A stretch of DNA of 64,000 nt, from contig CP018227.1 of assembly GCA_016865035.1 (NCBI GenBank), positions 1,458,001 through 1,522,000 of the forward strand, read 5' to 3'. The stretch comes from Kordiimonadales bacterium IMCC3096 (GTDB taxonomy: Bacteria; Pseudomonadota; Alphaproteobacteria; Minwuiales; Minwuiaceae). The notes beneath the pieces were generated by a model. That model had not been told where the DNA came from. It did no database searches and was given only the letters and a program-made list of their open reading frames with translations. The position numbers and the translations under genes were made by a program. Below, piece by piece: positions 1 through 64,000 of the stretch. How positions within the stretch are numbered: the first letter of the stretch is position 1; the number at the start of each line of letters is the position of its first letter.

Positions 1-263
1 GCCCGCACCTCGGTGAAGTCGCCCGCGCCCATGGCCTGCGCCACGAACCCCGTGGTGCCCATGCGCAGGAACCCGAACATCCAGAAGATGCCGGTGAAGG
101 CGGCGGCACCGATGGCGACCGCGCCGATATATTCCGGTCCGGGCAGACGGCCGACGACCGCCGTATCGACAAGGCCCAGCAGGGGCGTGGTGACGTTCGA
201 CAGGATCACGGGCCAGGCCAGGTGCCAGACGCGGATCAGTGTCGCCCGGTCCGTGCCGCTCAC
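1..263 (-). CDS. MATE family efflux transporter, N-terminal part (runs off window)
   Basis: The gene begins at 263 on the minus strand and leaves the window at base 1, so only about 87 codons are visible. The protein reads as the first two membrane helices of a MATE (multidrug and toxin extrusion, NorM/DinF type) cation-coupled exporter: after a short basic start comes ILSNVTTPLLGLVDTAVVG, the usual first helix, then a second helix and a GFVAQAMGAGD-like loop. The GTG start shares a GTGA overlap with the stop of the upstream oxidoreductase, so the two are probably translationally coupled. Substrate cannot be told. Confidence 0.8.
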   Translation of the reverse strand, partial: MSGTDRATLIRVWHLAWPVILSNVTTPLLGLVDTAVVGRLPGPEYIGAVAIGAAAFTGIFWMFGFLRMGTTGFVAQAMGAGDFTEVR

Positions 264-1591
264 GCCGCCCGCCGGTAGCGGCCCGCCATGCGGTCCTGCA
301 GGCCGTACCAGGCCATCGCCGGCCCCAGGAACCAGGGCCACCCGCGATAGTAGAACCGCCCCGGAAACGCCATGTCGTCGAAGGCTGTCCGCCCGGCCAG
401 GTCACCCAGTGCCTTCTGCCCCAGCTTGTGGCCGAGCCAGACCGACATGGCCACGCCCGAGCCGCCGTAGCAGAGCGCATGGCCGATCCGTTCATCCATC
501 CCGATCTTCGGGAAATGGTCGAAGCTGAAGGCCACCTTGCCCCACCAGCAGTGGGTGATCCGCGTGCCATCCAGCTCAGGAAAGATCTGGCCGATGCGAT
601 TGCCGATGTACTGCGCCAGCCGCGGCCCCTGCTTCGCGGCGAACAGGCCGGGGCGCGTGCCCAGCAGGATGCGCCGCCCGTCAGGGCTGGGCCGGAAATA
701 GTTCAGCAGGTTGAAACTGTCGGTGATCATCCGCCCGCTGGGAATCAGCCGCTCCACCAGGGCCGGGTCCAGTTCCTCCGTCGCCGCGATGGCGCTGGTG
801 ACGGGAATGACGCGGCGCTGCAGGTCGGGTTGCAGGTTGCCGGTATAGCCGTTGGTGCAGATCAGCACCCGGTCGGCATTGATATAGCCGAGACCCGTGT
901 CGAGGCGGATGAAGTCATCCTCCTCCTCCAGTCCCAGCACGGCGGTCCGCGCCAGCACGGTCACCCCGGCGTTGCGGGCCGCATCCATCAGGCCGTCGTG
1001 GAACTTCGCCGGGTGCAGGCCGCCGGTTCGGGACTGCACCCGCCCCCCGGCATAGAGCGGGCTGGCCAGGAACTGCGCCTGCTCCTCCGCACTGACCATT
1101 GTCGCACCAATGTCCCCGCGCGCCGCCTGCTCCGCCGCCAGCGCGGTCTCCATCGCCCGGAAATGTGCCGGATTGACCGCCGGGTAATACCGCCCCATCC
1201 GCCCGAAGTCGCAGTCGATGCCCAGGTCGAGGATCAGCCGCTCGACATAGTCGACCGCGTTCGCGGGCTCCGCCATCAGGGCCTTTGCGCGTTCGCTGCC
1301 GAAGGTCTTTTCCAGCTTCGGAAAGGATGGCTTCAGCCGGTCGCCCACCATGCCGCCGTTGCGGGTGCTGGCGCCGTCGCCGGGATCCTCAGCATCGAAG
1401 ACAACCACCTTCGCGCCACCGCGCGCCGCGGTCAGTGCGGCGGAAAGACCGGTGTAGCCGCCACCGACAATGGCAACATCGGCACGGGCGGGCATCTCCG
1501 GTTCAGGCGGCGCATGGCGCTTGCGGGCATCCCACCACCAGGGTCGGAAGACCAGGTCGTCGGCCAGCTTCAGGCGGGCGGATGTCGTCAT
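260..1591 (-). CDS. FAD-dependent oxidoreductase (DAO family, PuuB-like)
   Basis: 443 residues, a typical length for the D-amino-acid-oxidase-type FAD amine/amino-acid oxidases that include gamma-glutamylputrescine oxidase. The Rossmann dinucleotide-binding motif GGGYTG is at residues 43-48, followed by a strand ending in FDAE that would hold the ribose, and a STRNGGM segment next to the flavin, both characteristic of this family. No signal peptide, so cytoplasmic. It likely oxidises a secondary or primary amine with release of H2O2, but the substrate is not evident. It precedes a MATE exporter with a GTGA overlap and follows a class II aldolase on the same strand (33 bp gap), so the three are probably one operon. 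Confidence 0.85.
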   Translation of the reverse strand: MTTSARLKLADDLVFRPWWWDARKRHAPPEPEMPARADVAIVGGGYTGLSAALTAARGGAKVVVFDAEDPGDGASTRNGGMVGDRLKPSFPKLEKTFGSERAKALMAEPANAVDYVERLILDLGIDCDFGRMGRYYPAVNPAHFRAMETALAAEQAARGDIGATMVSAEEQAQFLASPLYAGGRVQSRTGGLHPAKFHDGLMDAARNAGVTVLARTAVLGLEEEDDFIRLDTGLGYINADRVLICTNGYTGNLQPDLQRRVIPVTSAIAATEELDPALVERLIPSGRMITDSFNLLNYFRPSPDGRRILLGTRPGLFAAKQGPRLAQYIGNRIGQIFPELDGTRITHCWWGKVAFSFDHFPKIGMDERIGHALCYGGSGVAMSVWLGHKLGQKALGDLAGRTAFDDMAFPGRFYYRGWPWFLGPAMAWYGLQDRMAGRYRRAA

Positions 1592-1624
1592 TTCGGTTCG
1601 AAGTTCCCGGGCAGATCTGCAGAA

Positions 1625-2404
1625 TCAGTCGCGCCAGGAAGTATCCTTCCGATCGATCTCCCGCACCAGCGCTTCGAAGATCCGGTCAGCCGCCGTCGCG
1701 CCCTCACCTTCGAAATTGTCCATGACGCCCTGGGAACGGTCGACGATTGCCTGTGTCACGGGAATGATCGGCTGCCCGCTCTGCTGGGCCATCATCTGGA
1801 CATCGCAGGCCCTCTGCAGGGTCCAGATGCGCTGGAACGCCGCCGCCGCGGTATGGCCACAGGTCAGCAGCCCGTGACTGCGCAGGATCATGTAGTTCTT
1901 CTCACCCAGGTTGGCGACAAGCCTTGTCTTCTCATCCGCGTCGCAGGTTACACCTTCGAAGTCGTGATAGGCGACCCGGTCGCCGATGATCGCGCCATAG
2001 AAATTGTCACGGGACAGCCCCGCAGCCTGACAGGCCACCGCCACACCCGTGGTGGAATGCGTGTGCATGACGCAATGCGCATCTTCGCGTGCTGCATGGA
2101 TGGCGGAGTGGATCACGTAGCCCGCCGGGTTGATGCCCCACTCACTGTCCCCAATGATGTTCCCGTCCAGATCGACCTTGACCAGGTTGGAGGCCGTGAC
2201 CTCCCGGTACCAGAGTCCGTAGGGATTGATCAGGAAATGATGCTCCGGACCGGGCACCCGCAGGGTGATGTGATTGAAGATCAGCTCGTACCAGCCGAAA
2301 TGGTCGAAGATGCGATAGGTGGCCGCAAGCGACTGTCGCGCCTGCCATTCCGCATCACTGCAGTTGGCCCGAACTGAAGAAACTGGCCTTGAACCATCAG
2401 CCAT
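1625..2404 (-). CDS. class II aldolase/adducin family protein
   Basis: 259 residues. The fold-specific zinc ligands are visible: H114 and H116 in the MHTHSTTG segment and H177 in LRSHGLL, as in fuculose-1-phosphate aldolase and adducin head domains. The N-terminal half has the family's phosphate/substrate loop region (FNHITLRVPG, LINPYGLWY). Members without the catalytic sugar-phosphate context are often annotated only as class II aldolase/adducin domain proteins, and the substrate is unknown here. It is the first gene of a probable minus-strand operon with the FAD oxidoreductase and the MATE pump. The ATG at 2404 is preceded by an AT-richer intergenic region shared with mucR on the other strand. 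Confidence 0.85.
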   Translation of the reverse strand: MADGSRPVSSVRANCSDAEWQARQSLAATYRIFDHFGWYELIFNHITLRVPGPEHHFLINPYGLWYREVTASNLVKVDLDGNIIGDSEWGINPAGYVIHSAIHAAREDAHCVMHTHSTTGVAVACQAAGLSRDNFYGAIIGDRVAYHDFEGVTCDADEKTRLVANLGEKNYMILRSHGLLTCGHTAAAAFQRIWTLQRACDVQMMAQQSGQPIIPVTQAIVDRSQGVMDNFEGEGATAADRIFEALVREIDRKDTSWRD

Positions 2405-2723
2405 GATACTTGCCTCCGTCTGAAATACCGTTGCGGCAACTTACCATGTGACGGTGGACGATTGGCAATTTATCTGCCGCCATTTGGCAATGTCCGCCTG
2501 ACCATCGTTCTCTCTGATGTGCGACATTCTGACAGTGTAATCGAACGTGATGCGACCAACCATCGCGGGCTGTATTCTGATTTACTTGTTCAATAAATTC
2601 ATGATTCCTTCAGGAAATACTTTCATTTCTCTCGTAAATGACTAGATTGCGGCTCGAATCCTTGGTCCGGAGCGATCATCGAGACGATTCAAGTTCTGAG
2701 AATTGCAAACAGGAGTTGCCGCC
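2405..2723. promoter_or_regulatory. AT-rich divergent intergenic region upstream of mucR
   Basis: About 320 bases between the divergently transcribed aldolase and mucR genes. Roughly 2470-2660 is clearly more AT-rich than the rest of the window, with stretches such as TTCAATAAATTCATGATTCC. It must hold both promoters. MucR/Ros family proteins bind AT-rich DNA and commonly repress their own gene, so autoregulation here is plausible, but I see no unambiguous operator and no convincing -35/-10 pair. Confidence 0.4.
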
Positions 2724-3161
2724 ATGGCATCGATTACGGCTGAGAATGGTGCCACCACGCAGCATGATCTGCTCGAAATGACCGCAGAGGTCACCGCCGC
2801 GTATGTTTCCAACAATGTTGTCGCTTCCGATGAACTGCCGGAACTGATCAACCGCATCCACACCGCCCTGGCCGGTGCAGGCACCTCCGAGCCGGAGCCG
2901 GAGGCCGAGAAGCAGAAGCCGGCTGTCTCCGTGCGTCGCTCCATCACCCCGGACTATCTGATCTGTCTGGAAGACGGCAAGAAGCTGAAGATGCTGAAGC
3001 GCTATCTGCGCACCAACTTCAACATGTCGCCGGAAGACTACCGCGCGAAGTGGAACCTGCCGTCGGATTACCCGATGGTCGCACCCAGCTACGCCGAGAA
3101 GCGGGCCGAGATGGCAAAGGCCATCGGCCTGGGCCGCGGGGGCCGTCGTCGCCGCGCCTGA
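2724..3161 (+). CDS. mucR: MucR/Ros family transcriptional regulator lacking zinc-finger histidines
   Basis: 145 residues from the ATG at 2724, which has AGGAG eight bases upstream; an earlier ATG at 2703 lacks a site and would add seven unlikely residues. The C-terminal half is the typical MucR DNA-binding domain: a [15 protein letters not shown] segment, then [21 protein letters not shown] and a glycine/arginine-rich end. MucR proteins are global regulators of exopolysaccharide, motility and cell-cycle genes in alphaproteobacteria. In the usual finger the stretch after LKR is HLxTHY; here it is YLRTNF, so both canonical histidines are replaced and classical zinc binding is unlikely. Mesorhizobium homologues without zinc are known to remain DNA-binding. 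Confidence 0.9.
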
Positions 3162-3187
3162 TCGCTTCAGGCAACCTGATCTGCCGG

Positions 3188-3230
3188 ACGGGCCGTCCCG
3201 CACTGTGATCGCAGTGATGGTGCGGCCCGT
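3188..3230 (+). terminator. possible terminator hairpin after mucR
   Basis: An inverted repeat ACGGGCCG (3188-3195) / CGGCCCGT (3223-3230) encloses a smaller palindrome CACTG-N6-CAGTG (3201-3216). It lies 27 bases after the mucR stop and ahead of the next gene. No run of T follows, so it may only weaken read-through or stabilise the transcript end. Confidence 0.35.
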
Positions 3231-3343
3231 TCTGCGTCTCGCCGGCTCCGGACGAAACCGGGCACGGCTTGATCGCCTGTTTCACAGGCGGCAGACTTCC
3301 CGGCCACAACAGATCAACACCTCATGCAGATCGGACAGTCATC

Positions 3344-4351
3344 ATGCGAGCCTGGGAAATCATTTGCGGTGACGGCGTCGATGCGCTGAACCTGGCGGAA
3401 CGGCCAACGCCGACGCCCGGCCCCGGCGAGGTCCGGCTGAAGATCAGTGCCAATTCGATCAACTATCGCGACCTCAGCACCATCGAGGATCCGATTACCC
3501 GCAAACTGCCATTCCCCACCGTACCGAACTCGGACGGGGCCGGGGTCGTGACCGCTGTCGGTCCCGGCGTCAGCCTGAAGGAAGGCGACCGCGTCACCTC
3601 CTGCTTCTTCGAGGACTGGACCGCCGGGGAGATCAGCGCCGCCGCAATGGCATCCGCACTTGGTGGCGCGCGTCAGGGGGTGCTGGCGGAGGAAGTCATC
3701 CTGCCCGAACGCGGTGTCATCCCGACCCCGGCACACCTGACGGATGCGGAGGCGGCCACCCTGCCCTGCGCCGCGCTGACCGCGTGGCACGCGCTGACCC
3801 AGCCGCGACCGGTGCTGGCGGGGGAGACGGTGCTGCTGCTGGGCACCGGTGGTGTCTCGGTCTTCGCACAACAGTTCTGCGCGATGATGGGGGTGCGGAC
3901 CATCGTCACCTCTTCCTCCGACGAGAAGCTGGCGCGCATGAAGGCGCTGGGCGCGGATGAAACCATCAACTACCGCACCACGCCGGACTGGGATGCGGCG
4001 GTGCTGGACCTCACCGGTGGCACGGGCGTTGACCGGGTGGTGGAGGTCGGCGGCCCCGGCACCTTCGACCGGTCGGTGAACGCGGTGCGTGTCGGTGGCA
4101 TCATCGGCCTGATCGGCATTCTGACCGGCGCCGCCGGACAGGCGAGCCCGACAGCGATCATGCGCAAGTCGGTGACGATACGCGGCATCTATGTCGGTCC
4201 CCGGTCGATGTTCGCCGACATGAACCGCGCCATCACCACCCACGGCCTGAAGCCCGTGATCGACCAGTCCTTCGCGTTCGCGGACGCCCGCGCCGCCTAC
4301 CACACCATGCGCGCCGCAAGCCATTTCGGAAAGCTGGTGATCGAGGTCTGA
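3344..4351 (+). CDS. zinc-type alcohol dehydrogenase / quinone-oxidoreductase-like MDR protein
   Basis: 335 residues from the ATG at 3344. This is a medium-chain dehydrogenase/reductase: GroES-like N-terminal domain (PGPGEVRLKISANSINYRD, PNSDGAGVV, VGPGVSLKEGDRV) and NAD(P)-binding domain with a GTGGVS glycine motif and an SSDEKLARMKALGAD segment. The usual catalytic zinc cysteine/histidine pair is not obvious at the NSINYRD position, which argues for the zinc-independent quinone-oxidoreductase-like branch. Substrate unknown. It stands alone between mucR and a repeat cluster. A longer in-frame reading from 3269 has no ribosome site and is not preferred. Confidence 0.85.
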   Translation: MRAWEIICGDGVDALNLAERPTPTPGPGEVRLKISANSINYRDLSTIEDPITRKLPFPTVPNSDGAGVVTAVGPGVSLKEGDRVTSCFFEDWTAGEISAAAMASALGGARQGVLAEEVILPERGVIPTPAHLTDAEAATLPCAALTAWHALTQPRPVLAGETVLLLGTGGVSVFAQQFCAMMGVRTIVTSSSDEKLARMKALGADETINYRTTPDWDAAVLDLTGGTGVDRVVEVGGPGTFDRSVNAVRVGGIIGLIGILTGAAGQASPTAIMRKSVTIRGIYVGPRSMFADMNRAITTHGLKPVIDQSFAFADARAAYHTMRAASHFGKLVIEV

Positions 4352-4399
4352 GCCGACGTTGCGTCAGCGGGGGCGGGAGCGTTCAGCGGGACTGCCCCC

Positions 4400-4712
4400 A
4401 CCCTCACGATGCTCGCGGACCTGATCCGCGAGCCCAGTCTCCCACGCCGGAGCGGCACTCCTGGGTACCCGGGTCAAGCCCGGGTACGGTGTGGTTTGAG
4501 GTGGTGAGACAGTTCCCTCCCTTTCCCTCTCACGATGCTGGCGGACCTGATCCGCGAGCCCAGTCTCTCACGCCGGAACGGCACCATGGGTACCCGGGTC
4601 AAGCCCGGGTACGGCGTGGTTTGTGGTGGAGAGGCAGTTCCCTCCCTTCCCACCCTCACGATGCTCGCGGACTCGATCCGCGAGCCCGGTCTCCCACGCC
4701 GGAGCGGCACTG
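4400..4712. repeat. ~125-bp palindromic repeat unit, three tandem copies (cluster 1)
   Basis: Units start with CTCGCGGA-N5-TCCGCGAG at 4412, 4538 (first arm slightly changed) and 4664, a 126 bp period. Each is followed by a conserved spacer (CCCAGTCTCCCACGCCGGAG) and a second palindrome, GTACCCGGGT-CAA-GCCCGGGTAC (4465-4487 in the first copy). The third copy lacks its second palindrome and runs into the end of the dehydrogenase gene. The cluster lies between the 3' ends of two convergent genes. Related copies occur at 10640-10866 and 60110-60516. Spurious frames across such elements (reading like PGLTRVP and GSRIKSAS) are common in alphaproteobacterial genomes. Confidence 0.9.
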
Positions 4713-4719
4713 CTGCCGC

Positions 4720-5694
4720 TCAGATCCGGGGCGGGGCGAGCAGGCCGCGCTGGCCCAGAACATCGACGAAGTCGCGGATGCGGTCGCGCTGATAGGCCTC
4801 CCGGTCCACGTCGGCATAGTCGTGGAAGCCGCGACCGGCATGCAATCCGGTGGCCCCCTGCGCCATCTTCTCCCCCACGATCTCCGGTGCACGGAACCGG
4901 TCCTGACCGGTTGTTTCCGTCAGGTAGCGGCTGGCGTGGTGCAGGATGTCCACCCCGCCCCAGTCGATGAATTCCACCAGGCCGAGCACGGCGAAGCGCG
5001 GGCCGAACCCGGCCCGGATCGCCGTATCCATGTCCTCCGCACTGGCCACGCCTTCCTCCACCATCCGCGCCGCCTCGTTCATCGCCAGCGCCTGGATGCG
5101 CGGCACGATGAAACCGGGACTGGCCTTGCAGACCACCGGCACCTTGCCGATGTCGCGCAGCCAGCCGAGCAGCCGGTCACGCACCTCAGGTGCCGTACCG
5201 TCGTGTGGACTGACCTCCACCAGCGGAATCAGATATGCCGGGTTGAGCCAGTGGGCGTTCAGAAATCGCTCCGGGGGCGTCACATGCGCCGCAAGCTCCG
5301 TCGAGAGCATGGTCGATGTGGTGGAGGCAATGATTGTCTCCGCCCCCGCATGGGCGGAGATCAGCGACAGCGCCTCCGCCTTCGCTTCCCGCGTCTCAGG
5401 CACGCCCTCCATCACCAGATCAGCGCGGGCAAGCGCGTCGGGGAGGTCATCGGGCCCGCGAAAGCTGATGCGTTCCCGAAGGCCCGCAACCGCGCCCGGC
5501 TCGCATTGCCCGAACTCCGCCATCAGGTTCAGGGTGCGCGCCACCTCGTCACGGGCCGCCGAAAGCAGGGTGGTCGCAGCAGCACTGTCCCGCGGTTTCG
5601 CATCCAGCAGATCGACCTGCCAGCCGCCCCAGGCAAAGACATGCGCCAGCCCGCGTCCCATGCGTCCGGCACCAACCAGTGCAACGCGCGGCAT
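4720..5694 (-). CDS. 3-hydroxyacyl-CoA dehydrogenase family protein (lambda-crystallin-like)
   Basis: 324 residues, single-domain length. The N-terminal Rossmann motif is GAGRMGRGLAHVFA, followed by the 3HCDH signature regions VMEGVPETREAK, STTSTMLSTELA, NAHWLNPAYLIPLVEV and the C-terminal SPGFIVPRIQALAMNEAARMVEEGVAS helix region. The family includes 3-hydroxybutyryl-CoA, L-gulonate 3- and L-carnitine dehydrogenases. NAD-linked oxidation of a 3-hydroxy acid or its CoA ester is expected. It is the last gene of a minus-strand operon after an amidase and an opine-dehydrogenase-like protein; its ATG overlaps the preceding stop by one base (TGATG). Confidence 0.88.
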   Translation of the reverse strand: MPRVALVGAGRMGRGLAHVFAWGGWQVDLLDAKPRDSAAATTLLSAARDEVARTLNLMAEFGQCEPGAVAGLRERISFRGPDDLPDALARADLVMEGVPETREAKAEALSLISAHAGAETIIASTTSTMLSTELAAHVTPPERFLNAHWLNPAYLIPLVEVSPHDGTAPEVRDRLLGWLRDIGKVPVVCKASPGFIVPRIQALAMNEAARMVEEGVASAEDMDTAIRAGFGPRFAVLGLVEFIDWGGVDILHHASRYLTETTGQDRFRAPEIVGEKMAQGATGLHAGRGFHDYADVDREAYQRDRIRDFVDVLGQRGLLAPPRI

Positions 5695-6776
5695 CAGAAG
5701 CCCTCTCTCAGCCGGGTCTGCAGGGCGGCCGGAGCCAGATCAGCCAGGCCGAGATTGCCGAGTGTGCGCCCGGTGGCCGAGAAATCCTCCCCGTTGACCG
5801 CACCGGCCAGCGCCAGCAGACCGCTCGCCACCGGCGCGGGGACATCGACCCAGCGCGCGACCGAGACCAGGAACGCCAGTCCGATCGCCACATCTTCGCG
5901 CATGTAGCGGTGGCGGGTCAGATCCAGCCTCTCCCGCCAGCGGCTGGAGACCACCAGCCGGTCGTGCGCCGCCTGCCCGTACATCCATTCCGGGCGGCTG
6001 TCGTCATAGTGGTCGGCCAGGGGAAAATGCGGCGGGCCGTATCCCAGCGCCTCCCGCACCGCCACGCGCTCCGCATCCAGCGCATCGGTGACACGCCGGA
6101 TCGCGGGCTGCGTGCCCTCGTTGTGAATGTCCCAGTGCTCGAAATGCTCGATGGGTCCGGCGTTCATCAGGATCAGCGGCGGATGGATGATCGGCCCCGC
6201 GTTCATCAGCGCCCCGTCCAGCCCGTCCGTCAGCCGCTCGATGGCCGGAAAGGCCCTGCCGAACAGGTCGAAGGCCGCATCGGCGCGGGCCAGCGGAAAC
6301 ACGCCGGTCGGCAGACGCGTCGCGCGGGTGACGATAGCGACCTCCTCCGGTCCCTGCATCCGGGCCAGCCACGGCAGGGTGCCGGACTCACCCAGCAGCA
6401 GATCGGCGCTGCAGCCCTCCGCCCGCAGGGTATCCATGACCACCCAGGTGCCGAAGCTGCCCGGCGGCATCAGGATGCCCTGACCGTCCGACAGGTGCGG
6501 GGCCATGGCGCGGGCAATATCCACCTGGGCCATGGCAGGGCCGGGCATCAGGATCAGTTCCGCGCCTGCGACCGCCTCGCCGATATCCGGTGTCACCGTC
6601 TGGATCGGCACGTCGCGACTGCCCGCCGCATCCGTCAGCCGCAGTGCGCCCCTGGCCATCAGGCCCTGCAGTGCCACCGCATCACGCCGCCAGAAACGGA
6701 CCTCGTGTCCCTGTTCCGACAGGTCGGCGGCGGCGGCATGGGCACCATGACCGCCGCCCAGAACGGCAATCCTCAT
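5694..6776 (-). CDS. NAD/NADP octopine/nopaline dehydrogenase family protein
   Basis: 360 residues from the ATG at 6776, which shares ATGA with the amidase stop; longer upstream frames lie inside the amidase. The N-terminus has the dinucleotide-binding motif MRIAVLGGGHGAHAAAADL, and the C-terminal half has the opine dehydrogenase helical domain with MNAGPIIHPPLILMNAG and EHWDIHNEG, the usual substrate/catalytic region around the conserved histidine. Opine dehydrogenases reductively condense an amino acid with a 2-oxo acid or run in reverse in catabolism. Here, between an amidase and a 3-hydroxyacyl dehydrogenase, a catabolic role is likelier. Substrate not known. Confidence 0.85.
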   Translation of the reverse strand: MRIAVLGGGHGAHAAAADLSEQGHEVRFWRRDAVALQGLMARGALRLTDAAGSRDVPIQTVTPDIGEAVAGAELILMPGPAMAQVDIARAMAPHLSDGQGILMPPGSFGTWVVMDTLRAEGCSADLLLGESGTLPWLARMQGPEEVAIVTRATRLPTGVFPLARADAAFDLFGRAFPAIERLTDGLDGALMNAGPIIHPPLILMNAGPIEHFEHWDIHNEGTQPAIRRVTDALDAERVAVREALGYGPPHFPLADHYDDSRPEWMYGQAAHDRLVVSSRWRERLDLTRHRYMREDVAIGLAFLVSVARWVDVPAPVASGLLALAGAVNGEDFSATGRTLGNLGLADLAPAALQTRLREGF

Positions 6777-8227
6777 GCGAAGCCGGGGGGCGGAACGACG
6801 CCGCCAAGCGCCTTCTCCAGATGCCGTGCCACATGCAGCGCGGAGCGATCCTCCATGAAGTTGGCGACCACCTGTACCCCGACCGGCAGCCCAGCATCGG
6901 TGCGCCCGACTGGCACCACGGTGGCAGGCAGATAGACCCCGCAGGTCAGGCCGCACCAGACGATCATGTCGACATAGTTGCGGCTCTGGCCGGCGATCTC
7001 CACGGTTCGGGTGCCGAAGCTGGCGGACTGGTCGTGCGGAATGGCCGCGCGCGGCATGACCGGGCAGAGCAGCACATCCACATCGCCGAAAAAGCGGTTC
7101 CACATCTCCCGCAGCACCGCCCGGCGCTCATCCCAGTCCAGCCATTCCGCATGGTCCATGACCGCGCCACGGGCGAAGATCGCCTGATGGCTGTGGTCGT
7201 CGGCGTCCGGCGGGTTCTCGCGCAGTTTCCGCCGCATGCTCTCCGGCAGACCGGCACCAAGCGCGGCCGCCAGCAGGCTGTAGTAGATCTCGTGCGATTC
7301 CCGCATGTCGACAGCGGGGCGGGCCGAACGATCCACCCTGGCGCCCATTTCCTCCAGCGCCGTGCCCGCCCCCTCGATCAGGTCACGGAACTCCGGGTCA
7401 ACGGCACAGAACGGGTCGTCGGACCAGACGGCAATCCTGTAGTCGCGGATGGCCTCATGCCGCGCATTGGCGAGCTTCAGCTTCCAGCCCGCCTGATCCA
7501 GCATGTCGGACCCGGCCATGACATCCAGCGCCAGTTCCAGGTCATCGACACTGCGCGCCAGCGGCCCCGCGACCCCGATATCGGCCCCGGTCAGCGCACC
7601 CGGCGGCCCCGGAATATGGCCACGGATCGGCACCGCGCCAAAGCTCGGCTTGTGCCCGGTGACGCCACAGAAATGCGCCGGATTGCGGATCGAGCCGCCA
7701 ATGTCCGATCCCAGTTCCAGCGCGGTGAAGCCGGACGCCAGCGCGGCGGCGGAACCGCCCGACGACCCCCCCGGCGCGCGGCTCACGTCCCAGGGATTGT
7801 TGGTCGTGCCGAAGACCGCGTTGTAGGTCTGCAGGTCCCCGGCGTAGAGCGGCGTGTTGGTCTTGCCATAGATGATCGCCCCGGCCTCGATCAGGCGCTC
7901 GACCGCCGTGGCATGGCGATTCGGCTGATGATCCTTCAGTTCCGGCGCGCCCGCGGTGCAGGCCATGCCGACAACCTCGAACGTGTCCTTCACCGTCATC
8001 GGCAGCCCGTGCAGCGGCCCCCAGCTCTCCCCCCGGGCCGCCGCAGCGTCCGCCGCGCGGGCGCGGGCGCGGGCGGCATCCACATCCGTTGCCACCACCG
8101 CGTTGATCTGCCCGTTGAACCGTTCCAGCCGATCAAGGTAATGATCCAGCACCTCTTCCGACCGCAGCGTCTGCTGGCCAATGGCGGCCACCAGTTCCCG
8201 CGCCGACATGTATGACGGATCGCCCAT
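6773..8227 (-). CDS. amidase signature family protein
   Basis: 484 residues from the ATG at 8227, chosen because GGAGG lies about nine bases upstream and the product then begins at the usual N-terminal helix. The amidase-signature Ser-cisSer-Lys triad is complete: K80 (MTVKDTF), S155 in GGSSGGSAAALASG and S179 in GSDIGGSIRNPA. Such enzymes hydrolyse carboxamides; nothing indicates an aminoacyl-tRNA amidotransferase role, since no gatB/gatC is adjacent. It is the first gene of an operon with the opine-dehydrogenase-like and 3HCDH genes, suggesting sequential breakdown of an amide-containing compound. Confidence 0.9.
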   Translation of the reverse strand: MGDPSYMSARELVAAIGQQTLRSEEVLDHYLDRLERFNGQINAVVATDVDAARARARAADAAAARGESWGPLHGLPMTVKDTFEVVGMACTAGAPELKDHQPNRHATAVERLIEAGAIIYGKTNTPLYAGDLQTYNAVFGTTNNPWDVSRAPGGSSGGSAAALASGFTALELGSDIGGSIRNPAHFCGVTGHKPSFGAVPIRGHIPGPPGALTGADIGVAGPLARSVDDLELALDVMAGSDMLDQAGWKLKLANARHEAIRDYRIAVWSDDPFCAVDPEFRDLIEGAGTALEEMGARVDRSARPAVDMRESHEIYYSLLAAALGAGLPESMRRKLRENPPDADDHSHQAIFARGAVMDHAEWLDWDERRAVLREMWNRFFGDVDVLLCPVMPRAAIPHDQSASFGTRTVEIAGQSRNYVDMIVWCGLTCGVYLPATVVPVGRTDAGLPVGVQVVANFMEDRSALHVARHLEKALGGVVPPPGFA

Positions 8228-8310
8228 GTTCCCTGCCTCCCCGATTGTTGTCTGTTTGACGCATTCTGACGCGCAGTCGGGGAATGGTTCAACCATGTCG
8301 TTTGCTGGCT

Positions 8311-8387
8311 GCGCCATCCCTCTCCCCCGCCCGGTCCCCCGTGCGAGCATCCCTGATGGGTCGCCGGGTGGGGGAGAGGGATGGCGC
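8311..8387. repeat. long hairpin repeat (family 2) in a divergent promoter region
   Basis: Arms GCGCCATCCCTCTCCCCC.. (8311-8334) and its near-perfect complement (8364-8387), 23 of 24 positions pairing, enclose a 29-base loop. The core loop reads GCGAGCATCCCTGATG, similar to the loop of the elements at 41641 and 45969. It sits between the divergent amidase and DUF1491 genes and ends 20 bases before the DUF1491 start. Confidence 0.8.
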
Positions 8388-8407
8388 AGGCAACCTCTGG
8401 AACCCGC

Positions 8408-8758
8408 ATGAGTGCGCGCCTGAAGGCGGAGATCTGGGTCGCCGCCTATCTGCGCAGCGTCCGTGCGCAGGGCGCTTTCGCCTATCTGGTACGGCGCGGC
8501 GCGGAGGAAGCAGGCAGCATCCTGCTGAAGGTGGAGGCGCCGGGCGGCACCGCCACCGTCTATTCACCCGGCTACATGAACGGCGTGCGGACGTGGCTCC
8601 GCTCGTCGGGCACGGAGCCGGTTCCGGCCACGGAGGCCGACAGCTATATTCAGCGCCGACTGGCGACCGACCCGGACCTCTGGGTGGTCGAGGTGGAGGA
8701 CCGGGCAGGCCGGCATTTCCTCACCGAGCCGGTGGAGGGGGAGGAGACCAATCCATGA
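8408..8758 (+). CDS. DUF1491 family protein
   Basis: 116 residues, the usual size of this alphaproteobacterial family of unknown function. The recognised pattern is the start SARLKAEIWVAAYLR, a VRRGAEEAGSILLKV strand, and the WLRSSG and DPDLWVVEVEDR segments near the C-terminus. I chose the ATG at 8408; an in-frame ATG at 8381 lies inside a hairpin repeat and adds non-family residues. The Shine-Dalgarno sequence is weak (GGAAC). The stop overlaps the next ATG (ATGA at 8755-8758), coupling it to the HAD gene. Confidence 0.85.
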   Translation: MSARLKAEIWVAAYLRSVRAQGAFAYLVRRGAEEAGSILLKVEAPGGTATVYSPGYMNGVRTWLRSSGTEPVPATEADSYIQRRLATDPDLWVVEVEDRAGRHFLTEPVEGEETNP

Positions 8759-9420
8759 GCAATGCAGTACCCACCGCGAACGTCAAAGCCGTCATCTGGG
8801 ACTTCGGCGGTGTCTTCACCTCCAGCCCGTTCGAGCGTTTCGCCGAGTACGAGACCGAGAAGGGCATGCCCGTCGGCACCATCCGGGGCATCAATGCCAC
8901 CAACCCGGACACGAACGCCTGGGCCCAGTTCGAGCGCAATGACGTCGATCTCGACACCTTCGATGGGCTGTTCCTGGCCGAAAGCACCGCCATCGGCCAT
9001 CCCATTCCCGGCAAGGACGTGATCGCGCTGCTCTCCGGCACGTTGAGGCCGGAAATGGTCCGCGCGCTGGACATGATCCGCCAGGACCGCATCTGCGCCT
9101 GCATCACCAACAATGTCCGCGCCGGTCATGGCCCCGGCATCGCCAGCGACAGCGAGAAGGCCGCCGCCGTCGCCGACGTCATGGCCCGGTTCCAGATCGT
9201 CGTGGAATCATCGAAGGTCAACCTGCGCAAGCCCGACCCGGAAATCTACCGCCTCGCCTGCCGCGAGATCGGCATCGACCCGTCGGAGGCGGTCTACCTG
9301 GACGACCTGGGCATCAACCTGAAACCCGCGAAGGCGCTGGGCATGCAGACCATCAAGGTCACGGGTGCCAGGCAGGCCCTGACCGAACTCGGCGCAATCC
9401 TCGACATGGACCTGTTGTGA
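8755..9420 (+). CDS. HAD-IA family hydrolase (soluble-epoxide-hydrolase N-domain/ACAD10-like)
   Basis: 221 residues. HAD motif I is WDFGGVFTS with the nucleophile D16; motif III is near NLRKPDPEIYRLA and motif IV is AVYLDDLGINLKPAKALGM. The LDDLGxNLKPAKxLGM pattern closely matches the phosphatase domain of mammalian soluble epoxide hydrolase and the N-terminal domain of ACAD10. The DxG form of motif I lacks the second aspartate of classic phosphatases. Probably a cytoplasmic hydrolase of small phosphorylated or halogenated substrates. It overlaps DUF1491 by four bases and is followed 42 bp later by the enamidase gene. Confidence 0.85.
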   Translation: MSNAVPTANVKAVIWDFGGVFTSSPFERFAEYETEKGMPVGTIRGINATNPDTNAWAQFERNDVDLDTFDGLFLAESTAIGHPIPGKDVIALLSGTLRPEMVRALDMIRQDRICACITNNVRAGHGPGIASDSEKAAAVADVMARFQIVVESSKVNLRKPDPEIYRLACREIGIDPSEAVYLDDLGINLKPAKALGMQTIKVTGARQALTELGAILDMDLL

Positions 9421-9462
9421 GGTAGGATTCCGGATAGACGGATTCAGACAGGGGGACAGGAC

Positions 9463-10632
9463 ATGGCCAAGAAACTCGTCATCAGGAACATCGGGCTGCT
9501 GTTGTCCGGTGATCTGGCAAACCCGATCCTGGATGCCGACTGCATCGTGGCGCTGGATGGCCGGATCGCGGCCATCGGCAAGGCGAAGGATCTGGACACC
9601 GATCAGGCGGATGTGGAGGTCGATGCGAAGGGGACCGCCGTGTCGCCGGGCCTGATCGACAGCCATGTGCATCCGGTGATCGGCGACTATACCCCCCGGC
9701 AATCGCAGCTCAGCTGGATCGATTCCTGCCTGCATGGCGGCGTCACCACCATGATCTCCGCCGGGGAGGTGCATCTGCCCGGCCGCCCGAAGGACATCGT
9801 CGGGCTGAAGGCGCTCGCGATCGCGTCACAGCGCTGGTACGAGAATTTCCGCCCCTCCGGCGTGAAGGTGCACGGCGGTGCGCCGGTGATCGAACAGGGC
9901 ATGGACGAGAACGACTTCAAGGACCTGGCCGACGCGGGCGTCAAACTGCTGGGGGAGGTCGGTCTCGGCTCGGTCAAGGCAGGGGAGACCGCCAAGGAGA
10001 TGGTCGGCTGGGCCCGGAAGTACGGCATCCAGTCCACCATCCATACCGGCGGCCCGTCGATTCCGGGGTCGGGCCTGATCGACAAGGATGTGGTGCTGGA
10101 GGCGGATGCCGACATCATCGGCCACATCAATGGCGGCCACACCGCCCTGCCCGACGACCAGATCGTCTGCCTGTGCGAGCAGTGCGGCCGCGGCATCGAA
10201 CTGGTGCACAACGGCAACGAGCGCGCGGCCCTGCTGGCCATGAACACGGCGCGGGAACTCGGCCAGATGGATCGCGTGATCCTGGGCACCGACGCCCCCG
10301 CCGGGTCCGGGGTGCAGCCGCTCGGCATCCTGCGCATGATCGCGCTGCTGTCGTCGTTCGGTGACGTGAAGGCGGAGACGGCCTTCTGCTTCGCCACCGG
10401 CAATACGGCGCGGATGCGCGACCTGGATACCGGCCTGGTCGAGGTCGGCATGGCCGCCGACTTCGTGCTGCTGGACCAGGCTCAGCACGCGCCGGGGAAG
10501 AACATGCTGGAATCCATCGAGCAGGGGAACCTGCCCGGCGTCGGCATGACCATCATCGACGGCGCCATCACCAGCGAACGCAGCCGCAACACCCCGCCCG
10601 CAACGGTCCTGCCGGAGCGGGTACGGGGCTGA
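9463..10632 (+). CDS. amidohydrolase, enamidase-like (6-oxotetrahydronicotinate amidohydrolase type)
   Basis: 389 residues, matching the length of Eubacterium barkeri enamidase, to which long stretches correspond (GGVTTMISAG, PGRPKD, GVKVHGGA, HTGGPSIPGS, HINGGHTA, SRNTPPA near the end). Metal ligands include H68 and H70 (SHVHP), E165 in GEVGLG taking the bridging role that carboxylated lysine plays in other amidohydrolases, and the H of IHTGG. Enamidase opens a cyclic enamide during nicotinate fermentation. In this aerobic-looking genome it probably acts on a related cyclic enamide or lactam. AGGGGGACAGGAC precedes the start. It follows DUF1491 and HAD in one likely transcript. Confidence 0.88.
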   Translation: MAKKLVIRNIGLLLSGDLANPILDADCIVALDGRIAAIGKAKDLDTDQADVEVDAKGTAVSPGLIDSHVHPVIGDYTPRQSQLSWIDSCLHGGVTTMISAGEVHLPGRPKDIVGLKALAIASQRWYENFRPSGVKVHGGAPVIEQGMDENDFKDLADAGVKLLGEVGLGSVKAGETAKEMVGWARKYGIQSTIHTGGPSIPGSGLIDKDVVLEADADIIGHINGGHTALPDDQIVCLCEQCGRGIELVHNGNERAALLAMNTARELGQMDRVILGTDAPAGSGVQPLGILRMIALLSSFGDVKAETAFCFATGNTARMRDLDTGLVEVGMAADFVLLDQAQHAPGKNMLESIEQGNLPGVGMTIIDGAITSERSRNTPPATVLPERVRG

Positions 10633-10639
10633 TCCCCCA

Positions 10640-10866
10640 CCACCACGGCGCTCGCGGACTTGATCCGCGAGCCCAGTCTCCCACGCCAGTGCGACACTCC
10701 TGGGTACCCGGGTCAAGCCCGGGCACGGCGTGAATTTGGGTGTGATTGCGGAGATGTTTCGGCACCTCCCCATCACCACGGTGCTCGCGGACTTGATCCG
10801 CGAGCCCAGTCTCCCACGCCGGTGCGGCACCGCTGGGTACCCGGATCAAGTCCGGGTACGGCGTCG
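10640..10866. repeat. ~125-bp palindromic repeat unit, two copies (cluster 2)
   Basis: Two copies of the element described at 4400, with first palindromes starting at 10651 and 10784 (133 bp apart) and second palindromes near 10703-10727 and 10835-10859. The copies have a few substitutions, partly compensatory (GATCAAGTCCGGGTAC in the second). They lie between the ends of the convergent enamidase and choV genes. Confidence 0.88.
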
Positions 10867-10896
10867 GTGTTGAGGTCGAATTCGTCCAAGCCCTCA

Positions 10897-11010
10897 CGGC
10901 ACCCCCACCCCCTTCCCGGCCTTCCCCCATCGAGGGGGAAGGGGCGAAGGCGTCAGCGCTGAGGCACTTCCTCCCCCTTGACGGGGGAGGATCGAGGAGG
11001 GGGTGAAGCC
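10897..11010. repeat. C/G-rich double-hairpin repeat (family 3)
   Basis: Two local hairpins, CCTTCCCCCATCGAGGGGGAAGG (its two arms and a 3-4 base loop, near 10919-10941) and CCTCCCCCTTGACGGGGGAGG (near 10970-10990), are enclosed by outer arms of CACCCCC / GGGGGTG type. A related element lies at 44745-44892. It follows repeat cluster 2 and fills the rest of the convergent intergenic region. Confidence 0.75.
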
Positions 11011-11039
11011 CGGTGGTTCAGTGTGGTCACAGCGCCCCC

Positions 11040-12245
11040 TCACACCTTCCGGCGGAGCAGCCCCCGGAAGATCTGGTCGTCGCCGATGGCGCCCAGCATC
11101 CGGCCATCCTGCACGATCAGCACCGGGCCGCCGGAGCGTTCGCGCCAGTCGATGACCTGCTGCATCACCACGTCGGGTGCGGCCGTCAGCATCTGACCGG
11201 TTTCCGGGCTGGTGGCGGGATCGGCGGCGAGGATGGGCCAGCTTTCGCCATTGCAGGCTGCCTCCAGCGGCGCGCCGGACGGGTCCAGCGCCAGCTTGAA
11301 CCAGCCATGACGGTCCAGGCACAGCCGTCCGGCCCCGTCGCGCGGCAGATCGTCGACGGGCCGCATCATGGTGGCGGCGCGCATCACCTGCAGCGGGTTC
11401 ATGTGGGCAACGAATTCGGCCACATAGTCGTTCGCCGGGTTGAGCACGATGTCTTCCGGCTGGCCGGTCTGGATGATCTGCCCGCCCTCCATGATCGCGA
11501 TGCGGTTGCCCAGCTTGATGGCCTCGTCCAGATCGTGGCTGACAAAGATGATGGTCTTCTTCAGTCGTGTCTGCAGGTCCAGCAGCTCGTTCTGCAGATG
11601 CGCCCGGATCAGCGGATCCAGCGCCGAGAAGGGCTCGTCCATCAGCAGGATCGGCGCATCGGTGGCAAAGGCACGGGCCAGCCCCACCCGTTGCTGCATG
11701 CCGCCGGAAAGCTCATGCACCCGCCGGTCGGCCCAGACCCCCAGATCCACCAGATCAAGCTGCCGCGCCACCCGTTCCCGCCGCTCCGCCACCGGAACCC
11801 CGGCAAGCTCCAGCCCGAGACCGACGTTCTCCGCCACCGTGCGCCAGGGCAGTAGCGCGAACTGCTGGAACACCATGGCGATGCGGTGCATGCGCAGGCG
11901 GCGCAGGTCGGTGGCACTGCAGCGGGCCACATCGACCTCCGCCGCACCGTCGTGCACCAGCACCTGCCCGCGCGTCACCGGGTTCAGGCCGTTGACCGCG
12001 CGCAGCAGGGTCGATTTGCCGGAGCCGGAGAGGCCCATCAGGACGACGATCTCGCCCTCGTGAATGTCCAGGCTGGCGCCCTTGACGCCGACGACCTGCC
12101 CGGTTTCCTCCTGAATCTCCGCGCGCGACTTTCCGGCATCAACCAGCGGCAGGGCGCTGGCGGGCCGGTCGCCGAACAGGATGTCCACATCGCGGAAACG
12201 GACGACTGCCGGGGTGGCGGCGGGAGTGGATGCGGTCTCGCTCAC
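11040..12245 (-). CDS. choV: choline/glycine betaine ABC transporter ATP-binding protein
   Basis: 401 residues. Walker A is GLSGSGKSTL, the ABC signature LSGGMQQRVGLARA, Walker B ILLMDEPFSALD and the H-loop FVSHDLDEA. The N-terminal FGDRPASALPLVDAGKS and GQVVGVKGASL segments are typical of the ProV/OpuAA branch, especially ChoV of rhizobia. The C-terminal ~110 residues form the regulatory tail found in this branch (ending near IGDDQIFRGLLRR), probably CBS-derived. It would energise uptake of choline, betaine or carnitine. Its start overlaps the permease stop by four bases. No substrate-binding-protein gene is adjacent, so that component must be encoded elsewhere. Confidence 0.88.
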   Translation of the reverse strand: MSETASTPAATPAVVRFRDVDILFGDRPASALPLVDAGKSRAEIQEETGQVVGVKGASLDIHEGEIVVLMGLSGSGKSTLLRAVNGLNPVTRGQVLVHDGAAEVDVARCSATDLRRLRMHRIAMVFQQFALLPWRTVAENVGLGLELAGVPVAERRERVARQLDLVDLGVWADRRVHELSGGMQQRVGLARAFATDAPILLMDEPFSALDPLIRAHLQNELLDLQTRLKKTIIFVSHDLDEAIKLGNRIAIMEGGQIIQTGQPEDIVLNPANDYVAEFVAHMNPLQVMRAATMMRPVDDLPRDGAGRLCLDRHGWFKLALDPSGAPLEAACNGESWPILAADPATSPETGQMLTAAPDVVMQQVIDWRERSGGPVLIVQDGRMLGAIGDDQIFRGLLRRKV

Positions 12246-13093
12246 TTGCCCGGCCCCTTCGAACCTTCATCCCGGCGGCAGAGCCGGTCGAGGATGATGG
12301 CGATCAGGACGATGGCCACGCCGACCTCGAACCCCTTCGCGATATTCACCGTGTTGAGCGCGCGCAGGGTCGGCACCCCCAGCCCGTCCGCCCCCACCAG
12401 CGCCGCGATCACCACCATCGACAGCGAGAGCATGATGGTCTGGGTCAGCCCGGCGAGGATGGAGGGCAGCGCATAGGGCAGTTCCACCTTCCACAGCAGT
12501 TGCCAGCCGGTGGCACCGAAGGCCTGCCCCGCCTCGATCAGCGGTTTCGGTGTCGAGGAGACGCCGAGATGGGTCAGCCGGATCGGTGCCGGAATGGCGA
12601 AGATGACCGTGGCGATCAGGCCCGGCACCATGCCGAGACCGAACAGGATCAGCGCCGGGATCAGATAGACGAAGGTCGGGATCGTCTGCATCAGGTCCAG
12701 GATCGGCCGCAGCAGGCGGAACAGCCACGGGCGGTGCGCCGCCGCGACCCCGATGGGCACGCCGACGACCATGCAGACGACGGCTGCCGAAAGCACCAGC
12801 GCCAGGGTCTCGGTGGTTTCCTCCCAGTAGCCCTGGTTGATGATCAGCAGCAGCGACAGGGCAACGAAGACCGTGAAACCGATGGAGCGCTTCAGCAGCC
12901 AGGCAAGTGCCGCGACCAGCGCGACGATGATCAGCGGATGCGGTGCCTGCAACAGCCACAGCAGCCCGTCGATGGCGGTTTCCATGCCGATGGAGAAGGC
13001 GTCGAACCACCAGGCGAAATTGTCGGTGATCCACTCGACGACGGACTTGGCGGCCTTGCCGATGGGAAGCTTCTGCTCGGTCAGCCATTCCAT
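12242..13093 (-). CDS. choW: choline/glycine betaine ABC transporter permease
   Basis: 283 residues with about seven hydrophobic helices. The beginning MEWLTEQKLPIGKAAK and a following amphipathic region containing NFAWWFD are characteristic of ProW/ChoW permeases. The EAA loop contacting the ATPase is around LIEAGQAFGATGWQLLWKV. It lies between a CaiB-type CoA-transferase (11 bp gap) and the ATPase (4 bp overlap), forming a hemB-caiB-choW-choV minus-strand operon. Exact substrate among quaternary amines cannot be read from sequence. Confidence 0.87.
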   Translation of the reverse strand: MEWLTEQKLPIGKAAKSVVEWITDNFAWWFDAFSIGMETAIDGLLWLLQAPHPLIIVALVAALAWLLKRSIGFTVFVALSLLLIINQGYWEETTETLALVLSAAVVCMVVGVPIGVAAAHRPWLFRLLRPILDLMQTIPTFVYLIPALILFGLGMVPGLIATVIFAIPAPIRLTHLGVSSTPKPLIEAGQAFGATGWQLLWKVELPYALPSILAGLTQTIMLSLSMVVIAALVGADGLGVPTLRALNTVNIAKGFEVGVAIVLIAIILDRLCRRDEGSKGPGK

Positions 13094-13104
13094 GCGTCGG
13101 TCCC

Positions 13105-14289
13105 CTATCCGGTTGAGCGGGCGCTGTCCCGGGCGGCGGCCAGTTCCGCCAGCAGCGCCGCGCGGTTCTCGTCCAGGTCCGGCGCATGGCGGCGCAGGGT
13201 GCCGTCCGGATGGCCGGAGATCTTGATCGGATTGCCGCCCATCTGCACATGCCCGGCCACCGGATCATCCGTGTGGACGATCATGTTGCGGGAAATCACG
13301 TGCGGATCGGCGAGCACCTGCGCGACATTGTTGATCGGACCGCAGGGCAGGCCCTTGGCCTCCAGAATGGCGAGCCAGTCGTCGGTGGTCCTGGTCACGA
13401 ACAGGCTGTCCAGCACCACCTGCAGCTGCTCCACGTTCTCCACCCGGCTGGTGGGCGTGGCAAACCTGTCGTCCTGCGCCATTTCCGGCGCACCAAGCGC
13501 TTCGGCCAGGTCCTGGAATGCCTTGTCCGTGCCGCAGGCAACGATGATGTGGCCATCCGCACTGGTGAAGGCCGCGAAGGGCGGATGCCGCGCCCCCAGG
13601 GGGCCGGGAATGTCACCGGTCGTCGTATAGCGCACGATGGCGTTTTCCAGCAGCGCCACCTGGCAGTCCAGCATGCCGATATCGATCATGGCGCCCTTGC
13701 CGGTGCGCGTCCGCTCGAACAGGGCCGCATTGATCCCGGCGGCGGCGAACATGCCCGCCGCGAGGTCGCCGATGGAGGAGCCGACGCGGGTCGGCGGGCC
13801 GCCGGGGTGCCCGGTCAGGCTCATCACCCCGCCCATGCCCTGCACCACCATGTCGTAGGCCGGACGCTTGGCGTAGGGGCCGGTCTGGCCGAAGCCGCTG
13901 GCCGCGGCGAAGATCAGCGATGGCCAGCGGGCCTGCAGCGTGTCCCAGCCATAGCCGAGCTTCTCCATCGTGCCGGGACGATAGTTCTCCACCAGCACGT
14001 CAGCCTGCTCCAGCAGCTGCTCGAACACCGCCCGGTCGGCATCATCCTTCAGGTTCAGCGCGATGCTTTCCTTGTCGCGGTTCAGGCTCATGAAATAGGC
14101 CGACTTGCCCTTCACGAAGGGACCGATGGAGCGGCTGATGTCGCCGACGCCCGGTTCCTCCACCTTGATCACGCGGGCACCGAGCTCGGCCAGCATCAGG
14201 GTGCAGTAGGGACCGGCCAGAACCCGGGTCAGGTCGATGACGGTGATCCCGGCCAGCGGGCCACCACGTTCCGATGCTGCAAGCGTCAT
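13105..14289 (-). CDS. CaiB/BaiF CoA-transferase family protein
   Basis: 394 residues, standard length for family III CoA-transferases. The N-terminus GITVIDLTRVLAGPYCTLML, KVEEPGVGD, the catalytic aspartate in RPAYDMVVQGMGG (around residue 170) and the FGQTGPYA segment are diagnostic. Such enzymes move CoA between carboxylic acids through an aspartyl-CoA intermediate; substrates include carnitine, bile acids, formate/oxalate and succinate/itaconate derivatives. It starts three bases after the hemB stop and precedes a betaine/choline/carnitine-type transporter, which makes a quaternary-amine acid such as carnitine a reasonable but unproven substrate. Confidence 0.88.
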   Translation of the reverse strand: MTLAASERGGPLAGITVIDLTRVLAGPYCTLMLAELGARVIKVEEPGVGDISRSIGPFVKGKSAYFMSLNRDKESIALNLKDDADRAVFEQLLEQADVLVENYRPGTMEKLGYGWDTLQARWPSLIFAAASGFGQTGPYAKRPAYDMVVQGMGGVMSLTGHPGGPPTRVGSSIGDLAAGMFAAAGINAALFERTRTGKGAMIDIGMLDCQVALLENAIVRYTTTGDIPGPLGARHPPFAAFTSADGHIIVACGTDKAFQDLAEALGAPEMAQDDRFATPTSRVENVEQLQVVLDSLFVTRTTDDWLAILEAKGLPCGPINNVAQVLADPHVISRNMIVHTDDPVAGHVQMGGNPIKISGHPDGTLRRHAPDLDENRAALLAELAAARDSARSTG

Positions 14290-14292
14290 GGG

Positions 14293-15411
<1,119 letters not shown>

Positions 15412-15564
15412 TCACCGGCACTCTTTCCGCAACGGCAATTCACCCTTGCAATCAAAAGCAATTGCCCCTGAGAATAATTCGGCCTGCCGGGATGAATCCG
15501 GGCGGGGAGGAATGGTCGCGACAAATGACGACCGTCCGTTGGGGAAAACACAAGGAAACATCCA

Positions 15565-16527
15565 ATGAAGAAATCCCTCTTTGGTGCCAGCCTGGGCCTT
15601 GCCCTGTTCGCTGCTGGCAGCGTAATGGCGGGCAGCCATGCCGCCTCCGAATGCAAGCCCTCGAAATGGGGCGCCGACGACCAGATCGGTTCCGCGAACC
15701 ATGTGACGCCCGATCAGGTCCTGATGGCTTCCAAGCTGATCAAGAAGGGCAATTCGCACCCGCTCGGCATCGTCATCGACAGTTCGACCCCGGCCTTCCC
15801 GCCGCGTGGCCTGATGCTGCAGGTGGTCTCTCCCGGCCAGGCAGGTGGCAACCGTCTGACCCAGTTCGGCTATGAAGCCATCTACAATGACGACATCGCC
15901 CAGCTCTGGTTCGGCATCGGCCCGCAGATCGACGGCCTGGGCCACCTGGGCGAGAAGGGCATGTACTACAACTGCAACTCCGACAAGGAGATCGCGCAGG
16001 TTACCGGCCTGACGAAGCTTGGTGTCCACAACATCCCGCCTCTGGTGGGTCGTGGAGTGCTGATCAACATGGCGAAGCACTTCGGCGTTGAGGTCATGGA
16101 GGCCGGCCAGTCATTCGGTTCCGCCGATATCCGTGCGGCAGCCCAGGCGCAGGGCGTCGAGATCCGCACCGGTGACGTGGTTCTGTTCCACACGGGCTGG
16201 ACCGACGGCAAGCTTGCATCAGATCCGACCGCGTGGGTCAGCGGTGAACCGGGCATGAACAACGAGGCTGCGGTCTATCTCGCCGCCCAGGACGTCATGG
16301 CCGTGGGTGCCGACACCTGGGGCCTCGACTCCGTACCGCCCGCAAAGGGAGACAAGCTGTTCTATGGCCACGTCACCCTGCTGAAGGAAAACGGGATCTA
16401 CATTCTGGAGACCATGAACACCGGTCGTCTCGCCGAGGAAGGCGTGACCGAGTTCATGTTTGTCCTGGGTCAGGCCCGGATCAAGGGCACGGTCCAGATG
16501 ATCATCAATCCGGTGGCCCTCTGGTAA
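15565..16527 (+). CDS. secreted cyclase family protein (kynurenine-formamidase fold)
   Basis: 320 residues with a clear N-terminal signal peptide (lysine pair, hydrophobic core SLFGASLGLALFAAGSV, cleavage near residues 22-26). The remainder matches the cyclase family that includes kynurenine formamidase and polyketide cyclase-like metal hydrolases: GLGHLGEKGMYYN replaces the more usual HxGTHxD metal motif, followed by GVHNIPPLVGRGVLIN, GDVVLFHTGWTD and the C-terminal ETMNTGRLAEEGV. Periplasmic hydrolysis of an amide or lactone is likely. AAGGA lies eight bases before the ATG. Transcription ends at a strong terminator 25 bases downstream, so it is monocistronic. Confidence 0.82.
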   Translation: MKKSLFGASLGLALFAAGSVMAGSHAASECKPSKWGADDQIGSANHVTPDQVLMASKLIKKGNSHPLGIVIDSSTPAFPPRGLMLQVVSPGQAGGNRLTQFGYEAIYNDDIAQLWFGIGPQIDGLGHLGEKGMYYNCNSDKEIAQVTGLTKLGVHNIPPLVGRGVLINMAKHFGVEVMEAGQSFGSADIRAAAQAQGVEIRTGDVVLFHTGWTDGKLASDPTAWVSGEPGMNNEAAVYLAAQDVMAVGADTWGLDSVPPAKGDKLFYGHVTLLKENGIYILETMNTGRLAEEGVTEFMFVLGQARIKGTVQMIINPVALW

Positions 16528-16551
16528 CAGCAGCCACTTTCGGGTTACGGG

Positions 16552-16578
16552 AAAGGGGAGCCGGCGGCTCCCCTTTTT
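16552..16578 (+). terminator. rho-independent terminator after the cyclase gene
   Basis: A perfect 11-bp stem AAAGGGGAGCC / GGCTCCCCTTT with a 3-base loop is followed by further T residues (TTTTT at 16574-16578), 24 bases after the stop codon. This is the best intrinsic terminator in the window and separates the cyclase from the arginase gene. Confidence 0.88.
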
Positions 16579-16603
16579 CATTTCAGGATCGGACGCCCTG
16601 ACC

Positions 16604-17545
16604 ATGCAGGAAAGCCAGACCCGCAAGATCGCCATCCTCGGCGCGCCCGTCGATTCCGGGGCCAGCCTGCGTGGCTGCCAGATGGGACCGGATGCCATGC
16701 GCATTGCCGGGCTGGGGGAGGCACTGCAGGAACTGGGGCACGAGGTGCGGGATTTCGGCAATGCGGAGCCTGCGCCGCTGGCGCGGGAAGTGCCGGAACG
16801 GGGCCGGGCCCGCAACATCGCCATGACCGCCGCCTGGACCGAGAGCCTGATGGATCACGCGACCCGGATCGCCGATGCGGGCTGGACCCCGGTCTTCGTC
16901 GGTGGCGACCACAGCCTGGCCATCGGCACCGTTGCAGGCATCGCCCGCCACGCCGCAACGCAGGGTCGGGAGCTGTTCGTGCTCTGGCTCGACGCCCACG
17001 CCGACTTCAACACGCTGGAAAGCTCGGAATCAGGCCACACCCACGGCATGCCCGTCGCCATGTTCTGCGGCATCGACGGCGCGGAAGTCTATGGCGCGCC
17101 GCTGGAGAGTCCGGTCAATCCACGCAATGTCACCATGATGGGCATCCGCTCCGTCGACGAGACCGAGCATGATCTGGTGCTGGACAACAACATCGATATC
17201 CACGACATGCGCGCGGTGGACGAGATCGGTTTTGCCGGCCTGACCCGCGCCTTCATCGACCGGGTCAGGGCCGCGAACGGCCTGCTGCATGTCAGCCTGG
17301 ACGTGGATTTCCTGGACCCGGACGTGGCGCCGGGGGTCGGCACCACGGTGCCCGGCGGCGCGACGGTTCGGGAGGCGCACCTGATCATGGAACTGCTGCA
17401 CGACAGCGGCCTCGTCACCTCCGTCGACCTGGCCGAGATCAACCCCTACCTGGACGACCGGGGCAAGACCGCCCGCCTGATGCGCGACCTGACCGCCAGC
17501 CTGTTCGGCCGCCGCGTCATGGGTCGCCCGCCGCGTCGGCGCTGA
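16604..17545 (+). CDS. rocF: arginase (ureohydrolase family)
   Basis: 313 residues. All binuclear manganese signatures are present: GGDHS, WLDAHADFNT, and SLDVDFLDPDVAPG, with the C-terminal GGATVREAHLIMELL and DLAEINP. The N-terminus (ILGAPVDSGASLRGCQMGPDAMR) is of arginase rather than agmatinase type. It cleaves L-arginine to ornithine and urea in the cytoplasm. Related ureohydrolases act on other guanidino compounds, so exact specificity is inferred. It stands between the cyclase and an MFS gene with its own start 26 bases past the terminator. Confidence 0.9.
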   Translation: MQESQTRKIAILGAPVDSGASLRGCQMGPDAMRIAGLGEALQELGHEVRDFGNAEPAPLAREVPERGRARNIAMTAAWTESLMDHATRIADAGWTPVFVGGDHSLAIGTVAGIARHAATQGRELFVLWLDAHADFNTLESSESGHTHGMPVAMFCGIDGAEVYGAPLESPVNPRNVTMMGIRSVDETEHDLVLDNNIDIHDMRAVDEIGFAGLTRAFIDRVRAANGLLHVSLDVDFLDPDVAPGVGTTVPGGATVREAHLIMELLHDSGLVTSVDLAEINPYLDDRGKTARLMRDLTASLFGRRVMGRPPRRR

Positions 17546-17581
17546 CGCAACCGTTCCGACAGCCGGATCGCGGCCGGGACC

Positions 17582-18772
17582 TCAGCGCCGCGTCGGCAAC
17601 AGCGCCGAAAGCGCGACGGCCAGGATCGCGATGGCGGCCGAGGCAGCGAAACCGGGCCCGAAACGGCCGGTCAGCTCGGCCAGCGCCCCGGCGCCCACGG
17701 GGCCGACAGCCTGACCTGCGGCAAAGATCAGGGTGATGACCGCCAGTGCGCCCGCCGCACGTTCCGGACCGACCTGGTCTCCGGCAGCGGCGGCCATGAT
17801 GGTGGGTACGCTCCAGGCCGAGATGCCGAAACAGACGACGGAGGCAAAGAGTGCCACCTCGCCGAAGCTGCCCGCCACCAGCGCGAAGGCCAGCGCCTGG
17901 GCCAGCGACGAGGCCATCAGCCCGCCGCGCCGCCCGATGCGGTCCGACAGGCCACCGAACAGGGCGCCCGAGAAGATCGAACAGAAGCCGACGATGCTCC
18001 AGACCTGCCCGGCCTGGGCGGCATCCATTCCACGCTCGTCGATCATCGTGGTGACGATGAAGGTCGTGTAGACCATGTAGGTGATGCCATAGCAGGCGTA
18101 GATGATGCCCAGATGCAGCAGCACCAGCCAGCCGCGCCGGGGCGGCGGCGATCCGGCAACCGGTGGCGGGGCGGGTGTGCCATAGGGTTTCAGGCCGATC
18201 AGGGCCGGACGGTCACGCAGGCCGATGAGGCAGGCCAGCAGGGTCACGACGGCGATCAGCGCGAACAGCAGCCAGCCCACCTGCCAGCCCGCAAACCCGG
18301 CGACGGGGAAAAGCGCCGGCACCAGCAGCCCGGAAAGCACGATCCCGATGCCTGCCCCGGCCAGCATGGTACCCGCCGCGCGCCCGCGATGCGATGCCTC
18401 GAACCAGCTCGACGCCAGGCTCATCGCCGGGACATAGGCACCGCCCGCGCCCATTCCGGTCAGCGTGTAGAGCACCAGCAGGGGTTCGAACCGGGTGACC
18501 ATGGCCATGCCGACCATGCCGATGGTCAGGATCAGCAGGCCTGACAGGATCATCACCCGCTGGCCGACCACGCGCACGATGCGCGGCACCCCCAGCACCA
18601 TCAGCAGGTAGCCGACGAAATAGCTGGTACCGAGCAGCCCGCCCTGGGCGTAGTCCAGCCCGACATCGGCGCTGATCCCGGGCAGCAGCATGCCGAACGC
18701 GAAGCGCGCCAGCCCCAGACAGCAGCCCACGACCAGCGCACACAGAACGACGATCACCCACGCGCGATGCAT
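17582..18772 (-). CDS. MFS transporter (YbfB/YjiJ family)
   Basis: 396 residues from the ATG at 18772, with about twelve hydrophobic segments. The N-terminal GCCLGLARFAFGMLLPG and GLLGTSYFVGYLL regions match the YbfB/YjiJ group of major facilitator proteins, whose substrates are mostly unknown. An in-frame extension to 18898 would add a proline/arginine-rich non-membrane stretch that overlaps the divergent hydantoinase gene and is rejected. Inner-membrane location. Divergent from hyuA across a 95-base region, so it could move the hydantoinase substrate. Confidence 0.85.
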   Translation of the reverse strand: MHRAWVIVVLCALVVGCCLGLARFAFGMLLPGISADVGLDYAQGGLLGTSYFVGYLLMVLGVPRIVRVVGQRVMILSGLLILTIGMVGMAMVTRFEPLLVLYTLTGMGAGGAYVPAMSLASSWFEASHRGRAAGTMLAGAGIGIVLSGLLVPALFPVAGFAGWQVGWLLFALIAVVTLLACLIGLRDRPALIGLKPYGTPAPPPVAGSPPPRRGWLVLLHLGIIYACYGITYMVYTTFIVTTMIDERGMDAAQAGQVWSIVGFCSIFSGALFGGLSDRIGRRGGLMASSLAQALAFALVAGSFGEVALFASVVCFGISAWSVPTIMAAAAGDQVGPERAAGALAVITLIFAAGQAVGPVGAGALAELTGRFGPGFAASAAIAILAVALSALLPTRR

Positions 18773-18867
18773 GGCAGCCCCTTGCCGACAGCGAATCCCC
18801 AGTCGGCATCTTCCCATGGTGGCAACTGCTGGCCTACCCTCGCTGTGCACAGGGGGAGGAACTGTCG

Positions 18868-20913
18868 ATGCGGGTCGGGGTCGAGGTCGGAGGAACATTC
18901 ACGGATCTGGTGGCCATCGGCGATGACGGCCGCCTGCAGGTGACCAAGGTCCCCTCCACCCCCGCGCGACCGGACGAAGGCGCGCTGAACGCCATCGACA
19001 GCGCCGGGCTGGACCTGTCGCAGGTCGATGATCTGGTGCATGGCTCCACCGTTGCCACCAATGCGATCCTGGAGCGCAAGGGCGCGCGGGTGCTGATGGT
19101 GGTGACGCAGGGGACACGCGATATCCTGTTCATCCAGCGCCACAACCGCCGCCGCATCTATGACCTGTTCTATGCCAAGCCCGAACCGGTGGTGCAACGC
19201 CGCGACGTGATCGAGGCGCCGGAACGGATCGACGCCACGGGCGCGATCGTCGACGCGCTGGACCTGGAGACCACCATGTCCCGGATCGCGGAACGCCTGG
19301 AAACCGCTGAAGCCGATGGCGACCCCTATGGAGCCGTCGCGATCTGCCTGCTGAACGCCTATGTCGAGCCGACGCATGAGCAGGCCGTGGCCGATGCCGT
19401 GCGCAAGCGGTTCCAGAACCAGAAGGTCACGATCTCCGCCGATGTCTGCCGCGAGTTCCGGGAGTACGAGCGCGCATCGACGACCGCGCTCGCCGCCTAT
19501 GTGCAGCCCGTGATCGACGCCTATCTCGGCCGCTTCGGCGAAGCCCTGAATGCGCGCGGCCATCGGGGCCGGTTCTCCGTCATGCAGTCCAACGGTGGTC
19601 GCCTGCCCGCCGCAGGCATGGCCCGGTCCGCCATAACCGCGCTGTTCTCGGGACCGGCGGCGGGGGTCGTCGGCGCCACCCGCCAGGCACTGCGGTCCGG
19701 GTTCGGCAACATCATCACCTTCGACATGGGCGGCACCTCCACGGATGTCTGCCTGGTCCGGGACGGCCAGCCCGATCTGGCGGCAGCCACGGAGATCGAT
19801 GGCCTGCCCGTGAAGACACCGGTCATCGATATCGCCACGGTGGGCGCAGGCGGCGGCTCCATCGTCTGGATCGATGACGGCGGGCTGCTGCGGGTCGGGC
19901 CTGAGTCGGCGGGCGCCGATCCGGGCCCTGCCTGCTATGGCCGCGACGGCCAGCGTCCGACGATCACGGACTGTCACCTGATCCGCGGTACCATCCGCGC
20001 CGAGACCTTTCTGGGCGGCACCATGCAGCTCGACCGGGCTGCGGCGGAGGCCGTGATCGGCCCCATCGCGACGCAGCTCGGCCTCACTGCAGTGCAGGCA
20101 GCGGATGCGGCAATCCGGGTGGCGGAGGCGAACATCGTCCGCGCGATCCAGCGCATCTCCACCGAACGCGGCCACGATCCGCGCGACTTCGCCCTGCTGC
20201 CCTTCGGTGGTGCCGGACCCATGCTGGCCTGCCGGGTCGCGGAGGATCTGGGCATCCACACCGTGCTGGTCCCCCCCGCAGCAGGCGTGCTGTCGGCCTA
20301 TGGCCTGCTGGCCTCCGACTTCGTGCACTTCGAGAGCCGTACCCATCAGGTGCGGCTGGAGGCCGTGAACGAAGCGGAGATCGGGGAGGTGATCGCCGAG
20401 GTTGGTGCAGCGGCGGCGGCGCACCTGCGCGATCTGGGTCTGGAAGGCGATGTCGGGCTGAAGCGCAGCCTGGACATGCGCTATGTCGGACAGGCCTTCG
20501 AGATACCGGTGGACCTGGGCGATCGCGGACCGGACGAACTGGATACGGACACCATCCGCGCCCTGTTCGAGGCGGCACACCACCGCGTCTTCGAGTTCGA
20601 CAAGGCCGGCGGCTCGGCCATCGAGATCGTGGCCTTCCGGGCCGGGGCCGCTGTTTCGCCGGGTGTCCAGCCGGACCTTTCGGGCGATGCCGCGGCAGCC
20701 CGCATCGCCGACCGGACCTCCTTCTTCGAACGGGACCGGCAGCACGCCGACGCCCCCTGCACCACCCGACCGGGGGAGGGTGTCGGGATCACCGGTCCCG
20801 CGCTGGTGGAAGATGGCACATCCACGATTCTGGTAGCCGACGGCTGGCGCGGCGCGGTGGATTCCGCCCATAATCTGATCCTGCGGCTGGAAGAGGAGAC
20901 GACGGATGCCTGA
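18868..20913 (+). CDS. hyuA: hydantoinase/oxoprolinase family protein, subunit A
   Basis: 681 residues, typical of the ATP-binding A subunit of N-methylhydantoinase, 5-oxoprolinase and acetone carboxylase-type enzymes. The two sugar-kinase-fold phosphate motifs are GVEVGGTFTDLVAI at the start and FDMGGTSTDVCLV near residue 290; also STVATNAILERKGARV and LPFGGAGPM. It should activate an amide/lactam carbonyl by phosphorylation for hydrolysis with the B subunit. GGGGAGGAAC lies upstream of the ATG. The gene overlaps hyuB by eight bases. Substrate (hydantoin, oxoproline or other) is not determined. Confidence 0.9.
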   Translation: MRVGVEVGGTFTDLVAIGDDGRLQVTKVPSTPARPDEGALNAIDSAGLDLSQVDDLVHGSTVATNAILERKGARVLMVVTQGTRDILFIQRHNRRRIYDLFYAKPEPVVQRRDVIEAPERIDATGAIVDALDLETTMSRIAERLETAEADGDPYGAVAICLLNAYVEPTHEQAVADAVRKRFQNQKVTISADVCREFREYERASTTALAAYVQPVIDAYLGRFGEALNARGHRGRFSVMQSNGGRLPAAGMARSAITALFSGPAAGVVGATRQALRSGFGNIITFDMGGTSTDVCLVRDGQPDLAAATEIDGLPVKTPVIDIATVGAGGGSIVWIDDGGLLRVGPESAGADPGPACYGRDGQRPTITDCHLIRGTIRAETFLGGTMQLDRAAAEAVIGPIATQLGLTAVQAADAAIRVAEANIVRAIQRISTERGHDPRDFALLPFGGAGPMLACRVAEDLGIHTVLVPPAAGVLSAYGLLASDFVHFESRTHQVRLEAVNEAEIGEVIAEVGAAAAAHLRDLGLEGDVGLKRSLDMRYVGQAFEIPVDLGDRGPDELDTDTIRALFEAAHHRVFEFDKAGGSAIEIVAFRAGAAVSPGVQPDLSGDAAAARIADRTSFFERDRQHADAPCTTRPGEGVGITGPALVEDGTSTILVADGWRGAVDSAHNLILRLEEETTDA

Positions 20914-22555
20914 TACTGCGCTCAACACTGTCTCGGCGGTCGATCAGGCCATCATTACCCAGGCCCTGATTGCCGCCGCCCACGAAATGGGGGTGAAGCT
21001 GATCCGCTCCGCCCACTCGACCATCGTGCGGGAGGCGGAGGACTGCTCCTCGGCGATCCTGGATGCCAGGGGCAATGTCGTGGCGCAGTCGGAACTGATT
21101 CCGCTGCAGCTTGGCTCCATTGCCCACACCTTTGGCCCCTGCGCGAAGATCACGCCGCCGGAGACGCTGCAGGAAGGCGACTTCTACATCACCAACGACC
21201 CCTACAACGGCGGACAGCACCTGCCGGACGTGTTCCTGTTCTCCCCGATCTTCGTCGCGGGGCGGCTGATCGGGTTCTCCGCCACCGTCGCCCACCACAT
21301 CGATCTGGGGGGCGGCGCACCGGGGCTGAACCCCGACGCCACCGACGTGCACCAGGAAGGCATCATCTTTCCGCCATCGCGCTGGAACCTGGACCGCGAC
21401 TGGCGCAACGACGGCGCGCTGCAGCGCATGGTGCGGGCCAATATCCGCATGCCGGACCACACCATCGGCGATTTCGAGGCGCAGTTCGCCGCCAACCAGA
21501 TCGGCATCGAACGGGTGCGCGACCTCTGTGCCAGGCACGGTACCGACCGGGTGGAGAGTGCCATGACCGGCATGCTCGACTATGCCGAACGGCGGATGCG
21601 CGCGGCACTGGAGGCCGTGCCGGACGGCACCTACCACGGCGAAGACTTCCTGGACGACGACGGACAGGGCAGCGGGCCGCTGCGCATCGCGGCCACCGTG
21701 ACCGTGAAGGGTTCGGACATTGCCGTGGACTTCGACGGCAGCAGCCCGCAGGTGAAGACCAACATCAACAGTCCCTTCGCCTCCACCGTCGGCGCGGCCC
21801 TGTCGGTGATCAAGTCGGCCCTGACCTCCGCTGACCTGCCCTTCAACAGCGGCTGCGCCCGCGCGGTCACGATCACCGCCCCGCACGGGTCGATCCTGAA
21901 TCCAATCTACCCGGCGCCGGTGCGGGCCAGACTGCTGCCCACCTATCGCGTCTTCAACGCGGTGATGAAGGCGCTGGCCCAGGCAGTGCCGGACCGGGTC
22001 ATCGCCAGTGGCTACGACACCACCTATGCCTGCTGCCTCAGCCATCTGGGACCGAAGGGCTACAACATCTACCTGGAGATCTTCGGCGGCGGCTATGGCG
22101 CCGGACCGGCCAATGATGGCTGCAACGCGGTCGACAGCCCGCTGTCGAACTGCGGCAACATCCCGATCGAGGCCCAGGACATGGCCTATCCCTTCTTCCG
22201 GGTCCGCGACTACAGCCTGGTTGCCGGATCAGGCGGCGCAGGGCGCCATCGCGGCGGCCTGGGGTTCCAGCGCATCTACGAGATCACCGCCGACGACGTG
22301 ACCTTCGCCGCCTACGGTGACCGGTTCGACATCGCGCCGGAGGGCCTGTTCGGCGGCGGGCCGGGCGGCAAGGCGGAAGCCTGGATCGAGCGTGACGGCG
22401 AGAAGGTCGAACTGCCGTCCAAGACCAGCATGCCGCTGCTGCGCGGGGACCTGCTGGTGGTCAGAACCGGCGGTGGCGCGGGCTACGGACCGGCGGAGGA
22501 CCGCAGCGCCAGGCACATCGCGCGGGACCTGACCGACGGCTACATTGCGGAATGA
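20906..22555 (+). CDS. hyuB: hydantoinase/oxoprolinase family protein, subunit B
   Basis: 549 residues, the standard length of the B subunit. Recognised stretches are VGVKLIRSAHSTIVREAEDCS-like N-terminus, GDFYITNDPYNGGQHLPD, HHIDLGGGAPG and the C-terminal GGSGGAGRHRGGLG-type and GGGAGYGPAEDR segments. Together with subunit A it forms an ATP-dependent cyclic-amide hydrolase in the cytoplasm. The genes overlap by eight bases, so they are translated together. Nothing else of a hydantoin pathway (carbamoylase, racemase) is adjacent. Confidence 0.9.
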   Translation: MPDTALNTVSAVDQAIITQALIAAAHEMGVKLIRSAHSTIVREAEDCSSAILDARGNVVAQSELIPLQLGSIAHTFGPCAKITPPETLQEGDFYITNDPYNGGQHLPDVFLFSPIFVAGRLIGFSATVAHHIDLGGGAPGLNPDATDVHQEGIIFPPSRWNLDRDWRNDGALQRMVRANIRMPDHTIGDFEAQFAANQIGIERVRDLCARHGTDRVESAMTGMLDYAERRMRAALEAVPDGTYHGEDFLDDDGQGSGPLRIAATVTVKGSDIAVDFDGSSPQVKTNINSPFASTVGAALSVIKSALTSADLPFNSGCARAVTITAPHGSILNPIYPAPVRARLLPTYRVFNAVMKALAQAVPDRVIASGYDTTYACCLSHLGPKGYNIYLEIFGGGYGAGPANDGCNAVDSPLSNCGNIPIEAQDMAYPFFRVRDYSLVAGSGGAGRHRGGLGFQRIYEITADDVTFAAYGDRFDIAPEGLFGGGPGGKAEAWIERDGEKVELPSKTSMPLLRGDLLVVRTGGGAGYGPAEDRSARHIARDLTDGYIAE

Positions 22556-22596
22556 CAGGCCGGTCCATCCATTGATGGTATCGCGTCAGCCCCCGG

Positions 22597-23277
22597 TCAC
22601 TTCTTCGCACCGGTCGGCGTGAGACCCATGTGGAAGAGACGGCGGTCAAGCTTGCCTGTCAGCTGACTGTCATCACCGATGGCCTTGCGCGCATGTGCGA
22701 CGAGTTCCTCGGCGGGGAGAATGCCGCCCAGGAAGGCCTCCGGTTCGTAGTAGATGGCGTTGCGGATCAGCGCATAATGGCGCTGCTTCTGCTGTTCCGA
22801 CAGGCTGTCCCAGAACCTGAGACCGAGACTGAAGCGCGTTGGGGCGAAGCGGCTGCTGAACGGTCCATCGTTCAGCGCGTTCAGGGTGTAGCGTCCGGCA
22901 TCACTCACCCGCCCCGACTTGAGCGCTGCGTAGGCCCGGGCGTTCCAGGCCTCACTGCCGATAGGACGCAGGGCGAGGGACTTCCGGGCGGCCAGTTCGG
23001 CGTCGCGCAGCGCCCGCATCCGAACCATGAACCGCCATTCCGCGCTGCCGGTCTCGATGGCGGTTCCGGCCCTGTGCGTCAGAAGATCCGCGCGCGTGAA
23101 CAGGCGCGACATGGGGACATCGGAGATATCCGGCTCCGTCAGCACCGGCAGGGCCGGTATCGCGCGGGCGGCAAACAGGCCGAACAGAAACACGAACCCG
23201 AGCAGGAACAGCGGCAGGGCGATACGTCTCGCCTGCCGCGCGCCCTTCCCCGTCGCTGATCGTGATGCCCCGGCCAT
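22597..23277 (-). CDS. hypothetical membrane-anchored protein
   Basis: 226 residues from the ATG at 23277. After a basic N-terminus (KGARQARR) comes one hydrophobic segment (LPLFLLGFVFLFGLFA, about residues 20-40), then a periplasmic-type domain rich in charged helices with an alternating Ala/Arg pattern (ELAARKSLALRPIGSEAWNARAYAALKSG) resembling a tetratricopeptide-like solenoid. I do not recognise a family. It lies back to back with the UDP-glucuronate decarboxylase gene, so a role linked to polysaccharide export is possible, but only from position. Confidence 0.65.
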   Translation of the reverse strand: MAGASRSATGKGARQARRIALPLFLLGFVFLFGLFAARAIPALPVLTEPDISDVPMSRLFTRADLLTHRAGTAIETGSAEWRFMVRMRALRDAELAARKSLALRPIGSEAWNARAYAALKSGRVSDAGRYTLNALNDGPFSSRFAPTRFSLGLRFWDSLSEQQKQRHYALIRNAIYYEPEAFLGGILPAEELVAHARKAIGDDSQLTGKLDRRLFHMGLTPTGAKK

Positions 23278-23514
23278 GATGTTCCTCAATCCCCGTCGTG
23301 ATCCGGTCCCGACACCAGGTCCCCGCAGATCGTTCCGCTGTCTGATCACGGCACAAGCCGTCATTCGATGGAACGACCTAGCACACATGAAACGCGAAGG
23401 CAGCACGGCGGAGCGTGAAAAATCTGCACCATTGTGGCGCGCGCCCGAAACTGGCATCAGAAGCGGGCCGGGCCCTCCGGCACCATCTGCAACAACCCTC
23501 GGGGAATCCGATCA

Positions 23515-24489
23515 ATGAGGCTCTATGACAGCCGCAAGCGCATTCTTGTCACCGGCGGCGCCGGATTTGTCGGCTCGCATCTGTGCGATCGCCTGCTGGA
23601 ACAGGGCCACGAGGTGCTGTGTGCGGACAACCTGTTCACCGGCACGAAGCGCAATATCGAACATCTGCACAATCATCCGCGCTTCGAGTTCATGCGCCAT
23701 GACGTGACCTTCCCGCTCTATGTCGAGGTCGACGAGATCTACAATCTCGCCTGCCCGGCCTCACCGGTTCACTACCAGCATGATCCGGTCCAGACGACCA
23801 AGACCTCAGTCCATGGTGCAATCAACATGCTCGGCCTGGCCAAGCGGCTGAACTGCAGGATCCTGCAGGCCTCCACCAGCGAGGTCTATGGCGACCCGCA
23901 GCAGCATCCGCAGACGGAAGACTACTGGGGGCATGTCAATCCGATCGGTGTCCGGTCCTGCTATGACGAGGGCAAGCGCTGCGCGGAAACCCTGTTCTTC
24001 GACTATCACCGCCAGAACGGACTGGCGATCAAGGTGGCGCGGATCTTCAACACCTATGGCCCGCGCATGCACCCGAAGGACGGGCGCGTGGTGTCGAACT
24101 TCATCTGGCAGGCCCTGAACGGCAAGCCCATCACCATCTATGGCGACGGCAGCCAGACCCGGTCGTTCTGCTACGTCGATGACCTGGTGCGGGGGCTGAT
24201 CAGCCTGATGGAGACCGACGACAGCGTCACCGGACCAATCAACATCGGCAACCCGGGCGAGTTCTCGATCCTGGAGCTGGCGGAAAAGGTGATGGGACAG
24301 ATCGGCGGCGAATCGCGCCTCGTGCGCGAGCCCCTGCCGTCAGATGACCCCCTGCAGCGCTGCCCCGACATTACCCGCGCCCGCAACCTGCTGAACTGGG
24401 AACCGACGATCCCGCTCGCCGACGGGCTGGTGCCGACAATCGCCTATTTCCGCGAACTTCTGGCGGAGCATGAGGCGATGGCCGGTTAG
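23515..24489 (+). CDS. UDP-glucuronate decarboxylase / UDP-sugar epimerase-type SDR
   Basis: 324 residues from the ATG at 23515 (GGGGA upstream). An extended short-chain dehydrogenase: GGAGFVGSH at residues 14-22, the catalytic Y150 and K154 in SCYDEGKR, the T/S of [11 protein letters not shown], and [21 protein letters not shown] typical of UDP-xylose synthase (UXS). The [13 protein letters not shown] and [15 protein letters not shown] signatures are specific to UDP-glucuronate decarboxylases, which make UDP-xylose. No N-terminal membrane helix, so cytoplasmic. It probably supplies a pentose for surface polysaccharide. No glycosyltransferases are adjacent. Confidence 0.88.
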
Positions 24490-24539
24490 ATCCCGGGTAC
24501 CGGAGGGCCGAAGGCGGCACCGGCCGGGCAATGCGACCG

Positions 24540-25682
24540 CTACTGGATGACGATTCGCGGGCCCTTCCGGCCCCCGGAAAGCTGTTCCTCGATCTTCTCC
24601 GCGACCCTGTCGGCGATGCCGCGATAGATCATCGCGTGCGCGCCGTCGGGGTCAACCGACACGATCGGGAGACCGTCGTCCGAGGTCTCACGGATCGACA
24701 TGTGCAGCGGGATCTCGCCGAGGAAGTCGGTACCGAGTTCCGCCGCCGTTTCCCGCGCACCGCCGTGGCCGAAGATCTCCGACCGCTCGCCGCAGCTCGG
24801 GCAGAGGAAGTAGCTCATGTTCTCGATGATGCCGAGCACCGGCACATCCACCTTGCGGAACATCGCCAGGCCCTTGCGCGCGTCGATCAGGGCAATGTCC
24901 TGCGGTGTGGAGACCACCACCGCGCCGGTCAGCGGCACCCGCTGCGCCATGGTCAGCTGCGCGTCACCGGTACCCGGGGGCATGTCGACGATCAGCACGT
25001 CCAGTTCCCCCCAGTTCACGTCCCGCAGCAACTGTTCCAGCGCGCTCATCACCATCGGACCACGCCAGATCATCGGTGTGTCGCCTTCGATCAGGAAGCC
25101 GATGGACATGCAGACGATGCCGTGATTGCCCATCGGGTCGATGGATTTTCCGTCCGGCGAATGCGGCTTGCCCGCCAGACCCATCAGGCGCGGCACGGAC
25201 GGGCCATAGATGTCGGCGTCCAGCAACCCGACCTTCTTGCCCTGTTTCGACAGGGCCACGGCCAGATTGACGGCGGTCGTCGACTTGCCGACCCCGCCCT
25301 TCGCCGATGCCACGGCCACGATGGACTTCACGCCGGGCACGCCCTGCTTCTGCGGCGGCTTCGGACCGGAGGCCTGCTGCGGCCTGGCCCCGCCCTGCAC
25401 CGGACCACCCGCCGGCGCCCCCCTGCCCTGCGGATTGTGGGCGGTGAGGACCGCCGTGACGGACGTGACGCCGGGCAGAGCCATCACCGCCTTCTCGCAG
25501 GCTGCACGCAGCGGCTCCTTGGCCGCGCCCATGGCGGGATCGACCTCGACAGCGAAACCGACATTGCTGCCCTTCACCACCAGACCGCTGATCATGCCCG
25601 CCGAAACCACGTCCTGACCGACGTCCGGATCGACCACACCGGCCAGTGCCTGACGTACCTGCGCCTCGGAAATATCCGCCAT
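24540..25682 (-). CDS. mrp: Mrp/NBP35 family iron-sulfur cluster carrier ATPase
   Basis: 380 residues from the ATG at 25682. N-terminal MIP18/DUF59 domain (residues 1-85, VVDPDVGQDVVSAGMI), a proline/glycine-rich linker (85-118), then the ParA/MinD-like ATPase with deviant Walker A ASAKGGVGKSTT at 126-137, ADIYGPSVPRLMG and DMPPGTGDAQL. The CxxC pair for the bridging cluster is in MSYFLCPSCGE. It binds and hands over Fe-S clusters in the cytoplasm. Convergent with the UXS gene and divergent from hflK, a neighbourhood often seen in alphaproteobacteria. Confidence 0.93.
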   Translation of the reverse strand: MADISEAQVRQALAGVVDPDVGQDVVSAGMISGLVVKGSNVGFAVEVDPAMGAAKEPLRAACEKAVMALPGVTSVTAVLTAHNPQGRGAPAGGPVQGGARPQQASGPKPPQKQGVPGVKSIVAVASAKGGVGKSTTAVNLAVALSKQGKKVGLLDADIYGPSVPRLMGLAGKPHSPDGKSIDPMGNHGIVCMSIGFLIEGDTPMIWRGPMVMSALEQLLRDVNWGELDVLIVDMPPGTGDAQLTMAQRVPLTGAVVVSTPQDIALIDARKGLAMFRKVDVPVLGIIENMSYFLCPSCGERSEIFGHGGARETAAELGTDFLGEIPLHMSIRETSDDGLPIVSVDPDGAHAMIYRGIADRVAEKIEEQLSGGRKGPRIVIQ

Positions 25683-25743
25683 CGTTGAAAAACTCCGCCT
25701 TGTCACCGATATGGCACCAGTGAACACTGTTGTCCTGTCGGGT

Positions 25744-25772
25744 TTGCTCCCGCCGGGCCAACGTCATATAAC
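25744..25772 (+). promoter_or_regulatory. candidate sigma-70-type promoter for hflKC
   Basis: TTGCTC (25744-25749) and TATAAC (25767-25772) are separated by 17 bases, a good housekeeping-type promoter. A transcript from here would have about a 75-base leader containing a small hairpin GCCCCC-GAAA-GGGGC before the hflK ribosome site. Confidence 0.5.
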
Positions 25773-25851
25773 GCGCCTGCGGTGCCCCCGAAAGGGGCGG
25801 GCCGCAGACAGTTTTCCTCGATCCTGTGACACGAGAAGCAAGGGACGGCAG

Positions 25852-26994
25852 ATGCCCTGGAATAATCAAGGCGGCGGAAGCGGCAACGGCGGCGGCGGAT
25901 GGCAAGGCGGCGGTGGAAACCGCGGCCCCTGGGGACAGGGGCCGTCTGGCGGTGGCCAGGGCGGCGGCGGCGGCGGGGCCGGTGGCCCCGGACCGAATAT
26001 CGAGGATCTGATCAAGCAGGGTCAGGACCGCCTGAAACGGTTCACCCCCGGTGGTGGCAGCGGCGGCCGTCTCGGCGTCATCGTGGTTCTGCTGCTCATT
26101 CTCGTGATCTGGCTCGGCAGCGGCTTCTATCGAGTCGATACCTCCCAGCAGGGTGTCGTGCTGCGCTTCGGCGAGTGGGTCGATACCACTGACCCGGGCC
26201 TGAACTATCATCTGCCAGCGCCCATCGAGACGGTGCTGCTGCCCGAAGTCACCCGGGTGCAGCAGCTTGATGTCGGCTTTCAGCGCCTCGGCACCGACCG
26301 CCGTCGCGATCTGAAGGACGAAAGCCTGATGCTCACCGGCGACGAGAACATCGTCGACATCGACTTCACGGTGATCTGGCTGATCGGTGATGCGGGCAAG
26401 TTCCTGTTCAACATCGAAGCGCCGGAGGCGACGCTGAAGGCCGTGGCCGAGAGCGTGATGCGTGAAGTCATCGGTCGCCGCCCGATCCAGGATGTGCTGA
26501 CGGCACAGAAGCTGGAGATCGAGCAGACGGTCCAGGAGACGATCCAGCAGACGCTGGACGAGTATGGTGCAGGTATCCAGATCAGCGAAGTGAAGCTGCA
26601 GACGGTTGACCCGCCGGCGGAGGTCATCGACTCCTTCCGCGACGTGCAGGCGGCAAAGGCCGACCGCGCGCGGAAGATCAACGAGGCGCAGGGCTTCGCC
26701 AATTCCATCATTCCGGAAGCCCGTGGTCAGGCGGCCAAGGTTCTTGAAGAGGCCCAGGCCTACAAGGAACAGAAGATCGCCGAAGCCGAGGGTGAGGCAT
26801 CCCGCTACAGCGCCATCGTCAACGAATGGCGCACGTCGAAGGAAGTCACCAGCCGCCGTCTCTATCTGGAGACGATGGAAGAGGTCATGCGTGACATGAA
26901 CAAGATCATCATCGAGCAGGGCGAGGAAGGCTCGGGCGTCGTGCCCTACCTGCCGCTCAACGAACTCAACAACAAGAGCCGGGGGACAAACTGA
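25852..26994 (+). CDS. hflK: FtsH protease activity modulator HflK
   Basis: 380 residues from the ATG at 25852 with AGGGA eight bases upstream. A glycine-rich, disordered cytoplasmic tail (residues 1-45) precedes a transmembrane helix (LGVIVVLLLILVIWLGSGFY, about 76-95) and a band-7/SPFH domain (VDTSQQGVVLRFGEWVDTTDPGLNYHLP), then a long helical region with EAQGFANSIIPEARGQAAK. HflK and HflC form the large periplasmic cage around the FtsH membrane protease. The stop overlaps the hflC start (TGATG). Confidence 0.95.
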   Translation: MPWNNQGGGSGNGGGGWQGGGGNRGPWGQGPSGGGQGGGGGGAGGPGPNIEDLIKQGQDRLKRFTPGGGSGGRLGVIVVLLLILVIWLGSGFYRVDTSQQGVVLRFGEWVDTTDPGLNYHLPAPIETVLLPEVTRVQQLDVGFQRLGTDRRRDLKDESLMLTGDENIVDIDFTVIWLIGDAGKFLFNIEAPEATLKAVAESVMREVIGRRPIQDVLTAQKLEIEQTVQETIQQTLDEYGAGIQISEVKLQTVDPPAEVIDSFRDVQAAKADRARKINEAQGFANSIIPEARGQAAKVLEEAQAYKEQKIAEAEGEASRYSAIVNEWRTSKEVTSRRLYLETMEEVMRDMNKIIIEQGEEGSGVVPYLPLNELNNKSRGTN

Positions 26995-27878
26995 TGAGCA
27001 AGGGTCTTATTGCACTTGCCGTCCTGGTTGCGCTTGCCGGGTTCGCACTGTTCAGTTCCGTCTATACCGTGCACCAGACCCAGCAGGCCCTGCTGCTTGA
27101 GTTCGGTGCGCCGCAGCGGATCGATACCGAGCCGGGCATCCACTTCAAGATCCCGTTCGTTCAGGATGTGGTGCCCATCGAGAAGCGGATCCTGTCGCTG
27201 GACATCGAGCCGGAAGAGATCATCACCAAGGACACGAAGCGGATGGTGGTGGATGCCTTCAGCCGGTTCAAGATCACCGACCCGCTGCAGTTCTACCAGG
27301 CCGTGCGCACCACCGGTCAGGCCCGGTCGCGGCTGCAGCCGATCCTGATTTCCAGCATGCGTGCCGTGCTGGGTGATGAGGAGTTCGTGACGCTGCTGTC
27401 CGGTGAACGCTCCACCCTGATGGCCAAGATCGCCGATCAGATGAACCTGAAGGCGGGTGGTTTCGGTGTCGAGATCGTCGATGTCCGCATCAAGCGTGCC
27501 GATCTGCCGGAAGCCAACAAGAACGCCATCTTCAACCGCATGCAGACCGAACGTCAGCGTGAGGCGCGCGAGGAACGGGCACTGGGTGACGAGGAGGCGC
27601 GGCGCATCACCGCCCGTGCCGAACGTGACCGTACGGTGCTGCTGGCCGAGGCTGAGAAGCAGTCGGAGATCCTGCGTGGTGAGGGTGACGGCGCCCGTGC
27701 CGCCATCTTCAACAATGTCGCCAACCGGGATCCGGAGTTCTACTCCTTCTACCGCTCGCTGCAGGCCTACCGTGCCTCGCTCAAGGGTGACGACACGACG
27801 ATGGTGCTGAACCCGAAGTCGGACTTCTTCAGGTTCTTCGGTGACATCGGCAGCGTCCAGGGGGGTGCCGGGCGCTGA
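26994..27878 (+). CDS. hflC: protease modulator HflC
   Basis: 294 residues. N-terminal transmembrane helix (residues 4-22, LIALAVLVALAGFALFSSV), then the SPFH domain beginning TVHQTQQALLLEFGAPQRI and the conserved VDVRIKRADLPEANKNAIFNRMQTE region (read in parts), ending in a helical stretch with GEGDGARAAIFNNVAN. Partner of HflK in the FtsH-regulating complex. One-base overlap with hflK; followed 21 bases later by the DUF2065 gene, the same order as hflK-hflC-yjeT in other proteobacteria. Confidence 0.95.
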   Translation: MSKGLIALAVLVALAGFALFSSVYTVHQTQQALLLEFGAPQRIDTEPGIHFKIPFVQDVVPIEKRILSLDIEPEEIITKDTKRMVVDAFSRFKITDPLQFYQAVRTTGQARSRLQPILISSMRAVLGDEEFVTLLSGERSTLMAKIADQMNLKAGGFGVEIVDVRIKRADLPEANKNAIFNRMQTERQREAREERALGDEEARRITARAERDRTVLLAEAEKQSEILRGEGDGARAAIFNNVANRDPEFYSFYRSLQAYRASLKGDDTTMVLNPKSDFFRFFGDIGSVQGGAGR

Positions 27879-27899
27879 TCCGGATACCCCACGGGTCCG

Positions 27900-28085
27900 A
27901 TGCAGGATTTCCTGGTTGCACTGGCGCTGGTGGCGGTGATCGAGGGCGCGCTCTATGCCCTCTTTCCCGACGCCATGCGCCGGTCACTCGCCCTGGTCCT
28001 GTCACAGCCCACTGAACGCATTCGCATGATCGGCCTGGTGGCGGCGACCCTTGGGGTCGGCATGGTCTGGCTGCTGCGCGGTTGA
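27900..28085 (+). CDS. DUF2065 family small membrane protein (YjeT-like)
   Basis: 61 residues with two hydrophobic helices (FLVALALVAVIEGALYALF and IGLVAATLGVGMVWLL) joined by a short loop containing PDAMRRSL, the DUF2065 pattern. Function unknown; the gene regularly follows hflC, as Escherichia coli yjeT does, so it may belong to the same membrane complex. Its stop codon lies inside a candidate promoter for the next gene. Confidence 0.88.
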   Translation: MQDFLVALALVAVIEGALYALFPDAMRRSLALVLSQPTERIRMIGLVAATLGVGMVWLLRG

Positions 28086-28110
28086 CGATCATCTCCCGAT
28101 TTAGTACGCT
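28082..28110 (+). promoter_or_regulatory. candidate promoter for the Rieske oxygenase pair
   Basis: TTGACG (28082-28087) and TACGCT (28105-28110) are 17 bases apart; a second possible -10, TAGCTTAT, overlaps the latter. The -35 element overlaps the stop codon of the DUF2065 gene. The leader to the next ATG would be roughly 50 bases, with GGGGGAGG as ribosome site. Confidence 0.4.
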
Positions 28111-28169
28111 AGCTTATCAATTGGACGATCCCCCCTGGGGCCGTCCGGTGAGGCTCGGGGGAGGTCAAC

Positions 28170-29327
28170 ATGCGGCGCGACAGGCAGCTGGAACTGATCA
28201 GGCGTCTTCTGAAACATCAGGAAGAGGGCAGCACCGCCTATGCGCCGGAGACCTGGCGCAATGAACTCAGCGCCTATACCGATCCGGCCCGGGCGGAGCG
28301 GGAGCGGGAGATATTCTTCCGCCAGCGCCCCCTGCCCTTCGGTCTGAGCGGCCGCCTGGCCGAACCCGGCGACTATGTGACCGACAACATCGACGGCAAT
28401 CCGCTGCTGATCACGCGCGACGGCGACGGTGTCGTCCACGCCTTCCTGAACGTCTGCCGCCACCGCGGTGCGCCGGTGGCGGAGGGCTGCGGCAAGGCGA
28501 AGATGTTCGCCTGCCCCTACCATGCCTGGACCTACAATCTGGACGGCAGCCTGAAGGGCATTCCCGACGCCCGCAGCTTCGACGGTGTGGACAAGTCCGA
28601 ACTGGGCCTGACCGAGGTCCCGGCGCTGGAGAAGGACGGCATGATCTGGATCGGCCCGCTGGACCGCACCACGCCGATGCCGGAGAACCCGATGGGATCC
28701 CTGTCGGAGGAATTCGCGGAGTGGAACTTCGGCAGCTACCACTTCTTCGGCAGCTACCGCATGGTGCAGCCGATGAACTGGAAGCTGGTGATCGACACCT
28801 TCCTGGAGACCTATCACATCGATGTCCTGCACAAGAAGACCATTGCCCCCTATCTGCAGTCCAACCGCACGACCTTCGATGTCTTCGACGACCATCACCG
28901 CATGGTGGCCCCGCGCAACACGTTCTCGACCCTGAACGACGTGCCGGAGGATGAGCGGGACCTGATTACCCATGCCGCCGTCGTCTATGGCCTGTTTCCG
29001 ACGATGATCGGGGTGGTCCAGGGGGCGGCGAACATCGAGCTCTGGCGGGTCTGGCCCGACAAGCGGGGCCCCGGCTGGTCGGTGATCGAGCTTTCCGCCT
29101 ATGTGCCCGAGAAGCCGACGTCCGAGAAGGCCCGGAACTTCTGGCAGAAGAACATGCAGCTCGCCATCGACACGGTCGAGGCGGAGGATTTCGAGCTCGG
29201 CCGGATCATCCAGCAGAATGCCGAGAACGGCGCGCCGGAGCATGTCGTCTATGGCCGCAACGAACCGGCCATGAGCCACTATCACAGCCGCATCCGGGCC
29301 CATCTCGGCCTCAATTCAACCGTCTGA
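28170..29327 (+). CDS. Rieske non-haem iron oxygenase, alpha subunit (first of two)
   Basis: 385 residues. Rieske 2Fe-2S ligands are in NVCRHRGAPV and FACPYHAWTYN (CxH-x17-CxxH). The mononuclear iron site is in NWKLVIDTFLETYHIDVLH (two histidines) with the aspartate of EAEDFELGRI. This is the ring-hydroxylating dioxygenase/demethylase alpha-subunit architecture, also used by carnitine and betaine monooxygenases. It hydroxylates or demethylates an unknown substrate with electrons from a reductase that is not encoded nearby. A paralogue follows 10 bases later. Confidence 0.9.
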   Translation: MRRDRQLELIRRLLKHQEEGSTAYAPETWRNELSAYTDPARAEREREIFFRQRPLPFGLSGRLAEPGDYVTDNIDGNPLLITRDGDGVVHAFLNVCRHRGAPVAEGCGKAKMFACPYHAWTYNLDGSLKGIPDARSFDGVDKSELGLTEVPALEKDGMIWIGPLDRTTPMPENPMGSLSEEFAEWNFGSYHFFGSYRMVQPMNWKLVIDTFLETYHIDVLHKKTIAPYLQSNRTTFDVFDDHHRMVAPRNTFSTLNDVPEDERDLITHAAVVYGLFPTMIGVVQGAANIELWRVWPDKRGPGWSVIELSAYVPEKPTSEKARNFWQKNMQLAIDTVEAEDFELGRIIQQNAENGAPEHVVYGRNEPAMSHYHSRIRAHLGLNSTV

Positions 29328-29337
29328 GTCAGATACC

Positions 29338-30480
29338 ATGCGCCATGACGATCAGGTTGCGATGATCCATCGCCTGTTCGGGCATATCGATGCCGGAACG
29401 ACCAGCTATGCCGACCGACTGGGTGCCAATCCCGTCACCAGCTATACCTCGGCGGACCGGCTGGGCCGGGAACGCCACACCCTCTTCCGCGACGCGCCGC
29501 TGCTGGTGGGATTTGGCGCACGGGTGGCGAAGGCCGGTGACTATTTCGTCGAGGAGATCGACGGACGCTCCATCCTGATCACGCGCGACAAGGAAGGGGC
29601 CGTGCGCGCCTTCCACAACGTCTGCAGCCACCGCGCCGCCCCGGTGGCGCAGGGGTCCGGCAATGCCCGGCGCTTCGTCTGCCCCTATCATGCCTGGACC
29701 TACGGCCTGGACGGTGCACTGCAGACGATCCCTGACGGGCGCAGCTTCGAGGGCATGTGCAAGTCGGCGCATGGCCTGAGCGAGGTCCCGTCAGCGGAGA
29801 AGCACGGCCTGATCTTCATCCGTCCCGGCGGCGGCGATCCGATCGACGTGGACCGGCACCTGGCGGGGCTGGAGCGGGACATGGCCGCCTATGGCTTCGA
29901 CGGGTTCCATCACTACCGCAGCCTGACCATCGAACGGCAGATGAACTGGAAGCTCTGCCCGGAGACCTTCATGGAGGGCTATCACCTGCAGTACCTGCAC
30001 AGGGACTCGGTCGGACCGATCTTCTTCTCCAACCTGATGGTCTTCGATTCCTTCGGCCCGCATTCCCGCCTGACCCTGCCGCGCCGGCGCATCATGGAAC
30101 TGCGCGAGAAGCCGGAGGAGGACTGGCGGCTGATCCCGGAGACGGCGATCATCTACACCTTCTTCCCCAATGTGACGATGGTGGTGCAGGCCGGTCACGT
30201 GGAGATGTGGCGCAGCTATCCAAAGGGTGACGCCACCGACCGCTGCAAGGTGGAAGTCTCGGTCTTCACGCCGGAAGCCGTCGAGACCGAGAAGGCCAGG
30301 AAGTACTACGAGAAGAACATCGACCTGGCGATCCGCACCGTCGATGGCGAGGACTTCCCCCTCAGCGAGGCCATCCAGTCCGGCCACACCGCCCGCGCCC
30401 ACGAAGCCCTGGTCTACGGCCTGAACGAACCCGCCCTGACCCACTACCACGCCAGCCTGAACGCCAGCCTGTCGGCATAA
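29338..30480 (+). CDS. Rieske non-haem iron oxygenase, alpha subunit (second of two)
   Basis: 380 residues, a clear tandem paralogue of the previous gene. Rieske ligands lie in NVCSHRAAPV and FVCPYHAWTYG; iron ligands in NWKLCPETFMEGYHLQYLH and the aspartate of DGEDFPLSEA. Both metal sites are complete, so both proteins should be active. The pair differ enough (e.g. the region after residue 180) to suggest different substrates or a hetero-oligomer. No beta subunit, ferredoxin or reductase gene is next to them. The downstream neighbour is convergent mccA. Confidence 0.9.
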   Translation: MRHDDQVAMIHRLFGHIDAGTTSYADRLGANPVTSYTSADRLGRERHTLFRDAPLLVGFGARVAKAGDYFVEEIDGRSILITRDKEGAVRAFHNVCSHRAAPVAQGSGNARRFVCPYHAWTYGLDGALQTIPDGRSFEGMCKSAHGLSEVPSAEKHGLIFIRPGGGDPIDVDRHLAGLERDMAAYGFDGFHHYRSLTIERQMNWKLCPETFMEGYHLQYLHRDSVGPIFFSNLMVFDSFGPHSRLTLPRRRIMELREKPEEDWRLIPETAIIYTFFPNVTMVVQAGHVEMWRSYPKGDATDRCKVEVSVFTPEAVETEKARKYYEKNIDLAIRTVDGEDFPLSEAIQSGHTARAHEALVYGLNEPALTHYHASLNASLSA

Positions 30481-30528
30481 GGGACCAGTCTCTCAGCGCA
30501 GGCCGCGCGGCGGCTCAGGCGCTGTCGG

Positions 30529-32562
30529 CTATTCCTCCGTCTCGACCGCCAGCAGGACGGTGCCTTCTTCCACCTGATCGCCTTCGGCGAAGCTGACGGG
30601 GCCGATGGTGCCGTTGTGGGGGGCGGTGATGGTGTGTTCCATCTTCATGGCTTCCAGGATCAGCAGGGCATCGCCCTTGCGGACCTTCTGCCCCTCCGCC
30701 GCCATGATGCGGATCAGCTTGCCGGGCAGCGGTGCGGTGATCGCGCCCCCGGCCAGCGCATCCTCCAGATCCGCATCCATCGGGTCGATCAGTTCCAGTT
30801 TCCACTGCCCGGTCTCGCGCAGCACGGTCAGGTCGTTGCCGTCGCGGGCAACCAGCGCACTGATCCGGTGGCCGTCGAGCCGCGCCAGCAGTTCGCCCGT
30901 TTCATCCAGAGTGGCATCCGCCATGACCGAACCGCACGGCAGATCCAGCACCATGCCGCCGCCGCGCCGGTAATGCACCGTGACTTCCGTCGGGGCATCG
31001 TTGCCCGCGTAGGTCATCACCTCCCGACCGTCATCGTTCAGGCGCCAGCCATCGACCGAGTCCCAGGGACTGAAGGGGTCATTGGCGTGGGCGCGGGTCG
31101 CCGCCTTCCGGCGTTCGGCAATCACGGACAGGGTGGCCAGGGCCAGCACCGTGTCGTCAACCGGCGCAACAGGGGGCAGCAGCTCATCGCTGAACCGCTC
31201 GATGAAGCCCGTATCCAGGTCGGCGGCGTCGAAGGCCGCATGGGTGACGAGATGCTTCAGGAAGAAGATGTTGGTCACCAGCCCGGCGACGCGCGTCCGC
31301 TCCAGCAGCCCGGCCATGCGCCGGATCGCCTCCGACCGGTCCTTCCCGTGCACGATCAGCTTGGCGATCATCGGATCATAAAACGGTGTGACGCTGTCGC
31401 CTTCGCGCACGCCGGTATCGACGCGCAGGCCATTGCCGCCCGGTCCGGTGTCACCTTCGGGGAACCGCAGCCGGGTCAGCTTGCCGGTGGCGGGCAGGAA
31501 CATGCGGTTCGGATTCTCCGCATAGAGCCGTGCCTCCAGCGCGTGACCCTTGATGGTCAGTTCATCCTGCGCCAGCGGCAGGGGTTCCCCGGCCGCGACG
31601 CGGATCTGCCACTCCACCAGGTCCTGTCCGGTGATCAGTTCCGTCACCGGATGCTCCACCTGCAGGCGGGTGTTCATCTCCATGAAGTAGAAGCGGTCGG
31701 GGCTCAGCCCCTCCGACACATCGGCAATGAACTCGATCGTGCCGGCACCGTGATAGTCGATGGCACGGGCGGCAGCCACCGCCGCCTCCCCCATCGCCTG
31801 GCGCATCTCCGCCGGCATGTCGGGGGCGGGGGCTTCCTCGATCACCTTCTGGTGGCGGCGCTGGATGGAGCAGTCACGCTCGAACAGGTGAACCGCGTTG
31901 CCGTGGGTGTCACCGAAGACCTGCACCTCGATATGGCGCGGCTTGACCAGATACTTCTCGATCAGCACCCGCGCGTCACCGAAGGCATTCTTGCCCTCCC
32001 GCATCGCGCCTTCCAGGGCCTTGGTGAAGTCCTCCGCCTTGTGCACCTGGCGCATGCCCTTGCCACCGCCACCGGCGACGGCCTTGATCAGCACCGGATA
32101 GCCGATGCGCTCCGCCTCCGCTGCCAGCATCTCCGGGTCCTGGCCCTCACCGTGGTATCCGGGGACGACCGGCACGCCGGCCTTCTCCATGATCGCCTTG
32201 GCTGCATCCTTCAGACCCATGCGGCGGATCGAATCCGCGCTAGGGCCGATGAAGGTCAGACCGGCAGCGGCAATCGCATCCGCAAAGGCCGCGTTCTCCG
32301 ACAGGAAGCCATAGCCGGGATGGATCGCCTGCGCGCCGGTACGTTGCGCCGCCTCCAGCACCCGGTCGGCCAGCAGATAGCTCTTCGTCACCTCGGATTC
32401 ACCGATGCGCACGGCCTCGTCGGCCATGGCGACATGCATGGCGCCGGCGTCGGCGTCGGAATGCACAGCGACAGTGCGGATGCCCATGTGGCGGGCGGTG
32501 CGGATGACGCGGCAGGCGATCTCGCCCCGGTTCGCGATCAGGATCTTGTCGAACAATGCCAT
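30529..32562 (-). CDS. mccA: methylcrotonyl-CoA carboxylase biotin-containing alpha subunit
   Basis: 677 residues. Biotin carboxylase domain (residues 1-450: ILIANRGEIACRVIRTA, GGGGKGMR ATP loop, MEMNTRLQVEHPVTE, KVIEEAPAP), a linker BT domain, and a C-terminal biotinyl domain with the biotinylated lysine K640 in LEAMKMEH. With the adjacent carboxyltransferase it forms an acyl-CoA carboxylase; the partner identifies it as the methylcrotonyl type used in leucine and isoprenoid breakdown. It is transcribed after mccB with a 10-base gap. The other leucine genes (ivd, hydratase, lyase) are not beside it. Confidence 0.9.
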   Translation of the reverse strand: MALFDKILIANRGEIACRVIRTARHMGIRTVAVHSDADAGAMHVAMADEAVRIGESEVTKSYLLADRVLEAAQRTGAQAIHPGYGFLSENAAFADAIAAAGLTFIGPSADSIRRMGLKDAAKAIMEKAGVPVVPGYHGEGQDPEMLAAEAERIGYPVLIKAVAGGGGKGMRQVHKAEDFTKALEGAMREGKNAFGDARVLIEKYLVKPRHIEVQVFGDTHGNAVHLFERDCSIQRRHQKVIEEAPAPDMPAEMRQAMGEAAVAAARAIDYHGAGTIEFIADVSEGLSPDRFYFMEMNTRLQVEHPVTELITGQDLVEWQIRVAAGEPLPLAQDELTIKGHALEARLYAENPNRMFLPATGKLTRLRFPEGDTGPGGNGLRVDTGVREGDSVTPFYDPMIAKLIVHGKDRSEAIRRMAGLLERTRVAGLVTNIFFLKHLVTHAAFDAADLDTGFIERFSDELLPPVAPVDDTVLALATLSVIAERRKAATRAHANDPFSPWDSVDGWRLNDDGREVMTYAGNDAPTEVTVHYRRGGGMVLDLPCGSVMADATLDETGELLARLDGHRISALVARDGNDLTVLRETGQWKLELIDPMDADLEDALAGGAITAPLPGKLIRIMAAEGQKVRKGDALLILEAMKMEHTITAPHNGTIGPVSFAEGDQVEEGTVLLAVETEE

Positions 32563-32572
32563 GGTGCTGCCC

Positions 32573-34180
32573 CTACATCCGGAACACGCCGAAGGAAGTA
32601 TCCTCCAGCGGCTTGTTGATTGCGGCGGACAGGGCCAGACCCATGGTCATGCGGCTGTCTACCGGGTCCACCAGACCGTCGTCCCAGAGGTGCGAAGTGG
32701 CGAAATAGGGGTCCGACTGTTCCTCGAACTGGTCGAAGATCGGCTTCCTGAAGGCAGCCTCATCCTCTGCCGACCATTCCTCCCCGCGCCGTTCGTAGTT
32801 GGCGCGCGTGACGGTGGCGAGCACGCCTGCGGCCTGTTCCGAGCCCATCAGCGCCAGCCGGGCGGAGGGCCACATCCACAGGAAGCGGGGGCTGTAGGCC
32901 CGGCCACACATGCCGTAGTTGCCCGCACCATAGGATCCGCCGACGACCATGGTGAACTTCGGCACCTTCGTGGTGGCAACGGCGGTGACCAGCTTGGCCC
33001 CATCCTTGGCGATGCCGCCCGATTCATACTTCCGTCCTACCATGAAGCCGGAGATGTTCTGCAGGAACAGCAGCGGCACGTGACGCTGGCTGCAAAGCTC
33101 GATGAAGTGCGCGCCCTTCTTCGAGGATTCGGAAAACAGGATGCCGTTGTTGGCCACGATGCCTACCGGATAGCCCATGATGTGGGCAAAGCCGCAGACC
33201 AGCGTCGGGCCGTAGAGCTTCTTGAACTCGTCGAATTCGGAGCCGTCGACCATGCGCGCGATCAGTTCGCGCACGTCATAGGGCTGACGCACGTCCTGCG
33301 GCAGCACGCCATAGAGCTCCTCCGGATCGAATGCCGGGGCGACGGGTGCGCGGGTCTGCAGGGTGACCGGCTTCACCCGGTTCAGGTTGGCGACGATGTT
33401 GCGCGCCATGGCCAGTGCGTGGGCATCATTCATGGCGTAATGGTCGGTGACGCCGGAGGTGCGGGAATGCACATCCGCGCCCCCCAGGTCCTCGGCCGAG
33501 ACGATCTCCCCCGTCGCGGCCTTCACCAGCGGCGGGCCGCCCAGGAAGATCGTGCCCTGCTGGCGCACGATGATGGCGTCATCGGACATGGCTGGCACAT
33601 AGGCCCCGCCCGCGGTGCAACTGCCCATGACCACGGCGATCTGCGGGATGCCGCGCGCCGACATGTTGGCCTGATTGTAGAAGATGCGACCGAAATGCTC
33701 CCGGTCCGGAAATACATCCGGCCACTGCGGCAGGTTCGCGCCGCCGCTGTCGACCAGGGAAATGCAGGGCAGGTTGTTTTCCAGCGCCACTTCCTGCGCC
33801 CGGAGATGCTTCTTCACGGTCTCGCGGTAATAGGTGCCACCCTTCACCGTGGCATCGTTGCAGATGATGATGCATTCGCGGCCCGACACCCGGCCGATGC
33901 CAGTGATGATGCCGCCGGACGGCACCTCCCCGTCATACTGGCCCCAGGCAGCAAGCTGGTTCAGCTCCAGGAAAGGCGCGCCGGGATCAACCAGCGCCCG
34001 GATGCGTTCCCGCGGCAGCATCTTGCCCCGTTCCAGATGGCGCTTGCGCGACCGTTCCCCGCCGCCCTGCTTGATCTCCGCTACCCGGTCCTTCAGGCGC
34101 GCGATCTCGGCGCGCCAATGGGCCGTATTGGCCTTGAACGCGTCGGAGCGCGTATTGATCTCGGATTTGAGCACCGGCAT
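32573..34180 (-). CDS. mccB: methylcrotonyl-CoA carboxylase carboxyltransferase (beta) subunit
   Basis: 535 residues, the standard MCC beta length. Crotonase-fold carboxyltransferase signatures: [29 protein letters not shown] followed by [31 protein letters not shown], and the C-terminal half [20 protein letters not shown] with [16 protein letters not shown]. The [22 protein letters not shown] pattern distinguishes methylcrotonyl from propionyl or acetyl-CoA carboxylases. It transfers CO2 from biotin to 3-methylcrotonyl-CoA in leucine catabolism. First gene of a two-gene minus-strand operon. Confidence 0.93.
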
Positions 34181-34225
34181 CTGCAGCGATCTCCCCCCGG
34201 AGTGTTTCCTGTCCTGATGCCTCTT

Positions 34226-36499
34226 CTAGATGCCTTTGGCCGCAGGGGAAAGATCGCTATGGGCGTCGAGATCGACATAGCCCCTCCGCAGCAGCGCCGC
34301 GGCTGCGTCATCAGGCATCGGTGGTCCAAGCAGATAACCCTGGCCATGCGTCGAGCCGCGTTCCCGGACGAAGGCAAGCTGCGCGGGGGTCTCGATGCCT
34401 TCAGAAACCGTCGTGATACCCATCTTTGCCGCGAGCTCGATGATCGAACTGGTGATCGCGCGGCTTGCGGCCCGCTCCATCACGGTCCCGACAAAGTTCC
34501 GGTCGATCTTGACCTCATCGGTCGGCAGGGAGAGCAGACTGATCAGGGAGCCGTAGCCGGTGCCGAAATCATCGAGCGATATCCGCACGCCCTGGGCGCG
34601 CAGTGACTTCAGGTTGGCGTCGACACTGGTCGCAGGTTCGGAGAGCATCACGGTCTCCGTGACCTCGATCTTCAATTGTCCCGGTTCCAGATTCCGGGCA
34701 GCCAGCATCTTGATCAGATCGGCGTGCATGCCACCATTCGACAGATCCGACCAGGCCGCGTTCAGGGATATGGATGGTGTCAGCCCATACAATTCACGCC
34801 ATTGCTGCATCTGGCTGATCACCGCATCGCGCATGATGAAGCCGACCTTGCGCGACATGCTCGCATCCATCAGGGCAGGCCAGAACTGCGGCGGATCAGA
34901 CAGGGAACCGTCCGGCAGCCTCACCCTGACCAGGGCCTCGAACCCGGAGACCGATCCGTCGGAAAGCCGCACGATCGGCTGGTAGAATGGCAGGATCCGG
35001 TGCTCATCGACCGCCGCCTGCAGGAAGTCGGTGGCATTCTCCCTGATCTCGAAGCGGTCCCGCATCAGCGGATCAAAGAACACCACATCGGAATGCGGGT
35101 CATCATAGGACACCCGCAGCGCCAGATCGGCCGACCGGAGCAGCCGGTCGACCGTCGCCCCATCCTTTGGATAGATCGCGACGGAAGACTCCGGGTTGAT
35201 GTCCAGACGTCGCTGCAGCACCGCGACTTCCACGTTCAGCCGGGTCAGCAGATGCCGGCAGCGCTCCCGGATACTGTCCGCCGAGACACCTTCCGCCGTC
35301 ATGATCGAGAAGGCCTCGTAGGACGTCCGCCCCCGCGTTTCACCCTCCTGCAGATCGGTACGCAGCACGGTTGCAATATCCCGCAGCATCGCATCCATCT
35401 GTGACAGCCCATGGGACTGACGGACGGTCACGATATCCGGGATACCGACGGAAATCAGGGCGAATGGTTCATCCGGAGCACCCGCAATCCGGTCGGCCAG
35501 GTTCCGCTCGAACGCCTGGCTGTTGCTCACCCGCGTGATCGGGTCGGCATTGATGGCACTGGTCAGCCGGATCTCCGTCTCGTGCACCCCCGAGACATCA
35601 TGGACCACGCCTGCGATGCGCGCCGACCTGCCCTCTCCGGAGACTCTCTCGCCGCGCACGCGGACCTGACGGGGCAGGCCCACCGCATCGACGAAGAAGG
35701 ACTTCATGTCGAAGGGGCGCCCGACATCGCGGGCAAGACGCAATGCGTCGGCAATGCGTCTGCGTTCGCTCTCCGGATAGCGCGCCGCGACCGACCGGAA
35801 GGTCCGGGCCTGGGCCCCGGGCAAGCGGTGCAGGTCAAATGCGCCGGGGCTCAGCTTGAATGTGTTCCTGGCCAGATCCAGTTCCCAGTGACCAGCGGCC
35901 AGGGTCTCTTCAAGTCTCTGGTAGTGCTCGGCAATCTTGTTGCGCGGCGGGGACGACGGGTCCGGGGTCATCAGGGGAGTGGCTGACGGGGATGACGCGC
36001 CTCCAAGGGTGATCAGCCGTTCGACAATGCTGGCGAACCGGCAAAGCGTCGCGGTCTCCGCATCGCTGATCGTCCTTGGCTCGAAGTCAGCCACGCAGAC
36101 CGTACCGATACAGTAGCCGTCGACCGTACGGATCGGTGCACCGGCATAGGCGCGCAGATGCGGGGGACCGGTGACGAACGGATTGGTGTCGAACCGCGGA
36201 TCCTGAGGCGCGTTCTCCACCACCAGGGGGACATCATCACGGATCGTGTAGTCACAAAAGGTATTGCTGCGGGGTACCTGTCTGGCACTCAGACCATGGA
36301 TAGATTTCAGTCACTGCGTATCCCGGTCGATGAGGGAGACGAATCCCACCGGAAACCCGAGCTTCTGGCAGAGACACGCAATGATGAAATCCAGGTCCGC
36401 GTCGGCATCACTGTTCGGAAGACCCAGCCCATGCAGGGCCGCGACACGATGATCCTCGTTCTTGACCAGACGCGATTCCAACTCAACTCCAGACGACAC
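34226..36499 (-). pseudogene. GAF-PAS-GGDEF-EAL protein interrupted by an in-frame TGA
   Basis: The reading frame is continuous from a GTG at 36499 to 34226 (757 sense codons) except for one TGA at 36313-36311, codon 63. The GAF domain aligns through it: before it LGFPVGFVSLIDRDTQ, after it LKSIHGLSARQVPRSNTFC. GAF proteins normally have W after the Q (DRQW), so a TGG to TGA change is the simplest explanation. Restart at the ATG at 36223 (665 residues) would lose about half the GAF domain. A PAS-like fold follows, then a degenerate GGDEF (RTSYEAF instead of GGDEF) and an EAL domain with intact catalytic motifs (FEALVR, ETV, LDDFGTG, KIDRNF, SEGIET, HGQGYLLG). If made, it should be a c-di-GMP phosphodiesterase. 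True start uncertain. Confidence 0.7.
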
Positions 36500-36642
36500 A
36501 AGGCGCAGCCAGGAGCCACAACCCGGGGACTTAGGTACTCACATGCTACATATTAAGCACATTTTCTCTCCATGCACACGTGCACGTTTAACTGACAGAT
36601 GCATAAAAACCGCAACTATGCACTCATTGGGTGGGTAGGCCA

Positions 36643-37366
36643 TTAGGCCGGTCGCGAGACCTGCCGCGACATCATCAGGCTGTCGATATCGATCCTGCCG
36701 ACCCTGACCAGCGCCGTCGCATCCGCAGCGGACATGGGATGCCCCAGCAGATAGCCCTGACCATGCGTCGATCCGTTGTCGCGGACGAAGGCAAGCTGTT
36801 CCGCAGTCTCGATACCTTCGGAGACCGTGCTGGTCTGCGGTCGATCTTGCGGACTGTTCGATACCTGCGATCAGGCGTTCCACCAGACCGGCGAACCGGC
36901 ACAGGGTGGCCTTCTGGGCCTCGCCGACATGCCGTGGCTGCATATCGGCGACACACAATGTGGCGATGCGATATCCGGCGCTGGGGCGGATTGGAACACC
37001 GGCATAGGCCACCAGATACGGTGCACCGGCGACCAGGGGCAGACTTCTGTAGCGGCTGTCCAGCCGGGCGTCTTCCACGACCAGCGGACCGTCATTCCGG
37101 ATCGTGTGGGTGCAGAACGAGGCCGCGCGCGGAACTTCGGTGAGATCAAGCCCGACCCTGGAGATGAAACGCAGCGCGTCGTCATCGACCAGGGCAATGA
37201 AGCCGATGGGAAAATCAAGTACCGCAACCAGCGTGGACAGGATCAGATCAAGGTCAGCATCGTCCGGCACACGCGCCAATCCTATGCCGTCCAGGGCATC
37301 TATTCTCTCCAGTTCATGAAGGGAATAGTGAATCTCTGAATATGACGTTCGGATCTCGGATCGCAT
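36643..37366 (-). pseudogene. deletion remnant of a second GAF...EAL gene
   Basis: From the ATG at 37366 the frame encodes an intact GAF domain (residues about 15-175: DADLDLILSTLVAVLDFPIG, VPRAASFCTHTIRND, CRFAGLVERLIAG) similar to that of the neighbouring gene. At about 36828-36850 the homology jumps to the last ~60 codons of an EAL domain, but in another frame: TVSEGIETAEQLAFVRD, GSTHGQGYLLGHPM and a stop TAA at 36645-36643. The GAF frame itself runs on to 36539 without recognisable sequence. About 1.3 to 1.5 kb (PAS, GGDEF and most of EAL) has been lost. The GAF part could still be translated as a single-domain protein. Confidence 0.75.
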
Positions 37367-37536
37367 GCGTCTTTCTCATTTCGGCACCTGAAGGAGACTG
37401 AAACCCGGACTCTCTGCATTCCCGATTATTCAGCATTCACGCACGCGAAATAATACTCAGCGCCCGCCCGTACCGGGTGAGACTCTAGCCGAAAATCTAA
37501 TAAGGGGAGTAACTATTGGTTGAGATTCATCACACT

Positions 37537-38127
37537 TCAATCAAAGCGTGGTCTCGCATCCGCCTCCAGCACGGCGAACAACAGATGATCGCGCCAGTAT
37601 CCGGCGATGCGCAGATACTTGCGCGCATAACCTTCCTCCGTGAAGCCGCACTTGCGCAGCAGGCTGGCGGAGGGAAGGTTCTCCGGCAGGCAGGCCGCCT
37701 CCACCCGGTGCAGACCCAGTTCACCGAACGACCAGTCGCAGACCAGCGTGATCGCGGCGGCCATGTAGCCCTGCCGGGCATGGGGCTGGCCCATCCAGTA
37801 GCCGGCGGAGGCCGCCTGGGTCACGCCGCGGCGCACGTTCGACAGGGTGATCCCGCCCAGCAGCGCATCATCGCCATTGCGGAAGACCAGGAAGGAATAG
37901 GCCAGGTCGGCGCGGGCGTCACGCTGATAGAGGCGCAGGCGGCGGCGGTAGGAAAAGCGCGACAGGGCGTCGGCTGGCCAGGTCGGCTCCCACGGCTCCA
38001 GGAACGCGCGACTGCCCGCGCGCAATTCCGCCCACGCCCGCCAGTCATGCGCCTGCGGCGGACGCAGGTAGATACGACGGCCCCGCAACAGGGGCCGGGT
38101 ATCATCTGACGCCATGTTCGCGAACAT
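37537..38127 (-). CDS. GNAT acetyltransferase, RimJ-like
   Basis: 196 residues from the ATG at 38127, supported by GGAGGG six bases upstream. The GNAT fold is seen from RGRRIYLRPPQAHDWRAWAEL through the acetyl-CoA loop region GYWMGQPHARQGYMAAA and the NLPSASLLRKCGFTEEGYARKYL end, the pattern of ribosomal-protein-alanine N-acetyltransferases (RimJ/RimL). It probably acetylates a protein N-terminus in the cytoplasm. It is downstream of the M16 peptidase and thrC on the same strand with a 135-base gap, the usual thrC-peptidase-acetyltransferase order of many alphaproteobacteria. Confidence 0.88.
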   Translation of the reverse strand: MFANMASDDTRPLLRGRRIYLRPPQAHDWRAWAELRAGSRAFLEPWEPTWPADALSRFSYRRRLRLYQRDARADLAYSFLVFRNGDDALLGGITLSNVRRGVTQAASAGYWMGQPHARQGYMAAAITLVCDWSFGELGLHRVEAACLPENLPSASLLRKCGFTEEGYARKYLRIAGYWRDHLLFAVLEADARPRFD

Positions 38128-38262
38128 GTGCCCTCCGGTTGAAACCAGTTCCCGCGAAGTCCATACCGGCCCGCTCCTCCACCAGGCTACCCGAGGGAAA
38201 GCCCTGCAACGGGTGGCCGGATGAGGGCGCGGGCCGATGCCGCCACCAGGACTGCGGTCCTC

Positions 38263-39528
38263 CTAGGCAAAGTGTGCGGCGAAGGCCTCCGGTGACGCAA
38301 GCTGTTCCGTATCGCCCACCGCCGCGATGGCCATCGGCTTGCCCGCCCCGAACAGTTTCTCCGCCACCCGACGGCAGGTGGCGACATCCACCTCGTCCAC
38401 CCGGGCCAGCAGGTCGGCAGTCTCCAGCGGTCGGCCATGCACCAGCACCTGGCGCGCAATCTGCTCCAGCCGGGCGGAGGAGCTTTCCAGCGACATCACC
38501 AGTCCCGCCTTCATCTGCGCCCGGGCACGGGCGGTTTCCACCTCGTTCGTGTCTTCCGCCAGCCTGAGTATCTCCCCGGCCAGCACCGGCCCCAGTTCCG
38601 CGACGCTGTCGGGGGAGGAAGCGGCATAGACACCGACCATGCCGCCATCGGCCATGGCCCCGGCAAAGCTGAACACGGAATAGGCCAGGCCACGCTTCTC
38701 CCGCACCTCCTGAAACAGGCGCGAGGACATGCCGCCGCCCAGTACGTTCGACACCACCTGCGCGGCGATGAAATCCGGGTCGTGGATCGTCACCCCGTCG
38801 AATCCCAGTGCCAGATGGGTCTGCTCCAGCGTCCGCCGGTCGATGATGGCGCCGCCCTGCCAGACCGCCGGCTCCGGCGTGTCATCGGTAACGGTGCCGA
38901 CATCGGCGAACAGCTTCTCGATGGCTTTCAGGAACGCGTCCGGATCGACCGCACCGGCAGCGGCAACCACCATACGTTCGGCCCCGTAGCCACGCCCTAG
39001 GAACCCCTGCAGGTCGCTGCGGGCAAAGGTCGAGACCCGCTCGGGCAGGCCCAGGATCGACCGGCCGACGGGCTGGTCCGGATAGGCCGCCGCCTGCAGA
39101 TGGTCGAAGATCAGGTCGTCGGGGGTGTCATTGACCTGCGCAATCTCCTGGCGCACCACCTCCCGCTCCCGCGCCAGCTCTTCCTCCGGGAAGGTCGACT
39201 GCAGCAGGATGTCGGCAATCAGTTCGATGGCCAGATCGGTGTCGTCGCGCATCACACGGGCGTAATAGGCGGTCTGTTCGCGACTGGTGTAGGCGTTCAG
39301 GTACCCCCCCACATCCTCGATCTCCTCCGCAATGCGCAGGGCGGAGCGGCGCGCGGTACCCTTGAAGGCCATATGCTCCAGCATGTGCGCCAGACCGTTC
39401 TCGTGGACGCGCTCATGCCGACCGCCGACATCGACCCAGACACCGACGGAGACCGTCTCCACGCCGGGCATCGGGGCAACCGCGACCCGCAGACCGCTGG
39501 GCAGGGTGTGCAGCACCCCCGCGCTCAA
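38263..39528 (-). CDS. M16 family zinc peptidase (processing-peptidase-like)
   Basis: 421 residues, single M16A/B unit of the mitochondrial-processing-peptidase beta type. The inverted zinc motif HxxEH is H48-M-L-E51-H52 (LAHMLEHMAFKGT), with the third ligand glutamate expected about 75 residues later (EEELAREREVVRQEI). The C-terminal half has the GGGMSSRLFQEVREKRGLAYS segment. No signal peptide. Its start overlaps the thrC stop by four bases, so the two are coupled. Confidence 0.92.
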   Translation of the reverse strand: MSAGVLHTLPSGLRVAVAPMPGVETVSVGVWVDVGGRHERVHENGLAHMLEHMAFKGTARRSALRIAEEIEDVGGYLNAYTSREQTAYYARVMRDDTDLAIELIADILLQSTFPEEELAREREVVRQEIAQVNDTPDDLIFDHLQAAAYPDQPVGRSILGLPERVSTFARSDLQGFLGRGYGAERMVVAAAGAVDPDAFLKAIEKLFADVGTVTDDTPEPAVWQGGAIIDRRTLEQTHLALGFDGVTIHDPDFIAAQVVSNVLGGGMSSRLFQEVREKRGLAYSVFSFAGAMADGGMVGVYAASSPDSVAELGPVLAGEILRLAEDTNEVETARARAQMKAGLVMSLESSSARLEQIARQVLVHGRPLETADLLARVDEVDVATCRRVAEKLFGAGKPMAIAAVGDTEQLASPEAFAAHFA

Positions 39529-40934
39529 TTCGCCCCTCCGCCCGCGATGCGGGCATAGGATTCCAGATGGCGCTGCAGCGCGCCGAGGTCGTTGGGCAGG
39601 GTGATGCTGCGCTCCTTCCGCTCATGCAGATCGGCCAGCCGTTCGGGCAGTGCCGGGTGAACGCCAATGGCCTGCTGGACCGCATCCGGGAACTTGGCCG
39701 GATGGGCTGTGGCCAGGCTGACCGTCGGCACCGCGTCGGCAATCCGGCCCTCCGCCCGCGCGCGCCGCGCGGCAGCGGTGCCGATGGCACTGTGCGGGTC
39801 CAGGATCTCGCCCGTGTCGCGCCAGACCCTGCGCATCTCTTCCAGTGTTTCATCCTCGTCCACCCGCCGGGCGGTGAAGACCTTCTGCGCCGCCTCGAAG
39901 GCGGCGGCAGGGGCCGTGAAACCACCCGACTGTTTCAGGTTGTCCATCAGGCCCTGAACACGGGGGCCGTCGCGATCCACCATGTCGAACAGCAGCCGCT
40001 CGAAGTTGGATGAAACCTGAATATCCATCGACGGGCTCATGGTCGCGCTGACACCCCGGGTGCGATATTCGCCGGTATCGAAGAACCGGGTCAGGATGTC
40101 GTTGACGTTGGTGGCAATCAGCAGCGTATCCACCGGCAGCCCCATGCGGCGTGCGATCTCGCCCGCAAAGATGTTGCCGAAATTGCCGGACGGGACGGAG
40201 AAGGCAAGCGGCCGTCCGCCCAGCGCGATCCCGGCATGGACGTAATAGACCACCTGCGCCGCGACCCGCGCCCAGTTGATCGAATTGACCGCCGACAGCC
40301 GCATGGAATCCCTGAACCGCAGATCGTTGAAGGCCGCCTTGACCAGTGCCTGACAGTCATCGAAATCGCCCTCGATGGCGATGGCGTGGACGTTCGCGTC
40401 CTCGACGGTCGTCATCTGTCGCCGTTGCACGTCCGAGACCCGGCCCAGCGGATACAGGATGAAGATGTCCACCGCCTCACGCCCCCGGCAGCCTTCGATG
40501 GCCGCCGACCCGGTATCGCCGGACGTGGCCCCCAGGATCGTCACCCGCTCGCCGCGATCCGACAGCACCCGGTCGAAGAACCGCCCCAGCGCCTGCAACG
40601 CGAAGTCCTTGAACGCCAGGGTGGGGCCATGAAACAGCTCCATCACCCAGTCGTTGGCGCCGATCTGCTTCAGCGGCGCAACGGCGGTATGGTCGAAGGC
40701 GGCATAGGTATCCGCCATCATCTGCCGGAATTCATCCTGCCCGATACTGTCACCGGTCAGCGGTCCCAGCACCCGTGCGGCAAGGTCGGCATAGGACAGG
40801 CCCTGCAACCCGGCCAGATCAAGCTGCGGCAGGGACTCCGGCACATACAGGCCACCATCCCGCGCCAGGCCGGTCAGCAGAACATCATCGAATTCCAGGA
40901 CCGGGGCAACGCCCCGGGTGCTCACATAGCGCAC
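39525..40934 (-). CDS. thrC: threonine synthase
   Basis: 469 residues. Converts O-phosphohomoserine to threonine with PLP. The long N-terminal form (MRYVSTRG, DGGLYVPE) is the proteobacterial type. The PLP lysine is K109 in GPTLAFKDFALQ; phosphate-binding GATSGDTGSAA and SVPSGNFGN follow. Convergent with nothing; it heads a thrC-M16 peptidase operon on the minus strand. The upstream region (40935-41048) carries a degenerate hairpin repeat. Confidence 0.95.
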   Translation of the reverse strand: MRYVSTRGVAPVLEFDDVLLTGLARDGGLYVPESLPQLDLAGLQGLSYADLAARVLGPLTGDSIGQDEFRQMMADTYAAFDHTAVAPLKQIGANDWVMELFHGPTLAFKDFALQALGRFFDRVLSDRGERVTILGATSGDTGSAAIEGCRGREAVDIFILYPLGRVSDVQRRQMTTVEDANVHAIAIEGDFDDCQALVKAAFNDLRFRDSMRLSAVNSINWARVAAQVVYYVHAGIALGGRPLAFSVPSGNFGNIFAGEIARRMGLPVDTLLIATNVNDILTRFFDTGEYRTRGVSATMSPSMDIQVSSNFERLLFDMVDRDGPRVQGLMDNLKQSGGFTAPAAAFEAAQKVFTARRVDEDETLEEMRRVWRDTGEILDPHSAIGTAAARRARAEGRIADAVPTVSLATAHPAKFPDAVQQAIGVHPALPERLADLHERKERSITLPNDLGALQRHLESYARIAGGGAN

Positions 40935-40962
40935 GCTCGACCTTTCTGTTGTTTGCTGTCTG

Positions 40963-41027
40963 TCCCGTCCCCTCCCGGGCCAGCCATTTCAGGCTACCTG
41001 CGCGGGTGGCCGGGCAGAGGAGAGGGT
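40963..41027. repeat. degenerate hairpin repeat (family 2)
   Basis: Arms of CCCCTCCCGGGCCAGCC and GGGTGGCCGGGCAGAGGAG type enclose a loop ATTTCAGGCTACCTGCGCG, a diverged form of the conserved TTTCAGGATACTTGCG loop of the element at 45969. It lies between the start of thrC and the end of ytoQ. Confidence 0.6.
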
Positions 41028-41048
41028 TGGAACAGCGGTGCAATCCGC

Positions 41049-41516
41049 TCAGGCGGAGAGCTGCTTCAGTTCGCCCTTGATGACATAGGCCAGGATCTCG
41101 ACCACCTGTTCCGGCGTTTCGGCCACGGCCAGTGCGGCGGCGTCCACTTCCTTCAGCGGGTGCGTCAGGGAGGGATCATGCTGCACGATCAGCGGCGTGT
41201 TCATCGCCGCCGCATAACCCGCGTCGAAGGCGGCATTCCACTGCTTGTACTTGTCGCCGAAACGGACCACGACCACGTCCGCGCGCTCGATCAGGGTGCG
41301 GGTGCGGATGGCGTTGATCTTGGCGCCCTTGTGATCCTTCCAGAAGCCATTGTTCTCCTGCCCCAGGATCGCCACGCCGCAATCGTCGCTGGACCCGTGG
41401 TCGGTCACCGGCGCGGTGAATTCGATGTCCAGACCGGCGGCGGCGGCACCCGCCTCGATACGCTCACGCCAGTCCGTGTGGATTTCGCCCGACAGATAGA
41501 CGGAAAGGTCGCTCAT
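41049..41516 (-). CDS. ytoQ: YtoQ family protein
   Basis: 155 residues from the ATG at 41516. The sequence (DLSVYLSGEIHTDWRERIE, PVTDHGSSDDCGVAILGQE, FGDKYKQWNAAFDAGYA, VIKGELKQLSA end) is that of the YtoQ family, which has a nucleoside-deoxyribosyltransferase-like fold and no established function. The asp/tyr-containing FGDKYKQWNAAFDAGYA is the most conserved region. Cytoplasmic. A longer reading to 41741 crosses a hairpin repeat and is rejected. Confidence 0.88.
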   Translation of the reverse strand: MSDLSVYLSGEIHTDWRERIEAGAAAAGLDIEFTAPVTDHGSSDDCGVAILGQENNGFWKDHKGAKINAIRTRTLIERADVVVVRFGDKYKQWNAAFDAGYAAAMNTPLIVQHDPSLTHPLKEVDAAALAVAETPEQVVEILAYVIKGELKQLSA

Positions 41517-41640
41517 GGTTCTGCACTCCCGGTTTCGCTGGTGGTCCACCCAATGCCATATCGGCCACGCGCTGTCATCCTTGGCAGGATTCGTTTGTCG
41601 ACCGTGCCTCCCCTCTCCTGGCCTTGTTCGCTGACCGCAC

Positions 41641-41710
41641 CACCCCTCTCCCCCTCCCGGCCACCCACGCAAGTATCCTGAAATGGGTGGCCGGGAGGGG
41701 GAGAGGGGTG
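41641..41710. repeat. perfect 27-bp-arm hairpin repeat (family 2)
   Basis: Arms 41641-41667 and 41684-41710 are perfectly complementary over 27 bases (CACCCCTCTCCCCC... / ...GGGGGAGAGGGGTG). The 16-base loop CGCAAGTATCCTGAAA is the reverse complement of the loop at 45969-46050, so this copy is in the opposite orientation. A partial second left end (ACCGTGCCTCCCCTCTCC) precedes it near 41600. Located between ytoQ and the YaiI/YqxD gene. Confidence 0.9.
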
Positions 41711-41745
41711 GCACGGTCCACCAACAAACCACCAGGATCACCCAC

Positions 41746-42201
41746 TCAGACCCGCTTCGCGGCCTGCACCATGGTTTCCAGCCGGTTCAGGAAGTTCGAT
41801 CTGTCCGCCTTGCTGAAGGGGCGACCGCCGCCGCCCGCGCCCAGCGGATTGGCAGCGCGCATGTCCGCCATCAGGTCGCGCATGGCAAGCTGGTGGCCGA
41901 TGTTGTCCGGTGTGAAGGGATCGCCATTGTGGCGGATGGCGGCCCCGCCATGCTCCAGACAGCGTGCGGCCAGCGGAATGTCACCGGTGACGCAGATGTC
42001 GCCGGGGCCGATCCGGTCGGCGATCCACATGTCGGCGGCGTCCGGTCCCTCCGGCGCCACCACGGTCTGGACCAGCGGGTCGGGGCTGGGGCGGATCCCG
42101 CCGTTGGAAACCATGTAGACCTGCAGCCGGTGGCGGCTGGCGACCCGCAGGATCTCGTCCTTCACCGGGCAGGCGTCGGCGTCGATGTAGATGCTTGTCA
42201 T
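41746..42201 (-). CDS. YaiI/YqxD family (UPF0178) protein
   Basis: 151 residues from the ATG at 42201. The family pattern is clear: IYIDADACPVKDEI at the start (PIN-like acidic residues), VSNGGI, GPGDICVTGDIPLAA, and FTPDNIGHQLAMRDLMADMR near the end. The acidic cluster suggests a PIN-type nuclease fold, but the function is unknown. It begins seven bases after the MetE-like gene ends and is likely cotranscribed with it. A longer upstream reading lies inside that gene. Confidence 0.9.
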   Translation of the reverse strand: MTSIYIDADACPVKDEILRVASRHRLQVYMVSNGGIRPSPDPLVQTVVAPEGPDAADMWIADRIGPGDICVTGDIPLAARCLEHGGAAIRHNGDPFTPDNIGHQLAMRDLMADMRAANPLGAGGGGRPFSKADRSNFLNRLETMVQAAKRV

Positions 42202-42208
42202 GCCGCAG

Positions 42209-43246
42209 TCAGTCCCCCGCAACCTCGCGCCGGACGATCGCTGCCCCCTCGGCCAGCGACGACAGCTTGCCGAAGGCCACGTCACGCGGCAGGTACTTCA
42301 TGCCACAGTCCGGCGCAGCGATGACCCGCGCCGCGCCCGCATGCCCCACGGCCCCGCGCAGCCGGTCAGCCACCTGATCCGGCGTCTCGACATCATTGGT
42401 GCCCAGGTCGAGGACGCCATAGACGATCTGCTTCGACGGCAGCCGGTCGATGATCGAGGGGTCCAGCTTCGGCTGCGCCGCCTCGATGGAAATCGCGCTG
42501 GCGTCACAGGCATCCAGCTCGGCCAGGAAGGAATAGCCCGATGGCTTGTCCTTCACGACATAGGCATAGCCGAAGCAGACATGGACAATGGTCATGCCCT
42601 CGACCCCGTCCAGCGCCTGGTTGATGGCGTCGATGCCGTACTTCCGCGCCTCCTCCGGGTGGGCCTGCATATGCGGTTCGTCGATCTGGATGATGTCGGC
42701 ACCTGCGGCCTTCATCTCCCTGATCTCCGCATTCAGCACGGCGGCATAGGCGCTGATCAGCTTGCCCTGGTCACCGTAATATTCGTCCTTGGCCATGCGT
42801 GCCATGGTGAAGGCGCCGGGGATCGTGACCTTGACCGCGCGATCGGTGTGGCGGCGCATGAAGGCCACATCGCGGACCTGCACCCCGCCGCTGCGGGTGA
42901 TCGGCCCGACAACCCGCGGCACCAGGGTCGGCTTGCCCGTGCGCCCCGGCATCTCGCCGGGATTGTCGATGTCGATGCCGCCCAGCGCATTGGCGAAATG
43001 GTTGAAGTAGCTCTCCCGGCGGCACTCCCCGTCGGAGACGATGTCGATGCCCACCTTTTCCTGGTCCCGGAGCGCCAGCAGGCAGGCATCATCCTGCGCC
43101 TCCTCCAGTTCCTCGGCGCGTGGCAGCCAGACATCCTTCATCCGGACCCGTGGCGGCGAACTGCCCATCAGGACATCGCGGTTCACCAGCCAACCGGGCT
43201 GCGGATAGCTGCCCACCAGCATGGTCGGAATTGCCTGAAGTGCCAT
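42209..43246 (-). CDS. cobalamin-independent methionine synthase II family protein (MetE C-domain-like)
   Basis: 345 residues from the ATG at 43246, preceded by GGGGAG. It corresponds to the catalytic C-terminal barrel of MetE: start MLVGSYPQPGWL, GQGK-like YYGDQGKLISAYA, the zinc ligands in IVHVCFGY and APDCGMKYLPRD, and QIDEPHMQ. The N-terminal half of classic MetE is absent, so it is a core-type or paralogous methyltransferase using zinc to activate a thiol. The methyl donor is not known. Divergent from the glutamine-synthetase-like gene across 111 bases. Confidence 0.87.
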   Translation of the reverse strand: MALQAIPTMLVGSYPQPGWLVNRDVLMGSSPPRVRMKDVWLPRAEELEEAQDDACLLALRDQEKVGIDIVSDGECRRESYFNHFANALGGIDIDNPGEMPGRTGKPTLVPRVVGPITRSGGVQVRDVAFMRRHTDRAVKVTIPGAFTMARMAKDEYYGDQGKLISAYAAVLNAEIREMKAAGADIIQIDEPHMQAHPEEARKYGIDAINQALDGVEGMTIVHVCFGYAYVVKDKPSGYSFLAELDACDASAISIEAAQPKLDPSIIDRLPSKQIVYGVLDLGTNDVETPDQVADRLRGAVGHAGAARVIAAPDCGMKYLPRDVAFGKLSSLAEGAAIVRREVAGD

Positions 43247-43357
43247 TCTGCGATCTCCCCGTTCCCCAAACGCCCCGTTGCGGGCGCGAGTGCAGTATGC
43301 TTTGGCTGCAGCAGGGGAAGTCAAGAATTCCCGGCCCGGAGACAAGAGGGGACAGCC

Positions 43358-44722
43358 ATGCCCGGCAATCTGACGATGGACGAACTGACGGCAGCGGTCG
43401 GCGCGGGGGAGATCGATACCGTGCTGGTCTGCATGGTGGACATGCAGGGGCGGCTGATGGGCAAGCGGTTCCAGGCCGAATTCTTCCTCGACAGCGGCTG
43501 GGAGGAAACCCACGCCTGCAACTACCTGCTGGCCACCGATCTGGAGATGATCACCGTGGAGGGCTTTGCCGCCGCAAGCTGGGCCAGCGGCTACGGGGAC
43601 TACGTGATGCAGCCCGACCTTGCCACCCTGCGGCAGGTGCCCTGGCTGGAGGGTACGGCGCTGGTGCTCTGTGACGTGCTGGATCACCACCACCAGCCGG
43701 TGCCCCATTCCCCCCGCGCCGTCCTGAAGCGCCAGATCGCGCGGCTGGAGGGCATGGGCTATCGCGCCATGATGGCGTCGGAGCTGGAGTTCTTCCTGTT
43801 CGAGGAATCCTACGAACAGGCGGCCGCGTCCGGGTACCGCGATCTTTCGACCTTCAGCCGCTACAACGAGGACTACAACATCTTCCAGACCACCAAGGAG
43901 GAACCGGTGATGCGGGCGCTGCGCCGGGGCCTGCAGGCCGCAGGCATCCCGGTGGAGAATTCGAAGGGGGAGGCAGACGCCGGCCAGGGGGAGATCAACG
44001 TCCGCTATTCGGATGCGCTCGACATGGCCGACAGCCACGCGGTGATCAAGAACGCCGCCAAGGAGATCGCCTGGGCAAAGGGCCGTGCCCTGACGTTCCT
44101 GGCCAAGTGGGACACGGACGCGGCGGGCAATTCCAGCCACATCCACCAGTCGCTGCAGGACATGGACGGCACTCCGCTGTTCCATGATCCGCAGGACCCG
44201 CTGGGCATGTCCGACCTGATGCGCCATTTCCTGGCCGGGCAACTGGAACATGCCAGCGCCATCACCTGGTTCCTTGCCCCCTATGTGAACAGCTACAAGC
44301 GGTTCCAGGCTGGCACCTTCGCGCCCACCGCCGCCATCTGGTCACGCGACAACCGCACCGCGGGGTATCGCCTGTGCGGTGAGGGTACCAGGGCGATCCG
44401 CGTCGAATGCCGCGTCGGCGGCGCCGACCTGAACCCCTATCTCGCCATGGCCGCGCTGCTGGCCGCCGGGATCGACGGGATCGAGCGCAAGCTGGAACTG
44501 GAACCGGGGTTCGAGGGCGATGCCTATCAGGGACGCCGCATCCGCCGCATCCCCGCCAACCTGCGCGATGCCACGCTGGCCCTGAAGCGGTCGAAGATGC
44601 TGCGCGCGGCGCTGGGTGACAATGTGGTGGACCACTACGTCCATGTCGCCATCTGGGAACAGCAGGAGCACGAGCGGGTGGTCACCGACTGGGAAGTCGC
44701 CCGCGGCTTCGAGCGCGCCTGA
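43358..44722 (+). CDS. glutamine synthetase family protein (gamma-glutamyl ligase-like)
   Basis: 454 residues from the ATG at 43358 with AGAGGGG upstream. The frame is open far upstream, but that part is antisense to the MetE-like gene. Metal and nucleotide residues are in MASELEFFLFEESY, ADAGQGEINVRYSDAL and NSSHIHQSL; the C-terminal part has APTAAIWSRDNRTAGYR and ECRVGGADLNPYLAMAALL. The lack of a housekeeping GlnA adenylylation context and overall form resemble gamma-glutamylpolyamine synthetase (PuuA) or GlnT-type ligases. It likely glutamylates an amine for catabolism; an FAD oxidase of the PuuB type lies at the window start but is too far away to be cotranscribed. Confidence 0.87.
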   Translation: MPGNLTMDELTAAVGAGEIDTVLVCMVDMQGRLMGKRFQAEFFLDSGWEETHACNYLLATDLEMITVEGFAAASWASGYGDYVMQPDLATLRQVPWLEGTALVLCDVLDHHHQPVPHSPRAVLKRQIARLEGMGYRAMMASELEFFLFEESYEQAAASGYRDLSTFSRYNEDYNIFQTTKEEPVMRALRRGLQAAGIPVENSKGEADAGQGEINVRYSDALDMADSHAVIKNAAKEIAWAKGRALTFLAKWDTDAAGNSSHIHQSLQDMDGTPLFHDPQDPLGMSDLMRHFLAGQLEHASAITWFLAPYVNSYKRFQAGTFAPTAAIWSRDNRTAGYRLCGEGTRAIRVECRVGGADLNPYLAMAALLAAGIDGIERKLELEPGFEGDAYQGRRIRRIPANLRDATLALKRSKMLRAALGDNVVDHYVHVAIWEQQEHERVVTDWEVARGFERA

Positions 44723-44744
44723 CAGCGACGGCGGCAATTGTTGT

Positions 44745-44892
44745 ACTTCCCCTTCCCCCTCGACGGGGGAAGGTCGGGATGGGGGTGAATCGGCGAAGCC
44801 GAACAGCCGGGATTTCACCACAGTTCGGCAGCCTGCGGCTTCACCCCCCATCGACCGCTTCGCGGCCACTTCCCCCTCAAGGGGGGAAGACA
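44745..44892. repeat. C/G-rich double-hairpin inverted repeat (family 3)
   Basis: Two hairpins of CCTTCCCCCT-CGAC-GGGGGAAGG type (44751-44773 and about 44868-44889) face each other, and outer arms GATGGGGGTGAA (44779-44790) and TTCACCCCCCATC (44840-44852) pair across a 50-base centre. Related to 10897-11010. Lies between the convergent ends of the ligase and luciferase-like genes. Confidence 0.8.
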
Positions 44893-44950
44893 TGCAGTGC
44901 GGTGTACTCGTCAGGCGAGCTCCGACGTCAGATGGCTCACCTGGCGACGG

Positions 44951-45889
44951 TCAGGCCGCCTTCGGCAGCGGAATGGCGTCCAGTTCCGGCTGCACCAGAT
45001 CGATGAACTTCCGGGTCTGGTCCATCAGGTCGGCGTCGCTGCCCGCGATGGGGCGCAGGATGAATTTCGACGCCCCGGCATCGACATAGGCGCGGATGCG
45101 GTCGAGGATCGTCGCCTCGTCCCCCACCACGAAGTACCCGGTCGGGTCCTTGCGCAGCCGCTTCTCGAAGCGGCCGGCCTCCGTCGCCACCACTTCCTCG
45201 TCCATGCTGCCGAAGCGGAACGGGAAGGCCGCGCCGAAATGGTCATCGGCCACCGGACGGCCCTGCGCCACCGCGGTCTCGCGGATGGCCCGCACAACGG
45301 GCGCCAGCTGGGCCGGGCTTTCGAAGGCAGCCTGCCAGCCGGTGCCATATTTCGCCGTCCGCTCCACCGCCGCCTTGGTGGCACCGCCGATCCACATGGG
45401 GATGTTCGGGTTCACGGGTGTCGGTGAGATCCGCGCGCCCTTCAGCTGGAAATACTTGCCGTCATAGTCCAGCGTCTCCCCCTTCCAGAGGCGGATGATG
45501 ATCTCCAGCGCCTCATCGGCCCGCGCACCGCGCCCTGCCGTCGGCATGCCCGTCGCGGCCCAGTCCGGGGCCAGTTTCGCACCGATCCCGAAGGCCGGCA
45601 GCAGCCGCCCGGCGCTGAGGTAATCAATGGTGGCGCACTGCTTGGCCAGCAGCACCGGTTCCCGGAGCGCCAGAGAGGCGACATTCATGCCGAACTTCAG
45701 CCGCCGCGTGCGCCCGGCAACGGCCCCCAGCGCCGCCATCGGTTCCAGATGCGGCCGGGCAGAGGCGATACGGTCCGACTGCCAGTAGCTGTTGACGCCG
45801 CCGTCCTCCAGCATGTCGATCCAGTCCCAGAACGGGGCCGCCCCCGAGAAGGGCAGTTCCCCGAAACCCATTCCGACCCTGACAGGCAT
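44951..45889 (-). CDS. LLM class flavin-dependent oxidoreductase
   Basis: 312 residues, bacterial-luciferase-like TIM barrel of the F420/FMN type. Conserved stretches: MPVRVGMGFGELPF start, FGMNVASLALREPVLLAKQCATID (in parts), LSAGRLLPAFGIGAK, the ALEIIIRLWKGETLDYDGKYF helix and PNIPMWIGGATKAAVERTAKYG. These enzymes oxidise or reduce small organic substrates using reduced flavin or F420. It probably works with FMNH2 here, but that is an inference. Same strand as the thiolase, with a hairpin repeat in the 173-base gap. Confidence 0.9.
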   Translation of the reverse strand: MPVRVGMGFGELPFSGAAPFWDWIDMLEDGGVNSYWQSDRIASARPHLEPMAALGAVAGRTRRLKFGMNVASLALREPVLLAKQCATIDYLSAGRLLPAFGIGAKLAPDWAATGMPTAGRGARADEALEIIIRLWKGETLDYDGKYFQLKGARISPTPVNPNIPMWIGGATKAAVERTAKYGTGWQAAFESPAQLAPVVRAIRETAVAQGRPVADDHFGAAFPFRFGSMDEEVVATEAGRFEKRLRKDPTGYFVVGDEATILDRIRAYVDAGASKFILRPIAGSDADLMDQTRKFIDLVQPELDAIPLPKAA

Positions 45890-45968
45890 GTTGCGTCTCC
45901 TCGGTTCTACGTTGGTGCCTCTGAGCGGTTGTTGACCGTTCCGCCCCTCTTCGGAGTCTCTATGCTGA

Positions 45969-46050
45969 CCGTTCCGCCCCTCTCCCCCTCCCGGCCACCC
46001 GTTTCAGGATACTTGCGTGGGTGGCCGGGAGGGGGAGAGGGGCGGAACGG
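45969..46050. repeat. perfect 32-bp-arm hairpin repeat (family 2)
   Basis: Arms 45969-46000 and 46019-46050 pair perfectly over 32 bases (CCGTTCCGCCCCTCTCCCCC... and its complement). The 18-base loop is GTTTCAGGATACTTGCGT. The left end GACCGTTCCGCCCCTCT is also present once more just upstream (from about 45935), a partial duplication. It lies between two minus-strand genes and could form a very stable RNA hairpin. Confidence 0.9.
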
Positions 46051-46062
46051 CCCACAGACAAC

Positions 46063-47322
46063 CTAATCCCGGGCGCGTTCCAGGATGGTAACCGAACAGG
46101 CCGCTTCCTCGAAGCCGATGACGCCGCCGCCGTTCTCTGCCAGTGCGATGCGGGCGTCCGGCACCTGCCGTTCGCCTGCCTCCCCGCGCAGCTGCGTCGT
46201 CAGTTCGTAGATCATCGACAGGCCGGTGGCGCCCACCGGATGCCCCTTCGACACCAGACCGCCGGAGGTGTTCACCGGCACCTTGCCACCCGGTCCGGTC
46301 TCACCCGCCTCCACGAAGCGACCGCCCTCGCCCACGTCGCAGAAGCCCATCATCTCCACCTGCAGCACCTCGCAGAAGCTGGTGGCGTCATGCACCTCCG
46401 CCACCTGCACATCCTCCGGCTTCAGCCCGGCATGGGCATAGGCCTTCTGCGCCGCGGTCATCGACAGCGACGGCTCGTCCAGCCGCTTGTACTTGCCGCC
46501 CGACAGGGCGTTGGCGCGGATCTTCACGGCCCGGTCCTTCACCGCCTGCGGCAGGCCCTTGTAGTAATCCTCCGACACCACGACCGCCGCCGCCGCGCCG
46601 TCCCCGATAGGGGAGCACATGGAGCGGGTGAGCGGGAAACTGACCGGCCGGTCCTCCACCACCTGATCGACGGTCATCGGGAACTGGTACTGGGCGTTGG
46701 GGTTCAGGGCGCCGTAATTGTGGTTCTTGGCGGCTCCGGCGGCGATCTGGCGCTGCGTCGTGCCATGCTTCTTCATGTGATAGCAGGCCTGCATGGCATA
46801 GGTGTCCATGAAGACGGTGCGGTCCGGCCCGGTCTCGAAGGACTTGCCCGCTTCCTCGCCCGCATTCCGATAATATTCCTGCCATTCCTCCGGATCGAAA
46901 TTGTCGATACCGGCGTAGAAGCTGCGCTGGATCTTCTCCGGCTCGTCGGGGATCCAGATCTTCTCCACACCAATGGCCAGGCTGACATCGGTCTGGCCGG
47001 ACAGGATGTCCTTCCACGCCCCGTGCAGCGCCATCGAGGCAGTGGCGCAGGCGCCCTCCACGTTCACCATCGGTACGCGGGCGGGGAACAGCCCCTCGTT
47101 CACCAGGGGCGTGAAGCAGACCTGGCCGCGGATGGAACCCTGGTCGTTGTGCAGCCACATGCCGCAATTGCCGAACCAGCCGAACTCGATGTCGTCGCCG
47201 TTCTCCATCCCCGCATCGGCGAGCGCGCCCAGATAGGCCTCCCGCGTCAGGTCCTTGAACGACTTGTCGGGCCATTTCTGGAACCGGGTGGAAAAGGAGC
47301 CGATGATGTATGCGTCAGTCAT
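46063..47322 (-). CDS. thiolase family protein (acetyl-CoA acetyltransferase/SCP-x-like)
   Basis: 419 residues. The nucleophilic cysteine is in VNVEGACATASMALHGA (around residue 95), and the C-terminal thiolase region has VAEVHDATSFCEVLQ, NTSGGLVSKGHPVGATG and ENGGGVIG. This is the SCP-x/lipid-transfer-associated branch, which cleaves branched or sterol-type 3-ketoacyl-CoAs, rather than the classical FadA type. No DUF35 partner is adjacent. Its own promoter would lie in the 169-base gap shared with divergent bactofilin. Confidence 0.87.
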   Translation of the reverse strand: MTDAYIIGSFSTRFQKWPDKSFKDLTREAYLGALADAGMENGDDIEFGWFGNCGMWLHNDQGSIRGQVCFTPLVNEGLFPARVPMVNVEGACATASMALHGAWKDILSGQTDVSLAIGVEKIWIPDEPEKIQRSFYAGIDNFDPEEWQEYYRNAGEEAGKSFETGPDRTVFMDTYAMQACYHMKKHGTTQRQIAAGAAKNHNYGALNPNAQYQFPMTVDQVVEDRPVSFPLTRSMCSPIGDGAAAAVVVSEDYYKGLPQAVKDRAVKIRANALSGGKYKRLDEPSLSMTAAQKAYAHAGLKPEDVQVAEVHDATSFCEVLQVEMMGFCDVGEGGRFVEAGETGPGGKVPVNTSGGLVSKGHPVGATGLSMIYELTTQLRGEAGERQVPDARIALAENGGGVIGFEEAACSVTILERARD

Positions 47323-47491
47323 TTCTGCCTCCCCAGGCTGCGGCGGCGCGGTGCGGATGGCCGTGACCGCCGGATGTCAAAGCGGTGACCGGCAAAAAAC
47401 CTGCGCTTCGCCCAATTGTCGCCGTGATCGAACAGGACTATGGATAACGTCAATTGAGGGATCAGACCAGCGAGGAAGGCGGAAACCGACC

Positions 47492-48049
47492 ATGTTCACC
47501 CGCAAACCGAACGGACAGGATGGCGAAGGCAGCAGCGAGGCACAGCGCCCGGCACCGAAGACGAGCACGCCGATGCCGACGGAGGACCTGATCGCGCGCC
47601 GCCCCCGACCCGACATTCCCCGCCCCCGGCAGGAGGCGCCGATGCGCATCCCCGGCAGCAGCGCGAAGGAAGAGGAATCGCGCCTGCTGGTCGGCAGCGG
47701 CATCTCCCTGAAGGGGGAGGTCAGCAACTGCGCCGAACTGGTGATCGAGGGCGCGGTCGACGCCCGTGTCGAGGCCACCAGCTTCCGCGTCAGCCCCGGG
47801 GGAAGTTACGCCGGTGAATGCCACGTCGATACCGCCGACATCGCCGGCGACTTCGAAGGCACCCTGAACTGCCGCGAACGCCTGATCGTCCGCTCCACCG
47901 GCAAGCTGAAAGGCATCCTGCGCTACGGCGAAGTCGAGATCGAGGCGGGCGGCCGCATCGCCGGCGAGATCCAGATGTTCGGCGAGGGGCAGGAGACGGA
48001 AGCGACGCCGACGGAAGCCGCACCGAGGAAGGCCGCGAACAGCGAGTGA
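47492..48049 (+). CDS. bactofilin family cytoskeletal protein
   Basis: 185 residues from the ATG at 47492, with GAGGAAGGCGG upstream. A disordered, proline-rich N-terminal tail (to residue ~60) precedes a right-handed beta-helix: repeated motifs GSGISLKGEVSNCAELVIEG, FRVSPGGSYAGECHVD, GTLNCRERLIVRSTGKLKG and GEVEIEAGGRIAGEI, the DUF583 signature. Bactofilins polymerise without nucleotide and organise cell-wall and stalk growth. A longer frame to 47255 lacks family sequence. The gene ends 48 bases before a duplicated tRNA fragment. Confidence 0.9.
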   Translation: MFTRKPNGQDGEGSSEAQRPAPKTSTPMPTEDLIARRPRPDIPRPRQEAPMRIPGSSAKEEESRLLVGSGISLKGEVSNCAELVIEGAVDARVEATSFRVSPGGSYAGECHVDTADIAGDFEGTLNCRERLIVRSTGKLKGILRYGEVEIEAGGRIAGEIQMFGEGQETEATPTEAAPRKAANSE

Positions 48050-48097
48050 GGGGGAACACGGCAACTGCCGTGCCCACCTTCTGACGCCGGAAGGAAA

Positions 48098-48144
48098 AAT
48101 GGTGCGCTGAGTGGACCCGAACCACCGACCTACCAACTACGAAT
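48098..48144 (-). repeat. duplicated 3' half of tRNA-Thr(CGT): candidate att site (distal end)
   Basis: 47 bases nearly identical to 49896-49943, which contains the 3' half (anticodon loop to CCA) of the tRNA-Thr gene: one base deleted in the acceptor stem and three T/C changes. The identity stops sharply at GAAT, within the anticodon loop, and the 5' half is missing. Same orientation as the tRNA. This is the pattern left by a tyrosine-recombinase element inserted at a tRNA 3' end. An old tRNA duplication with loss of the 5' half is the alternative. Confidence 0.75.
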
Positions 48145-48489
48145 ATGCCGGCGAACCAGGGACGAAGGATTTCATGCGCCAAGCGGCCTCCTGTTGAAGC
48201 CGCATGGCAGAGGGGGCGTCGTGGCCAGCGGCGCAAAGTAAGCCGTTCTTTTACCTGAGCGAGCGAGTTCGGTTTCTAAGGCTCTCCTTCCCTTTGGTAA
48301 TTTCGTCACACGGCACGCCACAACGTTCGTCGGCCGGGCGGCCAACAACCTTGCTTCGCCGAAACCCTTGCGTGGGGGACCCAGTTGATGATTCCGCCAA
48401 CACGCATGAGCGATGAACTCGGCTGGCCAGTTCAATTCCGGCAGTGATAGCCTGCAGATACGGCAATCGTACGAGGAGTTACCGGAGAA
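48145..48489. other. non-coding part of the island
   Basis: 345 bases between the distal tRNA fragment and the lipoprotein gene. Short open frames exist on both strands but none has a convincing ribosome site, family sequence or codon pattern. The right end must contain the lipoprotein promoter; GAGGAGTTACCGGAG just before the gene is a strong ribosome site. Confidence 0.4.
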
Positions 48490-49362
48490 ATGAGCTGGTG
48501 TGGAGATCGTCGAAAAATTCTCACCGCGATGGGAAGCGCAGCTCTTCTGATGGGCTGCAGCAAGATTGGCCAAAGCTCTGGCCGCGTTCTCCACGTTCAA
48601 TCGGGACAGACGAAACGACTTCCTGCAAGGCTATGGCGGTTTGACTCCGTGCATATCGAGAAAGGAGGTACGCTGCTCATCGTCGCCAATAGCCAAGACT
48701 GGTTGATTCTGGACGTGGCCGGTGACGTTCATTTGGATGGCCGTATCGATTTCGGAAGCTTCAGTTCCGACCGCCGAATATTTGAGGCCACAACCCCTTC
48801 AGGCCTTCGACTCAGCCATCAGTTCTCCATGTCGAATATTGGAGGAAACGGTGGCGACGGTGGAAGCCAAGGCGGACCTCTTGTTGGTGGTGCCGGTGCT
48901 GCCGGAACCACGGAACACGGCGGTGGTGGAGGCAGCGGCGCAGTGCACGACGCACACCGGAGGCGACCAGGACAACCGGCTGTCGGCAGAATCGGGGCAG
49001 AGCGGGGGACCTTTGGCGCTGGTGGCGACGGAGGACGACGAGGAAACACCAACGGCGGCTTGATGTTCATAGGAGTTGGCGGAAAAGCCATCGGATCAGG
49101 CGTGATTGATGTGCGAGGAGTGTCAGGCGAGGACGGCAAAGCTGGTGCTGGAGGCATACCGAGGAACGTTGGGACGGGCGGCGGTGGCGGTGGCGCTCCA
49201 GGAGGCGAAGGGGGAGTTGTCTGGGTGCAAACGCCCGATAGCAGAACTCCGGGCTGGACGTTCCTTGTCGATGGTGGTCGCGCAGGTATCGGGGGACCGT
49301 CCAGGGGAGTGCCGGGTACCGACGGCGAGGATGGTCTTTCCGGTTACTTTCTGACGCTCTAG
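48490..49362 (+). CDS. glycine-rich putative lipoprotein (island gene)
   Basis: 290 residues. The N-terminus RRKILTAMGSAALLMGCS has a twin-arginine-like start, a short hydrophobic core and a lipobox LMGC, suggesting an exported lipoprotein cleaved before C22. Residues about 35-110 are beta-strand rich (LRVQSGQTKRL-like, VHIEKGGTLLIVAN, ILDVAGDVHLDGRI) as in right-handed beta-helix proteins. From residue 115 on the protein is very glycine-rich (GGNGGDGGSQGG, GGGGGSG, GTGGGGGGAPGGEGG), like the glycine-rich surface repeats of other bacterial adhesin-type proteins. I do not recognise a defined family. Base composition is lower in GC than its neighbours. Confidence 0.7.
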   Translation: MSWCGDRRKILTAMGSAALLMGCSKIGQSSGRVLHVQSGQTKRLPARLWRFDSVHIEKGGTLLIVANSQDWLILDVAGDVHLDGRIDFGSFSSDRRIFEATTPSGLRLSHQFSMSNIGGNGGDGGSQGGPLVGGAGAAGTTEHGGGGGSGAVHDAHRRRPGQPAVGRIGAERGTFGAGGDGGRRGNTNGGLMFIGVGGKAIGSGVIDVRGVSGEDGKAGAGGIPRNVGTGGGGGGAPGGEGGVVWVQTPDSRTPGWTFLVDGGRAGIGGPSRGVPGTDGEDGLSGYFLTL

Positions 49363-49895
49363 CGTTGGTTGGGCAGAAGATATTCGGTGGTATCAGGTCC
49401 GATACACTGTCGCGTGTGTTGACGCCAATCGCCTCCGCCCACTCCTGACCAGCCCCGCCTCACCCCCTGCCCTGGCAGAATGTATGTGTACGACCTGTCG
49501 GACCGTTGCAGGCTGTTCCTGACCGCATTTGGTCCGATTACCGGGACCGTGAAAGGGAAGGCAAAGTCTGGCAGAGGCGGAGCGGTAGGAAATCAGGGAC
49601 AGCCTGCACGCATCATCGGACCGGCAGACGCGATACGGCTGATTGGCGACGTTGAGTTTCCCCGCCCCCTAACGCGCGCGCGGGTGTCATCGGGATGCGC
49701 CGGAGCCGGATGCGCGGTGGACTGTCTACCGGGCCGAAGAGCCTTGAAGGGCGCGCGCGCATCGCGGAAGCGCAGAGGCAGCGTAGGCGATCCAATCAGC
49801 CGCTGCTGGCACCAGCGAAGAATGCCCCCGGTGCCTACCATGTGATTGCTGGGCGTAAATCAAAAACACTGCCCGTGATCTAACCCGTTGAAAGG
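49363..49895. other. region without a convincing gene (right part of island)
   Basis: About 530 bases between the lipoprotein gene and tRNA-Thr. Several short frames are open but show no normal codon pattern. One (49695-49883) has a recognisable motif and is listed separately. No terminator, integrase or repeat is evident. Confidence 0.4.
49695..49883 (+). pseudogene. possible remnant of an HGG-STGPKT motif protein
   Basis: The frame reads RGGLSTGPKSLEGRARIAEAQ, close to the HGGxSTGPKTxEGRxRIxxAQ motif that ends small proteins associated with phages and mobile elements in alphaproteobacteria. The expected cysteine-rich N-terminal part (CGAxTRxGxPC) is not intact in the same frame, and a stop lies upstream, so it looks broken. 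Confidence 0.3.
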
Positions 49896-49943
49896 AATGG
49901 TGCCGCTGAGTGGACTCGAACCACCGACCTACTAATTACGAAT
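49896..49943 (-). repeat. tRNA-Thr 3'-half copy inside the intact tRNA gene (proximal att)
   Basis: This is the counterpart of 48098-48144: the 3' half of tRNA-Thr from the anticodon loop to CCA plus two flanking bases. Integration at this site keeps the tRNA whole on one side and leaves a partial copy on the other, which is what is seen. Confidence 0.7.
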
Positions 49944-49973
49944 CAGTTGCTCTACCAGCTGAGCTACAGCGGC
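49898..49973 (-). tRNA. tRNA-Thr (anticodon CGT)
   Basis: 76 bases on the minus strand with encoded CCA. The acceptor stem GCCGCTG pairs perfectly with CAGCGGC; discriminator A. D-arm GCTC-AGCTGGTAG-AGC, anticodon stem ACTGA/TTAGT with loop TTCGTAA, T-arm GGTGG-TTCGAGT-CCACT. Anticodon CGT reads the threonine codon ACG. Its 3' half is duplicated at 48098-48144. Confidence 0.95.
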
Positions 49974-49998
49974 GCACCGGGCCTCTGCCGAGGCGCGG

Positions 49999-50027
49999 TC
50001 TATAGCGGGAAAGTTTCGGGGGTGCAA
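49999..50027 (-). promoter_or_regulatory. candidate promoter for tRNA-Thr
   Basis: On the minus strand TTGCAC (50027-50022) and TATAGA (50004-49999) are 17 bases apart, a near-consensus sigma-70 promoter. A start near 49992 gives a leader of roughly 20 bases before the mature tRNA 5' end. Confidence 0.6.
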
Positions 50028-50053
50028 CTCCCTGTCGGTCGCATCTGACCTGG

Positions 50054-51127
50054 TCAGGGTGACGGGGCCGCGCGGGAGACGGCGTGGAGGCGCAGGGGCT
50101 GGTTGCGGCCCCGGATGTCGGTGCTGCCGATGTCGGTGATGTGCAGGCCAGCCGCCCCGGCGCCATCCGGGCTGCGGAGGCTTTCGTCCAGCACGGCGTC
50201 GCTGGCCAGCAGGGCGCAGTCATGGCTGCGGCAGAGCTCCACCATCCGCGCGGTCGTGTTCATGGCGTCGCCCAGCATCACGATCTCCTGCCGCAGCTCC
50301 CCCATCTCCCCCATCACCACCGGTCCCGCATGCACCGCGCCGCGCAGGCGCGGGGCGAGGCCGTAGTCGCGGCGGTAGCGGTCTGCCGCCTGGTCGAGCA
50401 CCTGCTGGAAATCCAGACCGCACAGGAGGGCGGCGAGGCGCGCGTCCGGCCGGTCGGGCCAGGAGACGATCATCTCGTCACCGACGTATTTCTCGATCAC
50501 GCCGCGCCGCTCGATCACCGGGCCGGTGAGGTCGCGATAGACGTCGCGCAGCAGCCCGTGAAACGCCAGGTCGCCGATGGCCTGGGCGGCGGCGGTGGAT
50601 CCCACCAGGTCGACGAACAGCAGCACGCGCGGCTCGACCACCGGCCGGTGATAGCGCCCGGTCAGGAAGTTCAGGAACACCGCCTGCCCCAGCAGCCGGT
50701 TGACCGACATGGCGAAATTGACCGCCAGGCTGATAACCAGCGAGAAGCCGAGCTGGATCGCGGTCTCGCTGTTCCAGCCGAAGGGGGTGGAGGCCGTGAT
50801 CGGGAACAGGGCGGCGCCGGACTGGATGCCTGCCAGAATGATCACGAGATACAGCAGGGACCGCAGCAGCAGTTGCGCGCTGAACGACAGCCGCCGCATC
50901 CAGGCGCCGTTGGCACCATTGATGTAGAAGGATTCGATCGCCACCAGCAGGGAGGCAATGAAGCCTCCCGTCCAGACCCCGCGGAACGCCGCAGCAGCAA
51001 CCGTCGCGACACGTGTTTCATCGTCGCCGCTGACCGCTATCGCGATGCCGAAGATCGCGCCGAGAAGGGCGGCGCTGCCCGCGATGATGGCGCAGGCGCG
51101 GATGTCACGTTTCAGGCGTCTGTTCAT
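50054..51127 (-). CDS. membrane-bound class III adenylate/guanylate cyclase
   Basis: 357 residues. The first ~150 contain about four hydrophobic helices (ACAIIAGSAALLGAIFGIAIA, a second near 55-70, YLVIILAGIQSGAALF, LGFSLVISLAVNFA), then a cyclase homology domain: metal-binding aspartates in LLFVDLVGSTAAA and KYVGDEMIVSW, and LGDAMNTTARM with the transition-state residues. It should make cAMP (or cGMP) at the inner membrane. It is convergent with nothing and divergent from the D-aminoacylase gene across about 140 bases; the tRNA promoter lies just past its 3' end. Confidence 0.88.
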   Translation of the reverse strand: MNRRLKRDIRACAIIAGSAALLGAIFGIAIAVSGDDETRVATVAAAAFRGVWTGGFIASLLVAIESFYINGANGAWMRRLSFSAQLLLRSLLYLVIILAGIQSGAALFPITASTPFGWNSETAIQLGFSLVISLAVNFAMSVNRLLGQAVFLNFLTGRYHRPVVEPRVLLFVDLVGSTAAAQAIGDLAFHGLLRDVYRDLTGPVIERRGVIEKYVGDEMIVSWPDRPDARLAALLCGLDFQQVLDQAADRYRRDYGLAPRLRGAVHAGPVVMGEMGELRQEIVMLGDAMNTTARMVELCRSHDCALLASDAVLDESLRSPDGAGAAGLHITDIGSTDIRGRNQPLRLHAVSRAAPSP

Positions 51128-51269
51128 CGCGACTGCCTATACCACCACGGGGGCCAAGAGAAGTCACATGTGCACGGTGAAATCCGTCCGTCATGGTCGC
51201 ACCGGACGATGCGCCACGCCGCGAATGCCGTTAGGCTGTCGGCGCAACATTCAGGCTGGAGCAGAACAG

Positions 51270-52727
51270 ATGAGCACGCAGAGCGAGGGCCGCATCGACC
51301 TGATCATCGCCGGAGGCATGGTGATCGACGGCACCGGGGACCGTCCGGAGCAGAAGGACATTGCCGTCAGCGGTGACCGCATCGTCGCCGTGGGCGACCT
51401 GGGGGACCGGTCGGCGCAGAGGCGCATCGACGCGGTGGGGAAGGTGGTCGCGCCCGGCTTCATCGACGTGCACACCCACGACGACGCGGCGCTGATCGAG
51501 ACCCCGGACATGGAGATGAAGATCAGCCAGGGCGTGACCTCCGTCGTCGTCGGCAACTGCGGCTTCTCCACCGCGCCGTTCGATACCGCGCGGGTGCCCG
51601 ACTTCCGGCTGGAACCGATCATCCGCGGCGAGGGGCTGATGGAGCAGCGGCTGGGCGACTACATGCAGCGGGTGGAGGCGGCGAAACCTTCCATCAATGC
51701 CGCCTTCCTGACCGGCCATTCGACGCTGCGCTACGACGCCATGGGGCTGGACGTGGAGCGGGAGGCCACCACGGCGGAGATCGACCGGATGCAGCGCCGC
51801 CTGTCGGAGGCGCTGGCCGACGGGGCCATCGGCATGTCCTCGGGCCTCTACTATCCACCTGCGGCGAACGCGACCACTGAGGAGGTCTGTCACGTGGCCG
51901 AACCGCTGGGGGCTGCCGGGGGCGTCTATACCGCCCACATGCGCGACGAGGGCGACGATATCCTGGCCGCAATGGACGAGGCCTTCCTGATCGGGCGGCA
52001 CGCCGGGGCGCCGGTGGTGATCTCGCATCACAAGTGCAACGGACGGGCGAATTTCGGACGCACGGCGGAGACCCTGCCGAAGTTCCGGGAGGCGATGAAG
52101 CACCAGCCGATCAGTCTGGACGTCTATCCCTACATCGCCGGGTCCACCATCCTGCTGCCGCACATGATCGCACGGGCCGAACGGGTGATGATCACCGGAT
52201 CGAAGCCGCATCCGGAATGCGCGGGTCGCGACCTGGACGCCATCGCACGCGAATGGGGCTGCACGGAGCAGGAGGCCGTCGAGCGGCTGCAACCGGCGGC
52301 GGCGATCTATTTCTCCATGTCGGAGGATGACCTGCGGGAGATCCTGCGCTTCGAGCATGCCATGATCGGCTCCGACGGGCTGCCGGGCGACCCGCACCCG
52401 CATCCGCGCCTGTGGGGCACCTTTCCGCGCGTTCTGGGCCATTACGTGCGGGAACTGGGGCTGATCCCGCTGGAGCACGCGGTGCATCGCATGACCGGCC
52501 TGTCGGCCACCAACTTCGGACTGCGCGACAGGGGTCACCTGCGGGCCGGGGCCTTTGCCGACATCGTCATCTTCGACCCGCAGACCGTCGGCGACCGGGC
52601 CACCTTCGACGCCCCGCTCAATCCCTCCGCCGGGATCGAGCATGTCTTCGTCAACGGGCAGTTGAGCTTCTCGGACGGCGCCGTCAGCGCAGAACGCCGG
52701 GGCCGGGTGCTGCGGCGGGAAAGCTAG
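51270..52727 (+). CDS. N-acyl-D-amino-acid deacylase (amidohydrolase family)
   Basis: 485 residues from the ATG at 51270 with GGAG upstream. Amidohydrolase barrel with the N-terminal metal motif FIDVHTHDDA, the D-aminoacylase-specific cysteine in VVVGNCGFS, ISHHKCNGRANFG, and YPYIAGSTI; it ends with the typical ADIVIFDPQTVGDRATF and the NPSAGIEHVFVNG beta-sandwich strand. It removes acyl groups from N-acyl-D-amino acids in the cytoplasm. An earlier in-frame start at 50958 is antisense to the cyclase gene. Flanked by two cyclase genes. Confidence 0.9.
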   Translation: MSTQSEGRIDLIIAGGMVIDGTGDRPEQKDIAVSGDRIVAVGDLGDRSAQRRIDAVGKVVAPGFIDVHTHDDAALIETPDMEMKISQGVTSVVVGNCGFSTAPFDTARVPDFRLEPIIRGEGLMEQRLGDYMQRVEAAKPSINAAFLTGHSTLRYDAMGLDVEREATTAEIDRMQRRLSEALADGAIGMSSGLYYPPAANATTEEVCHVAEPLGAAGGVYTAHMRDEGDDILAAMDEAFLIGRHAGAPVVISHHKCNGRANFGRTAETLPKFREAMKHQPISLDVYPYIAGSTILLPHMIARAERVMITGSKPHPECAGRDLDAIAREWGCTEQEAVERLQPAAAIYFSMSEDDLREILRFEHAMIGSDGLPGDPHPHPRLWGTFPRVLGHYVRELGLIPLEHAVHRMTGLSATNFGLRDRGHLRAGAFADIVIFDPQTVGDRATFDAPLNPSAGIEHVFVNGQLSFSDGAVSAERRGRVLRRES

Positions 52728-52749
52728 AGGGTCCTGTTCCGGAGCAGCA

Positions 52750-54573
52750 TCAACGGCCCGTGTCCGGGTCGGATTGCTGATCCGGCCTGATCCGCCAGAG
52801 ACGTTCGGGCAGGGCGAAGCCGCGCAGGGTCGCCCGTTCCTCCTGCGCATCGAACGGTTCCAGCAGCGGGCGGACGGTCGGATCATCATGCAGGCGGCCG
52901 GAGATCACCACCTCTCCGCCGCGCGCCTCCCCCTGCAGCCGCGCGGCGAGGTTCACGGTCTGGCCGAAGTAGTCCAGACGGTCATTCAGGGTCACGGCCA
53001 GACATGAACCGGCATGCACGCCGATCTTCATGGCCAGGTCGGCCTGATTCCGCCGGTTGAAGCCGTCGATCCCGCGCTGGATGTCGATGGCGGCGCGCAG
53101 GGCGTCCGCCGGTTCGGCGAAGGCGGCGAGCACGGCATCGCCCATGGTCTTCACGATGGCCCCGTCATGGCGGCGGACCTGATCGGCCAGATAGGCGAAG
53201 TGCCCCCGCACCTGCCCGTAGGCCAGGGCGTCACCGACCCGGCGATAGAGGTCGGACGACCCCTTCAGGTCGGTGAACATCAGCGCCACCTGACTGACAC
53301 CGGCGCCGTCACCGGGGCGCAGCCGCTCCGCCGCGCAGATGTCACGGAACGCCTGATAGGTTGTCACCCGTTCCGCCGTCAGCGCGTCCTCCGCCCAGTC
53401 CCGCCGCTCGATCACCGCAATGCGGGACCGGTGGGTGCGGTTGCGGACCACCAGCGACGCCGCGTCCGGGTTCCCGTCCGCCAGGATCTCGTTGTCCGTG
53501 ATCAGCAGAGCCGGAAACGGGCCGCCCTGATGCTCGACCTCCGCATAGGGTCCCACATCCAGGGTGCGCATCCGGTAACTGCCCAGGGGCAATGTACCGG
53601 CCTCCGACCGGGACCCGTCGCCATCCACCTTCAACTGGGCACAGACGTGCGGCGTGGTCATCGGGCCACCGAGGCAGAATTCGCCGTCATAGACCGGACG
53701 CAGTGCCGCCGAGGGCGTGAAGGTGATCTCCACATTGCGGGCGAAGTCGCGGTCGTAGTCGATATTGCAGGCATCGCAATGCGCCGAGTCCGGCAACTGG
53801 TCCAGCCCGTCCACCGTCAGCTTGGCCCCCCGGCAGCGCGGGCAGAGCAGATCCCAGCGCTGCTGCAGCAATCCGACCCGGACCGCCTGCAGGCAGGCCT
53901 CCACCATCGGGCGGACGGTCACCCCGAACTGGCGCGCCAGCGCGATCGGGCGCATCCGGACCAGATCGACCTCCGAGGCGCGCAGCACCCAGTCGACCAG
54001 CCGGTCGCCCAGCCCGTGACCATAGGGCGAACGCTCCAGCGCCAGCAGCATGTCATCGACGCGACGGCGGGCCGGGGCGTCGAGCTGGTGCGGCGTCAGC
54101 TCGAACGGCAGCGGACTGATGCTGCGCGCCCAGTCCTCCGCCTGCTCACAGAGTGAATGGAACGTGGCTTTCGCGCTCTTGAAGAACCCGGTGTTCAGGA
54201 TCAGCCAGCCGAGGAGGTTCGCCGCGGTCACCCGGATCTCGTAGTGACAGATGCACCCGCCCTCGGGCGTCGGCTCGAACCTCGCCAGGGCACCCAGGGT
54301 GGAGACCGGTCCCTTCGAGAACTCCCGCCAGTGCCAGAACCACCTGTAGAGCACCCACTCGACGGGAAACTCCTCCCACGCCAGTTCGACCCGGCCCATG
54401 CGCCCCGCGGCAAACAGGCGGACCGTGCCGTCGGACTGCCGGCGCTCCTCGATCCTGTGCTTGGGGAAACCGGCTGCTTCGTTGTAGCGGGCGGTATCGG
54501 CCAGCGCGGGCCAGACGGCCTCCACCGGCTCGGCAAAGGTGTAGGTGAAGGTGCGGGTGTAGACCTGGCTCAT
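52750..54573 (-). CDS. SRPBCC-DUF5939-class III nucleotide cyclase fusion
   Basis: 607 residues. An N-terminal SRPBCC/polyketide-cyclase-like domain (FAEPVEAVWPALADTARYNE, about 1-150) and a middle DUF5939-type region with a zinc ribbon (LCPRCRGAKL and HCDACNIDY, near 250-280), then a cyclase domain from about residue 420: LMFTDLKGSSDLYRR, KTMGDAVLAAF and YFGQTVNLAARLQ hold the metal and catalytic residues. No transmembrane helix, so soluble. The multi-domain N-terminus likely senses a ligand that controls cyclase output. Its 3' end is 22 bases from the deacylase stop; its 5' end faces the desaturase gene. Confidence 0.87.
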   Translation of the reverse strand: MSQVYTRTFTYTFAEPVEAVWPALADTARYNEAAGFPKHRIEERRQSDGTVRLFAAGRMGRVELAWEEFPVEWVLYRWFWHWREFSKGPVSTLGALARFEPTPEGGCICHYEIRVTAANLLGWLILNTGFFKSAKATFHSLCEQAEDWARSISPLPFELTPHQLDAPARRRVDDMLLALERSPYGHGLGDRLVDWVLRASEVDLVRMRPIALARQFGVTVRPMVEACLQAVRVGLLQQRWDLLCPRCRGAKLTVDGLDQLPDSAHCDACNIDYDRDFARNVEITFTPSAALRPVYDGEFCLGGPMTTPHVCAQLKVDGDGSRSEAGTLPLGSYRMRTLDVGPYAEVEHQGGPFPALLITDNEILADGNPDAASLVVRNRTHRSRIAVIERRDWAEDALTAERVTTYQAFRDICAAERLRPGDGAGVSQVALMFTDLKGSSDLYRRVGDALAYGQVRGHFAYLADQVRRHDGAIVKTMGDAVLAAFAEPADALRAAIDIQRGIDGFNRRNQADLAMKIGVHAGSCLAVTLNDRLDYFGQTVNLAARLQGEARGGEVVISGRLHDDPTVRPLLEPFDAQEERATLRGFALPERLWRIRPDQQSDPDTGR

Positions 54574-54656
54574 GTGACCATTCTAGTTGACGGGGACCAT
54601 GCAGAGCCAAGGATATAGACTGAGACCCGCAATGGATCACAAATGGGTAGTCAGAA

Positions 54657-55670
54657 ATGCGCGAGCAGACGGCAACTGCAGATTCGGGGGAGGCCTTCAG
54701 GCGTGGCATGACGCGCCGGTCGCTGCCCCCGGCTGTCGTGAAGGAACTGACCCGGCAGGACGATCCACGGGCCTGGCGCGGGGTTGCGGAACTCGCGCTC
54801 TCCATTGCCGGCTTCATGGCCATTGCCCTGCTGGTCTGGCATCCGCTGGTGATCTTCGCCTGCATGATCCTGATCGCGACCCGCCAGCAGGCCTGTTTCG
54901 TCATTGCCCATGATGCGGCGCACTACCGGCTGTTCAGCGACCGCGCCCTGAACGACCTGGTCGGGCGCTTCTTCGGCATGATCGTCGGCATATCCATGCC
55001 CGCCTACCGCGTGGTTCACCGGCTGCACCACAATCACCTCTATGAACCGCAGGATCCCGACATCCCGATCCATGCCGGGTATCCGCGCGGGCGCGACTAC
55101 CTGTTCCGCAAGCTGACGCGCGACCTGCTCGGCCTGACGGCCTTCAAGACCTATCGCTATTTCTTCGGCAATCCGGCGATCAATACCGATCAGGGGACCG
55201 AAAAGGGCAGCCGACCGCTCGACGATACCTCGCCACGCCTGCGGGCCGCCGCGCGGGCCGACCGCTGGTGGGTACTGGGGTTCCATGTGACCGCCCCGGC
55301 GCTGGCGCTGGCAGGCGGTGTCTTCACGGAATACCTGCTGCTGTGGGCGTTGCCGCTGGTCACCTTCCTGCAGCCACTGCTGCGCGTGCGGGCGATCTGC
55401 GAACATGGCGCGGTCCCGGACACCACCTCTCCGCTGCGGGCGGCGCGAACCAACATCGGCCATCCCGTGCTGATGTGGCTGTTCTTTCCCTGCAACGTCC
55501 ATTTTCACGTCGAACACCACATGTATCCGGCCATCCCCTTCTACAATCTGCCCGCCGCGCACCGCGCCATGCGCGCCCATGGGCTGGCGGCGGAGGCAGA
55601 GGTGCGCGCGCTCGGCGATACCCTTCGGCGTGTCATGGCCGACCCGGCGCGAAAGTCTGTGCAAGCCTGA
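54657..55670 (+). CDS. fatty acid desaturase family protein
   Basis: 337 residues with several hydrophobic helices (e.g. 45-75 and 240-260). The three histidine boxes of membrane di-iron desaturases are HDAAH (85-89), HRLHHNH (121-127) and HVEHH (284-288), as in acyl-lipid desaturases and carotenoid ketolases. It inserts a double bond or oxygen into a membrane lipid. The ATG at 54657 has a poor ribosome site; an internal ATG near 54708 is an alternative. It is followed 37 bases later by pgsA, so both may serve membrane lipid synthesis. Confidence 0.88.
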   Translation: MREQTATADSGEAFRRGMTRRSLPPAVVKELTRQDDPRAWRGVAELALSIAGFMAIALLVWHPLVIFACMILIATRQQACFVIAHDAAHYRLFSDRALNDLVGRFFGMIVGISMPAYRVVHRLHHNHLYEPQDPDIPIHAGYPRGRDYLFRKLTRDLLGLTAFKTYRYFFGNPAINTDQGTEKGSRPLDDTSPRLRAAARADRWWVLGFHVTAPALALAGGVFTEYLLLWALPLVTFLQPLLRVRAICEHGAVPDTTSPLRAARTNIGHPVLMWLFFPCNVHFHVEHHMYPAIPFYNLPAAHRAMRAHGLAAEAEVRALGDTLRRVMADPARKSVQA

Positions 55671-55707
55671 TTTCTTACGGGCCGGAAATCATCTAAGGTC
55701 CGCCGCA

Positions 55708-56286
55708 ATGACGGATCATTCACACAGCCCGACACCATTCCAGCGCAGCCTGCCCAACCTGCTGACCGGGTTGCGCGTGGCAGTCATCCCGCCGCTGGTG
55801 ATCGCCTTCTTCCTGCCCGATCCCTGGCGGGCCTGGCTGCCGCTGGTGCTGTTCGTGGTGGCCAGTGTCACCGACTGGCTGGACGGCAACCTGGCCCGGC
55901 GCTGGAACGCGGGCAGCAAGCTGGGCCAGTTCATGGACCCCATGGCCGACAAGCTGCTGGTGGTCGCGGTCATCGTCATGCTGGTCAGCTTCGGCACCAT
56001 TGGCGGCTGGCACGTGGTCCCGGCGATCGCGATCCTGTGCCGGGAGATGTTCGTCTCCGGCCTGCGGGAATTCCTCGCCTTCCGCCAGATCGAGGTCCCG
56101 GTCAGCCGCCTGGCCAAGTGGAAGACCGCCACCCAGATGGTCGCACTGACCGTGCTGCTGCTGCCGTTTCAGGCGGCGCTGCTGCCCGGCCTGGTGCTGT
56201 TCTGGATCGCCGGTTTCCTGGCGCTTCAGACCGGCTTTGCCTATCTGAGCGCTGCCGGACCGCAGTTCCGGGACGACGGTCCATGA
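55708..56286 (+). CDS. pgsA: CDP-diacylglycerol-glycerol-3-phosphate 3-phosphatidyltransferase
   Basis: 192 residues from the ATG at 55708. The CDP-alcohol phosphotransferase motif is complete: D56, D59-G60, A63-R64, G73, D77, D81 (TDWLDGNLARR to FMDPMADK). Four to five membrane helices. It commits CDP-DAG to phosphatidylglycerol synthesis at the inner membrane. The N-terminal LPNLLTGLRVAVIP is typical. Its stop overlaps the mobB start (ATGA), making pgsA the head of the molybdenum-cofactor gene string, a common arrangement in alphaproteobacteria. Confidence 0.93.
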   Translation: MTDHSHSPTPFQRSLPNLLTGLRVAVIPPLVIAFFLPDPWRAWLPLVLFVVASVTDWLDGNLARRWNAGSKLGQFMDPMADKLLVVAVIVMLVSFGTIGGWHVVPAIAILCREMFVSGLREFLAFRQIEVPVSRLAKWKTATQMVALTVLLLPFQAALLPGLVLFWIAGFLALQTGFAYLSAAGPQFRDDGP

Positions 56287-56786
56287 TCACGCACAATGTG
56301 CTGGGCATCGCGGGATGGAGCGGATCGGGCAAGACGACGCTGATCACGCGCCTGATCCCGGCGCTGGTGGCCAGGGGCCTCAGTGTCTCCACCATCAAGC
56401 ATGCACACCACAGCTTCGATATCGACACGCCGGGCAAGGATACCTGGCGCCACCGGGAGGCCGGGGCGAGCGAGGTCCTGATCTCCTCCCGCGCCCGGCT
56501 GGCGCTGATGCGGGAAATGCGCGACGCGCCGGAGCCGGAGCTGGACGACCTGCTGCAGCGCCTGGCCCCGGTCGATCTGGTGCTGGTCGAAGGCTACAAG
56601 TCGGCAGGTCACCCGAAGATCGAGGTACATCGCGCCGCCACCGGCAAGCCACCGCTGTTTCCCGATGACCCGACCGTGCTGGCTGTCGTCAGCGACGCGG
56701 TTACGCAGGCGGATGGACGACCGGTCTTCGCCCTGGATGCCATCGACGAGATCGCCGCCTTTGTGGCTGCCCGGGTGCCGGCATGA
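56283..56786 (+). CDS. mobB: molybdopterin-guanine dinucleotide biosynthesis protein B
   Basis: 167 residues. P-loop GWSGSGKTT at 11-19, STIKHAHHSFDID and DTWRHREAGA are the MobB signatures; DLVLVEGYKSAGHPKIEVHR follows. MobB is a GTPase that assists attachment of GMP to molybdopterin. Four-base overlaps join it to pgsA and moeA. The catalytic partner mobA is not in the window. Confidence 0.92.
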   Translation: MITHNVLGIAGWSGSGKTTLITRLIPALVARGLSVSTIKHAHHSFDIDTPGKDTWRHREAGASEVLISSRARLALMREMRDAPEPELDDLLQRLAPVDLVLVEGYKSAGHPKIEVHRAATGKPPLFPDDPTVLAVVSDAVTQADGRPVFALDAIDEIAAFVAARVPA

Positions 56787-58039
56787 GCCAGATCAGCGAC
56801 GACTGCTTTGCCTTCGGCGGCGCCCTGATGACCGCGGACGAAGCCACGGCGCGGATTGCGGCCAATGTGCCCGCACTGACAGCCGTGAAGCACCTGGACC
56901 TGAAGCAGGCGACAGACCACGTGCTTGCCACCGACACAACGGCGCTGAGCGCATCGCCGCTGGCCGACAATGCCGCCGTCGATGGCTATGCCTTCCGCTT
57001 CAGCGACTGCGCGGCGGATGGGGCGGCGGTGCTGACCGTCTCCGGCCAGTCCGCGGCGGGGCATCCGCTGGGGCGGGCCATCGCGCCCGGAACCGCGGTG
57101 CGCATCTTCACCGGGGCCGTGATGCCGGACGGTGCCGACACCGTGGTGATGCAGGAAGACGTCAGCCTGGACGGCGCACAGGTGCGGATTCCGGCGGGAC
57201 TGAAGGGCGGGGCCAACCGCAGGCGCGCGGGCGAGGACATTGCAGCGGGCGAAACCCTGCTGCGGGCGGGGGCGCGGCTGGGTCCGGCGCAGGTCGCGCT
57301 GCTGGCCGCGGGCGGTCTGACATCGGTCGACGTGCATGAGCGTCCCCGCGTGACCGTCTTCTCCACCGGGGACGAGATCCACCGGCGGGGCGGGGCGCAG
57401 GTTCCCGGTCAGGTGCATGATGCCAATGGCCCCATGCTGACCGGCCTGCTGCAGCGGATCGGGATCATGGCCGAGGACGGCGGCGTCCTGCCCGATGATG
57501 CGGAGGCGGTGCGACAGGCGCTGGCAAAGGCCGCGCAATCGTCCGACCTGATCCTGACCTCCGGCGGCGTCTCGACCGGGGACGCGGATCATGTCCGCAA
57601 CGTCGTCAGCGCACTTGGTGCGGTGCATCTGTGGCGGCTGGCGGTCAAGCCGGGGCGTCCGCTGGCCTTCGGACATGTCGCGGGGAGGGCCTTCGTCGGC
57701 CTGCCGGGCAATCCGGTGGCGGTGATGGCCTGTTTCCTGATGTTCGTGCGCCCGCTGCTGGATAGGCTGGAGGGCGCATCGCCGAAGCCATTGCGCCGCT
57801 GGCCGGTCAGGTCGGGTTTCGCCATGAAGTCCAAGCCCGACCGGCGGGAGTGGCTGCGCGGGACACTGGCCCCGGACGACAGCGGCGAACTGGTTGCCAG
57901 CCGCTATCCGAAACAGGGGTCCGGCGTGATACATTCGCTGACCGACAGCGACGGCCTGATCGAGATCGCGGAAGAGGTGACGGCGGTCGCGCCCGGCGAT
58001 AGGTTGGGCTTCATCTCGTTCCGGGAGGCGATCTCTTGA
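56783..58039 (+). CDS. moeA: molybdopterin molybdotransferase
   Basis: 418 residues. MoeA inserts molybdate into adenylylated molybdopterin. Recognised are the N-terminal EATARIAANVPALTAVK helix, SPLADNAAVDGYAFR, GTAVRIFTGAVMPDGADTVV and the MogA-like domain VTVFSTGDEI and LTSGGVSTGDADH, then LPGNPVAVM. The protein begins inside the mobB stop (ATGA) and its stop overlaps the moaD TTG. An N-terminal extension (SQISDDCFAFGGAL) is typical of many alphaproteobacterial MoeA proteins. Confidence 0.95.
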   Translation: MSQISDDCFAFGGALMTADEATARIAANVPALTAVKHLDLKQATDHVLATDTTALSASPLADNAAVDGYAFRFSDCAADGAAVLTVSGQSAAGHPLGRAIAPGTAVRIFTGAVMPDGADTVVMQEDVSLDGAQVRIPAGLKGGANRRRAGEDIAAGETLLRAGARLGPAQVALLAAGGLTSVDVHERPRVTVFSTGDEIHRRGGAQVPGQVHDANGPMLTGLLQRIGIMAEDGGVLPDDAEAVRQALAKAAQSSDLILTSGGVSTGDADHVRNVVSALGAVHLWRLAVKPGRPLAFGHVAGRAFVGLPGNPVAVMACFLMFVRPLLDRLEGASPKPLRRWPVRSGFAMKSKPDRREWLRGTLAPDDSGELVASRYPKQGSGVIHSLTDSDGLIEIAEEVTAVAPGDRLGFISFREAIS

Positions 58040-58287
58040 AACTGCTCTATTTTGCCTGGGTGCGGGAACGCACCGGGGTCCATGAGGAAACCTGGAGCCT
58101 GCCGGAGGGCGTGACCACCGTGCGCGGCCTGATCGGCGCACTGTCGGAGCGCAGCCCCGGCTTCGCCCATGCCTTCGCCGATCTGAAGCAGATCCGGGCA
58201 GCCGTGAACCAGGAGACCGCGAAACTCGACGATCCCGTCAGCGATGCGGACGAGGTTGCCTTCTTCCCCCCCATGACGGGCGGCTGA
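58036..58287 (+). CDS. moaD: molybdopterin synthase sulfur carrier subunit
   Basis: 83 residues, ubiquitin-like. It ends with PPMTGG, the thiocarboxylated Gly-Gly that donates sulfur to precursor Z. The start codon is TTG at 58036 overlapping the moeA stop (TTGA); the sequence KLLYFAWVRERTGVHEE is the standard N-terminus, and no other start would give it. Partner MoaE follows after three bases. Confidence 0.93.
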   Translation: MKLLYFAWVRERTGVHEETWSLPEGVTTVRGLIGALSERSPGFAHAFADLKQIRAAVNQETAKLDDPVSDADEVAFFPPMTGG

Positions 58288-58290
58288 ACC

Positions 58291-58740
58291 ATGACAGTGC
58301 GTGTGCAGCGCGACGACTTCGATCCGGGCGCGGAGCTGGATGCCCTGCTGGCCGGTCGCAAGGACATCGGCGGCGTGGTCAGCTTTGTCGGTCTGGTGCG
58401 CGATTTCAGCGACGACCGCAATGTCGGCGCCCTGACACTGGAGCACTATCCGGGCATGACCGAGAAGGCGCTGGCGGCCATCGAGGCAGAGGCGCTGTCG
58501 CGCTTCGACATCCAGGCCAGCCTGATCGTGCATCGCCATGGCCGGATGGAACCCGGCGAAAGGATCGTGCTGGTGATCACCGCCTCCGCCCACCGGGGGG
58601 AAGCCTTCCGGGCCAGCGAATTCCTGATCGACTGGCTGAAGACCCGCGCCCCGTTCTGGAAGTCGGAGGACACGCCCGAGGGGCCGCAATGGGTGGAAGC
58701 GCGCGCGGTGGATGATGCCGCGACGGAACGCTGGTCATGA
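58291..58740 (+). CDS. moaE: molybdopterin synthase catalytic subunit
   Basis: 149 residues. Typical stretches are GGVVSFVGLVRDFS, LEHYPGMTEKALAAIEAEA, IVHRHGRMEPGERIVLV, ASAHRGEAFRASEFLIDWLK and the active-site lysine region APFWKSEDTPEGPQWV. With MoaD it converts cyclic pyranopterin monophosphate to molybdopterin. Three bases after moaD; its stop overlaps the next gene (ATGA). Confidence 0.95.
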   Translation: MTVRVQRDDFDPGAELDALLAGRKDIGGVVSFVGLVRDFSDDRNVGALTLEHYPGMTEKALAAIEAEALSRFDIQASLIVHRHGRMEPGERIVLVITASAHRGEAFRASEFLIDWLKTRAPFWKSEDTPEGPQWVEARAVDDAATERWS

Positions 58741-59492
58741 CCGAACATGAGGGCGAGCGGATCGCCAAGCGGCTGGCCCGCGCCGGTGTCGCCAGCCGAC
58801 GGGAGATCGAGCGGATGATCGGCGCCGGTCGGGTTGCGGTGAACGGCAAGCGCCTCACCTCCCCCGCCCTGAACGTCACGCCGGACGACACGATCCTGGT
58901 GGACGGCAAACCGGTCGCCGCCGCCGAACCCACCCGCATCTGGCGCTACTACAAGCCTGCCGGGCTGGTCACCAGCGCGAGTGACGAGCAGGGCCGGTCG
59001 ACGATCTTCGATCACCTGCCCAAGCGGCTGCCCCGCGTGATGAGTGTCGGGCGGCTGGACCTGAATTCCGAAGGCCTGCTGTTGCTGACGAATGACGGCG
59101 GCCTGAAACGGGCGCTGGAACTGCCCTCGACCGGCTGGGTACGACAGTATCGCGCCCGTGCCTTTGGCACGCCGGAGCCGGAACGGCTGGCACGCCTGGC
59201 CGACGGCATCCGCGTCGATGGCGAACAGTTCGGCCCGATCCAGGCCACGATCGAGCGGCAGGCGGGCCGCAACTGCTGGCTGCTGGTCGAACTGGCGGAG
59301 GGGCGGAACCGGGAGGTCCGGCGTGCGCTGGAAGCGGCGGGCCTGACCGTAAACCGCCTGATCCGCACCCGCTACGGCCCCTTTGCGCTGGACAAGCTGC
59401 AGCGGGGCGAGGTCACGGAAGTGCCGGGCTTCGAGCTGCGCAAGGCCGTTCGCGGCTTCTTCGACATACAGCGCGACGGCAGCCGGGGCTGA
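58737..59492 (+). CDS. rRNA pseudouridine synthase (RluB/RsuA family)
   Basis: 251 residues. N-terminal S4 RNA-binding domain (IAKRLARAGVASRREIERMI) and catalytic domain with the nucleophilic aspartate in MSVGRLDLNSEGLLLLTNDG. The YYKPAGLVTS and RNREVRRALEAAGL motifs place it in the RsuA/RluB/RluE/RluF family, most like RluB, which modifies 23S rRNA U2605. It starts within the moaE stop, so it is cotranslated with the cofactor genes, and rsmD follows six bases after its stop. Confidence 0.92.
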   Translation: MTEHEGERIAKRLARAGVASRREIERMIGAGRVAVNGKRLTSPALNVTPDDTILVDGKPVAAAEPTRIWRYYKPAGLVTSASDEQGRSTIFDHLPKRLPRVMSVGRLDLNSEGLLLLTNDGGLKRALELPSTGWVRQYRARAFGTPEPERLARLADGIRVDGEQFGPIQATIERQAGRNCWLLVELAEGRNREVRRALEAAGLTVNRLIRTRYGPFALDKLQRGEVTEVPGFELRKAVRGFFDIQRDGSRG

Positions 59493-59498
59493 ACCGCC

Positions 59499-60068
59499 AT
59501 GCGCATCATCGCCGGAACCCTGCGTGGCCTGAAGCTGGAGGGCGGTGACGACCGCACCATCCGCCCCACCGCTGACCGCACGCGGGAGGGACTGTTCAAC
59601 GTCCTGGCCCACAACAGCCGTTTCCGGACAGGTCACGACGGGCCCTGCCCGACCGGCTGTACCGTACTCGACCTGTTTGCCGGGTCCGGCGCGCTGGGGC
59701 TGGAGGCCCTGTCCCGAGGGGCCGGACAGGTGACATTCGTCGAGAAGGCCGAGACGTCACTGACAGTGCTGAAACAAAACATCGCGCGCGCCCGGGCGAC
59801 CGACAGCACCCGGATCGTCCGTCGCGATGCCCTGAAGCCCGGACGCCCGCCTGTCGCCCATGACCTGGTCCTGATGGATCCGCCCTACGGCCAGGACCTG
59901 GCGGCGACCGCGCTGGGCGCGGCGCTCGACGACGGCTGGCTCACCGCCGGGGCATTCGTCATCGTGGAAACGGACGGCACCGATCCGTTCGCATGGCCGG
60001 AAGGTTTCACCGCCATCGACCGTCGCAAGCATGGCCGCGCCACCCTGCATTTCGGGCAGGCGGACTGA
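59499..60068 (+). CDS. rsmD: 16S rRNA (guanine966-N2)-methyltransferase
   Basis: 189 residues. MRIIAGTLRGLKL and RPTADRTREGLFNVL at the start are the RsmD signature; SAM-binding motif VLDLFAGSGALGLEALSRGA and the N6/N2-adenine-type catalytic motif LMDPPYG follow. It methylates G966 of 16S rRNA. Six bases after the pseudouridine synthase, so both rRNA-modifying genes form the tail of the operon. A repeat cluster begins just after its stop. Confidence 0.95.
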   Translation: MRIIAGTLRGLKLEGGDDRTIRPTADRTREGLFNVLAHNSRFRTGHDGPCPTGCTVLDLFAGSGALGLEALSRGAGQVTFVEKAETSLTVLKQNIARARATDSTRIVRRDALKPGRPPVAHDLVLMDPPYGQDLAATALGAALDDGWLTAGAFVIVETDGTDPFAWPEGFTAIDRRKHGRATLHFGQAD

Positions 60069-60109
60069 CCGTTCCCGGGAACGCGGGCAAAGCACGACAG
60101 CTCTCGCCT

Positions 60110-60516
60110 CACCCCCCTCACGATGCTCGCGGACCTGATCCGCGAGCCCAGTCTCCCACGCCAGAGCGGCACCATGGGTACCCGGGTCAAGCCCGGGTAC
60201 GGCGTGGTTTGAGGTGGAGAGGCAGTTCCCTCCCTTCCCCCCTCCCGATGCTCGCGGACTTGATCCGCGAGCCCAGTCTCCCACGCCAGAGCGGCACCAT
60301 GGGTACCCGGGTCAAGCCCGGGTACGGCGTGGTTTGAGGTGGAGAGGCAGTTCCCTCCCTTCCCCCCTCCCGATGCTCGCGGACTTGATCCGCGAGCCCA
60401 GTCGCCCACGCCGGAGCGGCACTCTGGGTACCCGGGTCAAGCCCGGGCAAGGCGTGGTTTGAGGTGGAGAGGCGGTTCACCCTTTCCCCCTCACCACGTT
60501 GCTCGCGGGCTCGAGC
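60110..60516. repeat. ~125-bp palindromic repeat unit, three full and one partial copy (cluster 3)
   Basis: First palindromes begin at 60126, 60251 and 60376, exactly 125 bp apart, with a partial fourth at 60502 that ends at the MFS stop codon. Each full unit has CTCGCGGA-N5-TCCGCGAG, the spacer CCCAGTCTCCCACGCC.., and GTACCCGGGT-CAA-GCCCGGG(TAC). The first two copies are almost identical, implying recent tandem duplication; the third carries small changes. It again lies between convergent genes (rsmD and an MFS gene). Confidence 0.92.
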
Positions 60517-61713
60517 CTAGACCTTCCGGGTCCGCTGCATGGCGGCGAGCGGGATGGAGAAGGTGGCAACCAGCGCCAGCACGAGGCAGATCCAGATCAT
60601 CACGTCATAGCCGCCAAGCCCCCACAGCCAGGCGGCGGCCAGCGGGGCGATGGCATAGCTGGTCATGGTGATGGCGGCGATGGTGCCGGAGATCGCGCCG
60701 AAGCCTTCCCGCCCCAGCAGTTCCGCGGTGACCACGGGGCGGGTGATGGAATTGACGCCGACCCCTGCCCCCTGCAGCACGACGAAGACGACGATGAGGG
60801 CGGGCGCCGCCGCTGTTCCAAGCAACGCCAGCGCCGCCACGGCCATGGCCCCGAAGGCGAAGGAGGTGATGCGGACCATGGAGATATGACGCTCCGCCGC
60901 CATCATCGCCAGCCGTCCCGCCACCTGCATCGGGCCGACCATCGACGCGGCCAGCACCACTGTTTCAGGCTCCAGCTGCTGTTCCTGCAGCAAGGGCATC
61001 AGATGGTTGATCAGCATGCCGTGGTTCATGGTGATGCAGGCGAAGGCCAGCGCGATGAACCAGAAGGCAGGCCGCGCGATCAGCCGCACCGGTGGCGTGG
61101 CACCAGGCTTTGCAGCCACCGGCGGAATGAATGGCAGCGCCCGCTCGATCCGTCCTGTCGCGATCCAGGTCAAGGGCACGGTGATCAGCAGGATCAGCAC
61201 GGCAAAGACCGTGATGCTCAGCCGCCAGCCGCCGACTTCCGCGATCGCGAAGGCGGTGGGGAAGGAGACGGTGCCCGCGAAGCCCGCGACGAGGGAGATC
61301 AGGGTGATCGGGCGCTTCGCCTCCGCGCCGTAGTGATGGGTGATGAAGGCAAAGCAGGGCTCGTACAGGGAGGCCGCCATGGTGCAGCCGAGCAGGATCC
61401 AGACCACAAGGAACTGCGTCTGGGTCTGCACCTGGGAGAGCACCAGCAGCAGCAGTGCCGCCACGACCGGACCCAACGTCAGCAGATAGCGTCCCTTGCC
61501 CCGGTCGATCAGCCGCCCGACGAAGGGCGCGAAGGCCGCGGAGGCGATCAGCGCCAGGGTCAGCCCGGCGGACAGGTCCGACTTGGACCAGCCCAGATCC
61601 GCCTCCCAGCGCGCCAGCAGACCGGCGAAGCTGTAGAAAACCCCGGCCCAGACAACGGTCTGGGCGATGGCCAGCGGCAGGATCGCCCTGCGCCATGGCA
61701 GGGCCGCGGTCAC
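60517..61713 (-). CDS. MFS transporter
   Basis: 398 residues with about twelve membrane helices. The N-terminus has [17 protein letters not shown] and [19 protein letters not shown]; the loop [20 protein letters not shown] is the conserved MFS motif A region. Resembles YcxA/OxlT-like carriers of organic anions, but substrate is unknown. GTG start at 61713 overlaps the cysS stop (GTGA), so it is translated with cysS despite unrelated function. The last codon touches repeat cluster 3. Confidence 0.85.
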
Positions 61714-63131
61714 GCGCCCCCGGCCCCGGCGGCCTCGGTACTCGGTGTCTCGATCCGCCAGGTGGTGCCGGCCGCACTGTCCTCCAGCACCACGCCCCGC
61801 GCGGCCAGATCATCACGGATGGCATCGGCACGGGCGAAATCCCGTCCCTTGCGTGCCGCCTGCCGCTCCGCGATCAGCGCCTCGACTTCCGCCGCGTCGA
61901 TCCCGCTCGCCGCCTGCTTGGCCGCGAACCAGTCCGCCGGTTCCCGCTGCAGCAGGCCGAGCAGGCCCGCACCGTCCAGCAGTGCCGCGCGCAGCCGCTG
62001 GCGTTCCGCGCCCTCCGCCGCCTCCAGCGCCTTGGCGATGCGGAAGACCTCCGCCAGCGCCTTGGGCGTGTTCAGATCCTCCGACAGGGCCTGCACGACG
62101 GCGGCGACATCCGGGTCATCGTCTGCCGGCACACCCCCCGCAGCATCGGCCGTGTCGCGCAGCAGGCCATAGAGCCGGTCGAGTGTCTTCTGCGCCTGTT
62201 CCAGCCCGGCGGCCGCGAAATCCAGCGGGTGCCGGTAGTGACCGGAGATCAGCAGCCAGCGAATGACCTCCCCCGGCCATTCCGCCCGAAGCGCGGAGAT
62301 CAGCAGCACATTGCCGATGGATTTCGACATCTTGGTGCCATCCACCCGCAGCATCGCATTGTGCATCCAGTAGCGCGCGAAGGTCTCCCCACCGTGCGCG
62401 CAGGTGCTCTGGGCGATCTCGTTCTCGTGGTGCGGGAAGATCAGGTCCTGCCCGCCGGCGTGAATGTCGATGGTCCGGCCCAGGTGCGTCTCGGCCATCG
62501 CGGAGCACTCGATGTGCCAGCCGGGCCGTCCCCGCCCCCAGGGGCTGTCCCAGCCCGGCATGTCGTCGGTGGACGGCTTCCACAGCACGAAGTCGGCCGG
62601 GTCCTTCTTGTAGGGCGCGACCTCCACCCGGGCGCCGGCGATCATCTCGTCACGGCTGCGGTTGGACAGGCTGCCGTAATCGGCGAAGGAGCCGACGTGG
62701 AACAGCACATGGCCGTCCACCTCATAGGCATTGCCGCTCTCCACCAGCCTGCCGATCATCGCGATCAGCTCCGGCATGGTCTCTGTCACGCGCGGTTCGA
62801 TGGTCGGCGGCAGCACGCCGAGTGCCGCCATGTCGGCGCGATAGACCTCGATGTAGCGATTGGTGATCGTGTCGATCGGCACCCCTTCCGCGCGGGCCTT
62901 GTCGTTGATCTTGTCCTCGACGTCCGTGATGTTGCGGGCATAGCGCACGACCGGATAGAGCCGCTGCAACAGGCGGAAGAGAATGTCGAAGACCACTGCG
63001 GGACGTGCATTGCCGATATGCGGATCATTGTAGACCGTCGGCCCGCAGACATACATCGTCACGCAGTTCGGATCGGCCGGTACGAAGGCTTCCCGTTTCC
63101 GTGCGAACGAATTGTAAATCGTCAGGGTCAT
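61710..63131 (-). CDS. cysS: cysteine-tRNA ligase
   Basis: 473 residues. Class I synthetase motifs HIGH-type PHIGNARP (37-44) and KMSKSIGN (around 270); zinc-binding cysteine C29 in VCGPTVYND, and [15 protein letters not shown] with the second metal cysteine. The C-terminal anticodon-binding helices end with [21 protein letters not shown]. Charges tRNA-Cys in the cytoplasm. Upstream, 270 bases separate it from divergent folE; nothing like a T-box leader is seen. Confidence 0.96.
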
Positions 63132-63403
63132 TGGTCTTTTCCTGCATCCTCTATTGGCCAGGCGTCACGATCAGCGTTCTTATCGACCCTACCAAAGGGC
63201 AACGCAAGTCATGTGCGCCGCTGTGGATGACATCCCCGTGCACCTGCGCAATAATCGTCGCAGGACGCTTGTGAAACCTGCTCAACGCCTTACCTGAGCA
63301 ATCCGGTGCCGGAATGATCCGCACCCGGGGCGGCAACGTACCTGTAGCTTATCGAGGAGGCCCGTGGCTGGGCCACGGTCTGGACGAGGAAGGACGGCGA
63401 GCC

Positions 63404-64000
63404 ATGGATGCTCTGGTTACGGAACCCGGCAAGGGAACCGAAGGACGGGAATATGACCCCGCCACCGGCAAGTCCCGTCCAAGCCGCGAACAGGCCGAGG
63501 CCGCCGTTCGCACCCTGATCGAATGGGCCGGGGACAACCCCGACCGCGAGGGGCTGCTGGACACGCCGAAGCGCGTCGCCCGCGCCTATGAGGAATTCTT
63601 CGCCGGTTATGACGAGGATCCGGAAGAGGTACTGGGCCGCACCTTCGAGGATGTGGAGGGTTATGACGACATCGTCATGCTGCGCGACATCCGCATCGAG
63701 ACCCATTGCGAACACCACATGGTGCCGATCATCGGCAAGGCCCACGTGGCCTATTTCCCGAACGGCAAGGTCGTCGGCATCAGCAAGCTGGCCCGCGTCG
63801 TCGAGATCTACGCCAAGCGCCTGCAGACGCAGGAGACCATGACCGCGCAGATCGCCCACACCTTCGAGAAGGTGCTGAAGCCGCGTGGCGTCGCCATCAT
63901 GATCGATGCCGCACACCAGTGCATGACCACCCGCGGCATCCGCAAGCCCGGCGTGTCCTGCATCACCACCCGCTTCACCGGCGTCTTCCGCGAGGACCGC
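63404..64000 (+). CDS. folE: GTP cyclohydrolase I (3' end outside window)
   Basis: 199 codons are visible from the ATG at 63404 (ribosome site AGGAAGGA), ending at the window edge without a stop; the family is usually 190-225 residues, so little is missing. Zinc ligands are in [13 protein letters not shown] and the cysteine of [32 protein letters not shown] is the conserved core. It converts GTP to dihydroneopterin triphosphate, the first step of folate synthesis. Divergent from cysS. Confidence 0.95.

Follow-up and report, generated by a model that had tools for sequence, protein, structure and literature searches.

How did the 3' half of a tRNA gene come to be present twice in the same orientation, and how did the DNA between the two copies get there? 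These questions were addressed in a window of 64,000 nucleotides, by which we mean the whole stretch of DNA analyzed, corresponding to bases 1458001-1522000 of the 4.29-Mb single-contig Minwuia genome G000 (Alphaproteobacteria). ARAGORN identified a single tRNA gene in the window, that for tRNA-Thr(CGT), which lies at 49898-49973 (minus strand). The features needed below, with the evidence for each, are as follows.

47492-48049, plus strand: bactofilin gene, left chromosomal flank (PF04519; collinear in the congeners G001 and G002)
48098-48144, minus strand: displaced, putatively original tRNA 3' half, one att copy (alignment; matches the single copy in the G002 empty site)
48145-49897, no strand: inserted DNA, very likely an integrase-less tRNA island (absent from G002; other DNA in G001 and G005; 60.5% GC)
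48490-49362, plus strand: cargo ORFan of 290 amino acids, glycine rich, with a lipobox-like N terminus, LLMGC (ORF list; GC3 of 0.545)
49695-49883, plus strand: short degenerate ORF with similarity to the HGGxSTG domain (NF041373, 17.5 bits, cut-off of 29)
49880-49893, plus strand: element-end motif CTAACCCGTTGAAA, a putative integrase-binding (arm-type) site (common to the G005 insert and both G001 inserts)
49896-49943, minus strand: working tRNA-Thr 3' half, putatively brought by the inserted element, the other att copy (alignment with the displaced copy)
49898-49973, minus strand: tRNA-Thr(CGT), the intact integration target (ARAGORN; Rfam RF00005, 71 bits)
50054-51127, minus strand: adenylate/guanylate cyclase-domain gene, right chromosomal flank (PF00211; collinear in G001 and G002)

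The two tRNA 3' halves, at 48098-48144 and 49896-49943, were identical in 44 of 48 aligned columns and differed by three T/C substitutions and a single-base deletion. The initial annotation had reported this same-orientation duplication with an identity of 43/48; the duplication itself held, and the count was corrected. The local alignment of the two halves scored 75, whereas the best of 300 shuffles scored 34, and a whole-genome search matched the copy at 48098 to the tRNA with an E value of 1e-11 (92% over 48 bp). The sharp stop of the copy in the anticodon loop, also noticed earlier, was found exactly at ...ACGAAT. Its one-base deletion lies in the acceptor stem, and similar deletions in the acceptor-stem stretch were found in the second fragment of G001 and in one fragment of another locus, L061 (see below). 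Measured from crossover to crossover, the segment is about 1.8 kb long, slightly more than the ~1.75 kb first given. The locus therefore has what identifies a tRNA island, namely, an intact tRNA gene and, on its 3' side, a displaced fragment of the 3' end that is oriented like the gene.

The insert is foreign. Its GC content is 60.5%, against 66.1% in the left flank and 68.3% in the right flank, and the GC3 of the cargo ORF is 0.545, against 0.87 to 0.89 in four neighboring genes, which bears out the difference in composition first read from the sequence. The C-terminal part of the cargo protein is glycine rich (36% Gly). No match to this protein was found in Pfam, NCBIfam, or PADLOC or among plasmids, and no relative was found among 385 alphaproteobacterial genomes, including three congeners. 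Its predicted structure was unusable (mean pLDDT of 38); a surface lipoprotein would be a guess, made from composition only. The small ORF at 49695-49883 aligned to a stretch of the G005 insert that matches HGGxSTG at 38.9 bits; the alignment score was 57, compared with 33 for shuffles, so that this stretch is common to the G000 and G005 inserts. As had been claimed, no integrase was recognized in the insert, nor were replication or transfer genes, among its ORFs or Pfam matches. We rejected a phage satellite (e.g., a PICI), because the insert has no satellite replication or packaging genes and no integrase of its own; it has only the Gly-rich ORF and the HGGxSTG remnant.

Next, the same tRNA was compared among Minwuia congeners. 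G002 has an empty site, in which the bactofilin stop codon is followed by 54 bp and a single tRNA with no partial copy, and its flanks are collinear with those of the window (89.5% and 87.7%). Such a site, with about 50 bases between bactofilin and the tRNA, had been predicted by the initial annotation. G001, whose left flank is about 93% identical to that of the window, has two inserts in tandem at tRNA-Thr(CGT) and three successive copies of the tRNA end; the tRNA-proximal insert encodes a protein of 330 amino acids with no Pfam match and a weak PADLOC match. In G005, a third, different insert adjoins tRNA-Thr(CGT), and it may be longer than seen because the contig starts within it. Within the sequence seen, which is incomplete for G005, no integrase was found in the G001 and G005 inserts. 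The left flank of G004 differs from that of the window. The integrase that adjoins tRNA-Thr(CGT) in G003 is of the P4 type (Arm-DNA-bind_3, Phage_int_M, and Phage_integrase domains), with restriction-modification-like genes behind it (L060, C31:362000-374000); next to it are a large ORF that resembles a methyltransferase and another that resembles a helicase, these genes, unlike the integrase, being named by ORF reading. The distal end of this island was not found within 70 kb. Therefore, different inserts, or an integrase, occupy this tRNA in different congeners, and the site has been used repeatedly for integration in the genus. The early reading of integration at the tRNA 3' end was thus strengthened by the empty site of G002 and the different inserts of G001 and G005, and the larger, integrase-bearing island that was to be looked for in relatives is present in G003. 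Relatives with the same partial copy but unrelated or vertically conserved content between the copies, or a lipoprotein ancestral to the lineage, had been named as grounds for abandoning that reading; what we found, inserts in G001 and G005 that differ from that of the window and a cargo without relatives, left it standing.

Which of the two halves came with the insert could be read from the T stem in G001. The T arm of its working tRNA is GAGAGG/CCTCC, a compensated change, and the T stem GAGTGG/CCACC is found in the outermost displaced fragment of G001 and in G000, G002, G003, and G006. Since the working T stem of G001 is unlike that of the outermost fragment, the 3' half in use was brought by the insert and the host half was displaced. 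The donation of the 3' half by an insert is seen directly in G001 only, and this T-stem switch shows directly, at the sequence level, that such inserts take the place of the host's own tRNA 3' half. Both halves in G000 share one T-stem type and are too alike to tell apart in this way; donation in the window thus rests on the position of the halves and on the decay of the far copy.

A common end, CTAA[C/A]CCGTTGAAA, is present in all four Minwuia inserts, four bases before the CCA end of the tRNA. In the window, this end is the 14-bp motif CTAACCCGTTGAAA; the outer insert of G001 has a one-base variant, CTAAACCGTTGAAA, and the G002 empty site has another sequence at the same position. A relaxed 13-mer pattern occurred at four places in nine genomes of the order, all of them at tRNA-Thr(CGT), and the control gave zero. 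Apart from this 14-mer, the inserts fall into two sorts: the two G001 inserts have about 80 bp of end sequence in common, and those of G000 and G005 have the HGGxSTG stretch in common. Between the two sorts, the best alignment was the end motif, with a score at or below the best shuffled scores, and no other homology was therefore detected.

The duplication could instead have arisen by chance or by illegitimate recombination, with no integrase involved. Partial sequence duplications do occur; however, such an origin would have to account for a breakpoint exactly at the anticodon loop, the empty site in G002, the recurrence of the event in tandem in G001, the foreign GC3, and the shared end motif. 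The shared motif and the repeated use of one crossover site already contradict it, and we consider it extremely improbable.

The motif was also searched for outside the genus. When the 13-mer was combined with the start of the tRNA acceptor end, nine places were found in 84,980 species genomes, two of these places being in Minwuia; by our own estimate, about 0.8 matches would be expected by chance. Complete tRNA genes adjoin the motif at four of the seven other places: Thr-CGT twice, Thr-TGT in Tahibacter soli, and Leu-CAA in an acidobacterium. The remaining three comprise one with a tRNA-Leu-like 3' fragment, one cut by a contig end, and one with no recognizable tRNA. Altogether, there are five distant genomes in which the exact 13-mer adjoins a tRNA, either a complete gene or, in one case, a 3' fragment. 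In L061, from a Desulfobulbaceae MAG, two tRNA-Leu-like 3' fragments stand in tandem, each after the motif or a two-base variant of it; a gene for a Fic/DUF4172 protein lies just inside one of them. In Tahibacter soli, an ORF that reads as a HigA-like antitoxin type (L152:944-1249) lies beside tRNA-Thr(TGT), ~260 bp from the motif.

The presence of the motif at the ends of the inserts and beside distant tRNAs marks it as a conserved sign of an insert end, and, since the exact 13-mer adjoins tRNAs in five distant genomes, it is probably an integrase-binding site, presumably of the arm type. The 13-mer alone is no tRNA signature in Alphaproteobacteria, because the motif together with TGG had four matches outside Minwuia in 385 alphaproteobacterial genomes, none at tRNAs. 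In a scan of viral contigs, the motif was confined to a single coding stretch, from one type of phage, and lay at no tRNA end. Searches of phages and plasmids with the att region matched tRNA genes; none of the places in phages covered 80% of the query, and the few places in plasmids were only 72 to 80% identical. Among the matches listed in a literature search with the letters of the motif, the papers were on unrelated subjects. This cross-phylum end motif has possibly not been described so far.

The integrase of G003 adjoins the same target tRNA, and the small inserts could be deletion derivatives of a P4-integrase island of that kind. However, the G003 island lacks the end motif, both in the sequence of its locus and in the order-wide pattern scan. 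The P4-type integrase (PF13356) was rejected as the owner of the motif by a search of 120 genomes: most of the 30 P4-type loci obtained had a tRNA beside the integrase gene, and none of the 30 had the motif beside the tRNA. A descent from G003-type islands is therefore very improbable, and the G003 island, with an integrase type that comes without the motif, is not established as parent or helper of the small inserts.

Two other integrase types were examined as owners of the motif. An Integrase_1 (PF12835) gene lies with a short ORF at L067:1086-2413, ~1 to 2 kb from the motif and tRNA-Thr(CGT). PF12835 was not found in nine genomes of the order, where the control likewise had no match, and was present in 15 of 299 proteobacterial genomes. 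It matched all three motif-bearing gammaproteobacterial genomes, once below the cut-off, compared with these 15/299 in the phylum. Integrase_1 was nevertheless rejected, as the loci sampled from the 15 genomes had neither a tRNA nor the motif within 1.5 kb; with no linkage of PF12835 to tRNAs in this sample, its co-occurrence with the motif in Gammaproteobacteria may be coincidence. A truncated XerA-like integrase fragment adjoins the motif in L066. Relatives of this integrase often lie beside tRNAs but without the motif, and it was rejected as well. Thus, among the P4-type, Integrase_1, and XerA-like integrases, each tested in turn, none was linked to the motif.

Taken together, the segment is very likely an integrase-less tRNA island. 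In the mechanism that we propose, a small foreign island would have entered the anticodon loop of tRNA-Thr(CGT) by site-specific recombination of the tyrosine-integrase type. In the crossover, an identical or near-identical 3' half from the island would have taken the place of the chromosomal one, so that the tRNA kept working, and the original half would have been pushed to 48098-48144, where it decayed. The 14-bp mark CTAACCCGTTGAAA is probably the binding site of the integrase that moved the inserts. Since no insert as sequenced encodes an integrase, that enzyme would have been provided in trans, or would have worked in cis from an island that was then co-resident and is now gone. The insert of the window is probably immobile in G000 at present, as no integrase there could be linked to the motif.

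How the inserts came to be without an integrase is a separate matter. The window segment could be what is left of a formerly autonomous island that lost its integrase and transfer genes by deletion at the site and never used a trans-acting integrase; it would still be a tRNA island. The degenerate HGGxSTG ORF beside the tRNA (17.5 bits), the four changes in the displaced fragment, the long stretches with no convincing gene on either side of the cargo ORF, and the truncated integrase that adjoins the motif in L066 are all consistent with decay in place. On the other hand, four Minwuia inserts with different cargo share the motif and show no integrase in the sequence seen (incomplete for G005), and repeated independent loss is less economical than a nonautonomous family. 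Decay in place is a substantial possibility that stops short of being probable. That different inserts with a common end, none with an integrase in view, have used one site repeatedly favors a helper integrase over in-place decay, and this helper step, taken by itself, is marginally probable. The best reading of the segment is an island of the CIME (cis-mobilizable element) kind, whose integrase came from another source or has since disappeared.

Elements of this kind are already known. CIMEs lie between att sites at the end of a gene, lack genes for integration and transfer, and accrete in tandem (PMC5704250). The window insert apparently keeps its att sites, as judged by alignment, and likewise lacks integration and transfer genes, and inserts stand in tandem in G001. 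For the Minwuia inserts, however, no ICE or IME turned up that is related and matches them in its att ends, and the motif scans gave no parent element. The ssrA islands of Dehalococcoides also form tandem arrays in which a short motif adjoins the repeat; 15 of these islands have no integration module (PMC3146451). The likeness to the Minwuia inserts is close and extends to different cargoes stacked at one RNA gene, direct repeats of its 3' end, and a conserved motif on the element side, whereas the ssrA islands have a tmRNA target, a serine recombinase, and another motif, and relatives with an integration module are known for them but not for the Minwuia inserts. The window locus resembles the islands described with Islander in having a working tRNA, a displaced 3' fragment, and an anticodon-loop crossover. 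Damage to such fragments recurs around a position 3 bp before the discriminator (PMC4383910), and the one-base acceptor-stem deletion in the window fragment is close to this site. Islander, however, accepts only elements of at least 2 kb and requires an integrase (PMC4383910), and the window element would therefore be filtered out. An integrase of its own, which characterizes autonomous islands and which Islander requires but which is not part of the definition of an island, was not found in the insert.

Cargo-only inserts are likely undercounted, because island finders such as Islander drop elements that are shorter than 2 kb or have no integrase; the shared end motif makes this class of insert searchable. 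A broader reading, which we think unlikely, is that the inserts belong to a cross-phylum family of very small recombinase-less cassettes at tRNA 3' ends, with a shared end site, TAACCCGTTGAAA, 3 to 6 bases outside the CCA, and that one integrase family would move many unrelated cassettes in trans. In this reading, the cassettes would be inserted serially, with the newest adjoining the tRNA, and the family would be a tRNA-based counterpart of integron cassettes. The window insert itself lies in the anticodon loop of a tRNA gene whose 3' half is duplicated, a mode of insertion not known for integron cassettes. If the motif did mark one trans-acting integrase family across phyla, this would explain how tiny ORFan or defense-like genes spread without a recombinase.

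Two other tRNA loci in G000 carry integrase genes. At L056 (C1:696000-709000), a Phage_integrase gene (C1:702257-702775) lies near tRNA-Ser(GCT) (7548-7638), and a 20-bp exact copy of the 3' end of this tRNA is found at L056:314-333, 7.2 kb from the tRNA; this locus is a candidate autonomous island. At L057 (C1:2104000-2120000), a P4-type integrase lies ~5 kb from tRNA-Ser(GGA) (10575-10662), with a 14-bp match to the 3' end of that tRNA beside the integrase (L057:4693-4706), and this is possibly another tRNA island.
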